From Oscillospiraceae bacterium (lineage in GTDB: Bacteria; Bacillota; Clostridia; Oscillospirales; Oscillospiraceae): DNA of 61,070 nt. Position 1 is the stretch's first letter. Each line of letters begins with the position of its first letter. The translations under genes and the position numbers were made by a program. Location of the stretch: contig JAFTHT010000003.1 in assembly GCA_017457285.1 (NCBI GenBank), positions 1-61,070 of the forward strand. The letters run 5' to 3'. The notes under the pieces were generated by a model. That model saw nothing but the letters and a program-made list of their open reading frames with translations, was not told the origin of the DNA and made no database searches. Below are positions 1 through 61,070 of this stretch, piece by piece.

Positions 1-15
1 ATCCTGAGTGAGCAT
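1..15 (-). CDS. 5' end of an unidentified gene running off the window
   Basis: On the minus strand an ATG at position 15 is preceded by a strong ribosome binding site (AAAGGAGG, 5 bases upstream) and by a good sigma-A-type promoter at 52-80. Only five codons are visible (M-L-T-Q-D), so no family can be assigned. The start sits in the right arm of an 11-bp inverted repeat (9-19 with 69-79), which could be the end of an insertion sequence, but this is not proven. Confidence 0.5.
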
Positions 16-79
16 AGGGGGCCTCCTTTGAGTGGATTGGTGGTACTTTTTATTCTAAGGATTTTGTTCCCTATGCTCA
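9..79. repeat. 11-bp inverted repeat around a promoter
   Basis: TGAGCATAGGG at 9-19 is a perfect reverse complement of 69-79, with 49 bases between. The arms overlap the start codon and the -35 box of the leftward gene. It could be an operator or the terminal repeat of a mobile element; nothing else in view decides. Confidence 0.5.
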
Positions 80-80
80 A
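52..80 (-). promoter_or_regulatory. Promoter for the gene leaving the left edge
   Basis: On the minus strand, TTGAGC (75-80) is followed by a 17-base spacer and TAGAAT (52-57). This is a good match to the housekeeping consensus with the best spacing. Transcription would begin near 45 and read leftwards into the gene starting at 15. Confidence 0.6.
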
Positions 81-98
81 CTATTAAATTATGACTTC

Positions 99-123
99 GG
101 GGTCAGGCTCATCGCCTGACCCC
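99..123. terminator. Perfect 10-bp hairpin between the left-edge gene and the LCP gene
   Basis: GGGGTCAGGC (99-108) and GCCTGACCCC (114-123) form a perfect stem with a 5-base loop. No T-run follows on either strand, so it is a weak terminator candidate. It may be a stabilising or insulating hairpin between the capsule terminator and the next promoter. Confidence 0.35.
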
Positions 124-146
124 AACATTTATTATAGAACCAGAAC

Positions 147-182
147 AAAACCACCCCAGAGCGACGCTCCGGGGTGGTTTTT
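147..182 (-). terminator. Intrinsic terminator of the capsule region
   Basis: AAAACCACCCC-A-GAGC (147-162) pairs with the complementary arm ending at 181 through a 3-base loop with one mismatch. The flanking A/T runs give a U-tract in both directions. It lies directly after the stop of the LCP gene (186), so it ends the leftward capsule transcript. Confidence 0.85.
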
Positions 183-185
183 CCA

Positions 186-1178
186 TTATTTCAGTTCGTA
201 GAAATATTTCAGAATCATCTTGTCCAGATAGGCCTCGTCCAGGTGGAACTCCATAAATTCCTTGCCTTTGACATTTTCGCCCTCCGGGGAAATCATATCA
301 GCCAGGGTATAATCCTTATACCGATTCGCCATATTCACGATGGCGTTATTGCTGCAATCGGTAATCATGTAGTCCTTCACATCCTCTAGGGCACCAAGCA
401 TGAAGGACGGGTCGGACTCCAGCTTGCTCCGAAGGGATTCCATGAAACCTTTCATATAGGCCCGATGCCGTTCCATTCGATTCAGATTCAACTGATTTCC
501 CAGATGATGACGGACCTGAACAAAATTCTTGGCTTGTTCCCCCCAAAGGGTCACCGTTCCAATGGGAATATTGGAATCCACCTCCGAGAAATCGTCGGTA
601 ACTTCAACGGTAACACCATCCACCGCATCATTCAAAATGGCGATGGCATCCATATTGATGGTCACATAATAATCAATTTGAAGGCCGTACAACAAATCCG
701 AAACGGTTTTTTTCAGGTTTTGACTGCTGTCTTCAAGGCCGGAGCCATAGGTATGGGCCAGGGCCAGCTGACCATGGCGGCTGCCGGCAGGCTTTCCGCC
801 GATGCCCAGAACGGGCATATCCACCATACTGTCGCGGTTCAGGCTGATGATATCCAGCTTCTTGTTCGTTTCGTCGAAAATCAGCAGCGAAATCATGTCC
901 GCCTCTGCCTCATTATTATAGGCACCGCTGGACACCATGGGGCCTTCGGTATCCACACCGGTCAGAAGTATGATGGTGGTATCCAGCTTGGGATAATATT
1001 CGACACCATCTCGCACGATGGTTCTATCTATGCCATCCTCCGCAGGCTCGGCACCCATATTAAAAACAGTGGACTCCAGAATCCGGAGCCCACTGTATAT
1101 CAGCACGAGCACCAGGATAAGGATCGCAACAACGATAACGACTTGTTTACGCTCGTCTTTACGTTTCATATCGCACAT
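186..1178 (-). CDS. LytR-CpsA-Psr (LCP) family wall-polymer ligase
   Basis: The 330-residue protein has a short cytoplasmic N terminus, one membrane segment (about 15-33) and an extracellular LCP domain. Family-type Arg/Asp residues are visible in LNRDSMV (113-119) and NRMERHR (233-239). LCP enzymes move lipid-linked glycopolymers onto peptidoglycan, so this is the likely final step that ties the capsule to the wall. It is the last gene before a strong terminator, directly after a surface protein and the Wzz/BY-kinase. An in-frame ATG at 1169 has a comparable ribosome binding site and may be the true start. Assignment to the family is firm; the substrate is inferred from context. Confidence 0.9.
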   Translation of the reverse strand: MCDMKRKDERKQVVIVVAILILVLVLIYSGLRILESTVFNMGAEPAEDGIDRTIVRDGVEYYPKLDTTIILLTGVDTEGPMVSSGAYNNEAEADMISLLIFDETNKKLDIISLNRDSMVDMPVLGIGGKPAGSRHGQLALAHTYGSGLEDSSQNLKKTVSDLLYGLQIDYYVTINMDAIAILNDAVDGVTVEVTDDFSEVDSNIPIGTVTLWGEQAKNFVQVRHHLGNQLNLNRMERHRAYMKGFMESLRSKLESDPSFMLGALEDVKDYMITDCSNNAIVNMANRYKDYTLADMISPEGENVKGKEFMEFHLDEAYLDKMILKYFYELK

Positions 1179-1197
1179 CCTATTCCTGCGAATGTAA

Positions 1198-1956
1198 TTA
1201 CTTGCCGCTCTTCTTCATGCTGCGGCTGTAAACCACAGTCAGAGCAACAACCGCAATCAGGCAGACAACGGCCACGCCGCCCCACAGCATCAGCTGCTTA
1301 CCGGAATCATCGCCGGTCTGGACAGGGGGCTTAACATCTTCTTCGGTTTCAACGGAGAAGGAAACAGGGCAGAAATCCTCGGCCACAACGGTGACAGTAC
1401 CGTCGCCGTTATTGGTGGAGGAAACCACAGACTTCCACTCCTCGTGCTTGTAGGTCATGGCATAAACATCCTGGTCAGCATCAACGCCCAGGTCGAAGAT
1501 AATTTCGATGGTAACACCGACGGGCTCCAGAATGGTAGGATGGTCCACCTCGGAATCGGAATTGCACAGGAAAGTCACGTCGAACAGGTCACGGATGACC
1601 ATCTTGGAAGCATCCAGGCCGAAAGCCTCGGCATAGGGCAGGGTCATCTCGCCGCTGAGCAGCTTGGCATAGACATCCAGCAGCAGCTCCTCAGCCGCAT
1701 CGGGAATCAGGGTAGAAGTAGCAGCATCGGCAACAGCGGTGATAACCAGGCATTCGGAGTAGACATAGCCGATAACCTGGCCGCCCTCGTCCTTAATAAT
1801 ACCCAGAGCGGGGTTGCCATCGGGATCGATGACGGGAACAATCTGGGGCGCGGGTTTATTGGTAACGCTGGGAGTAAACTCGTTAGCCGCGGACGCGGGG
1901 ACCACCAGAGTGGCGCAAAGCATCAGCACGGTAAGCAGGGCGATAATCTTCTTCAT
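1198..1956 (-). CDS. Secreted surface protein with a sortase-like C-terminal tail
   Basis: The 252-residue protein begins with a clear signal peptide (Lys pair, hydrophobic core, A-S-A-A cleavage site near 24). It ends with P-P-V-Q-T-G-D, a hydrophobic stretch of about 20 residues and a basic tail (SRSMKKSGK), the layout of a sortase-sorted wall protein although the motif is not the classic LPXTG. The middle has beta-rich sequence of no recognised family. It lies between the BY-kinase and LCP genes, so a role at the surface with the capsule is likely but its activity is unknown. The ribosome binding site is GGAG at 9 bases. Confidence 0.75.
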   Translation of the reverse strand: MKKIIALLTVLMLCATLVVPASAANEFTPSVTNKPAPQIVPVIDPDGNPALGIIKDEGGQVIGYVYSECLVITAVADAATSTLIPDAAEELLLDVYAKLLSGEMTLPYAEAFGLDASKMVIRDLFDVTFLCNSDSEVDHPTILEPVGVTIEIIFDLGVDADQDVYAMTYKHEEWKSVVSSTNNGDGTVTVVAEDFCPVSFSVETEEDVKPPVQTGDDSGKQLMLWGGVAVVCLIAVVALTVVYSRSMKKSGK

Positions 1957-2021
1957 AAAAACTCAACTCCATTTCAAATATTCCACACGCCCGTCGGCGC
2001 ATTGGTCAACAAAATCAGGGA

Positions 2022-3536
2022 TTACTGTTCTTTTTCAGCCTTGGCACCACGGGAAGCATAGCTGCCCTGATAGCGGCTGTAGTAGCGGCGATAGCCCTTG
2101 TAGTAGCGCTTGCCATAGCGGGCGGATTCGTCGCTGGTGCAGTTCAGGACCACACCCAGGATACGGGCATCCACGAACTTGAACTGGCTCACCGCATCGG
2201 CCAGGGCGTTGCGGTCGCAGTAGTTCTGGCGAACCACCAGCAGGACACCGTCCACCAGCTTGGCCGCCACCAGCGCATCGGATACCTCGCCAACAGGGGG
2301 CAGGTCCAGGATGATGTACTCATAGCTGGAGCGGAGCTCATCGAGCATATTCTGCATCCGCTCGGAGCTGAGCAGCTCGATGGGGTTGGGGGGATTCCGG
2401 CCGGAGGAAACCACATCAAAGTGGCAATCCTCGGTGGCGTATTTCTGAATCACATCCTGTTTGTCCACCTGACGGGTCAGGTAGTTGGACAGACCGGGGG
2501 TTTTCTGGATGGGCAGCTTGGCGTTCAGGGAGGGACGGCGCATATCGCAGTCAATCAGCAGCACACGCTTATCCAGCTGCGCCAGGGAATGGGCCAGGTT
2601 AACGGAGGACAAGCTCTTGCCTTCGCCGGCCAGGGCGCTGGACACACCAATGATGTGGCAGTCGTGGCCATCCACGAAGGAGAACTGCAGCTTGGTCCGC
2701 AGCAGCTTGTAGGCCTCGGAGGCGGCGAAGCTGATGCCGGAACCAATCAGAACCGGCTTCTTATCCCCTGTCAGGGCACCGGTACGGGATTTACTGTCGC
2801 GGTAGTAGTAACCACCCTTGTTGGCATTGAGCATATCGGGGACGGCAGCCAGGACGGGATGGTTGCAGCAATTCTGCACATCCTCTTCCACACGGATAAC
2901 CACATCGAACAGCTCCCGCAGCAACAGGACACCGGCGCAAAGCACGAAGCCCACCAGGAAGCCCAGCAGGGCATTCCGGGAATAGCTGGGAGAACTGGGG
3001 CCAGTGGGAAGCACGGGTCTATCCACGACGCTGGCGGATGCATTTTCTACCACCTCACCGATTCGGGCAGGCAGAACATCGACAATGGCATTGGCAATAT
3101 TCTCCGCCTCTTTGGGGTCGGTGCTGGTCACCTTGACCTGGAAAATTTCGGTACCGTTCACCGAAGCGGCGGAAATCATGTTTCTCAGCTCACCGACACT
3201 ACGGGTGGAACCGGCCTTATCCTTGACCATTTTCAGGGTTTCCCGGCTTTCCAGGATAACCGAATAAGTATCGACCAGGCTTTTCCGGGCATTCAGGTCG
3301 CTGGTTGTCAACACATCGCTGATATTGATATCACCCAGGACGCTGCTGTTATTAACATAGAACATAGCTGCGGCATCGTACTTCGGGGCCACAAAATAAT
3401 AGGTGCCAGCAAAGGTAACCACCGCGCACAGGACGCTGACCAGAATAATCAGCCAGCTTTTTCGCAGGAGGCTCGACATCATCTGCCGAAGGTCTACCTC
3501 CCTGCTGGATTCTTTTTCTTTTTCCTTATCGCTCAT
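2022..3536 (-). CDS. Wzz-type chain-length regulator fused to a BY-family tyrosine autokinase
   Basis: This 504-residue protein joins a Wzz/CpsC membrane part (membrane segments about 28-48 and 188-206 flanking an extracellular loop) to a CpsD-like kinase. Walker A lies in ALAGEGKS (301-308) and Walker A' in LLIDCDMRRPS (326-336). The C terminus (about 470-495) carries a cluster of around eight tyrosines, the usual autophosphorylation site. Such kinases control polymer length and export through cycles of phosphorylation. In many Firmicutes the two parts are separate genes; here they are one chain, as in proteobacterial Wzc but in a short form. It has its own promoter at 3616-3644. Confidence 0.93.
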   Translation of the reverse strand: MSDKEKEKESSREVDLRQMMSSLLRKSWLIILVSVLCAVVTFAGTYYFVAPKYDAAAMFYVNNSSVLGDINISDVLTTSDLNARKSLVDTYSVILESRETLKMVKDKAGSTRSVGELRNMISAASVNGTEIFQVKVTSTDPKEAENIANAIVDVLPARIGEVVENASASVVDRPVLPTGPSSPSYSRNALLGFLVGFVLCAGVLLLRELFDVVIRVEEDVQNCCNHPVLAAVPDMLNANKGGYYYRDSKSRTGALTGDKKPVLIGSGISFAASEAYKLLRTKLQFSFVDGHDCHIIGVSSALAGEGKSLSSVNLAHSLAQLDKRVLLIDCDMRRPSLNAKLPIQKTPGLSNYLTRQVDKQDVIQKYATEDCHFDVVSSGRNPPNPIELLSSERMQNMLDELRSSYEYIILDLPPVGEVSDALVAAKLVDGVLLVVRQNYCDRNALADAVSQFKFVDARILGVVLNCTSDESARYGKRYYKGYRRYYSRYQGSYASRGAKAEKEQ

Positions 3537-3615
3537 TCACAATGCCTCCAAATCCAGGCGTTTATCTTAAAGGGGCGCACCCAAGGCGCTACTACCCCAT
3601 TCGATAGCTAGATAT

Positions 3616-3644
3616 ATAATACCAACTTCTGCGGCCGTTGTCAA
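3616..3644 (-). promoter_or_regulatory. Promoter of the Wzz/BY-kinase, surface protein and LCP genes
   Basis: On the minus strand a perfect TTGACA (3639-3644) is followed by 17 bases and TATTAT (3616-3621). Transcription would start near 3609, giving a leader of about 70 bases before the ATG at 3536. This makes the last three genes a separate transcription unit or a secondary start within the capsule region. Confidence 0.8.
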
Positions 3645-3654
3645 TATGAAAACC

Positions 3655-4806
3655 TTACATTTTTCTCCACACCATTTTGTTCACTATGCCTGTATAGCTT
3701 TGAATAATCTTAATAATCTTCATAGAAACGTCCTCCCCATAGTCAGGGACCGGGATGCCATGGTGGGCCGCGGCGTTCATTTCCACCGCCGTATCCACCG
3801 CCTGGAGGAGGGAATCTCCATCGATGCCCGCCAGCAGGAAGCAGGCCTTGTCCAGGGCCTCGGGCCGCTCGGTGGAGGTGCGGACGCACACCGCCGGGAA
3901 GGGGTGGCCCACAGAGGTGAAGAAGCTGGATTCCTCCGGCAGGGTGCCGGAATCGGAAACCACCGCGAAGGCGTTCATCTGCAGGCAATTGTAATCGTGG
4001 AAGCCCAGGGGCTCATGCCGGATGACCCGGCGGTCCAGTTGGAAGCCGGACTGCTCCAGCCGCTTTTTGGACCGGGGGTGGCAGGAATAGAGGATGGGCA
4101 TATCATACTTCTGCGCCATGCGGTTGATGGCGGTGAAGAGGGACAGAAAATTCTTTTCCGTGTCGATATTTTCCTCCCGGTGGGCGGAAAGCAGGATATA
4201 TTTCCCCTTTTCCAGGCCCAAACGGGTGTGAATATCACTTTTTTCGATTTTGGGAAGGTTGCTGCGCAGCACCTCCGCCATGGGGGAGCCGGTGACGTAG
4301 GTCCGCTCCTTGGGCAGGCCGCAGTCCGCCAGATACCGGCGGGCGTGCTCGGAGTAGCACAGGTTCACATCGGAGATGATGTCCACGATCCGGCGGTTGG
4401 TTTCCTCCGGCAGGCACTCATCCTTGCAGCGGTTGCCGGCCTCCATGTGGAAAATGGGGATATGGAGCCGCTTGGCGCCGATGACAGACAGGCAGGAATT
4501 GGTATCCCCCAGCACCAGCACCGCGTCGGGCTGGATTTTCGCCATCAGCTGGTAGCTCTTGGCGATGATATTGCCCATGGTTTCGCCCAGGTCGTTGCCG
4601 ACTGCGTCCAGGTAAACCTCCGGGTCGGCAAGCTCCAGGTCTTTGAAGAACACGCCGTTGAGGTTGTAATCGTAATTCTGGCCGGTGTGGGCCAGCACGG
4701 TGTCGAAATAGGTTCGGCACTTTTTGATGACCTCCGACAGCCGGATGATCTCCGGCCGGGTGCCGACAATAATCAGCAGCTTCAGCTTTCCATTGTTTTT
4801 GAACAT
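3655..4806 (-). CDS. capG: Non-hydrolysing UDP-sugar 2-epimerase (CapG/WecB family)
   Basis: The 383-residue protein starts with the family signature IVGTRPEIIRL and has the later HREEN and SDSGTLPEES segments of UDP-GlcNAc 2-epimerases. With capE and capF just upstream, it fits CapG, the last enzyme in making UDP-N-acetyl-L-fucosamine, which inverts C2 of the L-talo intermediate. A plain UDP-ManNAc-forming WecB role cannot be excluded, but the three-gene context favours CapG. The start has an AGGAG site 6 bases away. It is separated from capF by the phosphatase gene. Confidence 0.85.
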   Translation of the reverse strand: MFKNNGKLKLLIIVGTRPEIIRLSEVIKKCRTYFDTVLAHTGQNYDYNLNGVFFKDLELADPEVYLDAVGNDLGETMGNIIAKSYQLMAKIQPDAVLVLGDTNSCLSVIGAKRLHIPIFHMEAGNRCKDECLPEETNRRIVDIISDVNLCYSEHARRYLADCGLPKERTYVTGSPMAEVLRSNLPKIEKSDIHTRLGLEKGKYILLSAHREENIDTEKNFLSLFTAINRMAQKYDMPILYSCHPRSKKRLEQSGFQLDRRVIRHEPLGFHDYNCLQMNAFAVVSDSGTLPEESSFFTSVGHPFPAVCVRTSTERPEALDKACFLLAGIDGDSLLQAVDTAVEMNAAAHHGIPVPDYGEDVSMKIIKIIQSYTGIVNKMVWRKM

Positions 4807-4986
4807 AGCGTTCTCCTATTTATAATGTATCCGCAACAGATGGTACGGGAATTGATCGTTTCGTGGAGCAACAAAAACCATGTCATTGCCACATCCCACG
4901 GCTTCCTCGCAATCATCACGTGTTTTCACATCACGATGAACGAAAGTCTCCGTAGGGGAGTTCTTTCATATCAATGACGGTGGGGC

Positions 4987-6255
4987 TTACCCCAGCCAAA
5001 TATCACGAATTGCGGCGATTTCCCGGGGGGTAACCCCAATTTCCAGCAGATAATTTTCCACATTTTCCTGCATGGTGTCGCCGTCGTAGGTTTCCAGCCG
5101 GTTCACCATATCCTTCAGCCGCGTGCGGTTGACATCGGCGGACATGAGAGCCGACAGCTCGAAATCCCGAATCAGGTCCTCTTCGCTGACCCCCAGCAGT
5201 GCCTGCAGCAGGTAGCAAACGGTGCCGGTCCGGTCGGTGCCATCGGTGCAGTGGAGGTAGGCGGGGTAATTGTCCCGGTCAGCCAGGTCCGCGAACAGAT
5301 TCCGAATCACCGGGCTCCCCTCCGCGGTGAAAATGCCGGTATAGGGCTGAACAGCGTAGACGCTATGCTCCACATTGGCCCCCAGGGGCGTATCCCCATC
5401 GGTGCCGCGCAGATCCATATCGTTCCGGACAGCCAGCCGCCGGGTCAGATTATCCCGACCCTCCTGGGTGGCGTTCTCCGGTGCGGCCCCCCGATACAGC
5501 AGCCCCTGCAGAAGGGTCTTGCCGTCGGTGGTGGTCCAGCCGCCCACATCCCGGGCGTTATGCAGACCATTGATGTTGAAAATCCGGGGGCCGGAGGCGG
5601 TTTCGAAGCTGCCGAAGGCACCGTTTTCCGTGCCGTCGGACAGGTACACCGTCACCCGGTAATGGTAGACCGTACCGGTTTTCAGGTTCCACAGCTCCAC
5701 GCTCCGCTCCTTGGCGGCCAAATCATAGCTCCAGGCCTTGGTAAAAACCGTCCGCTCCGAGATTTCCACCTTGGAGGCCACCACGGTGCAATCCCCTGGG
5801 AGGCTCAGCACCTCAAACGACAGGTTCACCGGCGCACCCACATCCAGCCGCTGACCGGTCTGATGGTAGGAATCCAGCACATCCGCCACCGGGGCGGTGA
5901 TGGGGGCATTCATATACGCCTGGGCGCCCTGGCCAATCAGCGTCAGGGGCTCGGAGAAATGGGGGATTTTTAGGGACAGCGTCCCTGCCTCCACCTGAAC
6001 GGAGGGCTGTGTGGGCTGCTCCTGGGTGGACACGGTGGTCCCCTGCCCATCCTCCGGGGGCTGTTCGTTCAGCGCAACCGCTATCAGCGTAATCAGCAGC
6101 ACAAAAAATACCGCCACCCCCGCCAGCTGCAGCTTGTATTTGCCGACAAGGTTCCAGAATTTGCTTCTGGACTTCTTTTTCTTGGACTTATGATGGTGAG
6201 AATGGTGGTGGTGATGATGCTGTCCCACCGATTCCTTTTTTTCTTCTTCAGACAT
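4987..6255 (-). CDS. Membrane-anchored tyrosine/dual-specificity phosphatase with an N-terminal histidine tract
   Basis: This is a 422-residue protein. Residues 13-22 are nine histidines broken by one serine, followed by a Lys/Arg-rich stretch (23-33) and one membrane segment (about 42-62). A fibronectin-III-like region precedes a phosphatase domain whose loop HCTDGTDRTG (about 335-344) has the Cys-X5-Arg signature, close to the MptpB/LipA type. By the positive-inside rule the catalytic domain is outside the cell, so it is unlikely to dephosphorylate the cytoplasmic BY-kinase. Phosphorylated surface glycans, lipids or inositols are alternative substrates. It splits capF from capG. The family is clear; substrate and role of the histidines are unknown. 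Confidence 0.85.
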   Translation of the reverse strand: MSEEEKKESVGQHHHHHHSHHHKSKKKKSRSKFWNLVGKYKLQLAGVAVFFVLLITLIAVALNEQPPEDGQGTTVSTQEQPTQPSVQVEAGTLSLKIPHFSEPLTLIGQGAQAYMNAPITAPVADVLDSYHQTGQRLDVGAPVNLSFEVLSLPGDCTVVASKVEISERTVFTKAWSYDLAAKERSVELWNLKTGTVYHYRVTVYLSDGTENGAFGSFETASGPRIFNINGLHNARDVGGWTTTDGKTLLQGLLYRGAAPENATQEGRDNLTRRLAVRNDMDLRGTDGDTPLGANVEHSVYAVQPYTGIFTAEGSPVIRNLFADLADRDNYPAYLHCTDGTDRTGTVCYLLQALLGVSEEDLIRDFELSALMSADVNRTRLKDMVNRLETYDGDTMQENVENYLLEIGVTPREIAAIRDIWLG

Positions 6256-6282
6256 TGGTCGATCCTCTCTTTTCCGGGAGCC

Positions 6283-7473
6283 TTAGACCGGCTCGCCAAC
6301 GGTATCCGGGTGGCCCGGGTCGAAGGGCTCGTTGGCCCACATCACCGTGACCAGGTTTTCGGTATCGCTCAGGTTGATAATGTTATGCGTATAGCCGGGA
6401 AGCATATGAATTGCCTGGATTTCCTCCCCGGAAACTTCAAATTCCAGCACTTCCTCCGTGCCAATCTTCCGCATTTGAATCAATCCCCGACCCGCCACCA
6501 CGATGAAAAATTCCCATTTGCTGTGGTGCCAGTGCTGGCCCTTGGTGATGCCGGGCTTCGAAATATTGACGCTGAACTGGCCGCATTTTTCGGTCCTCAG
6601 CAGCTCCGTAAAACTGCCACGGCTGTCCACGTTCATTTTCAGCGGGAAGGAAACCTTCTCCTTCGGCAGGTAGGAAAGGTAGGTGGAATAGAGCTTTTTT
6701 TCGAAAGAATCCGCCGGAATTTCCGGCATAACCAGGGTTTTTGGCTGGTTTTTGAAATTTTCCAGCAGGTTGACGATTTCGCCCAGCGTCACCTTGTGGG
6801 TGGTGGGCACATGGCAGTAGCGGCTGCCGGCGATGGGGGTCAGGCCATCGTAATCGCAGCGATGCTCCCTGCTTTCCAGGGCAGCGATCATCTCCTCCAC
6901 CAAATCGTCGATGTACAACAGCTCCAGCTCGATGGCCGGGTCTGTGACGGTGATGGGCAAATCATTTGCCATGTTGTGACAGAAGGTGGCTACGGCGGAA
7001 TTATAATTGGGCCGGCACCACTTGCCGAAGAGGTTGGGGAACCGGTACACCAGTACCCTGGCCCCGGTTTCTTCGCCATAGCGGAAGAACAGCTCCTCCC
7101 CGGCCAGCTTGGATTTGCCGTAGTCCGACTGGCCGTAGCGGCCGATGAGGGTGGCCTGGATGGAGGAGGACAGCATCACCGGACAGGTGTTGCCCTGCTC
7201 CTTCATACTATTTAATAATGTAGAGGCGAAGCCAAAATTGCCCGCCATGAACTGGCTCTGGTCCTTGGGCCGGTTGACCCCCGCCAGGTTAAAGACGAAA
7301 TCCGCCCGGCGGCAAAATTGGCTCAGCAGGCCGGGGTCGGTGTCGATGTCGTACTCAAAAATCTCGTCCACAGCAACCTGCCGGGTCCGGTCCTTGCCAT
7401 CCCGGATGTTTTTCAGGGCCGATACCAGATTTTTCCCCACGAAGCCCTTGGCTCCGGTAACAAGAATATTCAT
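6283..7473 (-). CDS. capF: CapF-like bifunctional epimerase/reductase for UDP-L-FucNAc
   Basis: The 396-residue protein has an N-terminal NAD(P)-binding fold (GAKGFVGKNL, residues 7-16) and a C-terminal cupin (about 300-385) with a His-rich metal site (GQHWHHSKWE). This two-domain order is specific to CapF, which epimerises C3 and reduces C4 of the CapE product. Its ATG overlaps the capE stop in the ATGA style, with GGAGG 7 bases upstream, so the two are translationally coupled. Confidence 0.93.
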   Translation of the reverse strand: MNILVTGAKGFVGKNLVSALKNIRDGKDRTRQVAVDEIFEYDIDTDPGLLSQFCRRADFVFNLAGVNRPKDQSQFMAGNFGFASTLLNSMKEQGNTCPVMLSSSIQATLIGRYGQSDYGKSKLAGEELFFRYGEETGARVLVYRFPNLFGKWCRPNYNSAVATFCHNMANDLPITVTDPAIELELLYIDDLVEEMIAALESREHRCDYDGLTPIAGSRYCHVPTTHKVTLGEIVNLLENFKNQPKTLVMPEIPADSFEKKLYSTYLSYLPKEKVSFPLKMNVDSRGSFTELLRTEKCGQFSVNISKPGITKGQHWHHSKWEFFIVVAGRGLIQMRKIGTEEVLEFEVSGEEIQAIHMLPGYTHNIINLSDTENLVTVMWANEPFDPGHPDTVGEPV

Positions 7474-8510
7474 GCCTTGCCCTCCGCCGCCAATTCATCC
7501 CGGATGTATTGCAGGGACAGCAGCTTTTCCTTCACCTGCTCCACGGTCATTTGGGCGGTGTTGCTGCTGTTGAACTCGGTCAGGGGGTTGCGCGCCACGC
7601 TGCCCTCTTTGAAATACTTGTCGTAATTCAGGCCCCGCTTGTCGCAGGGGACCCGGTAGAAGTCCCCCAGATCCACGGCGTGTTCGCATTCCTCGTTGGT
7701 CAGGAGGGTTTCGTACATTTTCTCGCCGTGGCGGATGCCAATGACCTTGATCTCATGGCCGGGGGCGAACAGCTCCGTAACGGCCTTCGCCAGGGTCCCG
7801 ATGGTGCAGGCCGGGGCCTTTTGCACCAGAATATCGCCGCTTTCGCCCTTCTCAAAGGCGAACAGCACCAGCTCCACCGCCTCCTCCAGGCTCATGACGA
7901 ACCGGGTCATGGTGGGCTCGGTGATGGTGATGGGCTTGCCGGCGCGGATCTGGTCAATCCACAGGGGCACCACACTGCCCCGGCTGCACAGCACATTGCC
8001 ATAGCGGGTGCAGCAGATTTTGGTGGCCTTGGTGGTGCGGCTCTTGGCCACCACGACTTTTTCCATCATGGCCTTGGAGGTGCCCATGGCGTTGACGGGG
8101 TAGGCGGCCTTGTCGGTGGACAGGCAAATGACGCTCTTGACCCCCGCCTCGATAGCGGCAGTCAGCACATTATCGGTGCCGATGACGTTGGTTTTCACCG
8201 CCTCCAGGGGGAAAAACTCGCAGGAGGGCACCTGTTTCAGGGCCGCGGCGTGGAAAATATAGTCCCCCCCATGCATGGCGTTCTTCACGGACTGGATATC
8301 CCGCACATCGCCAATGTAGTAGCGGATTTTCTCCGCCAGCTCCGGCCACTTGGACTGAAATTCATGGCGCATATCATCCTGCTTCTTCTCGTCTCTGGAG
8401 AAGATCCGGATTTCTCCGATATCCGTGTTCATAAAATAATGCAGCACCGCGTTACCAAAAGAACCAGTACCGCCGGTGATCAGCAGGGTCTTATTTGCAA
8501 ACAGCGACAT
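7470..8510 (-). CDS. capE: UDP-GlcNAc 4,6-dehydratase/5-epimerase (CapE)
   Basis: The 346-residue protein is an extended short-chain dehydrogenase with the NAD motif TGGTGSFGNA near the start. It has the typical CapE segments IRIFSRDEKKQDD, HAAALKQVPSCEFFP and STDKAAYP, and an MGTSKAMMEK active site where the usual Tyr of the YXXXK motif is Met. It begins L-FucNAc synthesis by inverting dehydration of UDP-GlcNAc. The ATG at 8510 with AGGGGA upstream is preferred over an in-frame TTG at 8540. The gene is coupled to capF. Confidence 0.94.
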   Translation of the reverse strand: MSLFANKTLLITGGTGSFGNAVLHYFMNTDIGEIRIFSRDEKKQDDMRHEFQSKWPELAEKIRYYIGDVRDIQSVKNAMHGGDYIFHAAALKQVPSCEFFPLEAVKTNVIGTDNVLTAAIEAGVKSVICLSTDKAAYPVNAMGTSKAMMEKVVVAKSRTTKATKICCTRYGNVLCSRGSVVPLWIDQIRAGKPITITEPTMTRFVMSLEEAVELVLFAFEKGESGDILVQKAPACTIGTLAKAVTELFAPGHEIKVIGIRHGEKMYETLLTNEECEHAVDLGDFYRVPCDKRGLNYDKYFKEGSVARNPLTEFNSSNTAQMTVEQVKEKLLSLQYIRDELAAEGKA

Positions 8511-8536
8511 AGTCTTTCCCCTCTTTTTCCAGCTTC

Positions 8537-9268
8537 TCAATAAACCTTATTGATGATGCCGTAGTCCTTTTTCTTTTTGGAATCGTCACCCACATGGTAC
8601 ATACCGCTGACGGTGAAATCATCCCAAGGGTGCTTTCTGGTCCGGAGCAGAATCTGCATGGCCCGCAGGACACTGCCTTGGCTGATAAGCAAGATTCTTT
8701 TGCCCGCATACTGCTGGTTGATGAGCTCCAGAACGTCCACGCAGTTGGCGATAACCGTTCCCCAGGAGGTGCCATTAGGCGTTCTGGCGAACATATTGTT
8801 TTCGATCTCCCGGGCGACAAAGGTGGGGTCATGCTCCAAATCGTAGAAAGACTTGTACTCCCAGCCGGTATTATTGATACCGTGGAGCTTCTCCACCCGG
8901 ACGCACTGGAACTTCTGGGGAGTCTGCATAATCAGCTCCTTGGTGTTCACCACTCTGGCAATAGGACCGAACAGCGCCACATCGAAGTTGTAGCCGTCCA
9001 ACTCTTTAGCCTGCTTGTTGGTAATGGCGATGCCGTTTTCTGTGAAACCGCAGTTATCGGAGGTGTCGCTCATAAATTCATGCTTCGCCACCGCCTCCGT
9101 TTCAACGTGGCGGATCAGGTGGATGGATTCACAGTTTACGGCAGGGATGACCGTGCCAGGGATATAGTCAATCTTGCCGGTTTGCTGATCGATGGCGATG
9201 CCCCACTTGGCAAGATTTTTGGTAATTCTTTCTTTTTCCGCTGCCGGAATAGTATTGACGTCGAACAT
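8537..9268 (-). CDS. Histidine-phosphatase superfamily protein with altered active-site residues
   Basis: The 243-residue protein has a phosphoglycerate-mutase-like fold signature, LIRHVETE (51-58), where the family normally has RHGET, and FTENGIAI later. The second conserved region reads LLISQGSVLRA (near 195), with Gln where the second catalytic His (SHG) is expected. It may be a weak phosphatase, act on an unusual substrate or have lost catalysis. It follows the nucleotidyltransferase gene with a 20-base gap and clearly belongs to the same unit. The start is supported by GAGAGGA. Confidence 0.75.
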   Translation of the reverse strand: MFDVNTIPAAEKERITKNLAKWGIAIDQQTGKIDYIPGTVIPAVNCESIHLIRHVETEAVAKHEFMSDTSDNCGFTENGIAITNKQAKELDGYNFDVALFGPIARVVNTKELIMQTPQKFQCVRVEKLHGINNTGWEYKSFYDLEHDPTFVAREIENNMFARTPNGTSWGTVIANCVDVLELINQQYAGKRILLISQGSVLRAMQILLRTRKHPWDDFTVSGMYHVGDDSKKKKDYGIINKVY

Positions 9269-9288
9269 ACGTATTCCTCTCTGATTGC

Positions 9289-9840
9289 TTATTTCTGCAG
9301 AATTTGAATAACCTTGGAGGTCAGATCATTATCGATGATGTATTGATATACCGCCTCGGGGACCATTTGTTTCCAGTTATCTCCGTCCACGATTTTCTGA
9401 CGGATTTCGGTGCTGCACATCTTCTTCTCCCGGTCGTCAAAGAGAACCACCGTACCGTAGCCCAGGGATTTGAGCCGGTTCAGCTTTTCATAGCCCCATT
9501 TATCGTAGATCGTAAAAAACGAGGTGGCGTGCAGCGGAACATAGTTGTAGAGGATCTCAGGCCGTTCGATGGGATACGGTACGATTTCAAAATCCTCCCG
9601 CTTCACGCCTGCTCCCAGCAGGGCGAGCTTGACCATATTATAGCGCTCGTAATAGGTAAAGGGATTGGAAGCAGCCTCACTCCTGTGGGGGTCCACCTCT
9701 TCCCGAATGAGCGTCGCATTCTCAGGAGACGTAATACCCACGATCAGCTTCTTGCACTGCTCTTTGGCAAGCAGCGCGTAGTTCAGGTGGTCATTGTGAA
9801 ACAGCTGAAATCTGCCGTGAATAAATCCTAATTCTACCAT
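9289..9840 (-). CDS. HXGH-family nucleotidyltransferase (NMN adenylyltransferase-like)
   Basis: The 183-residue protein begins with GFIHGRFQLFHNDHL, the NadM-type nucleotide-binding motif with the HXXH pair in HNDH, and has CSTEIRQKI near 140 in place of the ISSTXIR motif. It should join a phosphorylated substrate to AMP or CMP with release of pyrophosphate. Sitting between a pyrophosphatase-like and a phosphatase-like gene inside a capsule locus, it may activate a glycan decoration rather than make NAD, but this is inference. The ATG at 9840 follows GGAGG by 8 bases, better than an upstream ATG at 9858. Confidence 0.75.
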   Translation of the reverse strand: MVELGFIHGRFQLFHNDHLNYALLAKEQCKKLIVGITSPENATLIREEVDPHRSEAASNPFTYYERYNMVKLALLGAGVKREDFEIVPYPIERPEILYNYVPLHATSFFTIYDKWGYEKLNRLKSLGYGTVVLFDDREKKMCSTEIRQKIVDGDNWKQMVPEAVYQYIIDNDLTSKVIQILQK

Positions 9841-9844
9841 TGTA

Positions 9845-10807
9845 TTAACCTCCATCATTGGTTACGGAAAAACATTTTTTAATAATCTCTTTTCGCAGGT
9901 ACGGAATCGGTGTCCTGGCCACGCCATCTTCAAAACGGATGCCAAAAATCTCAGCAATCCGCCTTTGGTAGACCGCCGAATCGCAGACGAAATAACTGCA
10001 ATGGTGCCAGATGTCGATGATATTAAGCATCCAGCTGTCCAAGCTGCTGTTGAACCACTGCCGTATGCGGGGCAGGTTTTGAAGAAAATTGCCCCCATCC
10101 CAAATGCAAATCTGCCCCACGCTGGATGGCAGGATGCCATTGCTGGAGAGAGTTTTCAAATCGTGAAACAGGGCGTTTTTCAGATCCGCCTCCACATTGG
10201 TCTGCACCTCCGAGAAATAAGCGGCACACCATTCTTCGCCGACACAGGCTTTTTCGCACAGAACCCCAAAAGCCTCCCAATCGGCGGCGGTGGTATTGGA
10301 GGATGTGAGGTTCAGCGTATTGTCCAAAATGGCGGCAATCAGCAGCAGCGCAGTAGAATGGGACATCCGCCCCAGCAGTCCGGCCTGTTTCCATTCCCGG
10401 AAAATCAGTGTCGCCGCCGCACCGATGAATTCGATATGGGCCCTATCCCCAATGCGGCGCTTCCAGTAATCCTCAAAGCCAACATGGTGGTCATAAACCG
10501 CCGCCACCCGATCCAAGGGCACAGAATCCTTGATATAATCGGGGTCGGACACATCCACAATGATGTACTGCGCGGCCTGCACATCCCAATCCGGTGGCAG
10601 CACATCCAAAATTTGCCCCTGCTCCACAAGGGAATCGCAAACACTATAATTGCAAGCCGCCCGAGAAAAAGCCACAGCCTTCTCCCCCATCAACTCCAGC
10701 AGCTCCGCCATCGCCACACAGCAGGCATAAGCGTCAATATCTAAATAGACAGACCCTGCGGTAATGATGGTGTAGTCCATAGATTCTTTGATAATTTTCT
10801 TATTCAT
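9845..10807 (-). CDS. DHH/DHHA2 phosphoesterase resembling family II inorganic pyrophosphatase
   Basis: The 320-residue protein has the metal-binding motifs in order: an altered first motif LDIDAYACC (22-30), an aspartate motif IIVDVSDPD (82-90), DHHVG (106-110), and a C-terminal LRKEIIKK like the phosphate-binding RKKQ of manganese pyrophosphatases. An AILDNT segment matches the family's SDT region. Lying just ahead of a pyrophosphate-releasing nucleotidyltransferase, it could pull that reaction forward. A nanoRNase or pAp phosphatase role is less likely given the C-terminal motif. The ribosome binding site is weak. Confidence 0.7.
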   Translation of the reverse strand: MNKKIIKESMDYTIITAGSVYLDIDAYACCVAMAELLELMGEKAVAFSRAACNYSVCDSLVEQGQILDVLPPDWDVQAAQYIIVDVSDPDYIKDSVPLDRVAAVYDHHVGFEDYWKRRIGDRAHIEFIGAAATLIFREWKQAGLLGRMSHSTALLLIAAILDNTLNLTSSNTTAADWEAFGVLCEKACVGEEWCAAYFSEVQTNVEADLKNALFHDLKTLSSNGILPSSVGQICIWDGGNFLQNLPRIRQWFNSSLDSWMLNIIDIWHHCSYFVCDSAVYQRRIAEIFGIRFEDGVARTPIPYLRKEIIKKCFSVTNDGG

Positions 10808-10834
10808 ACTCGTTTGTTCTGACGAAGCCCGGGA

Positions 10835-11995
10835 TTACAAGTGATCCCCTCTACATGCAGTCGCCATAAATTTCATGATTTTTCTTTTTATGCGGGATGT
10901 TAATCGTGTACCGCAATAGAAATCCAACAGGTTGATGATTGGCTTTTTTTGAATGTGCTTCATAAAGCAATGCCTATTTACTCTTTGGGAAGAGGATTGA
11001 TAATAAGATGGATTATGCCTGATAGCTTCATCGAAGTCCACCTGCTGGCATTCCATTTCCCGATTGATGGTGTGAAACAGCGCCTCGCCTTTCGCAGTAT
11101 TCAGAAGGACAAGAGACGTCCCTCCATCATCATCCATTGGCTTACATATGTGTCGGATTCCCCATAAATCGCCCAATGTGATATCCGCGCCATGATATTC
11201 TCCTTTGGCATGACAGTCATAGCAGGACCGGCGCAAAAAATAATCGCCTACAAATCCTCTGCAATATAAATCCGCCGTGCAAATGGACTTATATGTTTCT
11301 CCGTTTTCAAAGGAAAGTACTAATGAATAGGTTTTCCAGCCCTTTTCTTTGTTTCGGAATTGTACGGATACTACCTTGGACCCCTTGACCGACTCCCAAT
11401 GCTTTACATATCTTTCCCATACCGTGGGCGAAGGCACCCCATGGCATATGTTGTCAATGGTTATCAAATTCTCGGTTTTCGCATTGGCAAGATAAGCATG
11501 AAGTCCAGCCACCTGGCAAGGCGTTCCGCTAAACAAAACCCGCTTGCCATTCTGCAACGCTTCCTTCACCGCGGGATACACCTGGTCCGCTCTGCTCTGT
11601 AGATACTTGGAGCCTCTGATTTCGCTCAGCCCCTGTTCATTGGTGATTACCTGATGCTCCGCCCCATAACAATCTTTGGTCATAGCGCAACCAATCACGA
11701 TTCCCCCAAGGCGAATCACCTGTTCTGCCAACAAGGAAAACACACCACCTGACGAACTACAATGACGCGCCTGCTCATTGCGGTTCTGGGCAGCGTAGGC
11801 TGCAGTATGAACAGCCTTTGGCCCTTGCGGACACAATATCGGGCATTTTTTCTCACACGCACCACAATTGACACATTTTTCGCAGTCGATTTCAGGATAG
11901 TAGAAACCTTCCCGGTCCTTTACAAATTCGATGGCACGAACGGGACAAATGTGAACACACGCTCCGCATCCGGAGCAGTCTTTTGGTGGAATCAT
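10835..11995 (-). CDS. F420H2-dehydrogenase/hydrogenase beta-subunit-like Fe-S protein (copy 1)
   Basis: The 386-residue protein opens with two 4Fe-4S ferredoxin clusters (Cys 7, 10, 13, 17 and 38, 41, 44, 47, 51), followed by the FrhB-type N and C domains with GTPCQVAGL and the later C-X2-C-X-AKG pattern. These occur widely next to pyruvyltransferase genes in polysaccharide loci, where a redox step on a sugar or lipid is suspected but not shown. No F420 enzymology is implied. It follows the Wzx gene by one base and is paralogous to the gene at 27314-28483. Confidence 0.85.
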   Translation of the reverse strand: MIPPKDCSGCGACVHICPVRAIEFVKDREGFYYPEIDCEKCVNCGACEKKCPILCPQGPKAVHTAAYAAQNRNEQARHCSSSGGVFSLLAEQVIRLGGIVIGCAMTKDCYGAEHQVITNEQGLSEIRGSKYLQSRADQVYPAVKEALQNGKRVLFSGTPCQVAGLHAYLANAKTENLITIDNICHGVPSPTVWERYVKHWESVKGSKVVSVQFRNKEKGWKTYSLVLSFENGETYKSICTADLYCRGFVGDYFLRRSCYDCHAKGEYHGADITLGDLWGIRHICKPMDDDGGTSLVLLNTAKGEALFHTINREMECQQVDFDEAIRHNPSYYQSSSQRVNRHCFMKHIQKKPIINLLDFYCGTRLTSRIKRKIMKFMATACRGDHL

Positions 11996-11996
11996 A

Positions 11997-13496
11997 TCAA
12001 GTTTTCCTCTTTAATACACGCCGCGCTTGTCCGCGACCGTCAGGGGAAAGCGTAATATATAGTGCTGTAAATACAACCATATACACACACATCCCGATTA
12101 CTAGCGCCGCAAGTGCGGAACAAATCTGCGAACTCACCGCAAACGCAGCCGCCATCGCTATAAGCTGATGGATGATGATGCTTTTGAATGACTGCCAATA
12201 CAAATCCAGAATCCTGATTTTCAGCTTTGCCGTGTAGTACGCTCCCATAATGACGACCTGCCCGATAGCGGTGCAGATTGCCGTAGCTAGTGCCGCGCCA
12301 ACGATCCCGTAGCCGGGCAGCCACCAAATCGTCAGAACAACATTGAGCAGAGTCGTAACGAGGATGAGAAGGGACCGAAACATCCGCTTATTCAATGCAT
12401 CTAACACGTTTACCAACACGCCTGTGATCATGTTCAGGAAAGCGGAACTCATCAAAACCACAGCTATCAGCCAAGCCGTCCGGTATTTTTCGCCATATAC
12501 GATTTCAACAAACGGACGCCCTACAGCGATAAACCCAAAGAATACGGAACCACCAATCAGCGTCACCAATTTTGTGGCCTGCAATAGTTTGTTGTGAAGC
12601 CCCTCATTGATGCCACGAGCTCCGACCTCGCCAATAATCTGCGGTGCGAACATGGAAATCGGCACAGACGTCAGCGATGAAAAAACGCTGAACACATACA
12701 TGCCTACACCGTACAAGGAAACCATCTCCGGGTCCATAAAGACGCCAATCAAAAATTTATCTACATTGGTATTTATCTGGTTCACAATGGACTGGATGAA
12801 CAGCGCCATACACAGTCCGATTGATGCCTGAAATACCACCGGATCAAAATACCGGAAGCTGAAATGAACATTGAGTTTCATTCCGCAATAATACAGCGTA
12901 AAGAGCAACAACGATATCGACAGGCACGCATCAATCAACGCAATGTAAATGGCGGACCGGGCGAACCAAATCAGCAACGTCAGCAACCCCGTCCGCAGGA
13001 CCACGCGAATCAGGTTGATTTTTGACGAGAACGTGTAGTTTTCAAACCCCAACGCCGTGCTTCTGCCCGTTTGGAACATAAACGAAGCCAAAAGATAAAC
13101 CAATGTGACGATATAGATTTGTTTCGCGCGTGTGATTTGCTCAGCCGTCATGCTGTTCGCATAGATGTTGTCGATGCCAATGTAAAGGGCCAGCCCCACC
13201 GCAGCGATAATTGCGGACAAAATAAGTGTAATCGTCCATATGGTAGAGATGTTACGGTCTATTTCTTCCTTTGATGCACTCCTGCTTCTGCAAAGAATGA
13301 TATTTTTAGTCAGTACCGTGCCCGTTCCGAACTCCAACATCACCAAACAGTTCGCAAAAGATGATATCGTTTGATAAATCCCGTATTCCGTATCGCCCAG
13401 CATCCGCAACAAGTAGGACGACAGGAACAAACCGCATATCATATTGACAACGGTATAGGCGTAAGACCAAATGATCCCTTTATTTCTTTCTTTCAT
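11997..13496 (-). CDS. wzx: Oligosaccharide flippase, Wzx type (copy 1)
   Basis: The 499-residue protein is hydrophobic throughout with about 12-14 predicted membrane segments and the family features LLRMLGDTEYGIYQT near the N terminus and GYGIVGAALAT near the end. It is expected to move the undecaprenyl-linked repeat unit across the membrane. It lies between a pyruvyltransferase and the Fe-S protein. The second Wzx at 28493-30016 is only distantly similar, so the two are not a recent duplication. Confidence 0.9.
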   Translation of the reverse strand: MKERNKGIIWSYAYTVVNMICGLFLSSYLLRMLGDTEYGIYQTISSFANCLVMLEFGTGTVLTKNIILCRSRSASKEEIDRNISTIWTITLILSAIIAAVGLALYIGIDNIYANSMTAEQITRAKQIYIVTLVYLLASFMFQTGRSTALGFENYTFSSKINLIRVVLRTGLLTLLIWFARSAIYIALIDACLSISLLLFTLYYCGMKLNVHFSFRYFDPVVFQASIGLCMALFIQSIVNQINTNVDKFLIGVFMDPEMVSLYGVGMYVFSVFSSLTSVPISMFAPQIIGEVGARGINEGLHNKLLQATKLVTLIGGSVFFGFIAVGRPFVEIVYGEKYRTAWLIAVVLMSSAFLNMITGVLVNVLDALNKRMFRSLLILVTTLLNVVLTIWWLPGYGIVGAALATAICTAIGQVVIMGAYYTAKLKIRILDLYWQSFKSIIIHQLIAMAAAFAVSSQICSALAALVIGMCVYMVVFTALYITLSPDGRGQARRVLKRKT

Positions 13497-13499
13497 GGG

Positions 13500-14681
13500 T
13501 CACGCCTTCTTTTCGATGCTCTTCGTAAATATTTTCTTTGCCGCCTCGATTATGCCTTGCTTATAAGCAGGCATGACCGAATCATATATGGACCGGATTT
13601 TCTGTTCTTTCCGCATAATGTTTTGCACGAAGGTATCCTTGAGGCAATCGCTCTTTTCCATAGCAGCTTTCGATAACACATACCCATCGTTGGTTCCGAA
13701 TATATCCTTGGCGATGCCCAGCGATTTGATGGAATAACTGAGTGCCAGAGCCGGTACCCCTGTGGAATAGGCCGCAATCATAGAGTGGGTTCTGGCCCCA
13801 ATAAAGAATCGGCACCGGGAGATAACATACTTAATCTGCGTACAGGAAAGATCGTTTCTCAAAAAACCGATTCGAGGTTCATCCATATACTTCTCATACA
13901 TGCAATCCAAAACCTCAATATCCTGGTCCGCCTTTTCGTAGGAGAACACATGTGGAATAAAGCAAACGCCAAAGTCAGTCTCTTCCAAAATATACCGAAT
14001 CAAGTTGTGTACATTTTGAAGAATCATTTCACCCTCATTGCGGCTTACAAAGTAAGGGCTCAAATTGATTCCAATGGTATCCCCTTCGCCAAAAACAGCC
14101 GGAAGCTCCGTTTTTCTGGATTCCAGATGGAAGGCGGGATCGCAGGCTAACAGCAGGGTCTGTTCCGGTTTCACGCATTGCTTTAGAATCTCATATGTCA
14201 AAGACTCTCTGGCAAGAATATAACTATACTTTTGTATATCCTGCTTCAATGTGTCATTTGTCAATATTCGCTCATCGATCGAGCAGCCCCAGAGGACCGT
14301 CGGAATCCGATGCTTCTGTCCTGTATAATTGATGGCGTAGTTCCCATAGGGATGCGCGAAACAATATGTATCGCCACCTACACAAACCAAATAGTCCGGC
14401 ATCCCTTTCCGGATGATCTTCTGATATGCGTCTTTGTGGACCTTTACGGGGTCGTTCAGCAGGTATCTGTAAATGCCTCTTACAATCTTGGGGCTGTATT
14501 CATAGGAGCTGATCGGAACGACCTCGTCCAATCCTCTGCGCCTGTCATGTTCAGCATTATATGAAAACAACTGGCAATCATCCACGCCACTATCACGCAG
14601 TACAGAAATGGTAGAACGAATAATAGCCTCACAGCCTCTATTATTGCTGCCAGTATGACCGCACAAGTATACACGTTTCAT
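13500..14681 (-). CDS. Polysaccharide pyruvyl transferase family protein (copy 1)
   Basis: The 393-residue protein has the N-terminal GHTGSNNRGCEAIIRSTI, a central TVLWGCSI and ARESLTYE, and the C-terminal GARTHSMIAAYSTGVP motif of the CsaB/WcaK family. Such enzymes add ketal-linked pyruvate from phosphoenolpyruvate to sugars, giving negative charge. An ATG at 14681 with GAGGGG 7 bases upstream is preferred; the ATG at 14696 overlaps that ribosome binding site. It is a clear paralogue of the gene at 30013-31167 and has the same downstream neighbours. Confidence 0.88.
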   Translation of the reverse strand: MKRVYLCGHTGSNNRGCEAIIRSTISVLRDSGVDDCQLFSYNAEHDRRRGLDEVVPISSYEYSPKIVRGIYRYLLNDPVKVHKDAYQKIIRKGMPDYLVCVGGDTYCFAHPYGNYAINYTGQKHRIPTVLWGCSIDERILTNDTLKQDIQKYSYILARESLTYEILKQCVKPEQTLLLACDPAFHLESRKTELPAVFGEGDTIGINLSPYFVSRNEGEMILQNVHNLIRYILEETDFGVCFIPHVFSYEKADQDIEVLDCMYEKYMDEPRIGFLRNDLSCTQIKYVISRCRFFIGARTHSMIAAYSTGVPALALSYSIKSLGIAKDIFGTNDGYVLSKAAMEKSDCLKDTFVQNIMRKEQKIRSIYDSVMPAYKQGIIEAAKKIFTKSIEKKA

Positions 14682-14744
14682 CTTTGAACCCCTCATTCGA
14701 TTTCGTTATCAACAGGCATGGTCCACCCTGAATCTTGCGTATTT

Positions 14745-15881
14745 CTAAATCTTACTGCAAGGTCCGCTGCCATACACACTGGGGAATTCTTCTCCAGCCA
14801 ACATCCGTTGCAGCAAATTGCAAAACCGTTCCGCTGCCACCTTCACATTCCACTCTGCCGCAATGGTCCTGTAGGCCTCCAGCCCCATACGCTTTTGTTC
14901 CTCAGGCCAATCCAGCAACTGCTTCACTTTTTCATACAACATATCCAGATCCCCGGACCGGTATATCGAGCCATTCTCGCCGTCACGGATCAAAAACGGT
15001 ACGGAACCGATAGCGTGGTTGGCAACCACGGCGCAGCCGCTGTTCATTGCTTCATTGAGCACCGCGCCCCAGCCTTCCTGGCGGTCACTGGTGAACAAAT
15101 ACACCCCAGTTTCTTCCATTTGGAGGCGAACCTGATCCGGTGTCATAGCGCCCATGAAGCGAACCTGATTTGTAAGGCCATAGCGTTCCACCAGCTGCCG
15201 CAGCTGCGTCTCCATAACGCCAGTACCCACCATGTTCAATCGCAAATCGTAGCCCTGATTCTTCAGCTTTTTTGCAACCAGAATCGCGTCATCAGGATGC
15301 TTCCAATCAATGAACCGCCCGCACCACATCAGCATATTTCGCTTTTTCCGGGACATCAACGTATCCGCGTCATACTCCTTCACGGGAGGAAAATATCCCC
15401 ATCGATAGGTGCGGCCACGATACATCCCAACGCTGGCATAATCACCGGCAGCATAAGCGCTGGCACACAGCATGTAAATATTCTTTTTCCACAGGTCCCT
15501 CTGTCGGAAGCGAACGGCATGACCGATTCGCCTCAGACAACAGGTTTTTTTCTTAAAGGGACGCTCCGAATACCGCAGCAAGAGCTTCCCGGCCCGGATC
15601 CGTTCCAGGAGCATATCATCAGGCGCAGCACCAGCAATCACAGCATCCGCATCATTGATCAGCGCCATCGCAGCTGCCTTCTGTTGTTCGCTTTCGTAAG
15701 CGAAATGGACATAAGACGGACGGTCATCCTGTGCATAACCTAATTGTTTGCGTTCCTCCCTCATGACAGACGTGGAGATGAACGCAAAATCCTTCCCAAG
15801 TCTTTGATTCATTTCTTCGCAAAATGGCTTTTGATGGTGATTGAAATAATTAGAAACGAATACGAGCTTCACAATACTCAC
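14745..15881 (-). CDS. Glycosyltransferase family 4
   Basis: The 378-residue protein is a GT-B fold retaining transferase. The C-terminal half has the family run YLFTSDRQEGWGAVLNEAMN with the E-X7-E type catalytic region and the NHAIGSVP that follows. The start is GTG; a second GTG at 15872 has a GGTGAG site and is an alternative. It is the first gene after the 248-base region that follows the giant surface protein. Donor and acceptor are unknown. Confidence 0.85.
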   Translation of the reverse strand: MSIVKLVFVSNYFNHHQKPFCEEMNQRLGKDFAFISTSVMREERKQLGYAQDDRPSYVHFAYESEQQKAAAMALINDADAVIAGAAPDDMLLERIRAGKLLLRYSERPFKKKTCCLRRIGHAVRFRQRDLWKKNIYMLCASAYAAGDYASVGMYRGRTYRWGYFPPVKEYDADTLMSRKKRNMLMWCGRFIDWKHPDDAILVAKKLKNQGYDLRLNMVGTGVMETQLRQLVERYGLTNQVRFMGAMTPDQVRLQMEETGVYLFTSDRQEGWGAVLNEAMNSGCAVVANHAIGSVPFLIRDGENGSIYRSGDLDMLYEKVKQLLDWPEEQKRMGLEAYRTIAAEWNVKVAAERFCNLLQRMLAGEEFPSVYGSGPCSKI

Positions 15882-15898
15882 CTGCCATTTTTAGTAAC

Positions 15899-16014
15899 CG
15901 GACACCTCTAAAACCGATCAACGCTCAGGCGTTGGATATTTGTCAAAAATTGAAGTCACGAAAACATCACAAATCCCGGTTGTATTTCGACGAAAAGGAA
16001 TTTTTAGAATTGCC
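15899..16014. repeat. MITE-like repeat, degenerate copy
   Basis: This stretch matches the element at 21615-21777 in the same orientation. Shared segments include ACCTCTAAAA at the left end, AATTGAAGTCACGAAAAC in the centre and CGAAAAGGA towards the right. It lacks about 45 internal bases of the other copy and its terminal GGGG/CCCC ends have decayed. With the other copy it brackets the gene for the 1,819-residue protein. Confidence 0.65.
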
Positions 16015-16027
16015 CAATCGATTTTGC

Positions 16028-16108
16028 CGTAAAGATAACTTTACGTTGCCCGCCGCACGCCCCGTGGAGGCATCGATTCTGTGCGGCACCCCCCCAAAAA
16101 AGGGGGGG
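16028..16108 (-). terminator. Stacked hairpins after the giant surface-protein gene
   Basis: Three hairpins lie just downstream of the stop at 16130: C7-A6-G7 (16088-16108), GCCGCAC with GTGCGGC around 16053-16087, and a perfect CGTAAAG/CTTTACG pair (16028-16045). No long U-tract follows on the minus strand, so termination or 3' mRNA protection are both possible. Confidence 0.5.
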
Positions 16109-16129
16109 ACGCTGATTAAGCGTTGAAAA

Positions 16130-19100
16130 TCAGTTCAAAACCAGTTTGCCCTCAGCGTCGAACTGGTAGGTACCGCCGGGCAACAGGCCGTTGCCCATGG
16201 CATCGCTGAAAGCGTAGGTGCGGTTCTTAACCGCTTTCAAGCTGGAGTTGATGTAGTAGTAGTTACCCTCTTCATCCTGAACCAGACCGGCACGAATGGC
16301 AACACCGTTCTCATAGTAACGGATCTCGCCGTCCGCATCCTTGATCAGACCGTTCTTGACGCTGGGATCCACAGGCTTCTCCACCATGGGAATCTCCTGG
16401 GTCTCAGTAGCGCCGCACAGGGAACAAGTCCGGGTCTCGATACCGGTGGCAGTCTCAGTGGCAGGAGTGGTGACGATCCACTCGCCCCAAGCGTGGATGC
16501 ATTCCCCGACGGAAGGCTCGTCGCCGGAGATTTCCTGACTCTCGGTTTTGCCGCAGTAATAGCATCTTCTGGTCTCGGTGGTGGCAGTAGTCGCGGTCCA
16601 TTCGCCCCAGAAGTGGACGTTGCACACATCCACGGGAGGATCAATCATCTTACCCTCAGCGTCGAACTGATAGGTGCCCGCAGGCAGCAGACCATTGGTC
16701 ATAGAGGCGCCAATACCATAAGTGCGATTCTTGACTGCCTTCAGGGAGGAGTTGATATAGTAAAAGTTGCACTCGGTATCCTTCACCAGACCAGCACGGA
16801 TGGCAACACCGTCCACATAATAGCGGACCTCACCGTCATCATCCTTCACAAGACCATTCTTGACGCTGGCATCCACGGGCGCATCCAGCATGGGGATTTC
16901 CTGGGTCTCGGTAGCGCCGCAGGTGGTACAGGCCTTGGTCTCAACACCCACAGAAGTCTCGGTAGCGGCAGTGGTAACAATCCACTCACCCCAGGTGTGA
17001 GTGCAGTTGAGCATGGGAATCAGCTGGGTCTCAGTCTCGCCACAGGCAGAACAGTTCCTGGTCTCCAGGCCGGAAGCGATCTCGGTAGCGGGTGTAGTGA
17101 CCACCCACTCGCTCCAGGCGTGGACATGCTCGAGCTTGGGGATTTCCCGCGTCTCGGTCACATCGCACCAATTGCAGTCTCTGGTTTCAAGACCTGCGGC
17201 ATCCTCAGTGGCAGGAGTTGTGACGGTCCATTCACCCCAGATGTGGGTGCTGCACTCCACATAGGGAGGATCAATCATGACACCATTGGCATCAAACTGG
17301 TAGGTACCGGCAGGCAGCAAATCATTGGTCATCGCCGCACCAATGCCATAGGTGCAATTCTTGACCGCCTTCTTGGAAGAGTTGATGTAGTAATAATTTC
17401 CATCGTCATCCCGAACCAGACCGGCACGTATTGCGACTCCATCCACGTAGTAGCGGACCTCGCCGTCCTCATCCCGAATTACGCCGTTCTTAATCCATTC
17501 CGTCTCCACGCCGTTCTCATAGTACAGCTTCTGGCCGCTGCCATCCACCAGCAGACCGGTGTAGAGGACCTTGCCGTCAGATTCAATAACGTAATCCACA
17601 CCATCGACATTGAACACGCCATTGCCCTGGGAAATCTTACCCATCACATAATAGTAGAGGACACCGTTCACATTGTACACGGTGTTATTGAGCATCTTGC
17701 CGTCGTAACCAAACCGGTAGGTGCTCACGGGCAGCAGACCATAGTTGTTCTGATAGTAGCAGTTACGTTCCACGTTTTTGATAGCGGCATAATGATTATT
17801 AAAGTTGGCATAATAGTAGTTGCCATCCGCATAGAACATACCGGTTCTGGAGTAGCCATCCACCAGATAATAGGTGTTACCATTGTGGTACATCACACCG
17901 GTGTAATCCAGCTTGCCACGGCTTGCGCCATCGTCGCCGAAATCGTGCCACTCATAAAGGCCCGCATAGTCATCAACAGCATAGTTGATACCCTTCAGGC
18001 AATAGCCGTGGTGATTGAAGCAGTAGTTCTTACCGTCGATTTCAACCCACTTATAGCCATTGATATTGCCATCGTAATAACCCAAGCCGTAATAGTATCT
18101 AGAGCCCGCAGCGGAATGGTACCACTGGCCGGAAATCAACTTACCATCGGCCTCAAATTCAAAGGTCACATAGCCGTTGTTGTAGGTATCCACGGAGGAA
18201 TAGGTGGTTTCATCGAAATAGTACCACTCATCATCAATGGTGAGCCAGCCGCTGGCCAGCTTGCCATTAACAGCATAGTAACCTCTGCCGTCAATAATCT
18301 GCAGGCCACTGGCAGAGGAAGCCTTGCCACAACCGCAAATCAGCGCATTGCCGGACACCTGATAGGCATGGCCGGTGGCAGGAATGGTGGTGCCCCATTC
18401 CACCACAGAGTTACAGCCCTCGCAGAAGGTCCGGCCAGTGTAACCGTTCTCGGTGCATGTGGGAGCCTTGTCCTCGATGGCTGCGGCGGCATGGACGTGG
18501 GTGGTGCCGTGCTCCGCATAGTAGGTCTTGTCCATCGCGGCATTGGTGGTATACATTTCTGTATCCACGTGGAACTCCTCGTTGGAGAAGGTGGAGGTGC
18601 TGCCGTCCACATGGGTGATCAAACCCTTGTCAACGTCCATCTTCATGTCCTGCGCAAAGAAGTTGTAAGTGGTCCAGTAGGTCTCAGCGGTGAATCCGGG
18701 GACCTGGATGTCGGTATCGAAGTACAGGATACGGACAGGAATTTTGGCCAGGACCGCCGCGCCAGTCTCATCGTTCTCTCCGGTGCGGGTGAAGGTGATG
18801 GTGGCGGTATTGGTCTCATCGTCGATGGTATATTCCGCGGTGAAGCCGTAGGCCAGCTCCATATGATCGAGCTGCCAGTGGTTGACGCTGTTCAGGTCGA
18901 TCACGGTGGAAACGGACTGGATAGTCTCGATCGCGGTGGCCTCCAAGTTCATCCAATAGATAGAACCGAAGGGGATTCTGTCCAGAGTAGCATCAGCGGG
19001 AACCAGCTGCAGGGTAGAAGACACCTCGCCGGATTCCACCTTGACCACACGAATGACAACAGATTTGTTGCCCGCCTTGTCGCGGATCTCAAATTTGACA

Positions 19101-21589
19101 CGATGATAGCCGTCCGCAACCTTGATACCAGTGGCGGAAAGCACGCCACCCGCAAAGGTGGACTCCACTTCAACGCCGTCGATATAAACCTTGGCGGAAG
19201 CGGCATCCAGACCGGAGACATTGTAAAGAGGCTGTGCGACACCCATCGCGTCTTCTTTGGTACTCTGGTCTGCCACCGCGGCAGACAGGTTCAGGACGTT
19301 GCTGGTGGTAGTGATGACATCACGCTTCACCAGAGCCGTGGTGCCGTCCAGATAAATCTTGTCGAAGACAGGGTTCTCTCTGTCATCAACTGCGTCGGAA
19401 TAGTCTACAGTGAAGTTATCCAGATAGTAGGTGTAGGGACCGTTGATGGTACCATTGGTCTGCCACAAAATATTGTTCTTCGTTCTGTGGGTGACAATCG
19501 CAAGGAAGAACTCACCCTTTTCGCCTGTAGCACCGTCGCTGGGATCCTTGTCGAACTGGCTGGAGTACTTCAGTGCCACCTTCTCGAAGGCACTGATGTC
19601 CATGGACAGATAATGCCATCCGGATTCATCGATGTTGTAGTAGACGTTCTCAGATTCCATCATATTGACGGTGGCCAGGGTATCATAGGTGCCATCGCCG
19701 TTGGAATCGGTCATGTAGTGGCCCTGGACCCAGCACTGGATGTTGTCCTCGGGGACATACAGCCAGAAGCCCACGGAACGGGCGTTCTCCAGGATGAGGG
19801 CCTCGCCATCCACACCCAGTCGGATCCATGCATATTCGCCGGAATCGGAAGCCTTGGAGGAAAGGCCGTTGATTTCCAGCCGCATGGAATAATCACCGTC
19901 ATGGACCTGACCGTTGCTGCGATCCGCCAGGGACAAAGCCATCTCGTAATCCCAGTGGGTTCCCTTTCGGTTGTTGATTACATTCCACTCGTCAATGTCC
20001 ACTTGGCCGCCTTCAAAGTCCCAAAGGACCTCGGAGCCTTTGCCCAGGTTCAACTGGACCGTTGCCGTCAGGGTAGGATTGGAGTTCAGAGTGGCAGTCA
20101 CAGTGCTAGTAAGATCAGCAGGAGCATTGGTCTCATCCACAGCAGTAAAGCTCAGGCCGTCGAACTGGCCCAGTGCCTCATTGGTGGTAGTGAAGGTCAC
20201 ATCATTTTCGCCCAGGCCGATTTCATAAACACCGCCGCCAATCGTAGCCTTGACGGGGATAATCGCGGTCTTTCCGAAAGGAATGGTAACAACAGGCTGA
20301 TCGAAGGACAGCGCCTCCGGTGCCGCGATGGTAACAGAGTGTTCACCGACCACCGCGCCGTCATAAATCATCTGGGCAGTAACGGTGCCCTCTGTGCCGT
20401 TGGAGATAAAGACACCGTTTTCGATGGTGCCCATGCCCTCTTCCTTGACTGTCCACTGGGCATCCGCAGGGATATCCACCTTGGTGCCAACTGCGTCCGA
20501 ACCCAAAGCGTTGAAAGTCACGGCGCTGCCAGGGGTGTAGTAGTCATAGTCGGTGGTCAGGGTCGCCCGGGCGAACACACCATCCGCGGGAGCGGTGGAG
20601 ATAACCAGGATCGTGCTGGTGGTAGGCCGCTCGCCGCCGTCGGCCAGAGAGCAATTGACCTTGAAATCCTCACCGGGACGCTGGGTGCAGAAGGTGGTGG
20701 AGCCGCCGCCGTCGCAGTTTGCGGCAATCACACAGCCCATCTTAATCATGTAATCCGCCATCTCATAGTTGGTAAAACCCGTGGAATAGGGGGCCTGCTC
20801 GCCGTCGGACACGGTAATCACCAAGGTGCCGTCCGCCTTCACGCCAACGAAGGTTCTGGAGGCGATTCCGGTACCATGATCTTCCGTCGCATACTGATTA
20901 ACGGGGTTACCATTGGCATCGGGCTTGACCAGGAAGCCGAAGGAAACAGGAATGGCCTGCTCCTCCCAACCGGTCAGAGGATCAGAGGAGGCCCGGATCC
21001 AAACCTTGGGCACGTCCGCAGGTCTGTCCGTACCGTCAATGGGGTGCTTGTCGTAGTTGATGACGATAACGGTGGATGCGCCCACACCATGTCCACGGCT
21101 GTTGGTGTAATACTCGCCGTTCAGAATGGAATAGCCCAGAGGCTCACCAATCAGGTGGGGGTTGCTCTTGTAGTAGGCCTCGGTATACCAGCTCAGTGTG
21201 GTATTGGTGGCAGCGACCACATTACCGTAGCCCAACTTCTCCGCGTTCAGCGCTTGGGTAGAAGTGGACTCGGTGCCGTAGTTCCCCGCCTGGGGCCACA
21301 TCCCCTTGTAGCCGGGGATAACCTTGGTATAAGGATTGTTCAGGTCTACCGCCAGCGTGTGGAGGACCTGTCTGCGGGTACCTGTATCATTGTTCAATAC
21401 AATCTCGCTTTCCTCAACACCAGGGGCAAGATCCCAGCCTTTTTGGGAAATTACCTGATAGTAATTGCTTCCACCATTGCTCTCGTCATACTCAATGCTC
21501 GCGGCCAAAGCGCCCAACGGAAGTACGCTGACAAGCATCAATACAACAAGCAACAGTGCCAAAACCTTGGACGATGCATTGTTTTTCAT
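16130..21589 (-). CDS. Giant secreted phosphodiester-glycosidase with cell-wall-binding repeats
   Basis: The 1,819-residue protein has a signal peptide (1-29). Its N-terminal NAGPA/DUF2233-like domain (about 60-345) carries the motif NCDGGGSTTF near 290 and a RPTTSTILVIS segment. Ig-like and beta-sandwich regions follow (about 350-1030), one starting LWDFEGG like a carbohydrate-binding module. Residues about 1095-1440 hold aromatic, glycine-rich wall-binding repeats. From about 1440 to the end, five H-X-WGEW modules with Cys-X2-Cys pairs alternate with three near-identical blocks ending in GTYQFDA. NAGPA enzymes cleave sugar-phosphodiesters, so it may trim or remodel the phosphate-decorated glycan; its neighbour is LicD. 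The ribosome binding site is AAAGGAG at 7 bases. Confidence 0.88.
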   Translation of the reverse strand: MKNNASSKVLALLLVVLMLVSVLPLGALAASIEYDESNGGSNYYQVISQKGWDLAPGVEESEIVLNNDTGTRRQVLHTLAVDLNNPYTKVIPGYKGMWPQAGNYGTESTSTQALNAEKLGYGNVVAATNTTLSWYTEAYYKSNPHLIGEPLGYSILNGEYYTNSRGHGVGASTVIVINYDKHPIDGTDRPADVPKVWIRASSDPLTGWEEQAIPVSFGFLVKPDANGNPVNQYATEDHGTGIASRTFVGVKADGTLVITVSDGEQAPYSTGFTNYEMADYMIKMGCVIAANCDGGGSTTFCTQRPGEDFKVNCSLADGGERPTTSTILVISTAPADGVFARATLTTDYDYYTPGSAVTFNALGSDAVGTKVDIPADAQWTVKEEGMGTIENGVFISNGTEGTVTAQMIYDGAVVGEHSVTIAAPEALSFDQPVVTIPFGKTAIIPVKATIGGGVYEIGLGENDVTFTTTNEALGQFDGLSFTAVDETNAPADLTSTVTATLNSNPTLTATVQLNLGKGSEVLWDFEGGQVDIDEWNVINNRKGTHWDYEMALSLADRSNGQVHDGDYSMRLEINGLSSKASDSGEYAWIRLGVDGEALILENARSVGFWLYVPEDNIQCWVQGHYMTDSNGDGTYDTLATVNMMESENVYYNIDESGWHYLSMDISAFEKVALKYSSQFDKDPSDGATGEKGEFFLAIVTHRTKNNILWQTNGTINGPYTYYLDNFTVDYSDAVDDRENPVFDKIYLDGTTALVKRDVITTTSNVLNLSAAVADQSTKEDAMGVAQPLYNVSGLDAASAKVYIDGVEVESTFAGGVLSATGIKVADGYHRVKFEIRDKAGNKSVVIRVVKVESGEVSSTLQLVPADATLDRIPFGSIYWMNLEATAIETIQSVSTVIDLNSVNHWQLDHMELAYGFTAEYTIDDETNTATITFTRTGENDETGAAVLAKIPVRILYFDTDIQVPGFTAETYWTTYNFFAQDMKMDVDKGLITHVDGSTSTFSNEEFHVDTEMYTTNAAMDKTYYAEHGTTHVHAAAAIEDKAPTCTENGYTGRTFCEGCNSVVEWGTTIPATGHAYQVSGNALICGCGKASSASGLQIIDGRGYYAVNGKLASGWLTIDDEWYYFDETTYSSVDTYNNGYVTFEFEADGKLISGQWYHSAAGSRYYYGLGYYDGNINGYKWVEIDGKNYCFNHHGYCLKGINYAVDDYAGLYEWHDFGDDGASRGKLDYTGVMYHNGNTYYLVDGYSRTGMFYADGNYYYANFNNHYAAIKNVERNCYYQNNYGLLPVSTYRFGYDGKMLNNTVYNVNGVLYYYVMGKISQGNGVFNVDGVDYVIESDGKVLYTGLLVDGSGQKLYYENGVETEWIKNGVIRDEDGEVRYYVDGVAIRAGLVRDDDGNYYYINSSKKAVKNCTYGIGAAMTNDLLPAGTYQFDANGVMIDPPYVECSTHIWGEWTVTTPATEDAAGLETRDCNWCDVTETREIPKLEHVHAWSEWVVTTPATEIASGLETRNCSACGETETQLIPMLNCTHTWGEWIVTTAATETSVGVETKACTTCGATETQEIPMLDAPVDASVKNGLVKDDDGEVRYYVDGVAIRAGLVKDTECNFYYINSSLKAVKNRTYGIGASMTNGLLPAGTYQFDAEGKMIDPPVDVCNVHFWGEWTATTATTETRRCYYCGKTESQEISGDEPSVGECIHAWGEWIVTTPATETATGIETRTCSLCGATETQEIPMVEKPVDPSVKNGLIKDADGEIRYYENGVAIRAGLVQDEEGNYYYINSSLKAVKNRTYAFSDAMGNGLLPGGTYQFDAEGKLVLN
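16140..17300 (-). repeat. Coding repeats in the surface protein's C terminus
   Basis: In translation, a module of about 38 residues with the pattern H-X-WGEW-X-VTTPATE-X4-G-X-ETR-X-C-X2-C occurs five times (near 17240, 17110, 16990, 16610 and 16490). The fourth copy has lost about six residues. A second module containing RYYVDGVAIRAGLV and GTYQFDA occurs three times. The DNA is also similar between copies, so slippage or recombination could change the copy number. Confidence 0.8.
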
Positions 21590-21614
21590 GTCTTCTCTCC
21601 TTTTTGATATGTTT

Positions 21615-21777
21615 GGGGACCTCTAAAAACTGATTTTCGAGGGGGCGGTGGATATTTTGTCGCAAATTGAAGTCACGAAAACGCCAGGAATACTGGATGT
21701 ATTTCGGTGTTTTCGGGGCGAAAAGTTGCGGCAAAAGATACGCTGCTTCGCCGAAAAGGAGATTTATAAAGGTCCCC
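21615..21777. repeat. 163-bp MITE-like element with terminal inverted repeats and GTTT target duplication
   Basis: The element begins GGGGACCTCTAAAAA and ends in the near-complement of it (TTTATAAAGGTCCCC). It is flanked on both sides by GTTT (21611-21614 and 21778-21781), consistent with a 4-base target duplication. It encodes no protein. It lies 26 bases upstream of the start of the giant surface-protein gene, so it forms part of that gene's leader or promoter region. A degenerate relative lies at 15899-16014. Confidence 0.75.
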
Positions 21778-21836
21778 GTTTATATATACAGCTGAGGGCT
21801 GAATATACCTTTTTGTTCCGGCCATCATATGCCGAA

Positions 21837-22640
21837 TTACAATCTGTATGCCTTGAAGCTATGGTGGGTCTTCTGCTTCTCCTTCGGGGGCTCCGGCAGG
21901 TAATCGCCGTACAGGCAGGTCAAATAGGTATCATAGTCCTTGGGTGCGGGGAACTTTTCCCCTTCAAATTCGATATTCTCTGTCTCCGCGAACACCTTTG
22001 CCGGCATGATATCACGTTGGCCATAGACGCACCACGCTTTGTTGCCCATGTATGCGCTGCCCTTCTGCTCCGGCTTGTTGGCATCTTCCTGGATCTTTCG
22101 GATATAATACGCACTGCCGAACATCTTGCAGTAGACCATCACGATACCTTTGACGAAGCGCTTGACCGGATTCAGGGAATCGGGTTTTTTGAGCTTCACC
22201 AGACCAAGACGGAATCTGTTTCGGCTGAGCCGTTTCTCCTCCTGCTTCGCCTTCGCAAAATCATCATCCCACGCGTCCAGCGGGAAGATATCCATATCCA
22301 CACCCAGCTCCATACCGTTGTCATAGTCGAACTCCACCTTCCGGGTGGTCATATCACAGAGCTTTGCATAAGGATAGCGATAGTTTTGATCCTTTTCAAA
22401 GGAGAACAGACGATACCGGTCACTATCCTGATACAGCGACAGCAGTCTTTCGTAGTCCTCCCGGGGCACCAGGACATCCACATCATCGTCCCAGGGGATG
22501 AATTTCTTGTATCTGATTGCGCCAAGCAACGTGCCATGGGACAAAAAATAGCGGATATTATGTTCAACGCAGAAGGCGTGGAACACCTTCAGAATATCCA
22601 GTTCAATTTCCTTCAGCTCCTGAAGCGTTAATTCTTTCAT
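21837..22640 (-). CDS. licD: LicD family phosphotransferase
   Basis: The 267-residue protein contains the LicD nucleotidyltransferase-fold signature: SHGTLLGAIRYKKFIPWDDD followed by VDVLVPREDYERL. LicD proteins transfer phosphocholine or other phospho-groups, often from CDP-linked donors, to cell-surface sugars. The ATG at 22640 is chosen because the conserved family N terminus (TLQELKEIELDIL) begins there. This gives a 38-base overlap with the preceding glycosyltransferase gene. A phosphodiester-linked decoration fits the adjacent NAGPA-domain surface protein. Confidence 0.88.
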   Translation of the reverse strand: MKELTLQELKEIELDILKVFHAFCVEHNIRYFLSHGTLLGAIRYKKFIPWDDDVDVLVPREDYERLLSLYQDSDRYRLFSFEKDQNYRYPYAKLCDMTTRKVEFDYDNGMELGVDMDIFPLDAWDDDFAKAKQEEKRLSRNRFRLGLVKLKKPDSLNPVKRFVKGIVMVYCKMFGSAYYIRKIQEDANKPEQKGSAYMGNKAWCVYGQRDIMPAKVFAETENIEFEGEKFPAPKDYDTYLTCLYGDYLPEPPKEKQKTHHSFKAYRL

Positions 22641-23811
22641 ATAATTCCAAATACTCCTTAAATCTTTCGGTTTTGTCGAATCCTTTGGCCTTTTCCAGGC
22701 ACTGCTCTTTGGAAAACGGCTGGCAATCGCAAATTCTTGTGATTTCCCTTTCCATGGCGGCGATATCATCACAGGCCACCACCGAGCCGCAGGTTTCATC
22801 AAGCATCTCCGGACTACCGCCAGTCCGGAAGGTCAACACCGGGGTGCCGCAGGCAACCGCCTCCATGTTCACGGTGGGGTAATTCTCTTCCCGGGTCGGA
22901 TTCACAAACACATCCGCTTCCGTGTAAATTTCCGCAAGTTCCTGCTGGTCCTGAGTGTGGCGAATCGAAATGACGTTTTGCGGCAACTGTGCCTCCACCT
23001 TTTCGGTGGTTCCCACTAGGACAATTTGATAGGATTCCGGCAAGGTATCGGCCAGCCGAACGAACACATCCAGCCCCTTCCCCGCATCCCATCCAAAGGC
23101 GACCCCAAGCACGATCTTCTTATCCGGCTCAATGGCGTATTTTTCTCTGAATTTGCCCACCGTGGGCTTGAACACAGCTAAATCGATACCATTATGTATG
23201 ATTTTGACAAGATGCTCCTTCAAAAAGGACCGCTCCACCAGCTCCGCAAGCCAGCGAGAGGGGGTCACAATCGTCAAATCCAGTCCCTGGAGCAACGCTT
23301 TCTTTTTATCGAACAGGCTCCCGCTCCGGTCCACGAACCAGGAATACTCCTGTTTTTGCGGGCACCCGGCGCATCGGGTCTGCCATTTATCGCATCTGAC
23401 CATGGTAAAATGGGGGCAATAACCGGTAAAGGCCCAGCAATCATGGAAGGTCCAAACCAGCTTGGTTTTCTTTTCCCTGAAATATGTAAATAACAGCTCC
23501 AGGTTGCAGTCATGCCCATGGATATTATGCAGATGGACGATATCTGGCCCAATTTTATCCAGGGCGGCAATGATTTTCTTTGTGGCTCTGACAGAATTGA
23601 AGCCGTAATTGCCCCTAATCCTGGATTTCAGCGCCTGTAGCTTCTGATAACCATCGCCGCAGCAGGATATCCCCATTCCATATCCATCACTCCGGCTGCT
23701 GTAAATCACATAATTCTCGATGCCCTTTCCGGTCAGTAGTCTGCTGATGTCAACGCTGATCTTTCCGGTACTGCCGATACCACAGGTAGTATTGATTTGG
23801 ACAATCTTCAT
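22603..23811 (-). CDS. Glycosyltransferase family 4
   Basis: The 402-residue protein starts QINTTCGIGSTGKI, typical of capsule GT4 enzymes, has HLHNIHGHDCNLELL in the N-terminal domain and NPTREENYPTVNMEAVACGTP as the donor-binding E-X7-E region. A Cys-rich stretch (CPHFTMVRCDKWQTRCAGCP) is typical of one GT4 subgroup. GGAGGT lies 6 bases before the ATG. The 3' end overlaps licD. Confidence 0.88.
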   Translation of the reverse strand: MKIVQINTTCGIGSTGKISVDISRLLTGKGIENYVIYSSRSDGYGMGISCCGDGYQKLQALKSRIRGNYGFNSVRATKKIIAALDKIGPDIVHLHNIHGHDCNLELLFTYFREKKTKLVWTFHDCWAFTGYCPHFTMVRCDKWQTRCAGCPQKQEYSWFVDRSGSLFDKKKALLQGLDLTIVTPSRWLAELVERSFLKEHLVKIIHNGIDLAVFKPTVGKFREKYAIEPDKKIVLGVAFGWDAGKGLDVFVRLADTLPESYQIVLVGTTEKVEAQLPQNVISIRHTQDQQELAEIYTEADVFVNPTREENYPTVNMEAVACGTPVLTFRTGGSPEMLDETCGSVVACDDIAAMEREITRICDCQPFSKEQCLEKAKGFDKTERFKEYLELYERINASGAEGN

Positions 23812-23826
23812 AGATCTACCTCCGGT

Positions 23827-24951
23827 TTACTTCCAGAACGGAATATATGGATATGTATCCAGCGCACTGATGCCCGTTTGACAACTGGAATACGTCGTCA
23901 CGAGATAATACCCAGCAAAGAAAATGACAATGGCGCTCTTTACCAATAGTATGGATTCGTACGAAAACCCCTTGGCGTGCTTGAAGATCTTGGGTATCAA
24001 GATTGGAATGAAAATAATATAGTAGTAATTCATTCTCATGGCAAGCATATGAATCGGCGCGAAGCACTGAAGAATAACCGCCAAAATCAGAAAGTTTCGC
24101 AGCCCCAGGGTTTCCCTGTCCATACTTTTTTCATCCGGAATCACATAGGCCAGAACCGCAAAAGCCGCAAACACGAACAGCATCGTGTAAGCACCGGTGC
24201 TTTCGGCTGTCACCGCATATTTATCGCTGAACAGCCGACTCAAGACCCCTGCCAACGCTGTAAAAATCGGCTCGTTAAACACAAAAACCGCGGCCACCAC
24301 CGGGATTACGATTAACAGATGCTTCTTTTTGAATGTGGCATGGTACAGCGGGTAGTAAAACAAAACCATAAAGGCAGTATGGTGGAATCCCAGCGCCACA
24401 ATCGCGAAAAAGAAAAACGAAAGGAACTTTTTCCTTTTAACATACTCATAAGCAACCAGCCCCATCGCCATAGCCACGGACTGTCTCAAACCCGAAAACA
24501 GCATTACAAAGGTGGACATATTGATGAACAGCACCAGCTTCAAAAAGCCGTGTTCACGGTCCTGGCAGTATAGCTTCGCAATAGGCAATACCGTGATGAC
24601 TGCCACCACTGCCAGATAAATCTGAAAATCCTCCGTGAATCTGCCAACGACCCAGTTCAAAAGAATGAACAGAACATCGATTTGGTCGCGGAACAGCTCC
24701 ACACTTTTTTTCAGATCCAAAATTATGATCTTTTCATAATAATATCTGTACTTCACCAAATCTCTTCCGATGGTTTCACCCCTCAAGCACAAAATTACTG
24801 TCAAAATGAAGAAGAACACCGGAAGCAGCAGACTGTGGTCAAGCACTTCACGTTCACTACCCAGTACAATGATTCGTTTTCTGTTTCGTTTCACAATCTT
24901 AACGAACGAAAACAGCAAGGGCGCAAACATCAGCAAAATATATGGGAACAT
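23827..24951 (-). CDS. epsG: EpsG-type polysaccharide polymerase (Wzy-like), copy 1
   Basis: The 374-residue integral membrane protein has about ten hydrophobic segments and the EpsG features: an RYYYEKI region after the first segments, SGLRQSVAMAMGLVAYEYVKRKK and FHHTAFMVLFYYPLY in the middle. It probably polymerises repeat units on the outer face of the membrane. A second EpsG lies at 38601-39749. Confidence 0.85.
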   Translation of the reverse strand: MFPYILLMFAPLLFSFVKIVKRNRKRIIVLGSEREVLDHSLLLPVFFFILTVILCLRGETIGRDLVKYRYYYEKIIILDLKKSVELFRDQIDVLFILLNWVVGRFTEDFQIYLAVVAVITVLPIAKLYCQDREHGFLKLVLFINMSTFVMLFSGLRQSVAMAMGLVAYEYVKRKKFLSFFFFAIVALGFHHTAFMVLFYYPLYHATFKKKHLLIVIPVVAAVFVFNEPIFTALAGVLSRLFSDKYAVTAESTGAYTMLFVFAAFAVLAYVIPDEKSMDRETLGLRNFLILAVILQCFAPIHMLAMRMNYYYIIFIPILIPKIFKHAKGFSYESILLVKSAIVIFFAGYYLVTTYSSCQTGISALDTYPYIPFWK

Positions 24952-24964
24952 AGATCAAAAACCC

Positions 24965-25933
24965 CTATGTTTTTAGTTTTAGGTAGATTTTTTTCGCAAA
25001 TCCCCGTACCCCCGCAAGGCCTTTATAAATCAGTTTCAAAGCCGTCAGCTTCATTCTTCGGGACGGCTTTCTGGCAGTCAGGTATGTAAACGCAGCGTCT
25101 GCTTCCACATTTCTCGTCTTGAGATAAGCATTTCGGCCAAACCGGTAAAACAGAACGTCTTCTTCCGAACAGTTTTGTGTGAGGTACTCCAACGTTCTGG
25201 TCCAAAACATATCCTGCTCCGCGTTGCGGTAAGAGTAGCCAATACTCTTGGACACCTGGGCGCTATGGATTCGGCACTTCACCAGGGCCTCCGGCAGGTA
25301 GTGGACCACATAATTCGCCGAATAAAGCCGATACCAAAAGTCCAGATCATTGATCAGCCGCAGTGCCTCATCAAAGTAGCCAATATCCGCAAAGGCCTCT
25401 TTGTGAATCAAGCAGGAACAGCCGCAGAAATTATATACAGTCGGCTCTGCGATTAAATACCCATTGTGTGCAAACGCATCCACCTTATCCGACAGTCGCC
25501 GGGATTGCTCCAGCCGGGAGGCTCGAATCGTTTTCCCCTCCGCATTGATCAAATCCACCGCAGAGAAGAAAATGTGCTTCGACAATGCAGCTCCATCGCA
25601 CAATAGCTGCTCCATCTTGTCCACCTGCTTCTCCAGCTTTTCCGGCAGGTACAAATCGTCATGGCTCAGCCAAGAGAACCACTCCCCCGTCATATTGGCG
25701 ATGCCCATATTCAAGGCCGAAGAGGAACCACCATTTTCCTTATAAAAATAGCGAATCCTATTCCCGTAGGACAAGGCCACCCGCTCGGTGGCACCGTTGT
25801 CATTGGAGCCATCGTTGACAACGATGACCTCCACGTTGGGATATGTCTGGGCCAGTGCGGAATCAATCGCCTCCGCCAGGTAATTAGATGCATTATACGC
25901 TGGGATCACAATAGAAATTTTGGGCGTATACAT
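24965..25933 (-). CDS. Glycosyltransferase family 2
   Basis: The GT-A domain begins KISIVIPAYNASNYL, with VVNDGSND for nucleotide binding and WLSHDDLYLP as the DXD-like metal site. With the start at 25933 the protein has 322 residues. An open frame continues upstream to an ATG at 26125, adding 64 residues with no family match and only weak ribosome binding sites at each start. The promoter at 26225-26253 is compatible with either start. The first gene of the second capsule unit. Confidence 0.8.
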   Translation of the reverse strand: MYTPKISIVIPAYNASNYLAEAIDSALAQTYPNVEVIVVNDGSNDNGATERVALSYGNRIRYFYKENGGSSSALNMGIANMTGEWFSWLSHDDLYLPEKLEKQVDKMEQLLCDGAALSKHIFFSAVDLINAEGKTIRASRLEQSRRLSDKVDAFAHNGYLIAEPTVYNFCGCSCLIHKEAFADIGYFDEALRLINDLDFWYRLYSANYVVHYLPEALVKCRIHSAQVSKSIGYSYRNAEQDMFWTRTLEYLTQNCSEEDVLFYRFGRNAYLKTRNVEADAAFTYLTARKPSRRMKLTALKLIYKGLAGVRGFAKKIYLKLKT

Positions 25934-26224
25934 TTCTCTGAACCATCCAACTTTCATAAATAAATATCTGCTCGATTGCGATATGATCACCCGGAACGGA
26001 AGGCATTTTTTCCGGAAGGGTGTGAGTTTGCGGAATTCATGTTCCTTTAGAATATCCCTGTAATCGTTTCCTTTCCATGGAGCATCCCCATGTGTTTCAA
26101 GCTTTATAAGAAAAATCCGGAGCATCCGTCACAGGATTCCTGGAAAGAGATTTTTGGCAATGACCTTCAACCGGCCGACCAACAGCGCCGCCAACCTTCT
26201 CTCCCGATTCCTTCTCTATTCTAT

Positions 26225-26253
26225 ATTATATAGTATTCTCTTCCAAATGTCCA
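26225..26253 (-). promoter_or_regulatory. Promoter of the second capsule transcription unit
   Basis: On the minus strand TGGACA (26248-26253), 17 bases, then a perfect TATAAT (26225-26230). Transcription would start near 26218. It lies just after the terminator of the Spo0A-like regulator gene, so the genes leftwards of 26 kb can be expressed separately from those to the right. Confidence 0.8.
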
Positions 26254-26262
26254 GTATATTTA

Positions 26263-26301
26263 ACAAAAAAGTAATATGGGATGCCACAAAAGCATCCCAT
26301 A
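26263..26301 (-). terminator. Intrinsic terminator of the Spo0A-like regulator gene
   Basis: TATGGGATGC (26275-26284) and GCATCCCATA (26292-26301) form a perfect 10-bp stem with a 7-base loop. On the minus strand the stem is followed within 4 bases by TTTTTTG. It ends the regulator transcript and insulates it from the following promoter. Confidence 0.88.
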
Positions 26302-26339
26302 ATCGGATAATATTCTAACTTATCAGCTCATGTTATACT

Positions 26340-27074
26340 TTACCCGGTTCGGGTAGCCCGTTCCTGCAGATGGGCGGCCAGACCGCTGAGGAAGGCGGAA
26401 TTGGTAGGACGGGGGATACCGCCGCAGCAATCCCATCGGAAATACATCCGCCAGACCGACTCGTTTCGGCAGGACCAGGCTTTGTGAATTTCCGTCCGAA
26501 TGGCCTTCTCCACCGCCTGAGCCGATATCCCCAGCCGCTTCGCCAGGGTCGGATACAGCTCCTTGGTCACAGACTGGCCGGTGTCCTCCAGAAAGCAGGC
26601 CAACGCCTCCTCCACGCACAGGAATCTGCGGCCGCCAGCAGCAAATCCCAGATTCAACAGCAGATTCCGCACCCGGTTCCCGGGTGTCGGGCACGAAAAA
26701 ATAGCGGCCTCGCCGCCATTCACCAAATCAAATATCCGCTCCGCCAGAGCGGTGATGTTGCAGGGCTTCTGCATTAGATAATCCACAGCGTAGGTGCGGG
26801 CTACCATCTGCACATATGGGCTGACAAGGCCGGTTGTAATCACGCAGACAGGGCGTTTTTCCATGGCAGCGGCGGCTTTCAGGACGCAAACCCCATCCCG
26901 CCAGGGCAGGACCAAATCCAGCAGCAGCGCATCGGGCTGAAAGGATTCCAGCAATTCCAGCGCCCGGTCCCCATCGTGACAGATTCGCAGTTCAAAGGCA
27001 CCACCCAAAGCATCGGCCAACGCCTTACAAAAATCCAATGATGTATCGGCGATAAGCAGTCTAAGTGTCCTCAT
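26340..27074 (-). CDS. Spo0A-like response regulator
   Basis: The 244-residue protein has a receiver domain (about 3-118) with the phosphoacceptor Asp53 in LLLDLVLP, Thr in ITTG and Lys in QKP. The usual acidic pair is reduced to Asp10 because position 11 is Thr. The C-terminal domain matches Spo0A DNA-binding modules (TKELYPTLAKRLGIS, AVEKAIRTEIHKAW, RPTNSAFLSGLA). It may sense a phosphorelay and control the capsule genes around it. The ATG at 27074 has AGAGGTG 7 bases upstream and is preferred over the GTG at 27083. It is probably a paralogue of the true Spo0A, not the sporulation master itself. Confidence 0.82.
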   Translation of the reverse strand: MRTLRLLIADTSLDFCKALADALGGAFELRICHDGDRALELLESFQPDALLLDLVLPWRDGVCVLKAAAAMEKRPVCVITTGLVSPYVQMVARTYAVDYLMQKPCNITALAERIFDLVNGGEAAIFSCPTPGNRVRNLLLNLGFAAGGRRFLCVEEALACFLEDTGQSVTKELYPTLAKRLGISAQAVEKAIRTEIHKAWSCRNESVWRMYFRWDCCGGIPRPTNSAFLSGLAAHLQERATRTG

Positions 27075-27091
27075 GTCGCGCACCTCTGTCT

Positions 27092-27198
27092 TTCGACGAA
27101 TTTCTTCATTAGGATACCACGGTTGCGCCCAATATGCAAGCCAGAATCATCGTCAAAATTCGACCCATTTTCGTCGATTTTGACGAAAATGGGTCGAA
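27092..27198 (-). promoter_or_regulatory. Long palindrome and 0A-box-like sites ahead of the regulator
   Basis: TTCGACCCATTTTCGTC (27159-27175) and its perfect complement (27182-27198) form a 17-bp inverted repeat with a 6-base centre. It contains GTCGAA-type half-sites close to the 0A box TGTCGAA, and another TTCGACGAA lies at 27092-27100. An overlapping CGTCAAAAT/ATTTTGACG pair is nested in it. It could be an operator for autoregulation or a terminator for the upstream capsule genes; only a short U-tract follows, which favours the operator. Confidence 0.55.
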
Positions 27199-27313
27199 GC
27201 AAACAACTAATCCGCCGTCGGAAATCAAATTTTTTGACATATATCCAATTTTATCAATGATTGCATCTATTTTATCCAATACCGTCAGAGAATATTTCTG
27301 CCATATGCATCTA

Positions 27314-28483
27314 TTACTTTGATTTCAGCGAACGCAACATCCGGCCCAACTTACCGCGTATCCTGCGGTAGAGGGACGGCGGCTTGACAATTGGGTCTGG
27401 GGTCAACTCCAGAATAAGGGCAGACAGGTCATCGCAGTCAGCAAAGCGCGCAAAGAAAAGGGCTCTGTTCGGATGGGGGGTTACAGAGCAAATCGCCGCC
27501 GGATTATAGCCGATGGCATCCTGCGACACAGGCGCACACCGAACTTGGCTCGCAAGTGCCCCCCACACCGCTTTTCCCTTCTCAGAGTGAAGCATAACCA
27601 ACGAGGTCCCTTTGTCATCAAACAGCTCCGGGCACAGCTTCTGGGCCCCCCATAAATCGGCCAGCGTCACATCAGACACCCGCCGTATCCCCTTGGCCAC
27701 ACACCGATGGCAGGACGGCCGAAGGTACAAATCCCTCAGAAAGCCCCGCATATAGGGGTCATCTCGGTGATGAACCTGATACTGCGCTCCTTCGTAGCGA
27801 AACCGGACCTCATATCCGCTCCAGCTCTTCTCCTTGGACCGAAAGGTAATGGTTTCCGGCTCGCCGCCATCCTTCAACGCCCGCTCACGAACATATCTGT
27901 TCCATACAGCCGGCGAAGGAACGCCGTGACAAATCAAATCTACCGCAAGCAAGGTCGGGTAGTCCCTTCCGAGGAAGCTACGCAGCCCCATAATTTGGCA
28001 TGGCGTGCCGGAAAACAGCACATAACGCCCCTGCTCCAGGAATTCCTTCGCTTGCCGATATGCATCCCCAATCACGCTTTGAAGGTATTTGGGGCCGCAA
28101 AAACGATAGACGTCGGCCTCTGTCTCCGCGGCGCAATGCTCCACAGCGTGATTCGGCCGGAACGCCGCGCCGAACACCACGCCGCCTTTTTTCAGAATCT
28201 GACGGGCGAGAAGAATAAACACGCCACCGGAAGCTGCCCGGGCCCGATCCGAATCGTCGGAATTGAGGACCGCCAACAGCTGCGGCTCCTGCTCCGGCAG
28301 CGCCGGCGGATGCAGGACCGGGCAGGCGCGCTGACACAGCCCACAGTCCACACAGCGCCCCGCATCCACCACCGGCCGCAGAAATCCTTCCCGGTCGGCG
28401 GCCATGGATATGCATCCCTTGGGACAAATGCTGGCGCAGGCGGAACAGCCGCTGCAGGCGGATACATCACATAACGCAGGCAT
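27314..28483 (-). CDS. F420H2-dehydrogenase/hydrogenase beta-subunit-like Fe-S protein (copy 2)
   Basis: The 389-residue protein has two ferredoxin clusters (Cys 10, 13, 16, 20 and 44, 47, 50, 54) and the FrhB-like GTPCQIMGL and later Cys-rich SCHRCVAKG segments. It is a paralogue of the gene at 10835-11995 and has the same position after a pyruvyltransferase and a Wzx. Last gene of the upstream capsule block. Confidence 0.85.
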   Translation of the reverse strand: MPALCDVSACSGCSACASICPKGCISMAADREGFLRPVVDAGRCVDCGLCQRACPVLHPPALPEQEPQLLAVLNSDDSDRARAASGGVFILLARQILKKGGVVFGAAFRPNHAVEHCAAETEADVYRFCGPKYLQSVIGDAYRQAKEFLEQGRYVLFSGTPCQIMGLRSFLGRDYPTLLAVDLICHGVPSPAVWNRYVRERALKDGGEPETITFRSKEKSWSGYEVRFRYEGAQYQVHHRDDPYMRGFLRDLYLRPSCHRCVAKGIRRVSDVTLADLWGAQKLCPELFDDKGTSLVMLHSEKGKAVWGALASQVRCAPVSQDAIGYNPAAICSVTPHPNRALFFARFADCDDLSALILELTPDPIVKPPSLYRRIRGKLGRMLRSLKSK

Positions 28484-28492
28484 GATGTTTCA

Positions 28493-30016
28493 TTACCTCT
28501 TTCTGATTTTTTTGAGGATTCTCTTCACAGGCCCAAAAAGCAGATTTTTTTCATATTTGTTCATCATGAAGAAGTAAGTCAGCAGCACATAAATAACCGC
28601 ATACACCACCGCATAGCCCAGGAACATCAACCAGCTGGTAAACACCACACCATCCAGGATGAACCACCAGGCGGTGCCCATAAGAATCATCACCGGGCTC
28701 ATCTTCAGAATATTCTTCCAGAACAGAGGGATGTCGATGCCAATTTTCTTATAGTAATACCAGTTGATGATCAGGATATTGCCGATGACATAGGCAATAC
28801 AGGTGGCCACCGCAGCACCAACGATGCCGTAGCCCTCCACCCACCAGAAGGTGAGGACTACATTCACTCCAGCGATAAAACTGTAGACCGTAGAACGGAA
28901 TTTGTGACGGTTGGTCGCATAAAGGATGTTCAGTCCGGTATTCTGAATCAGTGGAACAGTAACAGGAATCATGGTCAACAGCGCCACAAAATAAGCATCC
29001 TCATAGCCGGGCCCTGCCCACAGGGCAATAAACTGACGGCCAAATGCCACAAACGCAGAGAGAATGAAGGAAATGATGATAAATTGGAGTCGTCCGACCT
29101 TGATAAAAAGATCCGTAAACTCCTTTTTGGGCGTATCTTTTACAGCCATGCTGGTAACCCGGGGCAGCAGCACGCCGCTGATTGCGGTGGAAATCGATGT
29201 AATATACACATTAAAGCTGGCACCGATGTTGTAAACGGCAGTGCCCACGGTACCAATCGCCCAGCCGATAATCAGCTTATCCGTGGACCAGTACAGCATA
29301 TCCACCACATGGCCCAAAAAAACAAAGGCAGAATACCCGAAAATCTCCCGGAGAATCCCTGAAGGTGCCTTAGAAAACCGGGGCCGAATCCCCAGCTTTT
29401 TGATGACATAGGGGATGTACACCGCATAGGTAATGATGTTGGACAGCATAGAGCAGAACGTCAAACCCACGGAGCCAAAGCCATTGTACAGCAGAATCAG
29501 ATTCACGATTGGTGCCAGCATCGTGAACAGCATACTCATACATTTGGAGAATACGAACCGTTCGTGGGCAGTGACGATTGCACTAAAGGGACTCAGCGGA
29601 AGAAACAGTGCAGTGTTGAGTGTCATAATCATGACCAGCTTTTTCAGCAGCACCAGTTCCTCCCCGGTCAGCGACCGGTCATAGAAATCCAGGTTCAAAG
29701 ACAGCACCGTGCCGGCAACCAGGATTGCGGCACCAATCACGCCGTAAATCTTGACGAACAGCCCGAACATCCGTTCTTCGCCCTGTTTATCATCCTGCGC
29801 GCGGTATTTGGCGATATATCGAACAATCGTCCCGCCAATACCGAAATTTAGCAAATTGATATACCCCATAAAGGAACTGGCAATTCCATACAAACCATAT
29901 TCGGCCCGTCCAAGGAGACGGAGCATAATCGGCGTGTAGATGAATGGAATCAAATTGCTGATCATCAGACTCAAAAGGTTCATGAAGGCACCGGCTTTTA
30001 CTTGGTTGACTTTCAT
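28493..30016 (-). CDS. wzx: Oligosaccharide flippase, Wzx type (copy 2)
   Basis: The 507-residue protein has about 12-14 membrane segments, an N-terminal MLRLLGRAEYGLYGI and a late GYGIVGAAVAT segment, as in MATE/MOP-superfamily flippases. Its start overlaps the end of the pyruvyltransferase gene by 4 bases. Exports lipid-linked repeat units. Confidence 0.9.
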   Translation of the reverse strand: MKVNQVKAGAFMNLLSLMISNLIPFIYTPIMLRLLGRAEYGLYGIASSFMGYINLLNFGIGGTIVRYIAKYRAQDDKQGEERMFGLFVKIYGVIGAAILVAGTVLSLNLDFYDRSLTGEELVLLKKLVMIMTLNTALFLPLSPFSAIVTAHERFVFSKCMSMLFTMLAPIVNLILLYNGFGSVGLTFCSMLSNIITYAVYIPYVIKKLGIRPRFSKAPSGILREIFGYSAFVFLGHVVDMLYWSTDKLIIGWAIGTVGTAVYNIGASFNVYITSISTAISGVLLPRVTSMAVKDTPKKEFTDLFIKVGRLQFIIISFILSAFVAFGRQFIALWAGPGYEDAYFVALLTMIPVTVPLIQNTGLNILYATNRHKFRSTVYSFIAGVNVVLTFWWVEGYGIVGAAVATCIAYVIGNILIINWYYYKKIGIDIPLFWKNILKMSPVMILMGTAWWFILDGVVFTSWLMFLGYAVVYAVIYVLLTYFFMMNKYEKNLLFGPVKRILKKIRKR

Positions 30017-31167
30017 AACTTCTGGACAGCCTCCCTGGCAGCATCGATGCCCCGGATATAGCCGGGCATCATATCGGTCAAATGTTTACGGATCTCATCC
30101 TTCCTGGAATAAAGGGACTTGAAGGCATTGGTCAGATCCTCTTTTTCCTTCAACTGCTGCACCGGGAGCACATAGCCCTCTTCGGAACCAAAGAGATCTC
30201 TGGCGATGCCCCGGGCTTTCACAGAATAGCCTACCACCAGCGTGGGGACGCAAGTGGAATAGGCTGCGATCGTGGCGTGGGTGCGTGCACCCACGAAAAA
30301 CTCGCAGCCGGAGATGATATCTTTTAGCTGCATACAGTTTTGGTCTTCGACAAGGAAGATCCGCCCAGTATCTTTAAACTCCTCATAGAGTCGGCCAAGA
30401 GGGATCCTGTCATCGTTCCCTTCCCAGACCACATGAGGGATCAGCATGACATCCCGATCCGTCTGATCCAGGATATGAGATATCAGGGAGCGATAGTTCT
30501 CAATCGTGATGTTGTTAGACTGTTCCAGTTCCTGCACCAACGGACTGACGTTGATACCGATGTAACCACGCATCCCTGATCCATCGGGGCGGCGTCCGCG
30601 TCCGCAGCTTAATGTGAAAGCGGGATCGGGTACCAGTATCGTGTTAGGGTTGAGCCGCTTCAGTGCTTCGTAGGTGATGGATTCGCGGGCGGTGATCAGA
30701 TCATACCGGCTCAGGTCTTTGCGCATCTCTCTATCGATCATATCCGGTTCTACGGAGCATCCCCAAAGGACAGTCTTTACGCCAAGACGCTCCAGTAATG
30801 CCCGATGATCCATATATTTTCCTGCACTGGAGCAACAATAGTTGTCACCTCCGACAGATAAAGCGATGCTGTTTTTAGAACGCTGAGATAATACACACCG
30901 CTCATGATGAAGATCCAATGCCAAGTGGTCCCCTTTTAGTTTCAACGCCAGATATGCGCGCAAAAACGCCAGTGAGGTCTTGTTCGGTCGCACAGTTTTT
31001 GGATCCGTAATCTGGCAAACGGCGTCCAGACCGTACGCATAGTCATCAGAGATGCGGTAAGAGTATAGTTCGATATCGGAACCATCAAAAATACTGGCGG
31101 TCGTTCGTACGATCGCCTCACAGCCGTGGTTGCTACTTCCTCCGTGGGCATATAGAAAAAGTCTCAT
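30013..31167 (-). CDS. Polysaccharide pyruvyl transferase family protein (copy 2)
   Basis: The 384-residue protein has YAHGGSSNHGCEAIVRTT at the N terminus, TVLWGCSVE and ARESITYEAL in the middle and GARTHATIAAYSTCVP near the C terminus. Paralogue of the gene at 13500-14681 with the same motif order. The start has CAGGAGA 6 bases upstream. Its role is to place pyruvate on a sugar of the repeat unit. Confidence 0.88.
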   Translation of the reverse strand: MRLFLYAHGGSSNHGCEAIVRTTASIFDGSDIELYSYRISDDYAYGLDAVCQITDPKTVRPNKTSLAFLRAYLALKLKGDHLALDLHHERCVLSQRSKNSIALSVGGDNYCCSSAGKYMDHRALLERLGVKTVLWGCSVEPDMIDREMRKDLSRYDLITARESITYEALKRLNPNTILVPDPAFTLSCGRGRRPDGSGMRGYIGINVSPLVQELEQSNNITIENYRSLISHILDQTDRDVMLIPHVVWEGNDDRIPLGRLYEEFKDTGRIFLVEDQNCMQLKDIISGCEFFVGARTHATIAAYSTCVPTLVVGYSVKARGIARDLFGSEEGYVLPVQQLKEKEDLTNAFKSLYSRKDEIRKHLTDMMPGYIRGIDAAREAVQKL

Positions 31168-31183
31168 AGTCTTCTCCTGTCAA

Positions 31184-32359
31184 TCATATTTCGTTTTCCA
31201 GAATCTCATAAAGATGGCTCAATTCGAACCCTTTAGTGAATGATTCGCTGGCCAAATTCTCCTGGATCCTTCTTTGAAGGACGCTGTTCGCCAACAGGTG
31301 GTCTATCTGCTCAGCCAAGGCTTCTGGCGTGATGTCTGAAGCGATCAAGCCGTTCTCACCGTGGACGATCTGCTCTTTCATGACAGGAAGCGCAGTCGTG
31401 ACCACTGGTTTGCCGAGGATCTTGGCTTCTTGGGTGGTGAGACACCAACCTTCAAGCCGGGATGTTTGCACATAGATGTCACAGTTTTTAATAAAAGGAT
31501 ATGGATCGTTTTTCATACCGAGAAGGATCGTACGATCTTCCACTGAATATTTACGAGCTTGTTCTCTGATTTGGGGAGCCAATCCCCCATCTCCTATCAG
31601 ATACCAGTATATATCATGTCCCTTATCCAATAGAGTCCGAATGACCGCTGGGATCATGTCCTGTCCCTTCTCGTGGGACAGACGCCCCACAGTCAACAAA
31701 GAGACCCTCTTCATATGGATTTCAAGGGGAAGCGCCCCCTTTTCTCGTATCTGCTCTACGTCCACGATATTATGGATCACTTTGGCCCTGTCTCGCATGG
31801 ATGGTATGCTCTTGCAAAAGTTATCACGAGTAGCTTCAGAAACAAAAATTGCCCGGTGGAAACGGCTGTATATCCGCTCCCGATATCCGAGACCATCCGA
31901 ACGAACATCGTGCATGCCATGTATCCAGAAAACATACTTTTTTGCACGGAATCGACAAAGGGCGGTGACTACAGTATCGAACCGGTCATAGTAAGCGATA
32001 GTGCAGTCATATTCCTTTTCGATTTTTGGCATTGCCCGTGCGATGTGGTAGGCGTTGCGCTCATAATCACCTGCAAACGATCGGGCGAGTAATCGCTCAA
32101 AGATTCCTACTGTTGCCGACCAAATCTTCCCTTCGCCCATTTGCATCGCAACACACTGTCTGGCATCATATCGTGCCAACTCCAAGATATTGAGCCGCGG
32201 ATCTAGCTCCTGCAATAGCGGTCCGATCGTGGAGTTGAGGTACAGGTCGAACTGATAGTGGTCATAGTCGAGGACCTTAGATAATCCTACGAGAGATTTT
32301 TCGATACCACCCATACACATATCGTTAGAAATAATGGCTATTTTCTTCTTATTTCCCAT
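31184..32359 (-). CDS. Glycosyltransferase family 4
   Basis: The 391-residue GT-B protein has an N terminus ISNDMCMGGIEKSLVGL typical of capsule GT4 enzymes, LTVGRLSHEKGQDM at the start of the donor domain and QTSRLEGWCLTTQEAKILGKP as the nucleotide-sugar region. AAAGGGG is 8 bases before the ATG. Codon choice in this gene and the next looks less GC-rich than in the purine genes. Confidence 0.88.
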   Translation of the reverse strand: MGNKKKIAIISNDMCMGGIEKSLVGLSKVLDYDHYQFDLYLNSTIGPLLQELDPRLNILELARYDARQCVAMQMGEGKIWSATVGIFERLLARSFAGDYERNAYHIARAMPKIEKEYDCTIAYYDRFDTVVTALCRFRAKKYVFWIHGMHDVRSDGLGYRERIYSRFHRAIFVSEATRDNFCKSIPSMRDRAKVIHNIVDVEQIREKGALPLEIHMKRVSLLTVGRLSHEKGQDMIPAVIRTLLDKGHDIYWYLIGDGGLAPQIREQARKYSVEDRTILLGMKNDPYPFIKNCDIYVQTSRLEGWCLTTQEAKILGKPVVTTALPVMKEQIVHGENGLIASDITPEALAEQIDHLLANSVLQRRIQENLASESFTKGFELSHLYEILENEI

Positions 32360-32372
32360 GATTTTTGCCCCT

Positions 32373-33362
32373 TTAGTGGCGTTTTTGTGCTATAGTCAGT
32401 GTGAATAGGATCAGCCATGTACACCGTGTCTGTATGATCCATCGGAATAACTTGGAGGTCCCGGCAAAATACTGGTCCATATCCGCCAGGCCTTTACGGA
32501 AATAGCTGCTGCACAACAGATAGTGGATCGTCTCCCTCTTTTTCATAAGGGTTTGAGAAGGATCTGCGTTCACCGCACATAATGAATCAGCGAAAAGATG
32601 GATCAGCTCTTTTTCAGATTTGCGAATATCATTCCTCTGGAATCTGTCACTGAATATCTGACCGATAATCTGCTCAGATCGAAGCAGATGTTCAAAAAAA
32701 GTTACATCAAAGGTCTTTGAAAGGGATCCTTGTCTGTCTGTATGGATATAGCTGGTAGAAGGATCCAAACGAAGGCTTTTGCAGAGGGAGAGGTACTGTG
32801 AAGAGAAAACATAGTCTTCACCTACGTGCAGTCCCTCTTCGAACCGGAGATGATACCGTTGCAATATCTGCCGTTTGAAAAGACGCCCCCAGCAGAACAG
32901 GAGCCAGTATTTCCCGTTTCTTGACAAGACATCTGAGAAGCTCTGCACATCCAGGCAACGCACGAGTTCTTCGTGCAGATCACGTGGCTCAGAGGCGGCT
33001 TGGTTTTCTACATAGTGGATGTGTCCAACGACGTTCATATCATAATCGGGGTCGTATAGATCCTGCAGATACGATCCAGCTACATAGTCATCACTATCGA
33101 TAAAGGTGATCCAGTTCCCCTTCGCTATATCGATGCCTGTATTTCTGGCACTGGAAACACCGCCGTTAGGCTTATGGATCACATGTACACGCCGATCTTG
33201 GGTAGCATAAGCATCACATATCGCGCCACTGCGGTCAGGGCTCCCATCATCTACCAGGATCAACTCGAAATCTGTGAACGTTTGGGACAGGATGCTTTCT
33301 ATACACCTGCGGATAGATCCTTCTGCTTTGTATACCGGTACGACCACAGAGATCTCTGGCAT
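32373..33362 (-). CDS. Glycosyltransferase family 2
   Basis: The 329-residue protein begins PEISVVVPVYKAEGSI and has LVDDGSPDRSG, KPNGGVSSARN and FIDSDDYVAG, the full set of GT2 GT-A motifs. The ATG at 33362 follows GAGGTG by 7 bases; the longer in-frame start at 33437 would overlap the preceding gene. Sugar and linkage are unknown. Confidence 0.9.
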   Translation of the reverse strand: MPEISVVVPVYKAEGSIRRCIESILSQTFTDFELILVDDGSPDRSGAICDAYATQDRRVHVIHKPNGGVSSARNTGIDIAKGNWITFIDSDDYVAGSYLQDLYDPDYDMNVVGHIHYVENQAASEPRDLHEELVRCLDVQSFSDVLSRNGKYWLLFCWGRLFKRQILQRYHLRFEEGLHVGEDYVFSSQYLSLCKSLRLDPSTSYIHTDRQGSLSKTFDVTFFEHLLRSEQIIGQIFSDRFQRNDIRKSEKELIHLFADSLCAVNADPSQTLMKKRETIHYLLCSSYFRKGLADMDQYFAGTSKLFRWIIQTRCTWLILFTLTIAQKRH

Positions 33363-33382
33363 GTCGATCACCTCATCCTCAT

Positions 33383-34402
33383 CTATGTTATGTGGAAACT
33401 CCTCTTGATCCTTCGGAGGGCTGCGTTCATGTAACACCTGAGGATCGTTTTCTTTCTGGCTGCTTCATCCGGGTGCAGGATGGCTCTCGCAGCAGTACGC
33501 TTCAGGAGCTTCCTGATCTGAGCATCCGCCCCCTCGGTAATCGAACAGATCTTATCTGGGTAAAAGCAGATCGTATCAGATCCCGGATCATAGCCCTTGA
33601 TGTCCATCGCCCGCTGCCGGATATGGACATAGAGCATCTCCCGGCGAAGGAGCTGTCCGTCCTTCCCCTTATGGCAGGCAAATAATTCCCCGTCCTGCCA
33701 GATGTAGATGGAGTTTTTGATGTCTTCCTCCACCCAATCCTCCGCCTCGTGGTCGAAGATATAGCTCCGGAACCGACTGACAAAAGGCACCAAATCCGCA
33801 AAGGCATCATGGTAGCAGAAGGTCTTAACCCCTTCCTGCTTCATGATTTTATTGATTGATGTATTGCCGGAAGGCCATTCATCAAATATCCAGTGCTTTT
33901 CCTGGGAAAATGCGTCTTTATAGCTTTGTCCCCACTTTTTATCGGGAATCTTGTACATCTCATTTATTTTGGGGATGTTTCGGAACAGCGTAAAATGCCC
34001 CAAACACAGGATCTTCTCGTAGGTATCCAGCACCTCGTCGGTGATGAAATGGCTGATCTTACCGAAATACTGATCCAGGTCGCAATGGCCCCAGAAGAGA
34101 TATTCCCGCAGTTCATCAGCGAAAATCTCGCCAAAGGCTGGCCGAAAATCACATATCTTATAGGGACGTTTTAGGGCGATGGGGAAATCGAAATGACTCT
34201 GCACTCGGTCAACAAAGGCATCAAAACCGGTATAGCTCACATGAACATTTTCCGGGTAATCGTACTCCGTCCGATCATCGGTAACGATGAGCCAGTCAAA
34301 ATCCGGATTACAGGCACAGGTGCGTAAATACACCGGAAAGGTGCCAGGAAGTTTCCCAAAGTACGGAATTATGAAGCACGCTTTTTTAATTTGTCCTTCC
34401 AT
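33383..34402 (-). CDS. Putative GT-A glycosyltransferase of the DUF6625 type
   Basis: The 339-residue protein starts with ACFIIPYFGKLPGTFPVYL and LIVTDDRTEYDYP, and has a DXD-like motif in FWGHCDLDQYFG (103-114). This layout is found in uncharacterised capsule-locus proteins I associate with DUF6625. It probably adds a sugar, with D108 and D110 binding the metal. AGAGGA precedes the ATG by 8 bases. Neighbouring GT2 genes on both sides support this role. Confidence 0.7.
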   Translation of the reverse strand: MEGQIKKACFIIPYFGKLPGTFPVYLRTCACNPDFDWLIVTDDRTEYDYPENVHVSYTGFDAFVDRVQSHFDFPIALKRPYKICDFRPAFGEIFADELREYLFWGHCDLDQYFGKISHFITDEVLDTYEKILCLGHFTLFRNIPKINEMYKIPDKKWGQSYKDAFSQEKHWIFDEWPSGNTSINKIMKQEGVKTFCYHDAFADLVPFVSRFRSYIFDHEAEDWVEEDIKNSIYIWQDGELFACHKGKDGQLLRREMLYVHIRQRAMDIKGYDPGSDTICFYPDKICSITEGADAQIRKLLKRTAARAILHPDEAARKKTILRCYMNAALRRIKRSFHIT

Positions 34403-34405
34403 CGT

Positions 34406-35392
34406 TCATTTCCTTCTCTTCTTGTCTGTCGACGAATACAGACGCGCATACAGACAGCCGGGCTTATGGATATCTGACAGTAGCAATACCCTCAGACGCA
34501 ATTTCGCATTCCGGGAAATGTAGGGATTCCTCAGAATATCTTTTTTATAGCAGGATGCCAGTTCTGCAATATCCTCTAATTCCCTCCGATAGCAATCCTG
34601 ACCGACCAGACGGTCCAGATTATACATCATAACGGTCCATAATTTGCTCACACAACGCAGGTAAAGTTCTAAATCTTTCTTCCCTACATACTCCACGTTT
34701 TTTGCCCAGGCATAAAGCCAGTCCATTTTCCGAACGGAATAGGGAACACTAGTGATGCTGCCGGGGCGTTTGCGATAATAATAGAGTTTATCTGCCAGGA
34801 CGGATATCGTCCGACACCGACTCAAGAGTTGGAACATAATTGCTTCATCCTCATGAATCTTACCGTAGGGGAATTGGATTCCCTCATGAATCTCCCGGCG
34901 ATAGAGCTTGCCCCATGCTCCCCAGTCCCTGGTAGCAAAACGACGCATCGCCTCATCCTTCCGGATGACTTCGCCTTCCCCCGAAAGTACAGCCGGCTTA
35001 ATAGCTTCCCCATCCACAAAAGCCCGGGGCTGAGCAATCACAACGTCCGCACCGGTCCTTTTCGCCTCGTCAACCATAATCTGCAATGTGCGTATGTCCA
35101 GGCAGTCATCGGAATCCACAAAACACCAATACTGTCCTTTTGCCATCTCCATGCCCACATTGCGCGCATCGGATAGGCCGCCGTTTGCCTTATGGATAAC
35201 CCGAATTCGGGGGTCCTGAAGTGCGTAACTGTCGCACATTTCTCCACATCTGTCTGGCGACCCATCATCTACCAAGATAATCTCCAAATTGTGATAGCTC
35301 TGACTTCGGATTGAGGATACACATTCATCCAGATATTGTTCAACCTTATAGACTGGAACAACCACGGAAACCAATGGCCATATTGTGTTCAT
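34406..35392 (-). CDS. Glycosyltransferase family 2
   Basis: The 328-residue protein has WPLVSVVVPVYKVEQYL, LVDDGSPDRCG, KANGGLSDARN and FVDSDDCLD. The ATG at 35392 with GGAGGG 7 bases upstream is preferred to a TTG further out. It is a close relative of the GT2 at 35410-36363; the shared segment SDARNVGMEMAKG versus SDARNAGMEIAKG suggests an old tandem duplication. Confidence 0.9.
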   Translation of the reverse strand: MNTIWPLVSVVVPVYKVEQYLDECVSSIRSQSYHNLEIILVDDGSPDRCGEMCDSYALQDPRIRVIHKANGGLSDARNVGMEMAKGQYWCFVDSDDCLDIRTLQIMVDEAKRTGADVVIAQPRAFVDGEAIKPAVLSGEGEVIRKDEAMRRFATRDWGAWGKLYRREIHEGIQFPYGKIHEDEAIMFQLLSRCRTISVLADKLYYYRKRPGSITSVPYSVRKMDWLYAWAKNVEYVGKKDLELYLRCVSKLWTVMMYNLDRLVGQDCYRRELEDIAELASCYKKDILRNPYISRNAKLRLRVLLLSDIHKPGCLYARLYSSTDKKRRK

Positions 35393-35409
35393 AACCAGCC
35401 CTCCCAATG

Positions 35410-36363
35410 TCAAGCTCTGCGCTTCAGACGCAACATCTTCTTATAAAAACCAAACGGCAGATAAATTAAAACCTCTACACGTATCCTGTCCTGTCGAAAC
35501 CGAAATGGTACACGTCGAAATAACCTTCGATGCTGGCGAAGTTGCTTAACGGATGATTTGGCAATCTCCGGAAATCGCTCATTGGAAAGCGCAATCTCAG
35601 AAAGCACCCACAACAAGCTTCCCCTATATCGAGCTGCTGCCACCTCTTCCAGCTCCGGCCATTTTTCCTGTACTATGCGTAGGTTCGCCGCACAGTGTTC
35701 AGGCCAGTGCATTTTCTTCGGAGAAAAACTTGACGTTGTAATACTCTCCGGCCGGCAGCGGTAGTGGTAGACCACCGCGTCGGTTTTTGCGACCCGGCTG
35801 CAGCGCTCCAGCAGGCGCAGGACGATGGCCTCGTCCTCGTTGATCTCTCCCACGGGATAAAGGATGCCTTCGTGAACCTCCCGGCGGTAGAGCCGGGCCC
35901 AGGCGGCGCAGCCATTGCGGAACATATCTCCCATGGCCTCCTCAGTGGTCATGACTCCATAGCCATGACTTTCCCCGGTGGCCTCCGGCACATCCGCAAA
36001 CCGTCTATGGTCGCCGATGACCAGCTGGGCATCCGTCCTTTGGGCAATCTCCAGCAGGGTTTCCACCGCCTTTTCCGGCAGCAGATCGTCGCTGTCCACG
36101 AATACAAAATAGTCGCCTTTCGCAATCTCCATGCCGGCGTTCCGGGCATCGGACAGACCGCCGTTTTTCTTGTGGATGACCACTACCCGGCTGTCCCGGT
36201 TGGCGTAATCGTCGCAAATCCCGCCGCAGCAATCCGGAGAACCATCATCCACCAGGATGATCTCTATATTACGGTAAGTCTGGGCCAGGATTGAATCCAC
36301 ACAGGGGCCCAAATATGCCTCTACCTTGTAAACGGGCACAATGATACTGATCAGGGGCTCCAT
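35410..36363 (-). CDS. Glycosyltransferase family 2
   Basis: The 317-residue protein has PLISIIVPVYKVEAYL, LVDDGSPDCCG, KKNGGLSDARN and FVDSDDLLPE. Two ATG codons (36366 and 36363) overlap the stop of the preceding gene; the second is 7 bases from GGAGG and is chosen. It is likely translationally coupled to that gene. Confidence 0.9.
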   Translation of the reverse strand: MEPLISIIVPVYKVEAYLGPCVDSILAQTYRNIEIILVDDGSPDCCGGICDDYANRDSRVVVIHKKNGGLSDARNAGMEIAKGDYFVFVDSDDLLPEKAVETLLEIAQRTDAQLVIGDHRRFADVPEATGESHGYGVMTTEEAMGDMFRNGCAAWARLYRREVHEGILYPVGEINEDEAIVLRLLERCSRVAKTDAVVYHYRCRPESITTSSFSPKKMHWPEHCAANLRIVQEKWPELEEVAAARYRGSLLWVLSEIALSNERFPEIAKSSVKQLRQHRRLFRRVPFRFRQDRIRVEVLIYLPFGFYKKMLRLKRRA

Positions 36364-37418
36364 CATGTTTCCTCCAGCAGCGCTTCCCATTGATTGAGGA
36401 TCGCTTCTTCCAAAAATTTTTCCATCCCCGCCACGGAATTAGCGGAGTAATTTTGCCGCAAAGCGGCGTCGTCCATCAGTTGGGCCAGTTTTTCTGCCAT
36501 GGTGTCCAGGTCGAAGGGGGGCACCAGACAGCCGTTCAGGCCGTCGGCGATGATGTCGCTGGGGCCCGTCATGATGTCGAAGGCCAGCAGGGGCAGGCCC
36601 CAGCCCTTGCCCTCCAGCAGCGTCATGGGCAGACCCTCCATGTCGGAGGTCAGCACCAGCATGGCCGCCTTTTGGTACTGGGCATCCATGTCCTTCGTCA
36701 GACCGGGCAGCAGCACCCGACCCTCCAGTCCGGCCTCCGCGATTTGCTTTTCCAGGTTCGCCCGCTCCGGGCCCTCGCCGCAGATGACCCAGTTCCAATC
36801 CGGACGGCCGGGCAAGACCCTTTTGGCCAGCTCCACCACCCGGTGGTAGCCCTTATTTTGGAGCAAATGCCCCACGGACAGAATGGTTCTGGATTCTGAG
36901 TCGTATGCAAAATCGCGACTTTGCGCCGGGTTGGGGATTACCCGCACCGGAGCGCAGTTTTTGATATTATTTTCGTAATTATTTTTGTCTTTTTCCGTTA
37001 AAACCACCACATAATCGCTCTTTTTCGCCGCAAACCGACGAAAATACGGGAACAGCCGGGAGCCCCAGTTATTGCAGAAATTTCCATGCTCCCAGGTGAT
37101 GACCCGCTGCTTTTTCGCGGCCAGGATGCCGTAAAAGCCCATGCCCATATCCACATTGATGATGCAATGGACACTATTTTCTTTCAAAAATCGGCGAATC
37201 CATCGAATTTGCCGGAACATTCCTAACTTTCCGGAAAAGGGCGGCACCACCTGATGGCGCACTCCCTCCGCCAGGGGATAGAACACGCTGCCCCCCGACA
37301 GCCGGAGGCTCAGCAGATGCACCTCGTGAGCGGCGCACAAGGCATTTGCCAGCCAGGCGGCCATCCGCTCGGTGCCGCCGCTGCGGGACATATCCCCCTC
37401 TAAAATACAAATTCGCAT
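36363..37418 (-). CDS. Glycosyltransferase family 4
   Basis: The 351-residue protein has ICILEGDMSRSGGTERM at the N terminus, ILSVGHLLQNKGYHRVVELA at the donor domain and LTSDMEGLPMTLLEGKGWGLP as the catalytic E-X7-E stretch. GGTGA lies 6 bases before the ATG at 37418; an upstream ATG at 37424 overlaps this site. Its end overlaps the next gene. Confidence 0.88.
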   Translation of the reverse strand: MRICILEGDMSRSGGTERMAAWLANALCAAHEVHLLSLRLSGGSVFYPLAEGVRHQVVPPFSGKLGMFRQIRWIRRFLKENSVHCIINVDMGMGFYGILAAKKQRVITWEHGNFCNNWGSRLFPYFRRFAAKKSDYVVVLTEKDKNNYENNIKNCAPVRVIPNPAQSRDFAYDSESRTILSVGHLLQNKGYHRVVELAKRVLPGRPDWNWVICGEGPERANLEKQIAEAGLEGRVLLPGLTKDMDAQYQKAAMLVLTSDMEGLPMTLLEGKGWGLPLLAFDIMTGPSDIIADGLNGCLVPPFDLDTMAEKLAQLMDDAALRQNYSANSVAGMEKFLEEAILNQWEALLEET

Positions 37419-37488
37419 AAACATTCACCAAATGTATTTTTCCCTTTCGCAGGGGCGGGAATCATATCCCCGCCCTGCGAAGAACGCA

Positions 37489-38604
37489 TTACAGTCCATC
37501 CAGCATCTCTTCCACCGCCCGGACGGTTTCCGTCCGGCTGAAGAAGCTGCCACGCTCTCTGGCCTTCTCTTTGTAATGGGCCAGCAGTGCCGGGTCGGAG
37601 AGCATTTTTTTCATACCCTGATAGACCCCTTCCTCGCTGTTTTCCACCACGAGGCCATATTCATCCTGCTCTCCCAGCAGCTCCCTGGCGCCGGAGCAAT
37701 CGGTGCTGACCACCGGGGTGCCCAAAATCAATGCCTCCGTCACCGCCGTGGAGAATCCCTCCCGCCGGGAGGAACAGACGTACAAATCGCATCGGGACAC
37801 ATACTGATAAGGATTTTTCTGGAACCCCAACAGCGTAACCGAATCCTCGATTCCCAGTCGCTTCATCTGCTGTTCAATCGCTTTTTGCTCTTCACCAACA
37901 CCGAGAATGTAGATGTGGTGCTTCAGCCCCTCGTCCAACAATCGCTTATGCGCGTTCAGCAGCCGGTCGAAGCCTTTGGTTTTCATCATCCGGGCCACTG
38001 TGCAGACGCTGGGAACTTCACCGGTAACAAAATCCCGGTTTTTAGGTGGTTCATTGGCTTTTTCCAGAATCTGCTCGGTTTCGTTGGTGTTATACAACAC
38101 AGAAACCGGTGTAGTGATTCTCAAATTCTCGCAAAAACATTCTTTTACATTTTGGGATACAGCCACGATTTGATTAAAGCCATTGTATACGCGCTCAGCT
38201 TCCGTTGGGTTGCAAAAACCAACCGCCGCCGCATCGGGTGTCTTCAGTTCAATATGCACCCAAGCCACTTTTTTAACCCCTGCCGGGCATCCTCCCAGTA
38301 TCCGACTGGTGGGGCCCTCCAAATAAGACACAGCAATATCATACCGCTCCTTCACAAATCTGTTCCACCAAAACCGGGGGGAAAACATCTTGAATACAAT
38401 CGTATTCCCTCGGAATTGGAACGGAAACACCGTGCGATAACGAATATGAGGCTTTAACGATTCCCTGTGTACCCCCACATCAAACAAAGTTTGAAGCGTG
38501 ATATCATATTTTTTCCAATCGAGGTTGTTTACCAGGTTCACCAGAACTTTCTCCGCTCCGCCGGGCTTGAGATTTGGAATCAAAAACAGCAATTTCTTTT
38601 TCAT
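37489..38604 (-). CDS. Glycosyltransferase family 4
   Basis: The 371-residue protein starts LLFLIPNLKPGGAEKVLVNL, has VCTVARMMKTKGFDRLL and CSSRREGFSTAVTEALILGTP, and fits GT4 enzymes of capsule loci. Its ATG overlaps the stop of the upstream EpsG gene by 4 bases, so the two are coupled. Confidence 0.88.
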   Translation of the reverse strand: MKKKLLFLIPNLKPGGAEKVLVNLVNNLDWKKYDITLQTLFDVGVHRESLKPHIRYRTVFPFQFRGNTIVFKMFSPRFWWNRFVKERYDIAVSYLEGPTSRILGGCPAGVKKVAWVHIELKTPDAAAVGFCNPTEAERVYNGFNQIVAVSQNVKECFCENLRITTPVSVLYNTNETEQILEKANEPPKNRDFVTGEVPSVCTVARMMKTKGFDRLLNAHKRLLDEGLKHHIYILGVGEEQKAIEQQMKRLGIEDSVTLLGFQKNPYQYVSRCDLYVCSSRREGFSTAVTEALILGTPVVSTDCSGARELLGEQDEYGLVVENSEEGVYQGMKKMLSDPALLAHYKEKARERGSFFSRTETVRAVEEMLDGL

Positions 38605-39749
38605 GACATATTCACCAAAAATCTGTCAAATAGATAATCCCACAAAGACATTTGATTATATCCTGAATCAAATGGCCGAATCACTGCGTTTTCGTAGATG
38701 AAATATAGCGTGTAACCTGTCATGCAGGCTGGGAGCAGCCACCGGCGATCCTTGGGGTGGGCGCTGTAGATAATCCAGGGCAACACCACCACCTGGGCCG
38801 GCAGAAAGTAGTTGGCCAGTCGGGCAAAATAGTTGGCGGTTCCAAAAAGGCCCACGAACATGATCAGAGCATTGATCATGGACAGGTTGAACATCAGATG
38901 CACATCTTCTCCCGTATTACGGAACAAATCCTGGCCGAAGAACACCGCCAGAATCAACGGCACGAAGCACACCGCCACCCGGAAAATATTCACGCCCTCG
39001 CCCAGCATTTCCGCTTCCGAATACTCGGCGCCCATGGCTTCTGTAATGTCCAGCACCGTGCCAATCAGGGTTTCCAGCAACACACCCGCCGCCATAAAAA
39101 GAAGCATATAGACCACCGTCTTGCCATGCCAGGGCTCAAACATCATAAGCGGTACAATCAGATAAATCAGCGCATAGGGATGGAACAAGCTGCCCAAAAA
39201 CACCAACAGCGCAAAACGAATCCACTTGCGATCCAGCGCAAAGGGGATGGCGCACAGGCAAATAGCCGTAGCCTGGGTCTGCTTGATTGCTGCCATGGCA
39301 AAGGTATAAAAGCCGGTGGTCAGCATCAAAAATACACCGAACACCATATTCACCGAATACCGGCGGACAAACCACACATAGGGAATTACCGTAGCAAAAG
39401 CAAAGAACATCAAATAATCCTGCCGGGTAAAGCCGATGGTTTTCAGCAAACTGACCAAAAACTTAAACAGAATACCCTCGGAAAACCTGGTATTATTGTT
39501 CGCCAGATAATCCCTCAGCAAAGGAGCCTGATCATATATCTGAATATAGGTAACCGTGTCATTACCCCAGGTACGCAGGCCGCAGAAGAAGCCCATCACC
39601 AGAATAATTATCCAGGTCACAGCCCGCTCCCGCCGATAAAAACCGAGGCTTCTGTTTCTCAAATCTCGCTGATCCACCAGCCAGGCCATTGGCACCAACG
39701 CCGCCATCAGGAGCCACAATCTATCCACGTTTAATAGCCTCCAAATCAT
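38601..39749 (-). CDS. epsG: EpsG-type polysaccharide polymerase (Wzy-like), copy 2
   Basis: The 382-residue membrane protein has about ten hydrophobic segments and EpsG features: GLRTWGNDTVTYIQIYDQAP, a Q-rich AAIKQTQATAICLCAIPFAL and FLGSLFHPYALIYLIVPL. The first EpsG (23827-24951) is only distantly similar. It is flanked by glycosyltransferases and should polymerise the repeat unit. GGAGGA is 9 bases upstream of the ATG. Confidence 0.87.
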   Translation of the reverse strand: MIWRLLNVDRLWLLMAALVPMAWLVDQRDLRNRSLGFYRRERAVTWIIILVMGFFCGLRTWGNDTVTYIQIYDQAPLLRDYLANNNTRFSEGILFKFLVSLLKTIGFTRQDYLMFFAFATVIPYVWFVRRYSVNMVFGVFLMLTTGFYTFAMAAIKQTQATAICLCAIPFALDRKWIRFALLVFLGSLFHPYALIYLIVPLMMFEPWHGKTVVYMLLFMAAGVLLETLIGTVLDITEAMGAEYSEAEMLGEGVNIFRVAVCFVPLILAVFFGQDLFRNTGEDVHLMFNLSMINALIMFVGLFGTANYFARLANYFLPAQVVVLPWIIYSAHPKDRRWLLPACMTGYTLYFIYENAVIRPFDSGYNQMSLWDYLFDRFLVNMS

Positions 39750-39776
39750 TCGCTCTCATCCTCCATCAAAACCCTG

Positions 39777-40649
39777 TCAGCCCTTGCGCTGCAGATAGAG
39801 GTACAGCAGCAATCCACCGGGAATTGCGAAAAAGGTCAGCCATTTCCGGGGGGAGTTCTTTAGAAAATGCTTATCTTTTGCCAGAAGGCTTTCTGCCACA
39901 TAATGGATGGCAAAACGGTAGCGGTGTAAAAAGGTTGCATTGGGATAAGTCATAATATATTTTCGGTAGAAAATATAGTTTTTGAGGTTTTTCTTGTACA
40001 ATTTTATAATATTTTGCGTATAGCCGTCAGGCATATATTCCACAACGCACACGGGTTCGTTGAACAGCAGCATCTCATGGGTCAGATCTACCTGAAAATA
40101 CTTATAGCAGGTCGGAAACAGCTTTTCACCCTCAAATTCCGGGGAATGGAAAGGACGGATCAGCTCCGGACGGTAGACCATCTTCTTGTCGCCCTTCATG
40201 CCCAGCCGGTTATACAAATCGTACACCGTTGCGCTTTTGCGTTCAGGAATCTTTGTCCCGATTACATTTCCGTCCTCTGTGATGTCCAGAAACACCATGC
40301 CGGCATAACGGTCATCCTTATGGGCGGCCCAGCGGCTCAGAATGATCTCCACGCCGTCATCGGTCATATAGTCATCCGAATCGATGGACACCGCCAGCTC
40401 TGTAAAAATATTGTCAAACGCCGTATTGTACCCGGTATGCATTCCGCCGTTCTTTTTGTAGATATAGCGGATGGGAATCCGATTTTCATCAATCCAGCTT
40501 TGCACCAAATCTCTGGTGTTGTCTGTGGAGCCATCGTCCACCACCAGCCATTCAAAATCCCGGCAGGTCTGCCGCAGCAGACTTTCGTAGCATTTATGCA
40601 GGCAGTAGGCCCGGTTATAGGAAAGGGTGAATACAGTTAAGGTAGGCAT
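39777..40649 (-). CDS. Glycosyltransferase family 2
   Basis: The 290-residue protein has LTVFTLSYNRAYCLHKCYESL, VVDDGSTDNTRDLV, KKNGGMHTGYN and SIDSDDYMTDDG. This variant, with HTGYN instead of SARN, is common for GT2 enzymes in Firmicutes capsule loci. The ATG at 40649 is 7 bases from AGGAAG; a longer in-frame start would overlap the preceding gene. Confidence 0.9.
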   Translation of the reverse strand: MPTLTVFTLSYNRAYCLHKCYESLLRQTCRDFEWLVVDDGSTDNTRDLVQSWIDENRIPIRYIYKKNGGMHTGYNTAFDNIFTELAVSIDSDDYMTDDGVEIILSRWAAHKDDRYAGMVFLDITEDGNVIGTKIPERKSATVYDLYNRLGMKGDKKMVYRPELIRPFHSPEFEGEKLFPTCYKYFQVDLTHEMLLFNEPVCVVEYMPDGYTQNIIKLYKKNLKNYIFYRKYIMTYPNATFLHRYRFAIHYVAESLLAKDKHFLKNSPRKWLTFFAIPGGLLLYLYLQRKG

Positions 40650-40653
40650 TGGA

Positions 40654-41961
40654 TCACTTCCTGATGGTGTCGATAATTTGAGCTTGCTGCTGACGGAGCT
40701 TTTCCTGGGCCGCACTGATCTCCCGACGAAGCCGGTGGGCATCGCCGCTCATAGACTGGAAAGCCCCGATCAGTTTTTTCGCCGTAACAGTGTGGATAGG
40801 CAGCGCATAGGCTTGTAACCCGGAATCGGCCATGATTCCATCTCCCTTGTTGCCACCATAAGTGATGGCGATGCTGGGGACTCCGGAGGCCAGGGAAAAA
40901 ATAACCGAATGAAACCGGGTTCCAACGGTATGGGTAAAGGTGCCATAAATCTGCTTCATCTGGCGGCTGGTCAGGCTCCGGTCTGCAAACAGGCTGAACC
41001 GGCAACGTCCCTCCAGCCTCTGGGCAATTTCCGCCAGGCAGGTCATATCATTTTCGTGATCCATGTCACTGAAAACATGCTCCACCAGCACCGGGTGGTA
41101 GCCGTTGCCATCCAACCACACCGCAAATTCTGTCAAGGCATTTTTGTAGGCTTCATATTTGCCTGGTCCGTCTGCCTCTCCGGAGAAGCGATAGGGCCGG
41201 GCGGTGATGGCCACGCATTTTTCGTTCCGGCAGTCAATGCCCTTCCGGGCAAGGCAGGCATAGGGGTCAAAATCCGGATCGCTCTCCAAATGGAAGGCCA
41301 GATCAGCGTACACCGCCGCCTCTATACCGCAGTGTTCCCGGAGCATTTGTTGCGATATGGACTCCCGGGCCATCACCACGGGACATTTTTTCAAAACATT
41401 GCGGATCATGCCCTTGACAAGGGGACTTTTGAAGGGGCCAAAGGAATTTGGCATCACATACACCTTCACCCCAAAGGACTGGGCTAGCCGCAGATGGTAC
41501 AGGAAAAAGTAAATCTTGTAGGTATCCGCAAAACCGCCGTAGGCATGGAGAAAACCACCGCCTTTGACGAAAGCCGCTTCAGCCCGCCGAAAGTAATCCA
41601 GTGTTTTTCTGGTTTTTTTGCTGTACAAGGGGAGCAAAAGCCGGCGGGACCATTTGTGTGCCAGCGGTTCCCGGGTCAGCAGATCCAGTCCAGCCGCCAG
41701 CGCCCATTTCAGCTTTAAGCCAAGACCGTAGTGAATATTATCATGTTTCGTGTACCGGGCAGAAGGGTGGTGCAGAATATAATCCAACTGCCCGATTCCC
41801 TCTGCGGCGGACTGACGGCAATGCTCCGGCTCCGAAAGCATATAGTAGCTGCCTTCATACCCGGCAGCCTTGGCCAGACGCACCGTCTGCCAAATCAGTG
41901 CCTGATCGCCCCGATTGGTATCGTCACAACCGGGCAGAATCAGAAAAACGTTATCACCCAA
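40654..41961 (-). CDS. Polysaccharide pyruvyl transferase family protein (third type)
   Basis: The 435-residue protein has LPGCDDTNRGDQALIWQTV at the N terminus, VKGGGFLHAYGG, VMARESISQQML and GTRFHSVIFSLASGVPSIAI, the CsaB/WcaK motif series. It is clearly different from the two paralogues at 13.5 and 30.0 kb. The start codon is TTG, supported by GGAGG 6 bases upstream and an 8-base overlap with the previous gene. Confidence 0.85.
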   Translation of the reverse strand: MGDNVFLILPGCDDTNRGDQALIWQTVRLAKAAGYEGSYYMLSEPEHCRQSAAEGIGQLDYILHHPSARYTKHDNIHYGLGLKLKWALAAGLDLLTREPLAHKWSRRLLLPLYSKKTRKTLDYFRRAEAAFVKGGGFLHAYGGFADTYKIYFFLYHLRLAQSFGVKVYVMPNSFGPFKSPLVKGMIRNVLKKCPVVMARESISQQMLREHCGIEAAVYADLAFHLESDPDFDPYACLARKGIDCRNEKCVAITARPYRFSGEADGPGKYEAYKNALTEFAVWLDGNGYHPVLVEHVFSDMDHENDMTCLAEIAQRLEGRCRFSLFADRSLTSRQMKQIYGTFTHTVGTRFHSVIFSLASGVPSIAITYGGNKGDGIMADSGLQAYALPIHTVTAKKLIGAFQSMSGDAHRLRREISAAQEKLRQQQAQIIDTIRK

Positions 41962-43036
41962 GGGCTTCCTCCAATGCTTTCACGGTCTTTTCCACGACCT
42001 TCTTTTTGTCGAAAACTGCCTCCATGTGGGCGCGGCCGGATTGGCCCATGGCTTCCCGGGTTTCTTTGGGGAGGGTCAGGAAGGTTTTCATGGCTTTATA
42101 GAGGCTTTCTGCGTCTTGCGGTTTACATAATATTCCGGACTCCGGGGTTACCGCTTCCCGGCAGCCGGGGATGTCGGTGGTGATCAGGGGCCGGGCCATG
42201 GCGGCGCATTCCAGGTTCGTATTGGCCATGCCCTCGTGGTAGCTGGGCAGCACGAAGCAGTGGGCCTTTTTGATGAAGGGCCGCACATCCTGCTGGTAGC
42301 CGTGGTAATTCAGCCACCCCTGCCGCTGGCCTTTGACGATCTTTTCCGCAAAATCCTCCTCGTGGAGGCCCAGCACATCCAGCTCGCACCGCTCCCCCTC
42401 GGCGTGGAGCCGCTCCATCGCTTCGAACAGCTCGCCGATGCCCTTCTCCTTCATCACCCGGCCCACAAACAGAAACCGCACCGGGCCATCGGGATAATGC
42501 TGGGGGGTATAGTGGCTCAGATCCACCCCCGCGCCGCTGAGCAGGCAGGTTTTTTCCGCCGGAATGATGCCCTCGTCCAGGAAAACCTGCCGGTTGTGGG
42601 CATTTTCAAAAAAGACCACTTTTGCCTTTTTCAACGCCCGTTTATAGAGAAAAATCACCATTTTCCGCAAAAAACCCTGCTTTTGGAAGGCCGTTCCCAG
42701 GCCGGTGATATTCACGGCATAGCTCACCCGCTTTGCCTTGCAGGCCAGACCGCCGTAGATATTGGGCTTGATGGTGTAGGTGATGACCAAATCCGGCTTT
42801 TCCGCTTTCAGCATCCTCCGGTAGCGGCGCAGCAAGCCCATGTCCTTCAGGGGGTTCAGGCCCCGGCGGTCAACGGGGGTATCCAAAAAGACGCAGCCCT
42901 CCGCCTTCAGCGGCTCCACCAGAGCCCCGTAGGGCAGGGAAATGGACACATCGTTTTTCGCCAGCAGCGCCTCGATCAGCGGCCGGCGGAACTGGTACAG
43001 GCCCACATCATTATTCGCTAAAATCAGGACTTTCAT
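41954..43036 (-). CDS. Glycosyltransferase family 4, PglA-like
   Basis: The 360-residue protein begins VLILANNDVGLYQFRRPLIE, has ITYTIKPNIYGGLACKAKRV and VNITGLGTAFQKQG, then LFVGRVMKEKGIGEL and PSYHEGMANTNLECAAMARP. These match the PglA-type GT4 subgroup that adds GalNAc or a related sugar to an undecaprenyl-diphospho-sugar. Position next to PglD-, PglC- and PglE-like genes supports its being the second-sugar transferase. Confidence 0.87.
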   Translation of the reverse strand: MKVLILANNDVGLYQFRRPLIEALLAKNDVSISLPYGALVEPLKAEGCVFLDTPVDRRGLNPLKDMGLLRRYRRMLKAEKPDLVITYTIKPNIYGGLACKAKRVSYAVNITGLGTAFQKQGFLRKMVIFLYKRALKKAKVVFFENAHNRQVFLDEGIIPAEKTCLLSGAGVDLSHYTPQHYPDGPVRFLFVGRVMKEKGIGELFEAMERLHAEGERCELDVLGLHEEDFAEKIVKGQRQGWLNYHGYQQDVRPFIKKAHCFVLPSYHEGMANTNLECAAMARPLITTDIPGCREAVTPESGILCKPQDAESLYKAMKTFLTLPKETREAMGQSGRAHMEAVFDKKKVVEKTVKALEEALG

Positions 43037-43089
43037 GGAAACCTCCTTGGAACGATTTCATCCATGCTTTGCAGGGAAGAACTTCCCGT

Positions 43090-43674
43090 TTAATCTGAAA
43101 TCTTTTTCGCCGGAACCCCCACATAAGTGCCGGGTTCCCGGATATTTTTCACCACAACGGCCCCGGCGCCGATCATGCAGTCGGCGCAGACCGTCAGGTT
43201 GTTGCTGACCACCGCGCCGATGCCCACCCAGGTGTTTTCCCCGATGGTCACGGTGCCCGCCAGCTTGGCGCCCACGCTGATGTGGACGTAATTTTCGATG
43301 ATATTATCATGCTCCACGATGGAGCCGGTGTTCAAAATGCAATGGTCGCCGACCCTCGCCCCGGGATTCACCACGGCGTTGGCCATGACCACGGTGCCTT
43401 CGCCGATTTGAACGTTTTCCCCGATCACCGCCGCCGGATGGATGGCGGTGTACCATCGCACACCCGCCAGCATCCCGGCGATTTTCCGCCGGACAGCGGC
43501 ATTGCCGATGCCGATGACAAAATGGGCATCAGGGTAGTTTACATAATCCGCAACCTTCCCCAAGGCGGGCACATTGTCGTCCAGAAAGCCCAGTAAACAG
43601 TCCCCGGCCCGACGGACGATATCCCCAATCACCCGGGCATGGCCCCCGGCGCCGATGATGATGACCTGCTTCAT
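43090..43674 (-). CDS. PglD/NeuD-like sugar acetyltransferase
   Basis: The 194-residue protein has an N-terminal Rossmann-like part (IIGAGGHARVIGDIV) and a left-handed beta-helix made of hexapeptide repeats (VGIGAVVSNN, MIGAGAVVVK). In the PglD family the N-terminal part binds the UDP-sugar and the helix binds acetyl-CoA. It probably acetylates the amino sugar made by the aminotransferase at 44715-45824. GGAGG is 6 bases upstream. Confidence 0.88.
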   Translation of the reverse strand: MKQVIIIGAGGHARVIGDIVRRAGDCLLGFLDDNVPALGKVADYVNYPDAHFVIGIGNAAVRRKIAGMLAGVRWYTAIHPAAVIGENVQIGEGTVVMANAVVNPGARVGDHCILNTGSIVEHDNIIENYVHISVGAKLAGTVTIGENTWVGIGAVVSNNLTVCADCMIGAGAVVVKNIREPGTYVGVPAKKISD

Positions 43675-43701
43675 ACGAAACCTCCAACTGTCAAAAACCC
43701 A

Positions 43702-43801
43702 TGTCGTTGCGAGCCAGTGCGCTTAAGTGGCGTGGCAATCCCCCTGGTTTTCCGATAGCCTCAGGAGATTCCCACGGTCGCTTCGCTCCCTCGGAATGAC
43801 A
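43702..43801. repeat. Family A palindromic repeat (TGTCATTGCGAG type)
   Basis: A roughly 100-base element with ends TGTCGTTGCGAG and GGAATGACA. Its inner part (AGTGCGCTTAAGTGGCG and TTTCCGATAGCCTCAGGAGATT) is nearly identical to that of the copy at 47012-47109. It fills the gap between the acetyltransferase and sugar transferase genes. Confidence 0.8.
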
Positions 43802-43827
43802 CGCTATTTTGGGGGCGGTGGCCTTCC

Positions 43828-44451
43828 TTAATTGACGCTCTGCTTTTCAGGGGTGCCCTTGAATTCTTCCATGGTGGCGGCGGTTTCCGAGGAGATGCCC
43901 TCCCGCTTGAAAATCTTGCCGACGGTGGTGAAAATCACCTTCAAATCCATGAAAAAGCTGATATTTTCCACATATTCCACATCCAGCCGGAACTTTTCCT
44001 CCCAGGAGATGGCGTTGCGGCCGTTGACCTGGGCCCAGCCCGTCAGGCCGGGGCGGACATCGTGGCGGCGGCGCTGCTCTACATTATATAAAGGTAAATA
44101 TTTCACCAGCAGCGGCCGGGGGCCCACGATGGACATCTGCCCCAGCAGGATATTCACCAGCTCCGGCAGCTCGTCCAGAGAAGTGGAGCGCAGGAGCTTG
44201 CCGTAGCGGTTCAGCCGCTGCTCGTCGGGGAGCAGGTTGCCATCCGCGTCCTTTTCGCAGGACATGGTGCGAAATTTAATCAGACGAAAAATTTTCTCAT
44301 TCTTTCCGGGCCGCAGCTGGGTGAAGAAGGGATTGCCCTTCATAAACCAGGCGCCCAGGAGCATCAAAATCAGAAACACCGGGCTCAGCACCAGAAGCGC
44401 CGTCAGCGACAGCAGAAAATCCAGAATTCGCTTTATGTATTTGGGGTACAT
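43828..44451 (-). CDS. Initiating polyprenyl-phosphate sugar-1-phosphate transferase (PglC-like)
   Basis: The 207-residue protein has a hydrophobic N-terminal segment (about 9-33), the KFRTMS motif, [12 protein letters not shown] and [14 protein letters not shown], all signatures of monotopic phosphoglycosyl transferases. It starts repeat-unit assembly by moving a sugar-phosphate to undecaprenyl phosphate. It is the only initiating transferase in the window. With its neighbours it resembles PglC, which uses UDP-diNAcBac. Confidence 0.92.
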
Positions 44452-44473
44452 GGTGAACCTCCCATCACACGAC

Positions 44474-44693
44474 TGTCATTGCGAGGAGCGAAGCGACGTG
44501 GCAATCTCCCGGTAGAATGTCAGAAAAGTTACTATTTAGGTGGATGCCACCGGATTAATAAGCATTTTACATCCTTCCGGATTTCTGTATTCATGAGATT
44601 GTACCAGGAGATTGCCACGGCCCTTCGGGCCTCGCAATGACATCCTTATTTATGAAAGCGGATTGCCACGGGCCTTGCGGCCCTCATAATGAC
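44474..44693. repeat. Family A palindromic repeat, long form plus an extra half
   Basis: Ends TGTCATTGCGAGG (44474) and GCAATGACA (to 44642) enclose about 140 bases. The inner part is, in reverse complement, similar to the inner part of the copy at 59039-59205. An additional right half (GATTGCCACGGG to ATAATGACG) follows to 44693. It fills the gap between the sugar transferase and aminotransferase genes. Confidence 0.8.
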
Positions 44694-44714
44694 GTATGTA
44701 ATTTTCAGGCACTT

Positions 44715-45824
44715 TTAGAAAAACGATTTCACGATCTCGGTCACGTAATCCTGTTCCTCAGCCGTCATTTTGATATCCGAGGGCAGGCACAGGCCCCGCT
44801 TGAAAATATCCTCGTTGACGGCCTCGCCGCCGGCGGTGATGAAGTCGTGGCCGGCGAACACCGGCTGCATATGCATGGGCTTCCAGATGGGCCGGGCTTC
44901 CACGTTATGTTCAGCCAGCTTTGCCATCAGCGCCATGGGATCGCCCCGGTCCAGCAGGATGCAGGACAGCCAGAAATTGGGCTGGGTATCCGCTTCATAG
45001 GGGTTCATGGTCAGGGGCAGATCCTTGAACGCCGCCTCATACCGGCGGAAAATGGCGGTTTTTCGTTCCCGATGCTCCTCCAGGTGGAGCAGCTGCCCCC
45101 GGCCGATGCCCGCCACCACGTTGCTCATGCGGTAGTTGTAGCCGATCATCTCGTGCTGATACCAGGGGGCATTCTCCCGGGCCTGGGTGGCCAGCTTGAA
45201 GGCCAACGCCCGGTCCTCCGGCCTTTTCGTCAGGAGCATACCGCCGCCGGAGGTGGTGATGATCTTGTTACCGTTGAAGCTGACGATGTTATAATCGCCA
45301 AAGGTGCCGCACTGGCGGCCATGGTAAGTGGTGGACAGGGCCTCCGCCGCGTCCTCAATGAGAATCGCATGATGGCGGTGGCAAATATCCAGAATTTCGT
45401 CCATTTTGGCAGGGGTGCCGTACAAATGGGCCAGCACCACCACCCGGGCTTCGGGGTACTTTTCGAAGGCCCGCTCCAGGGCGATGGGGTCCATGTTCCA
45501 GGTTTCCCGGTCGGAATCGATGAACACCTGCCGCCCGCCCTCGTAGCTGACCGGGTTGACGGTGGCGGCAAAGGTCATATCGGAGCAGAGGACGGTATCC
45601 CCCCGCTTCACCCCGGCCAGTTTTACAGCCAGGTGCAGCGCCGCGGTGCCGGAGCAAAGGGACAGGCCATGGAGCCCGCCGCCCAGGTAATCGCACAGCT
45701 CCGTCTCAAAATTGTCGCAGTTGAAGCCCAGGGGGGCAATCCAGTTTTTGTCGAAGGCCTCCTGAATGAAGGTCATTTCCTCCCCATGCATGGTGGGGAC
45801 GGACAGGGGAATGCGTTTTTCCAT
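44715..45824 (-). CDS. DegT/DnrJ/EryC1/StrS-family sugar aminotransferase (PglE-like)
   Basis: The 369-residue protein has the family SGTAALHLAVKLAGVKRGD, a FAATVNPVSYEGG region, IEDAAEALSTTYHGRQCGTFG and FNGNKIITTSGGGM, where Lys binds PLP. It forms a 4-amino sugar nucleotide from a 4-keto sugar. Adjacent PglD- and PglC-like genes suggest UDP-diNAcBac or a related sugar. No membrane-bound PglF dehydratase is in view. The first gene of the capsule region, about 47 bases from the promoter start. Confidence 0.9.
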   Translation of the reverse strand: MEKRIPLSVPTMHGEEMTFIQEAFDKNWIAPLGFNCDNFETELCDYLGGGLHGLSLCSGTAALHLAVKLAGVKRGDTVLCSDMTFAATVNPVSYEGGRQVFIDSDRETWNMDPIALERAFEKYPEARVVVLAHLYGTPAKMDEILDICHRHHAILIEDAAEALSTTYHGRQCGTFGDYNIVSFNGNKIITTSGGGMLLTKRPEDRALAFKLATQARENAPWYQHEMIGYNYRMSNVVAGIGRGQLLHLEEHRERKTAIFRRYEAAFKDLPLTMNPYEADTQPNFWLSCILLDRGDPMALMAKLAEHNVEARPIWKPMHMQPVFAGHDFITAGGEAVNEDIFKRGLCLPSDIKMTAEEQDYVTEIVKSFF

Positions 45825-45877
45825 AATCTTCGCCGCTTTCTGTGCCGATACTTCGGCAGTATATACAATATCACCTT

Positions 45878-45906
45878 ATTCTAACATGATATGATACAAA
45901 ATTCAA
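45878..45906 (-). promoter_or_regulatory. Main promoter of the capsule region
   Basis: On the minus strand TTGAAT (45901-45906), 17 bases, TAGAAT (45878-45883). The start would be near 45871. It reads leftwards into the aminotransferase gene at 45824. No clear intrinsic terminator is seen between here and 27.3 kb, so about 18 kb may be co-transcribed. Confidence 0.78.
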
Positions 45907-45938
45907 CCCCAAAAAATCGGGTGCGGCCAGGGAACCCC

Positions 45939-46168
45939 CGTAGGGGCCGATGCCCACATCGGAGCGCAGATTGTGGATAAAATTGTACATGATTGTTTAG
46001 CGCCCAAGCCTTCCCCCTGGGGGGAAGGTGCCCCGAAGGGGCGGATGAGGGGTCTGCAGTCGGATGATCTACGCATTTCAGGTAATCGTAGTGCAGACCC
46101 CTCATCAGTCACAAAAATGGTTCCGAAGAACCATTTTTTGTGCCAGCTTCCCCCCAGGGGGAAGCCTT
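45939..46168. repeat. Palindromic repeats between the divergent capsule and purine promoters
   Basis: A half copy of the family C repeat (TAGGGGCCGATGCCCACATC, 45941-45960) is followed by a large nested palindrome (46006-46168). Its outer arms are AAGCCTTCCCCCTGGGG and the complementary end. Inner arms contain GATGAGGGGTCTGC and GCAGACCCCTCATC, and there is a small hairpin around TGGTTC/GAACCA. No gene is visible in 45830-46518 apart from the regulatory elements listed. Confidence 0.75.
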
Positions 46169-46348
46169 ATTGCGTCCCTTCGGGGCGCTCGGTAGCCGGA
46201 GACCGCCGCAATTCAATTACACCGCTAAACAATCCTTTTCCCCGTCATCCCCTTTTGGGGCGGAGGTATTTACGCCGCAGCCTGATTGTATTGTCAACAT
46301 CCACATGGAATCGTTTCAAAATGGCTCAGAAACTGTCTTTTCACCGAA

Positions 46349-46377
46349 TTGACGAACGAATCGACTTATGTTATAAT
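46349..46377 (+). promoter_or_regulatory. Purine operon promoter
   Basis: TTGACG (46349-46354), 17 bases, perfect TATAAT (46372-46377). Transcription would start near 46384, just upstream of the ZTP aptamer, which fits a leader RNA controlled by attenuation. Confidence 0.9.
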
Positions 46378-46394
46378 GAATCCGTATTCAATAG

Positions 46395-46465
46395 CGCCCC
46401 TGTTACTGACGGTTTTGAGTGGAGCACCACACGGAGCAGAGGCGTATAAAGCCGACCGTCTGGGC
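46395..46465 (+). ncRNA. ZTP/ZMP riboswitch (pfl motif) controlling the purine operon
   Basis: P1 pairs CGCCCCTGT (46395-46403) with GCAGAGGCG (46436-46444), one mismatch. P2 is GTGG-AGCA-CCAC (46419-46430). GACGG (46408-46412) pairs perfectly with CCGTC (46456-46460) as the pseudoknot, covarying from the usual GGCGG/CCGCC. The conserved CTGGGCA follows at 46460-46466. This is the layout of the ZTP aptamer, which senses ZMP/ZTP when 10-formyl-THF runs low. The GGGCA end overlaps the terminator stem, so ligand binding should allow read-through into purE. Confidence 0.92.
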
Positions 46466-46499
46466 ACACGCACCTTGACCGGTTGGCGTGTGCCTTTTT
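46463..46499 (+). terminator. Attenuator terminator of the ZTP riboswitch
   Basis: GGCACACGC (46463-46471) and GCGTGTGCC (46486-46494) form a perfect 9-bp stem with a 14-base loop, followed by five Ts. The 5' arm shares bases with the aptamer's GGGCA, the standard switch arrangement. Confidence 0.92.
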
Positions 46500-46518
46500 A
46501 CATTTTGGAGGTTTTTAC

Positions 46519-47001
46519 ATGAAAAAAGTCGCCATCATCATGGGTTCCGATTCCGACCTGCCCGTGGTCCGCAAGGCCGCGGATACCCTGGTCAGCTTCG
46601 GCGTGCCCTATGAAATGCACATCTATTCCGCCCACCGGACTCCGGTGGAGGCCCGTGATTTCGCCCTGAATGCCCGCAGTGCAGGCTTCGGTGCCATCAT
46701 CTGTGCCGCCGGTATGGCCGCCCATCTGGCCGGTGCCATCGCCGCCAACACCACCCTGCCCGTGATCGGCATCCCCATGAAGTCCACCACCTTCTCCAAC
46801 GGTATTGACGCCCTCCTGTCCACGGTCCAGATGCCCTCCGGTATCCCTGTCGCCACCGTGGCGGTGGATGGCGCGGTCAATGCCGCTTTGTTGTCTATCG
46901 AGATTCTGGCCGTCACCGACGATGCCCTGGCCCAAAAGCTGGACGCCAAGCGCAAGGCCGACGCCGAAAAGGTCCTCCAGAAGGACGCCGCACTGCAATA
47001 A
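46519..47001 (+). CDS. purE: PurE, N5-carboxyaminoimidazole ribonucleotide mutase
   Basis: The 160-residue protein has IIMGSDSDLPVVRKA, YSAHRTP and a GIDALLSTVQMP segment, matching class I PurE. It interconverts N5-CAIR and CAIR. No purK gene is in the window, although class I PurE normally needs PurK to make N5-CAIR. The ATG at 46519 follows GGAGG by 7 bases; a longer in-frame start would lie inside the terminator. Confidence 0.93.
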   Translation: MKKVAIIMGSDSDLPVVRKAADTLVSFGVPYEMHIYSAHRTPVEARDFALNARSAGFGAIICAAGMAAHLAGAIAANTTLPVIGIPMKSTTFSNGIDALLSTVQMPSGIPVATVAVDGAVNAALLSIEILAVTDDALAQKLDAKRKADAEKVLQKDAALQ

Positions 47002-47011
47002 GCAAAAATGC

Positions 47012-47109
47012 TGTCATTGCGAGCCAGTGCGCTTAAGTGGCGTGGCAATCCCCCAAGGTTTCCGATAGCCTCAGGAGATTGCCACGGCCCTGCGGGCCTC
47101 GCAATGACA
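47012..47109. repeat. Family A palindromic repeat between purE and purC
   Basis: A 98-base element from TGTCATTGCGAG to CTCGCAATGACA, nearly identical internally to the copy at 43702-43801. It can fold into one long stem and lies in the co-transcribed gap. Confidence 0.85.
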
Positions 47110-47154
47110 TAGAATAAACAATATACTCATTTTTTCAGAAAGAGGTAATCAACC

Positions 47155-47847
47155 ATGGAAAATCTGACTCTGCTTTACACCGGTAAGACCAAGAATGTTT
47201 ATGCCCTGCCCAACGGCAACTGCCTGCTGAAGTTCAAGGACGACTGCACCGGCAAGGACGGTGTGTTCGATCCCGGCGAGAACGCCGTGGGCCTGACCAT
47301 CGAGGGCGTGGGCGATGTGAACCTGCGGATGAGCATCTACTTCTTCGAGAAGATCAACGCCGCCGGCATCCGCACCCACTACGTCAGCGCCGACCTGGCC
47401 AACACCACCATGGAAGTCCTGCCCGCCAAGGTCTTTGGCAAGGGCCTGGAGGTCATCTGCCGCAATAAGGCCGTGGGCTCCTTCATCCGCCGCTACGGCG
47501 CCCTGATCGAGTCCGGCGCCGACCTGCCCAGCTATGTGGAGACCACCCTGAAGGACGATGCCAAGGGCGATCCCCTGATCACCAAGGACGCTCTGGTGGC
47601 CATCGGCGTCATGACCGACGAGCAGTACGAGGACCTGAAGGCCCAGACCCAGGCCATCACCAAGATCGTGGCCGACGACCTGGCCGCCAAGGGCCTGGAG
47701 CTGTACGACATCAAGTTCGAGTTCGGCTACGACCCCGACGGCAATGTCATGCTGATTGACGAGGTCGCCTCCGGCAATATGCGGGTCTACAAGGACGGCG
47801 AATACGTGGACCCCCTGACCCTGAACAAGCTGTTCTTCGCCAACTGA
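47155..47847 (+). CDS. purC: PurC, SAICAR synthetase
   Basis: The 230-residue protein has [45 protein letters not shown] and [12 protein letters not shown], the complete set of PurC signatures. It joins CAIR and aspartate with ATP to form SAICAR. Length is normal for the bacterial type. Confidence 0.96.
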
Positions 47848-47872
47848 TCCACAAATCCATAAAACGAGATGG

Positions 47873-48072
47873 ATCGATAGATACGGGATATAAGATACGA
47901 GATACGAGATATTCCTTGTCGTGACCGTATCTCATATCCGTTACGAGATATGCCTGGTGGCGAAAGTGCCATCAGGATACGAGATGATGCGGATCTTCGC
48001 GATATCCCGTATCTCATATCTCGTATCTCGTATCTCACTCTGCATCTCATATCTTCTGCATCCCGTATCTAT
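47873..48072. repeat. Family D GATACGAGATA repeat array between purC and purF
   Basis: Repeated units of GATACGAGATA and their reverse complements (TATCTCGTATC) lie in both orientations. They would fold into large hairpins. A related array lies between purD and purL. No open frame is supported here. Confidence 0.75.
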
Positions 48073-48089
48073 AGCAAGGAGGTCACTAA

Positions 48090-49511
48090 ATGGGTGGCTT
48101 TTTCGGGGCTATTACCCGCAAAGAATGTAAATATGACGTGTTTTTCGGCACGGATTATCACTCCCACCTCGGCACCCGCCGGGGCGGTATGGCGTTTTTT
48201 GACGAGCAGAAAGGCTTCCAGCGCCAGATCCACAACATCGAAAACACTCCCTTCCGCACCAAATTCGAGTCCGATATGGGCAAATTCTGCGGCCATGCCG
48301 GCATCGGCTGCATCTCCGACACCGACCCCCAGCCTCTGCTGGTCCGGTCCCACCTGGGGATGTTCGCCATCGCCACCGTGGGCCTGATTAACAACGCCGA
48401 GGAGCTGGTGGAAAAGACCTTCTCCGGCCCCGGCCATCAGTTCATGGCCATGTCCTCCGGCAAGGTCAACACCACGGAGCTGACCGCCGCCCTCATCAAC
48501 CAAAAAAGCGACATCGTCGAGGGCATCCACCATGCCCAGAACATTATCGACGGCTCCTGCACCATTCTGCTGCTGACCCCCGACGGCCTCATCGCCGCCC
48601 GGGACCGGCTGGGCCGCATCCCGGTGCTGGTGGGCCAGAGCCTGGAGGGCTGCTGCGTTTCCTTCGAGTCCTTCGCCTACCACAAGCTGGGCTACCAGGA
48701 CTACTACGAGCTGGGCCCCGGTGAGATCGTGAAGATCACCCCCGGCGGCGTGGAGCAGCTGGCCGCCCCCGGCAAGGAAATGAAGATCTGCGCCTTCCTG
48801 TGGACCTACTACGGCTACCCCAACTCCAATTACGAGGGCAAGAACGTGGAGGTCATGCGCTACCGCAACGGCGAGATCATGGCCCGGGACGAAGCCAAGG
48901 CCGGTACCCTGCCGGATGTGGACTTCGTGGCCGGTGTGCCGGATTCCGGCCTCCCCCACGCCATCGGCTACGCCAACGAGAGCCACAAGGCCTACGCCCG
49001 GCCCTTCGTGAAATACACCCCCACCTGGTCCCGTTCCTTCATCCCCTCCAATCAGGAGATGCGCAATCTCGTGGCGGAAATGAAGCAGATTCCCGTGCCG
49101 GAGCTGATTCAGGACAAGAAGCTGCTGTTCGTGGACGATTCCATCGTCCGGGGCACCCAGCTCAACGAAACCGTTCAGTTCCTCTATGAAAGCGGCGCCA
49201 AGGAAGTGCATATGCGCTCTGCCTGTCCGCCCATCATGTACAGCTGCAAATATCTGAATTTCTCCAGCAGCAAATCCGAAATGGAGCTGCTGGCCCGGAA
49301 GACCATCCAGAAGCTGGAGGGTCTGGAGGGCATGAAGCACATCGACGAATACACCGACCGCACCACCGAGCGGGGACAGTGCCTGCTGAAGACCATCTGC
49401 GAGGACATGGGCTTCGACTCCCTGGGCTACCAGAGCCTGGAGGGCCTCCTGGAGGCCATCGGCCTGGACCGGGAAAAGGTCTGCACCTACTGCTGGAACG
49501 GCAAGGAATAA
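48090..49511 (+). CDS. purF: PurF-like amidophosphoribosyltransferase lacking the N-terminal catalytic cysteine
   Basis: The 473-residue protein has the PurF two-domain order: a class II glutaminase (about 1-230) and a PRPP-binding transferase domain with LLFVDDSIVRGTQL near 349-362 and SACPPIMYSC. In active PurF the residue after Met is the nucleophilic Cys; here the start is M-G-G-F-F-G. The Arg of the GHTRY motif (here GHAGIG) and the HNG motif are also changed. It may use free ammonia, or ammonia from a partner. I recall similar GGFFG proteins from Bacteroidetes, not checked. AAGGAGG is 7 bases before the ATG. Confidence 0.88.
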   Translation: MGGFFGAITRKECKYDVFFGTDYHSHLGTRRGGMAFFDEQKGFQRQIHNIENTPFRTKFESDMGKFCGHAGIGCISDTDPQPLLVRSHLGMFAIATVGLINNAEELVEKTFSGPGHQFMAMSSGKVNTTELTAALINQKSDIVEGIHHAQNIIDGSCTILLLTPDGLIAARDRLGRIPVLVGQSLEGCCVSFESFAYHKLGYQDYYELGPGEIVKITPGGVEQLAAPGKEMKICAFLWTYYGYPNSNYEGKNVEVMRYRNGEIMARDEAKAGTLPDVDFVAGVPDSGLPHAIGYANESHKAYARPFVKYTPTWSRSFIPSNQEMRNLVAEMKQIPVPELIQDKKLLFVDDSIVRGTQLNETVQFLYESGAKEVHMRSACPPIMYSCKYLNFSSSKSEMELLARKTIQKLEGLEGMKHIDEYTDRTTERGQCLLKTICEDMGFDSLGYQSLEGLLEAIGLDREKVCTYCWNGKE

Positions 49512-49520
49512 GCCCTACGC

Positions 49521-49675
49521 CTTGCCCCCCTCATTTATGAGGGGGGTGGACGAGCGAAGCGAGGCCGGGGGGAGTCCGTGACAAAGAGAAGAGAGAAGCC
49601 TGCTTTCGTAGGGGATACCGCAACGATTCACTTAATACTGACTCCCCCCCGCCCCTCATAAATGAGGGGGGCAAG
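49521..49675. repeat. Family B palindromic repeat between purF and purM
   Basis: The ends are CTTGCCCCCCTCATTTATGA and its reverse complement (to 49675). The centre includes AGAGAAGCCTGCTTTCGTAG, also found in the copy at 53606-53852. It is a 155-base foldable element within the operon. Confidence 0.85.
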
Positions 49676-49718
49676 ATTGATACCTAATATATAAAACTTC
49701 CGAAAAGGAGCTTTCATC

Positions 49719-50771
49719 ATGGATCACAAGAACTCCCAGTCTGCCAGCTACGCGGCTGCCGGTGTGGACATTACCGCCGGTTATAAGGCTGTCGAGCTGA
49801 TGAAGAAGCACGTTGCCCGGACCCGCAACGCTGGGTGCCTGGATGACGTAGGCGGCTTCGGCGGCTGCTTCGGCCTGCCCATCGCCGGCATGGAGGAGCC
49901 CGTTCTGGTCTCCGGCACCGACGGCTGCGGCACCAAGGTCAAGCTGGCCATCCTCATGGACAAGCACGACACCATCGGCATCGATGCCGTGGCCATGTGC
50001 GTCAACGACATCATCTGCGTGGGCGCCAAGCCCCTGTTCTTCCTGGACTACATCGCCTGCGGCAAGAACATCCCCGAGAAGATCGCTGCCATCGTTTCCG
50101 GCGTGGCCGAGGGCTGCGTCCAGTCCGGCGCCGCCCTCATCGGCGGCGAGACCGCGGAGCATCCCGGTCTGATGCCTGTGGAGGACTACGACCTGGCCGG
50201 CTTCGCCGTGGGCATCGTGGACAAGAAGAAGATCATCAAGAATGAGCGCATGGCCGCCGGTGACGTGGTCATCGCCCTGGCCTCCACCGGCATCCATTCC
50301 AACGGCTTCAGCCTCTGCCGGAAGGTTTTCAACATCGACAATAATGACCCCCTGCTCTACGAAAGCCGCGAAGAGCTGGGCGGCAAGACCATCGCCGAAA
50401 CCCTGCTGACCCCCACCAAAATCTACGTCAAGAGCATCCTGGCGCTGCTGGAAAAGGTGGACGTGAAGGGCATCAGCCACATCACCGGCGGCGGCTTCTA
50501 CGAAAATATTCCCCGCTCCATCCCCGACGGCCTCTGCGCCAAAATCGACAAGTCCGCCGTGAAGGTCCTGCCCATTTTCGACCTGATTATGTCCTTCGGC
50601 AACATTCCCGAGCGGGATATGTACAATACCTATAATATGGGCGTGGGCATGAGCGTTGTGGTTCCCGCCGACCAGGTGGACACCGCGCTGGAAATCCTCA
50701 AGGCCAACGGCGAGGATGCCTACGTCATCGGTTCCATCATCGAAAACGACGAGAAGGTGATTCTGGAGTGA
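49719..50771 (+). CDS. purM: PurM, AIR synthetase
   Basis: The 350-residue protein has [44 protein letters not shown] and [13 protein letters not shown], typical PurM motifs. It closes FGAM to AIR with ATP. The 3' end overlaps purN by 4 bases. Confidence 0.96.
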
Positions 50772-51355
50772 AGCGGATCGCGGTTTTCGTTTCCGGCGGC
50801 GGCACCAACCTCCAGGCCCTGATCGATGCCCAGGGGACAGTCCTGAACAGCGGCAAAATCACCCTGGTGGTGGCCAACAACGCCGACGCTTACGCCCTGG
50901 AGCGGGCAAAAAAGGCCGGCATCGCCACGGAAGTGGTGCTGAAAAAGCAGTGCGGCTCCCAGGCGGCTTTCGAAGAGCGGCTGAAGGAGGTCCTGACTGC
51001 CCACGGCATCGATATCATCGTCCTGGCGGGCTTCATGACCATCCTGACGGAGAATTTCACCAGCTGCTACCCCAAGCGAATCCTGAATGTCCACCCCAGC
51101 CTGATCCCTTCCTTCTGCGGCGAGGGCTTCTACGGCCTGCGGGTCCATCAGGCGGCGCTGGATTACGGCGTGAAGGTCACCGGCGCCACGGTGCATTTCG
51201 TCAACGAAATCCCCGATGGCGGCGAGATCATCGCCCAGAAGGCCGTCTACATCGAAGACGGCGACACCCCCGAAACGCTGCAGCGCCGGGTCATGGAACA
51301 GGCGGAATGGATTCTGCTCCCCGAAGCTGCCGAAAAGGTCTGTAAGGAACTTTAG
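50768..51355 (+). CDS. purN: PurN, GAR transformylase
   Basis: The 195-residue protein has [47 protein letters not shown] and [14 protein letters not shown], matching PurN. It uses 10-formyl-THF, so limited folate would raise ZMP and fit the riboswitch. GTG start in a 4-base overlap with purM. Confidence 0.95.
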
Positions 51356-51364
51356 AAACCACCC

Positions 51365-51443
51365 CGTAGGGGCCGATGCCCACATCGGCCCTCGCCGCAG
51401 GCGCAATGCGGAACCCGGGCCGATGTGGGCATCGGCCCCTACG
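51365..51443. repeat. Family C palindromic repeat between purN and purO
   Basis: CGTAGGGGCCGATGCCCACA and its complement at the far end enclose a short centre (79 bases in all). The same arms occur at 45939-45962 and within 53696-53768. Confidence 0.85.
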
Positions 51444-51473
51444 GCATGACAGCATGAATTGGAGGATATACCA

Positions 51474-52187
51474 ATGAACGTCTACGAAACCAAAACCATG
51501 GCCGCCTGGCTGGACGGCAACACCTACCCCGGCCGGGGCATCGTCCTGGGCGTGGCCCCTGATGGCAAGAAGGCCGTGGCGGCTTACTTCATCATGGGCC
51601 GGTCCGTCAACTCCCGGAACCGGGTGTTCTGCCTGGAGCCCGACGGCATCCGTACCGAGGCCCACGACCCCGCCCTGATGAAGGATCCTCACCTGATTAT
51701 CTACCATCCTGTCCGTGAGCTGGGCGATGGCCTGATCGTCACCAACGGCGACCAGACCGATACCATCTGGCAGTTCGCCGCCCGTGGCGAGAGCTGGGAG
51801 GCCGCTCTGCGGACCCGCCAGTTCGAGGACGACGGCCCCAACTGGACCCCCCGGATTTCCGGCATCCAGGCCGGCGACGGCTCCTACAAAATGTCCATCC
51901 TGAAGGCCGCCGACCCCGAGGGCAACGCCTGCGCCCGGTTCTTCTGGGAGTACCCCGCCACCGCGGGCCTGGGCCACTTCCTGCACACCTACGTCTGCGA
52001 CGGCAACCCCGTGATTCCCACCTTCCAGGGCGAGCCCGAGCGGGTGGAGATTCCCGGCGATATCGACGCCTTCACCAAGGAGCTGTGGGAGAATCTGGAC
52101 GAAAACAACAAGATTTCCCTCTTCGTCCGCTACACCGACCTCGCCACCGGCGAAAAGGAACAGCGGATCATCAATAAGCACTGCTAA
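51474..52187 (+). CDS. purO: PurO-type IMP cyclohydrolase
   Basis: The 237-residue protein matches the PurO/PF07826 family, first known in archaea: MAAWLDGNTYPGRGIVLG, AYFIMGRSVNSRNRVF and LIIYHPVRELGDGLIVTNGD. It closes FAICAR to IMP. In most bacteria this is the N-terminal half of PurH; here it is replaced by a stand-alone enzyme next to a transformylase-only gene. The ATG at 51474 is 8 bases from GGAGG. Confidence 0.9.
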   Translation: MNVYETKTMAAWLDGNTYPGRGIVLGVAPDGKKAVAAYFIMGRSVNSRNRVFCLEPDGIRTEAHDPALMKDPHLIIYHPVRELGDGLIVTNGDQTDTIWQFAARGESWEAALRTRQFEDDGPNWTPRISGIQAGDGSYKMSILKAADPEGNACARFFWEYPATAGLGHFLHTYVCDGNPVIPTFQGEPERVEIPGDIDAFTKELWENLDENNKISLFVRYTDLATGEKEQRIINKHC

Positions 52188-52198
52188 TCGCACGCCTC

Positions 52199-52322
52199 CT
52201 TGCCCCCCTCATTTATGAGGGAGGTGGACGAGCGAAGCGAGGCCGGGGGGAGTCTGCCCCCGGTATACTCCCCCCGCCCCGGGCTACGCCGGGGCACCCC
52301 CCTCATAAATGAGGGGGGCGAG
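52199..52322. repeat. Family B palindromic repeat between purO and purH
   Basis: Arms CTTGCCCCCCTCATTTATGA and the complement at the right end (52300-52322) with GGGGGAGTC and ACTCCCCCC next in. A 124-base copy of the element at 49521-49675. Confidence 0.85.
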
Positions 52323-52352
52323 CGTATCTACTATTATTTGGAGGTTATCAAA

Positions 52353-53537
52353 ATGACTGAATTTCAGCTGAAATATGGCTGCAACCCCAACCAGAAGCCT
52401 GCTTCCCTGTACATGAAGGACGGCTCCGAGCTGCCCTTCGAGATTCTCAACGGCCGCCCCGGCTACATCAACTTTATGGACGCCCTGAACTCCTGGCAGC
52501 TGGTCAAGGAGCTGAAGGAAGCCACCGGCATGGCCTGCGCCACCTCCTTCAAGCACGTTTCCCCCACCTGTGCCGCCGTGGGCAAGCCCCTGCCGGCGGA
52601 CCTGAAGAAGGCCTGCTTCGTGGAGGACATCGAGGGTCTGGACGAGAATCCCCTGGCCTGCGCCTATGCCCGTGCCCGTGGCGCGGACCGGCTCTGCTCC
52701 TTCGGCGACTGGGTGGCCCTGTCCGACGAGTGCGATGCCATGACCGCTTCCATGATCGCCAAGGAAGTTTCCGACGGTGTCATCGCCCCCGGCTACACCG
52801 ATGAAGCTCTGGCCATCCTGAAAACCAAGCGGGGCGGCAATTACAATGTGGTTGCCATCGACCCCAATTACGTTCCCGAAACCCAGGAAACCAAGCAGAT
52901 TTTCGGCATCACCTTCGAGCAGGGCCGCAACAACTTCAAGATCGGCGAGCATCTGCTGGAGAACATGGTCACCGCCAACAAGGAGCTGCCCGAAAGCGCC
53001 AAGATTGACCTGATTATCTCCCTGATTACCCTGAAGTACACCCAGTCCAACTCCGTCTGCTTTGCCTACGACGGCCAGGCCATCGGTGTCGGCGCCGGTC
53101 AGCAGTCCCGAGTCCACTGCGTGCGCCTCGCCGGCGGCAAGGCCGACACCTGGTTCCTGCGGCAGCATCCCAAGACCCTGGCTCTGCCCTTCCGGGAGGA
53201 CCTGGGCCGCCCCGGCCGTGATAACGTCATCGACGGCTACATCAACGGCAACGAAGAGGATGTCTGCGCCGAGGGCATCTGGCAGAACTACTTCACCGTC
53301 CGTCCCGAGCCCCTGACCGCCGAAGAGAAGCGGGCCTGGCTGGATTCCCGGGATGCGGTTGCCCTGGGCTCCGATGCCTTCTTCCCCTTCCCCGACTCCG
53401 TCAAGCGTGGCGTGGCCTCCGGCGTCAAGTACATCGCCCAGCCCGGCGGCTCCATCCGCGACGACCTGGTCATCGCCGAGTGCGACAAAAACGGCATCGC
53501 CATGGCCTTCACCGGCATGCGGCTGTTCCACCACTAA
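52353..53537 (+). CDS. purH: AICAR transformylase, stand-alone (PurH C-terminal domain homologue)
   Basis: The 394-residue protein has KYGCNPNQKPASLYM, TSFKHVSPTCAAVGKP and KYTQSNSVCFAYDG plus IGVGAGQQSRVHCVR, the transformylase half of PurH. It lacks the cyclohydrolase half, which is supplied by purO just upstream. It makes FAICAR from AICAR and 10-formyl-THF, the step most sensitive to folate supply. GGAGG lies 8 bases before the ATG at 52353. Confidence 0.93.
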   Translation: MTEFQLKYGCNPNQKPASLYMKDGSELPFEILNGRPGYINFMDALNSWQLVKELKEATGMACATSFKHVSPTCAAVGKPLPADLKKACFVEDIEGLDENPLACAYARARGADRLCSFGDWVALSDECDAMTASMIAKEVSDGVIAPGYTDEALAILKTKRGGNYNVVAIDPNYVPETQETKQIFGITFEQGRNNFKIGEHLLENMVTANKELPESAKIDLIISLITLKYTQSNSVCFAYDGQAIGVGAGQQSRVHCVRLAGGKADTWFLRQHPKTLALPFREDLGRPGRDNVIDGYINGNEEDVCAEGIWQNYFTVRPEPLTAEEKRAWLDSRDAVALGSDAFFPFPDSVKRGVASGVKYIAQPGGSIRDDLVIAECDKNGIAMAFTGMRLFHH

Positions 53538-53605
53538 TTTCAACGCCATAGGGGACGGTTCTGCCGCCCCCTATCGGTGCGTTTTCCAGACACGCCGCTT
53601 GCTGC

Positions 53606-53852
53606 CTTGCCCCCCTCGTTTACGAGGGGGGTGGCCGAGCGAAGCGAAGGTCGGGGGGAGTCCGTAACAAAGAGAAGAGAGAAGCCTGCTTTCGTAGGGA
53701 CCGATACCCACATCGGCCCTGCGGGATTACCGATGGGTAAAAAGGGCCGATGTGGGCATCGGCCCCTACAACTATTCATTATTCATTCTTCACTTACCAC
53801 AGACTCCCCCCGCCCCTTCGGGGCACCCCCCCTCATAAATGAGGGGGGCAAG
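53606..53852. repeat. Family B repeat with an inserted family C repeat between purH and purD
   Basis: Outer family B arms (CTTGCCCCCCTCGTTTACGA at 53606 and the complement to 53852) enclose a complete family C-like element (about 53696-53768, arms AGGGACCGATACCCACATCG and the complement). So one repeat was inserted into another. There is no supported gene in 53538-53883. Confidence 0.8.
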
Positions 53853-53883
53853 AATAACCCTTACTGACTTTTGGAGGTAACCT

Positions 53884-55149
<1,266 letters not shown>

Positions 55150-55165
55150 TAACGCAGATATGGAG

Positions 55166-55280
55166 TGGAAGATACGAGATACGGGATATGAGATACGAGA
55201 TAATGCGTATTTTATATCATCCCCGAAGGGGATCCCTTCTATCTCGTATCTCGTATCTCATATCTCATATCTCATATCTA
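55166..55280. repeat. Family D GATACGAGATA repeat between purD and purL
   Basis: Units of GATACGAGATACGGGATA on the left face TATCTCGTATCTCG units on the right, around a small CCCCGAAGGGG hairpin. It forms one large inverted repeat just before purL. Confidence 0.8.
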
Positions 55281-55303
55281 AAAATAAACTGGAGGAACCC
55301 CCC

Positions 55304-58300
55304 ATGGTTTATCGCATTTATGTTGAGAAAAAAGAGGGCCTGGAGAATGAGGCCAGAGGCCTGCTCAGCGAGGCCAAAAACCTGCTGGGCATCACCAATC
55401 TGGAAGGCCTGCGGCTGTTCAACCGCTATGACGCGGAGAATATCTCCGAGGAGCTCTTCGACTACGCCGTCAAGACCGTTTTCTCCGAGCCCCAGCTGGA
55501 CTACGCCGCAGCAGAAGTGGATCTGCCCGGCGCCTATGTCTTTGCCGTGGAGGCCCTGCCCGGTCAGTTTGACCAGCGGGCCGATTCCGCCGCCCAGTGC
55601 ATCCAGATCATCTCCCAGGGCGACCGGCCCCTGATCCGCACCGCCAAGGTCTACGCCCTCTACGGCCAGCTCACCGAAAAGGACATCGCCGATTTCAAGA
55701 AGTACGTCATCAACCCCGTGGAATGCCGGGAGGCCGCCCTGGAGCTGCCCGAAACCCTGGCCATTCAGTACGACATCCCCACTGAGGTTGCCACCCTCGA
55801 CGGCTTTACCAAGCTGGATCAGAAGGGCCTGGCCGACTTCATCAAGCAGTACGGCCTGGCCATGGATCTGGACGACATCACCTTCTGCCAGAGCTACTTC
55901 GTTTCCGAGGACCGGGACCCCACCATCACCGAAATCCGGATGATCGACACCTACTGGTCCGACCACTGCCGCCACACCACCTTCGGCACCATCATCGACG
56001 ATGTGAAATTCGAGGATGCGCTGCTGCAGTCTACTTATCATGAGTACATCGCCACCCGGAACGCTCTGGGCCGGGAGAACAAGCCCATCTGCCTGATGGA
56101 CCTGGCCACCATCGCCGTGCGGCACCTGAAGGCCAACGGTCAGCTCCCCAAGCTGGACGAATCCGAAGAGATCAACGCCTGCACTGTCAAGATCGATGTG
56201 ACCGTGGATGGCGTCACCGAGCCCTGGCTGCTGCTGTTCAAGAACGAAACCCACAACCATCCCACCGAAATCGAGCCCTTCGGCGGCGCGGCCACCTGCA
56301 TCGGCGGTGCCATCCGTGACCCCCTGTCCGGCCGTTCTTACGTTTACGGCGCCATGCGTGTCACCGGTGCCGCAGACCCCCTGAAGAGCGTTTCCGAAAC
56401 CATCCCCGGCAAGCTGCCCCAGCGGAAGATCGTCACCACCGCCGCCGCAGGCTACTCCAGCTACGGCAACCAGATCGGTCTGGCCACCGGCATCGTGGAC
56501 GAAATCTACCACCCGGGCTACGCCGCCAAGCGGATGGAGATCGGCGCGGTCATCGCCGCGGCGCCCGCCGAAAATGTCCGCCGGGAGCGGCCCGAGGCCG
56601 GCGACATCGTGATTCTGCTGGGCGGCAACACCGGCCGTGACGGCATCGGCGGCGCCACCGGCTCCTCCAAGGCCCACAATACCCAGTCCGTGGAAACCTG
56701 CGGCTCCGAGGTCCAGAAGGGCAACGCCCCCGAGGAGCGGAAATTGCAGCGGCTGTTCCGGAACGCCGAAGCCTCCCGGCTCATCAAGCGGTGCAATGAC
56801 TTCGGCGCCGGCGGCGTATCCGTTGCCATCGGCGAGCTGGCCGACGGCCTGACCATCGACCTGAACGCCGTGCCCAAGAAGTACGAGGGTCTGGACGGCA
56901 CCGAAATCGCCATTTCCGAATCCCAGGAACGGATGGCCGTAGTGGTGGAGGCCAAGGACGTCAAGCGCTTCCTGGAGCTGGCCCTGACCGAAAACCTGAA
57001 CGCCGTCCCCGTGGCCACCGTCACCGAAGAGGCCCGGCTGGTCATGCACTGGAACGGCAAGAAAATCTGCGACATCAGCCGCGACTTCCTGAACTCCAAC
57101 GGCGCGGACAAGCATATCACCTGCGCTCCCGCCGCCCCCACCGGCTATCAGAAGACCATTTCCGGCACCTTCGCCGAGAATTTCAAGGCCGTGGCCACCG
57201 ACCTGAACACCTGCTCCAAGCGGGGCCTGAGCGAGCGGTTCGACTCCACCATCGGCGCCGGCACCGTGCTGATGCCCTTCGGCGGCAAGAACCAGCTGAC
57301 CCCCATCCAGGCCATGGTCCAGAAGATCAGCGTCGAAAAGAAGCACACCGACGACTGCTCCTTCATGGCCTTCGGCTACAACCCCTTCATCACCTCCGCT
57401 TCCCCCTACCACGGCGCCTACCTGGCGGTCATCGAGTCCGTTTCCAAGCTCATCGCCACCGGTGCCGACTTTAAGGACGTTTATCTGACCTTCCAGGAGT
57501 ATTTCGAGCGGCTGAACAAGGACCCCAAGCGTTGGGGCAAGCCCCTGGCGGCACTGCTGGGCGCCTTCAAGGCCCAGATGAACCTGGGCATCGGCTCCAT
57601 CGGCGGCAAGGACTCCATGTCCGGCTCCTTCGAGAATCTGGATGTGCCCCCCACCCTGGTTTCCTTCGCCGTCACCACCGGCAAGACCAGTGATGTAATC
57701 AGCCCCGAATTTAAGGCCGCCGGCCACACCGTGTGCCTGCTGAAGCCCCAGCTGGATGAAAACGGTCTGCCCGTCACCGAATCCCTGCTGAAGAATTTCA
57801 ACACCGTCACCGAGCTGCTGCGCAGCGGCAAGGCCGTGGCCGCCTACACCCCCGGCATGGGCGGCGTGGCAGAGGCCCTGATGAAGATGGGCTTCGGCAA
57901 CGGCTTCGGCATCGCCATCGACGAAAACGTGACCATGGAGGAGCTCTTCGGCTACAACTACGGCGCCTTCGTGCTGGAAATGGCCGAAGGGACTGTGGGC
58001 CAGGTCCTGGGCACCACCACCGCCGGCGACTTCTCCTACCGGGGCGAAACCCTGGACCAGGGCGGCATCCTGAAGGCCTACGAGGACAAGCTGGAGTCCG
58101 TCTACTCCTGCAACATCCCCGCCCCCGCGGGCAAGATGGAGACCTTCTCCTTCGAGGCCGGCGCCCGGGTGGCTCCCGCCATCAAGGTGGCCAAGCCCAA
58201 GGTGCTGATCCCCGCCTTCCCCGGCACCAACTGCGAGTACGATTCCGCCAAGGCCGTCCGGGATGCAGGCGCCGAGCCGGAGATCATCGTCATCAACAAC

Positions 58301-58990
58301 CTCAGTGCTGACGGCATCGCCCGGAGCGTTGAACATTTCGCCCAGGAGCTGAAGAGCGCCCAGTGCGTGTTCATCCCCGGCGGCTTCTCCGGCGGCGACG
58401 AGCCCGACGGCTCCGGCAAGTTCATCACCGCCTTCTTCCGCAACGCTGCGGTGAAGGAGGGCGTCACCGACCTGCTGGAGAACCGGGACGGCCTGATGCT
58501 GGGCATCTGCAACGGCTTCCAGGCGCTGATCAAGCTGGGCCTGGTGCCCTACGGCAAGATCATCGACACCGATGAGAACTGCCCCACCCTGACCTTCAAC
58601 AACATTTCCCGGCACCAGAGCCGGATCGTCCGGACCCGTGTGGCCTCCAACAAGAGCCCCTGGCTGGCCCTGACCAACGTGGGCGACGTGTACAATGTGC
58701 CCATCTCCCACGGCGAGGGAAAATTCCTGGCCAGCGAGGAATTGATCGCCCAGCTGGCGGCAAACGGCCAGATCGCCACCCAGTATGTGGACCTCAGCGG
58801 TAACGCCACCGCCGACATCCACTTCAACCCCAACGGCTCCCTCTACGCCATCGAGGGCATCACCAGCCCCGACGGAAGAGTCCTGGGCAAAATGGGCCAC
58901 AGCGAACGGATCGGCAAGGGTCTGTACAAAAACGTCCCCGGCGAGTACGACATCCAGCTGTTCAAGGCCGCGGTGCAGTATTTTAAGTAA
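55304..58990 (+). CDS. purL: PurL, single-chain FGAM synthase
   Basis: The 1,228-residue enzyme has an N-terminal domain, two AIR-synthase-like halves (YWSDHCRHTTFG, NETHNHPTEIEPFGGAATC; later GIGSIGGKDSMSGSF) and a C-terminal class I glutaminase with GICNGFQAL (nucleophile Cys) and PISHGEGKF. It converts FGAR to FGAM using glutamine. GGAGGA precedes the ATG at 55304; a longer frame upstream is within the repeat. The last purine gene in view; no purB or purA follow. Confidence 0.96.
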   Translation: MVYRIYVEKKEGLENEARGLLSEAKNLLGITNLEGLRLFNRYDAENISEELFDYAVKTVFSEPQLDYAAAEVDLPGAYVFAVEALPGQFDQRADSAAQCIQIISQGDRPLIRTAKVYALYGQLTEKDIADFKKYVINPVECREAALELPETLAIQYDIPTEVATLDGFTKLDQKGLADFIKQYGLAMDLDDITFCQSYFVSEDRDPTITEIRMIDTYWSDHCRHTTFGTIIDDVKFEDALLQSTYHEYIATRNALGRENKPICLMDLATIAVRHLKANGQLPKLDESEEINACTVKIDVTVDGVTEPWLLLFKNETHNHPTEIEPFGGAATCIGGAIRDPLSGRSYVYGAMRVTGAADPLKSVSETIPGKLPQRKIVTTAAAGYSSYGNQIGLATGIVDEIYHPGYAAKRMEIGAVIAAAPAENVRRERPEAGDIVILLGGNTGRDGIGGATGSSKAHNTQSVETCGSEVQKGNAPEERKLQRLFRNAEASRLIKRCNDFGAGGVSVAIGELADGLTIDLNAVPKKYEGLDGTEIAISESQERMAVVVEAKDVKRFLELALTENLNAVPVATVTEEARLVMHWNGKKICDISRDFLNSNGADKHITCAPAAPTGYQKTISGTFAENFKAVATDLNTCSKRGLSERFDSTIGAGTVLMPFGGKNQLTPIQAMVQKISVEKKHTDDCSFMAFGYNPFITSASPYHGAYLAVIESVSKLIATGADFKDVYLTFQEYFERLNKDPKRWGKPLAALLGAFKAQMNLGIGSIGGKDSMSGSFENLDVPPTLVSFAVTTGKTSDVISPEFKAAGHTVCLLKPQLDENGLPVTESLLKNFNTVTELLRSGKAVAAYTPGMGGVAEALMKMGFGNGFGIAIDENVTMEELFGYNYGAFVLEMAEGTVGQVLGTTTAGDFSYRGETLDQGGILKAYEDKLESVYSCNIPAPAGKMETFSFEAGARVAPAIKVAKPKVLIPAFPGTNCEYDSAKAVRDAGAEPEIIVINNLSADGIARSVEHFAQELKSAQCVFIPGGFSGGDEPDGSGKFITAFFRNAAVKEGVTDLLENRDGLMLGICNGFQALIKLGLVPYGKIIDTDENCPTLTFNNISRHQSRIVRTRVASNKSPWLALTNVGDVYNVPISHGEGKFLASEELIAQLAANGQIATQYVDLSGNATADIHFNPNGSLYAIEGITSPDGRVLGKMGHSERIGKGLYKNVPGEYDIQLFKAAVQYFK

Positions 58991-59009
58991 GCATTCCCGG
59001 TGTGTCGAT

Positions 59010-59246
59010 AAATGATTGTTTCGCATATCAGATTAGTATGTCATTGCGAGGCCCGAAGGGCCGTGGCAATCTCCTGGTGCAATCTCACAAAAAAGAGAAC
59101 TTTGAAGGGATGCAAAATCTTATAAACCTGGTTGCAACCACCTAATATGTTGCTTTTCCGGCATTTCACCGGGAGATTGCCACGGCCTTCGGCCTCGCAA
59201 TGACATGCGTTTTTTTGAGGGTGCATCCTAAGCGAAACCATCATTT
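59010..59246. repeat. Family A repeat inside a larger inverted pair, after purL
   Basis: A family A element of about 167 bases (TGTCATTGCGAGG at 59039 to TCGCAATGACA at 59205) is flanked by AAATGATTGTTTCGC (59010-59024) and its near-complement (59232-59246). Its inner part is an inverted relative of the element at 44474-44642. It fills most of the gap before the small membrane-protein gene. Confidence 0.75.
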
Positions 59247-59287
59247 TTCCCACAAGCGGATTTTCCGCACACGATTGTGCGAAAATT

Positions 59288-59348
59288 TTGTCCAAACCCC
59301 GCAATTTCCAATATAATCCTTGCATTTTTTCGAAAGTATTGCTATAAT
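59288..59348 (+). promoter_or_regulatory. Tandem promoters of the small membrane-protein gene
   Basis: P1: TTGTCC (59288-59293), 18 bases, TATAAT (59312-59317). P2: TTGCAT (59320-59325), 17 bases, TATAAT (59343-59348). Both read towards the gene at 59381, so it is not simply part of the purine operon. Confidence 0.65.
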
Positions 59349-59380
59349 TGATTCGATTTTATACGAGGGAGGTGTCTTTC

Positions 59381-59623
59381 ATGGATATGGTCAAGAATAT
59401 TTTCCCCTTCTCCTTCAACTTCAAGGAAAAGGACACCAATGGTCTGATTGTCAGCATTATCATCTACATCGTGCTGATGCTGGTTTCCGGTATCGTCATG
59501 TGGGTGCTGGGCATGATTCCCGTAATCAACATCCTGACCGGCATCGTTGGCTGGATTATCGAAATCTACGCCGTGGCCGGTATCGTCCTGTCGGTGCTGA
59601 ACTACTTCAACGTGCTGAAGTAA
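59381..59623 (+). CDS. Small integral membrane protein
   Basis: The 80-residue protein has a soluble N-terminal part (DMVKNIFPFSFNFKEKD), then two or three hydrophobic segments (about 19-76) rich in Gly-Ile-Val. No catalytic motif is visible. GGGAGGTG is 6 bases before the ATG, and promoter and terminator make it a separate unit. Its function is unknown. Confidence 0.75.
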   Translation: MDMVKNIFPFSFNFKEKDTNGLIVSIIIYIVLMLVSGIVMWVLGMIPVINILTGIVGWIIEIYAVAGIVLSVLNYFNVLK

Positions 59624-59629
59624 AAAAGA

Positions 59630-59657
59630 CGGAGCCGGATTCCGGCTCCGCTTTTTT
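59630..59657 (+). terminator. Intrinsic terminator after the small membrane protein
   Basis: CGGAGCCGG (59630-59638) and CCGGCTCCG (59642-59650) form a 9-bp stem with a 3-base loop, followed by CTTTTTT. A-rich sequence on the other side could give some bidirectional function. Confidence 0.9.
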
Positions 59658-59721
59658 GCCCCTTCCATCTTTTTGCGATTCGTGGTATACTGGTCGCAAA
59701 AGTGGGAAGGGGGTTATTTTT

Positions 59722-60462
59722 TTGGCGAAAAAGAAGAAAAAACAGCAAAAGGGCCTGCTGCTGCGTTGTCTGATTGCCGCTGTGGCGGCGGCAGCGCTGA
59801 TTGTGGGCCTGGTGTTCCTCCTGAAGCCCCCTCCACCGTCAAAAGAGCCTCCTGTCCTCCAGGGACAGGTACCGGGCATCGATGTGTCCTCTCACCAGGG
59901 TCAAATCGATTGGGAAAAGGTTGCGGACAGCGGAATCCAATTCGCCATCGTCCGCTTAGGCTACCGCAGCTACGGCGACGGCACCCTACATACCGACCAG
60001 CGGGCAAAGGAAAATCTGGCGGGGGCCCGGGCCGCGGGGCTGAAAGTTGGGGCCTACTTCTTCTCCCAGGCCGTCACCGAGGCCGAGGCCGAAACGGAAG
60101 CGGCCCTGGCCCTGGGGATTTTGGGGGATTTTCAGCTGGATTTACCCCTGGCCTACGACTGGGAATACGTCAGCGAGGCCGCCCGGACCGGGGACTTGGA
60201 GGGGGCGCAGCTAATCAATTGCGTCCACGCCTTCTGCGAAACCGTGGAGGCCGGGGGAGAGGAGCCCATGGTCTACTTCAACCAGGATTTGGCCAACACC
60301 AGGCTGGATTTGTCGGAAATTGAAGAATACCCCTTCTGGCTTGCGCAATATGCGGAAAGTTTGGATTTCCCCGCAAAAGTCACCTTCTGGCAGCACTCCG
60401 ACCAGGGAAAAATCCAGGGAATCGAGGAAAACGTAGATTTGAACTGGTACTGGCCGGAATAA
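59722..60462 (+). CDS. Membrane-anchored GH25 muramidase
   Basis: The 246-residue protein has a Lys-rich start, one membrane anchor (about 11-34) and a GH25 domain: GIDVSSHQGQIDWEKV, FAIVRLGYRSYGDG, VGAYFFSQAV, LPLAYDWEY and WLAQYAESL. Asp and Glu in the DWE motif are the likely catalytic pair. The start is TTG at 59722 with AAGGGGG upstream; no in-frame ATG is available. It cuts peptidoglycan outside the membrane. Confidence 0.88.
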   Translation: MAKKKKKQQKGLLLRCLIAAVAAAALIVGLVFLLKPPPPSKEPPVLQGQVPGIDVSSHQGQIDWEKVADSGIQFAIVRLGYRSYGDGTLHTDQRAKENLAGARAAGLKVGAYFFSQAVTEAEAETEAALALGILGDFQLDLPLAYDWEYVSEAARTGDLEGAQLINCVHAFCETVEAGGEEPMVYFNQDLANTRLDLSEIEEYPFWLAQYAESLDFPAKVTFWQHSDQGKIQGIEENVDLNWYWPE

Positions 60463-60495
60463 ACCTTCTGTCATTGTTATGAAAGTGTCCTCTGA

Positions 60496-60530
60496 CAAAA
60501 AACAGGCACCCTAATGGGTGCCTGTTTTTT
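60496..60530. terminator. Bidirectional terminator after the GH25 gene
   Basis: CAGGCACCC (60503-60511) and GGGTGCCTG (60516-60524) with A- and T-runs on both sides. It ends the muramidase transcript on the plus strand and any leftward tRNA read-through. Confidence 0.88.
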
Positions 60531-60665
60531 CTGGGGTGGATGATGGGAGTCGTTTGCATTTTCATTCCCTGTCAGGGAATGAAAATAGAGGTGTCGCCGG
60601 GGCCCTACCCGGCGATCAACCTGCCCCCGGCAGGTTGAATTTGATTTTTCGACTTCCATCATCTG

Positions 60666-60700
60666 AAAAAAACAGGCACCCTAATGGGTGCCTGTTTTTT
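60666..60700 (-). terminator. Terminator of the tRNA-His/Arg/Gly transcript
   Basis: A second identical hairpin (60673-60681 with 60686-60694) directly follows the 3' end of the tRNA-His gene on the minus strand and is flanked by A/T runs. Confidence 0.88.
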
Positions 60701-60701
60701 A

Positions 60702-60779
60702 TGGGGTGGATGATGGGAGTCGAACCCACGACCTTCAGAGCCACAATCTGACGCGCTAACCAACTGTGCTACATCCACC
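60702..60779 (-). tRNA. tRNA-His(GUG)
   Basis: The cloverleaf is complete. The anticodon loop is TTGTGGC with anticodon GTG, and the extra G at -1 pairs with the discriminator C, as in tRNA-His. CCA is encoded. Boundaries include CCA and G-1. Confidence 0.95.
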
Positions 60780-60797
60780 ATATTCTTTTAAGCTGAA

Positions 60798-60932
60798 TGG
60801 CACGCCAGGAGGGACTCGGTTAATCAAGGAGCGGCTCGGTCAAGCCCTCGCCGGAAACAGTCCACCGGACTGTTTCATTTGATTGTTCGAGTCGATAAAA
60901 CCTGGCAAAAGTGGCACGCCAGGAGGGACTCG
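60798..60932. repeat. 21-bp direct repeat of the tRNA-Arg 3' end
   Basis: TGGCACGCCAGGAGGGACTC plus G at 60798-60818 repeats exactly at 60912-60932, the latter being the 3' end of tRNA-Arg. The 93 bases between contain AAACAGTCC/GGACTGTTT and ATTTGATTGTTCGA, similar in layout to the insert beside tRNA-His. Confidence 0.8.
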
Positions 60933-60988
60933 AACCCCCGACCTACTGCTTAGAAGGCAGTTGCTCTATCCAGCTGAGCTACTGGCGC
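60912..60988 (-). tRNA. tRNA-Arg(UCU)
   Basis: Complete cloverleaf with anticodon loop CTTCTAA (anticodon TCT, reading AGA). The acceptor stem GCGCCAG pairs with CTGGCGT, discriminator G and encoded CCA. Confidence 0.95.
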
Positions 60989-60995
60989 ATTTCTA

Positions 60996-61069
60996 TGGAG
61001 CGGGTGACGGGAATCGGACCCGCGTATCCAGCTTGGAAGGCTGGTGTTCTACCATTGAACTACACCCGC
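60996..61069 (-). tRNA. tRNA-Gly(UCC)
   Basis: Complete cloverleaf with anticodon loop CTTCCAA (anticodon TCC, reading GGA), acceptor GCGGGTG with CACCCGC, and encoded CCA. It lies at the right edge and is complete by one base. Confidence 0.95.
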
Positions 61070-61070
61070 A

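What the first reader, a model, noticed from the sequence alone, without database searches (positions are those of the whole stretch)
47002..59246. Every real gap in the purine operon holds a palindromic repeat from one of four families
Seen: purE-purC (family A), purC-purF (D), purF-purM (B), purN-purO (C), purO-purH (B), purH-purD (B with C inside), purD-purL (D) and after purL (A). The only gap without one is purM-purN, where the genes overlap. Each can fold into a long hairpin. Inference: these are mobile palindromes in safe sites, perhaps now acting in mRNA processing or segmental stability of a 12-kb transcript. The one-per-gap pattern is unusual.
Basis: seen in the sequence. Interest (0 to 1): 0.72.

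Follow-up and report, generated by a model that had tools for sequence, protein, structure and literature searches.

The report
Gene-paired mobile palindromes in purine operon
The gaps of this bacterium's purine operon are filled by four kinds of small mobile palindromes, and in relatives each kind brackets its own small gene, which gives a testable origin for several widespread but unexplained bacterial DNA repeats.

Summary
Confirmed: all 7 non-overlapping purE-C-F-M-N-O-H-D-L gaps and the gap after purL hold strong palindromes of four families; purM-purN overlaps by 4 nt. They are dispersed repeats: own-genome pattern counts are A 197 hits, B 102 places, D 99 hits, one C subtype 21 hits. 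The operon occurs without them: 14 of 42 relatives with complete gene order have none, and a gap can hold different families in different relatives. 'One per gap' is the longest filled run in a 22% genome sample, but not significant against other gaps of 100 nt or more (6/6 vs 53/80, p=0.096).

New result: each family flanks its own small gene on both sides: A a GIY-YIG nuclease lineage, B DUF559 (Vsr-like), C REP-associated tyrosine transposases (known), D four-helix-bundle/23S-IVP genes. D arms are 7-nt-period repeats whose sequence varies between elements; on plasmids of five phyla 18 of 19 four-helix genes have them on both sides, 0 of 158 control genes. Best reading: non-autonomous copies of four one-gene elements, lodged behind stop codons, probably RNase III substrates when transcribed.

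The parts
47012..47109 (.). Family A palindrome (TGTCATTGCGAG..GTGGCAATC units, inverted pair), purE-purC gap
   Evidence: 10 nt after the stop, 45 nt before the purC start
47879..48070 (.). Family D palindrome, 7-nt period (GATACGA-type) arms, no ORF, purC-purF gap
49521..49675 (.). Family B palindrome (CCCCCCTCATTTATGAGGGGGG ends), purF-purM gap
   Evidence: aligned against the short gap of L027
51364..51444 (.). Family C palindrome (GTAGGGGCCGATG.. inverted pair, REPIN-like), purN-purO gap
52199..52322 (.). Family B palindrome, purO-purH gap
53606..53852 (.). Family B palindrome, purH-purD gap, carrying a nested family C element
53694..53769 (.). Family C inverted pair nested inside the B element
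55156..55279 (.). Family D palindrome, 7-nt period arms, no ORF, purD-purL gap
59039..59205 (.). Family A palindrome after purL
53548..53585 (+). Small hairpin with CGGTGCGTTTT tail; related hairpins recur in the purH-purD gap of relatives, so probably inherited in place rather than mobile (inference)
   Evidence: 13 regex hits in all loci then held: window 1, purH-purD gaps of relatives 9, purD-purL 1, elsewhere 2
46349..46377 (+). Promoter-like site (TTGACG-17-TATAAT, TG before the second hexamer), likely start of the operon transcript
   Evidence: consensus match only
46392..46472 (+). ZMP/ZTP riboswitch (RF01750) before purE
   Evidence: 50 bits, gathering cut-off 39
46519..58990 (+). purE-C-F-M-N-O-H-D-L coding genes

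Best explanation
The palindromes are non-autonomous copies of four unrelated kinds of small one-gene mobile element. In each kind the complete element is one short gene bracketed by the same palindromic ends: A with a GIY-YIG nuclease, B with a DUF559 (Vsr-like) nuclease, C with a REP-associated tyrosine transposase, D with a four-helix-bundle protein of the 23S-rRNA-intervening-sequence family. Shown here: the gene-to-repeat pairing, dispersal, relatives with short gaps, and turnover. Inferred: the paired protein mobilises the ends in trans (for C by the known RAYT model); copies persist mainly behind stop codons and before the next Shine-Dalgarno because such sites cost least, so non-overlapping operon gaps fill up in repeat-rich genomes. 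Also inferred: once transcribed, the long stems are RNase III substrates, so the purine mRNA is probably cut at each gap as a side effect.
For: Pairing, repeat family on BOTH sides within 150 nt (order A/B/C/D): four-helix n=67: 1/0/0/15 (1/0/0/14 of 65 after two duplicate loci are dropped); DUF559 n=41: 0/23/0/0; GIY-YIG n=44: 9/0/0/0; RAYT-like n=24: 0/0/11/0; IS200-like n=12: all 0; other genes: own sample n=268: 8/4/0/1, purine loci n=1010: 5/5/4/10, neighbours n=272: 1/3/0/4. The nine A-flanked GIY genes are adjacent in the tree (Fitch 3 changes, shuffled minimum 5 in 1000); with a wider A motif, 15 mobile-type GIY leaves score 12 both and 15 any, the other 29 score 0 both and 1 any. Own genome: a GIY gene sits in A arms and a DUF559 gene in B arms with the same CCCCCCTCATTTATGAGGGGGG as purF-purM. 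D on plasmids: period 7 both sides 18/19 (threshold 0.70) or 14/19 (0.76) vs 0/158 control genes; periods 5, 6, 8, 9, 10 at 0.76: 0/19. Arms match within an element (median score 25.5) more than between elements (8.0). In the purH-purD gap of 11 relatives the heptamer type goes with the four-helix subclade rather than with the host tree. Short gaps and turnover.
Against: No movement was observed and no target duplication established. Motif definitions for one search were widened after inspecting flanks; the first version gave both-side counts D 8/29, B 12/27, A 1/28, C 1/27, so A and C depended on the wider definitions. The wider A motif was set, and its 15 leaves were picked by me from the tree. 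The DUF559 pairing follows its tree only weakly (32 of 1000 shuffles as good), RAYT better (4 of 1000). The four-helix gene was not found in the own genome (66% complete MAG), so the D parent is inferred from relatives. The exact C subtype of the purine gaps was not seen around an own-genome RAYT. 51 of 65 distinct four-helix loci lack two-sided arms by the test. In the purH-purD set, four-helix identity also correlates with host identity (Spearman 0.50, 55 pairs). In 3 of 19 plasmid elements the within-element arm score lies below the 95th percentile of between-element scores.
Confidence: 0.72

Rival explanations
1. The palindromes are kept by selection as mRNA processing or stability elements that set the ratio of the purine enzymes.
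For: 8 of 8 eligible gaps filled, longest run in the own sample; strong hairpins; fewer filled divergent gaps (6/21) than same-strand (66/118) and convergent ones (14/21), gaps of 30 nt or more; L006 also 7 of 7 filled.
Against: 14 of 42 complete relatives have no A-D motif, no inverted repeat with arms of 14 nt or more and no four-helix gene in any gap. Families differ at the same gap: at most 7 of 13 filled relatives share the window's family, 0 of 6 at purC-purF. No promoter-like + strand site in the seven intra-operon gaps.
Confidence: 0.12
2. The repeats are generic hairpin insertions and the small genes are passengers that happen to sit between two repeat copies, not their mobility partners.
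For: Many repeat copies per genome make chance bracketing possible; D period-7 arms without a gene are common; no enzymology.
Against: One-to-one table with almost empty off-diagonal cells; lineage-limited pairing for GIY; period-7 arms on both sides of 18 of 19 four-helix genes in five phyla against 0 of 158 other genes of five of the same plasmids; heptamer type goes with the gene subclade.
Confidence: 0.14
3. The palindromes are intrinsic terminators or attenuators between operon genes.
For: Long G+C-rich stems in A, B and C.
Against: In 46000-59700 there are 18 terminator-like sites against 13.2 (sd 4.2) expected; on the + strand only one weak match lies in an intra-operon gap (53751) and one after purL (59266), downstream of the A element; one minus-strand match touches the purD-purL gap (55304). 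D stems are A+T-rich. Terminators would cut off the downstream purine genes.
Confidence: 0.03

Closest known systems
REPIN/RAYT system (GTAG-tagged REPs and REP-associated tyrosine transposases)
   Same: Family C: GTAG tag, hairpin, inverted pairs, flanks RAYT-like genes. The preference for unidirectional and convergent gaps close to upstream stop codons matches Di Nocera 2013 (PMC3733652: abstract and outline; sections 15 and 16 read). PMC3116915 and PMC8266576: listing and abstract start only.
   Different: Families A, B and D show the same layout with non-RAYT partners (GIY-YIG, DUF559, four-helix bundle). In the parts read, that paper reports CGTC REPs without a transposase and TIRs around RAYTs, and none of these partners.
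23S rRNA intervening sequences (IVS) with S23/IVP open reading frame
   Same: Gene-bearing D elements: complementary ends (best arms mostly 17-37 nt), purH-purD gaps of 439-500 nt, PF05635/TIGR02436 ORF. Coxiella IVS: 428/444 nt, 28-bp stem of terminal inverted repeats, S23p ORF, RNase III excision (PMC4990558, passages).
   Different: They sit between genes rather than in 23S rRNA (no rRNA match in 20 loci), have 7-nt-period arms of varying sequence, and leave gene-less palindromes.
Heptanucleotide repeats of bacteria (cyanobacterial STRR, Xanthomonas/Nostoc, TAACTGA of Beggiatoaceae, Geobacter)
   Same: 7-nt period, species-specific unit. PMC4692102, PMC4679880 and PMC2700814 (passages); what STRR means and its history are recalled, with listing only.
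   Different: The passages seen name no partner gene; PMC4692102 says its repeats were generally not found with mobile elements. MacGregor 2015 (PMC4679880) raised an unidentified repeat-binding protein as a possible mobile element.
23S_rRNA_IVP genes in cas loci (PMC3936711, passage)
   Same: 18 such genes reported in cas loci; here two sit between cas2 and cas1, on the other strand, in Nostoc/Anabaena plasmids.
   Different: Here they are read as insertions with heptamer arms rather than as CRISPR-associated functions.
MITEs
   Same: Gene-less, inverted-repeat, dispersed copies alongside a larger gene-bearing form.
   Different: No classical DDE transposase seen and no target duplication established.

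Membership tests
REPIN/RAYT (family C) | GTAG-tagged hairpins in inverted pairs | tested here: met
   51366-51391 with 51417-51442, and 53694-53719 with 53744-53769
REPIN/RAYT (family C) | Cognate RAYT gene flanked by the repeats | tested here: met
   11 of 24 RAYT-like loci both sides, 0 of 12 IS200-like (split made by hand from the search ranking); the own-genome RAYT with C arms carries another C subtype (L101)
REPIN/RAYT (family C) | NCBIfam REP_Tyr_transpos cut-off (80 bits) | tested here: inconclusive
   L101 77.4 and L102 70.6 bits, just under
23S rRNA IVS (family D) | Complementary ends around an S23/IVP ORF | tested here: met
   11 relatives in the purH-purD gap; not for the ORF-less window copies
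23S rRNA IVS (family D) | Inserted in 23S rRNA | tested here: not met
   Window copies lie between purine genes; no rRNA match in 20 four-helix loci, only two SRP RNAs and a tRNA nearby
23S rRNA IVS (family D) | Excised by RNase III | not testable with these tools
   needs RNA
Heptanucleotide (STRR-type) repeats | 7-nt period, dispersed in the genome | tested here: met
   99 overlapping hits to GATAYRRGATAYRRGATA in the own genome, control 0; period test
MITE | Target-site duplication | tested here: inconclusive
   Filled/short alignments show size differences but gap DNA diverges too fast to fix borders
Intrinsic terminator | Stem followed by U-tract at the palindromes | tested here: not met
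   one weak + strand match in an intra-operon gap
Curated RNA family (Rfam 15) | Any match over the gathering score at the palindromes | tested here: not met
   (46000-61070): only three tRNAs and the ZTP riboswitch pass

The most novel reading that the evidence does not exclude
Bacteria carry a general class of minimal mobile elements, one small gene between palindromic ends plus swarms of gene-less copies, of which REPIN/RAYT is only one instance. The GIY-YIG, DUF559 and four-helix-bundle versions account for widespread unexplained intergenic palindromes and, for the last, for heptanucleotide repeats across phyla. The four-helix element is an IVS-like element of messenger operons whose constraint is a 7-nt period and arm-to-arm complementarity rather than a sequence, with the heptamer specified by its own protein lineage.
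Probability: 0.5. Interest if true: 0.9.

Novelty: new variant of a known kind. Interest (0 to 1): 0.77.

Why it matters
Intergenic palindromes and heptanucleotide repeats are common in bacterial genomes and mostly have no known mover. A simple gene-to-repeat pairing turns 'repeat of unknown origin' into a testable pair of protein and substrate for three more families. It suggests that 23S-rRNA IVS elements are one placement of a wider element of operon gaps, and predicts many RNase III cut points in polycistronic mRNAs of gut Oscillospiraceae and perhaps cyanobacteria. It also warns against reading such hairpins as conserved operon regulators.

Tried and rejected
Rfam annotation of the palindromes: nothing over a gathering score; the miRNA matches below cut-off look like long-hairpin artefacts. 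Terminators: rejected. First pairing test with narrower motifs and cruder gene starts gave weak A and C results; superseded after reading the flanks, both reported. A tree-label test for four-helix genes crashed on a missing row, as did the DUF559 subtype listing after it; replaced for four-helix by the period test, not repeated for DUF559 subtypes. The GATAC heptamer as a genus-wide marker was dropped: present in 11 of 41 genomes including own. A literature search on palindromes in Faecalibacterium led nowhere. Searches listed no paper that by title or abstract start links heptamers to four-helix genes, or GIY-YIG/DUF559 to such palindromes; the library is open-access only, lists are capped and most hits were not opened.

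Two four-helix loci were duplicates (L224 of L111, L227 of L115).

Rows dropped: one search dropped loci within 80 nt of a stretch end or with an ORF over 1000 nt (four-helix 67 of 70; DUF559 41 of 45 assigned out of 46 offered, L082 included; GIY 44 of 45, L082 included; Y1 36 of 40 assigned out of 42 offered). The searches themselves returned more matches than I fetched: at most 30 loci per family plus 40 four-helix, 15 DUF559, 11 Y1 and 14 GIY stretches by hand, mostly the higher-scoring ones. One search's tree left out short, stop-bearing and edge ORFs. One search used 19 of 24 plasmid records. One search used 13 of 14 loci; two of the 13 are own-genome genes already counted.
Full report
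1. The observation. The window is contig C75 of an incomplete MAG (1.46 Mb, 82 contigs, 66% complete). The nearest PurO loci are Oscillospiraceae/Clostridia MAGs, many named after goat, sheep, deer, yak or buffalo gut samples. The operon purE-C-F-M-N-O-H-D-L (46519-58990) lies behind a promoter-like site and a ZTP riboswitch. Every non-overlapping gap and the gap after purL hold a strong palindrome. Six of the eight start 6-31 nt after a stop codon (the others 48 and 68); the seven intra-operon ones end 19-45 nt before the next start and leave its Shine-Dalgarno intact.

2. Not peculiar to the operon. In a sample of the own genome (window plus 20 stretches, 317 kb; home-made gene caller), 50 of 86 same-strand gaps of 100 nt or more carry a motif of the four families and 0 of 99 under 30 nt. 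Filled gaps of 30 nt or more (motif, or inverted repeat of 16 nt or more): same-strand 66/118, convergent 14/21, divergent 6/21. Whole-genome pattern counts: A 197, B 102 places (204 hits, because the pattern is its own reverse complement), one C subtype 21 with up to 3 mismatches, D 99 overlapping hits; reversed-pattern controls 0. The purine run of 8 filled gaps is the longest in the sample, next 5. Against all same-strand junctions the operon is enriched (7/8 vs 59/209, p=0.0012; gaps of 10 nt or more 7/7 vs 59/146, p=0.0023), against gaps of 60 nt or more marginally (6/6 vs 56/95, p=0.049), against gaps of 100 nt or more not significantly (6/6 vs 53/80, p=0.096); the caller shortened one purine gap by a false start, hence 6.

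3. Relatives. The best 80 of 507 purO relatives were fetched and gaps measured. Of 42 loci with all eight junctions in order, 17 carry no A-D motif by regex; three of these still hold an inverted repeat or a four-helix element, which leaves 14 with none; 8 have every gap under 60 nt. The same gap carries different families in different relatives: purE-purC A1 C2 D3 among 50 measured; purF-purM A6 B4 C4 D8 among 68; purC-purF has the window's family in 0 of 6 filled relatives. Many long gaps (e.g. 20 of 51 at purC-purF) hold none of the four families by this test but other hairpins or nothing recognised. Filled and short gaps between the same genes align as size differences, but borders and target duplications cannot be fixed because gap DNA diverges quickly. 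L006 has 7 of 7 non-overlapping gaps filled.

4. Each family has its own gene. Reading longer gaps showed ORFs between arms. Families PF05635 (four-helix), PF04480 (DUF559), PF01541 (GIY-YIG) and PF01797 (Y1_Tnp) were searched in 60 genomes and neighbourhoods fetched. Repeat on both sides within 150 nt: four-helix 67 loci A1 B0 C0 D15 (65 distinct: D14); DUF559 41 loci B23 only; GIY-YIG 44 loci A9 only; RAYT-like 24 loci C11 only; IS200-like 12 loci none. Other genes, A/B/C/D: own 268 8/4/0/1; purine loci 1010 5/5/4/10 (this set still includes four-helix ORFs of the purH-purD gap, so it should overstate the D background); neighbours 272 1/3/0/4. A first, narrower version gave D 8/29, B 12/27, A 1/28, C 1/27; the definitions were widened after reading the flanks.

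5. Pairing follows gene lineages. The nine A-flanked GIY genes are adjacent in the tree, with a tenth flanked on one side. The neighbouring group (L177, L190, L289, L291) is flanked by a related palindrome, TCATCCTGAGC..GAAGGATCTT, on both sides in L190 and L289 and on one side by regex in L177 and L291. With one wider motif, 15 mobile-type leaves score 12 both and 15 any, the other 29 GIY genes 0 both and 1 any; relatives from 245 genomes of the class score 10/13 both and 12/13 any (8/11 and 10/11 without the two own-genome genes), against 1/16 both and 8/16 any for neighbouring genes, many of which share a gap with the element (motif set). Only 12 of the 245 genomes had a match. RAYT-C follows its tree (4 of 1000 shuffles as good), DUF559-B only weakly (32 of 1000).

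6. Family D. One four-helix clade (19 distinct loci) has period-7 arms on both sides in 16 and on at least one in 19; the other 47 loci 1 and 9 (threshold 0.70; the clade was delimited by me from the listing, which also showed the arms). The unit differs between loci (GATACAA, AATTAGG, GTGGAGA, GTTGAGA, AATGCAA and others), so period and complementarity are kept, not sequence. New set: the protein in a plasmid collection hit 24 records, mostly cyanobacteria; I fetched 19. Period 7 both sides 18/19 at 0.70 and 14/19 at 0.76, any side 19/19; 158 control genes from five of the same plasmids 0 both and 19 or 16 any; periods 5, 6, 8, 9 and 10 at 0.76: 0/19. Arm-to-arm complementarity is 25.5 (median) within elements and 8.0 between, with 3 of 19 below the 95th percentile of the latter. 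Some pairs (L308, L316, L317) look direct rather than inverted. Two of the genes lie between cas2 and cas1. None of 20 four-helix loci scanned lies in rRNA.

7. A site with recurrent D elements. In 11 relatives the purH-purD gap holds a four-helix element; the 11 proteins form one clade (support 0.94) with three subclades, one per heptamer type. The host PurH+PurD tree disagrees in places: L018 and L052 are 95% identical in host proteins but carry different heptamers and 58% identical four-helix proteins. Over all 55 pairs four-helix and host identity still correlate (Spearman 0.50), so inheritance in place also plays a part. I read this as heptamer type specified by the protein lineage, with some re-arrivals at one site; the number of independent switches is small.

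8. Mechanism. For C the known model (RAYT acts on GTAG hairpins; recalled, and Di Nocera 2013 read in part) is enough. For A and B the partners are nuclease families, so nick- or cleavage-driven copying of hairpin ends is plausible but untested. For D the partner is a four-helix bundle, pentameric by homology (PDB 2rld and 2gsc, five chains each; pentamer stated for the Xanthomonas S23p in a passage of PMC4990558), with no nuclease domain found. Gene-bearing D elements match the layout and size of the 23S IVS. That makes RNase III cutting of transcribed elements the most concrete prediction, and mRNA fragmentation a by-product rather than a proven function.

9. Literature. Papers and depth of reading are given under Closest known systems; PMC12907096 (passages) describes a Caulobacter DUF559 protein as Vsr-like, and its searched words palindrom- and transpos- do not occur. 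PMC8700078 (passages) only lists four-helix genes as strain-specific. PMC4692102 states that its heptameric repeats were generally not found with mobile elements, which is against a simple generalisation from the four-helix result to all heptamers.

Noticed in passing
L102 1480-2061 (own genome C76): A RAYT-like ORF contains GTAGGGACACCCGTCCCCGGGTGTCC-type repeat copies inside its open reading frame, so part of the protein is encoded by the repeat.
   Followed up: partly
window 53548-53585; purH-purD gap of relatives: Small hairpin with a CGGTGCGTTTT tail recurring at the same site (9 regex hits in relatives); unlike the mobile palindromes it looks vertically inherited and may be an attenuator.
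   Followed up: partly
purF-purM gap of L007, L008, L019, L020, L021, L024 (seen): Another recurrent element (GACAATNCG..CTCGATTCGTTA type), sometimes in tandem, not among the four families.
   Followed up: no
L118-L131: Other four-helix-bundle genes lack heptamer arms; several have upstream runs of small hairpins separated by short repeats such as AATTCAT or ATTTCA.
   Followed up: no
L251, L261, L256, L260, L132, L247, L252, L249: Four-helix genes, adjacent in the tree, with period-7 repeats upstream only.
   Followed up: partly
G000:C34:30141-30451: A very asymmetric heptamer palindrome in the own genome: about 30 nt of GATAYRA units in one direction and about 250 nt in the other.
   Followed up: no
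G000:C62:69052-69294: Tandem array of family A monomers with spacers of nearly constant length.
   Followed up: no
window 44474-44642, 45940-45965, 46006-46168: Further palindromes next to the operon: an A pair between two minus-strand genes, half a C element, and a CTTCCCCC-type element in the divergent gap upstream of the riboswitch.
   Followed up: partly
own-genome sample, family A monomers: 90 monomers share constant ends but have 33 different middles; 48% of the middles form a stem of 4 bp or more against 10% of shuffled ones, so complementarity is kept while sequence varies.
   Followed up: partly
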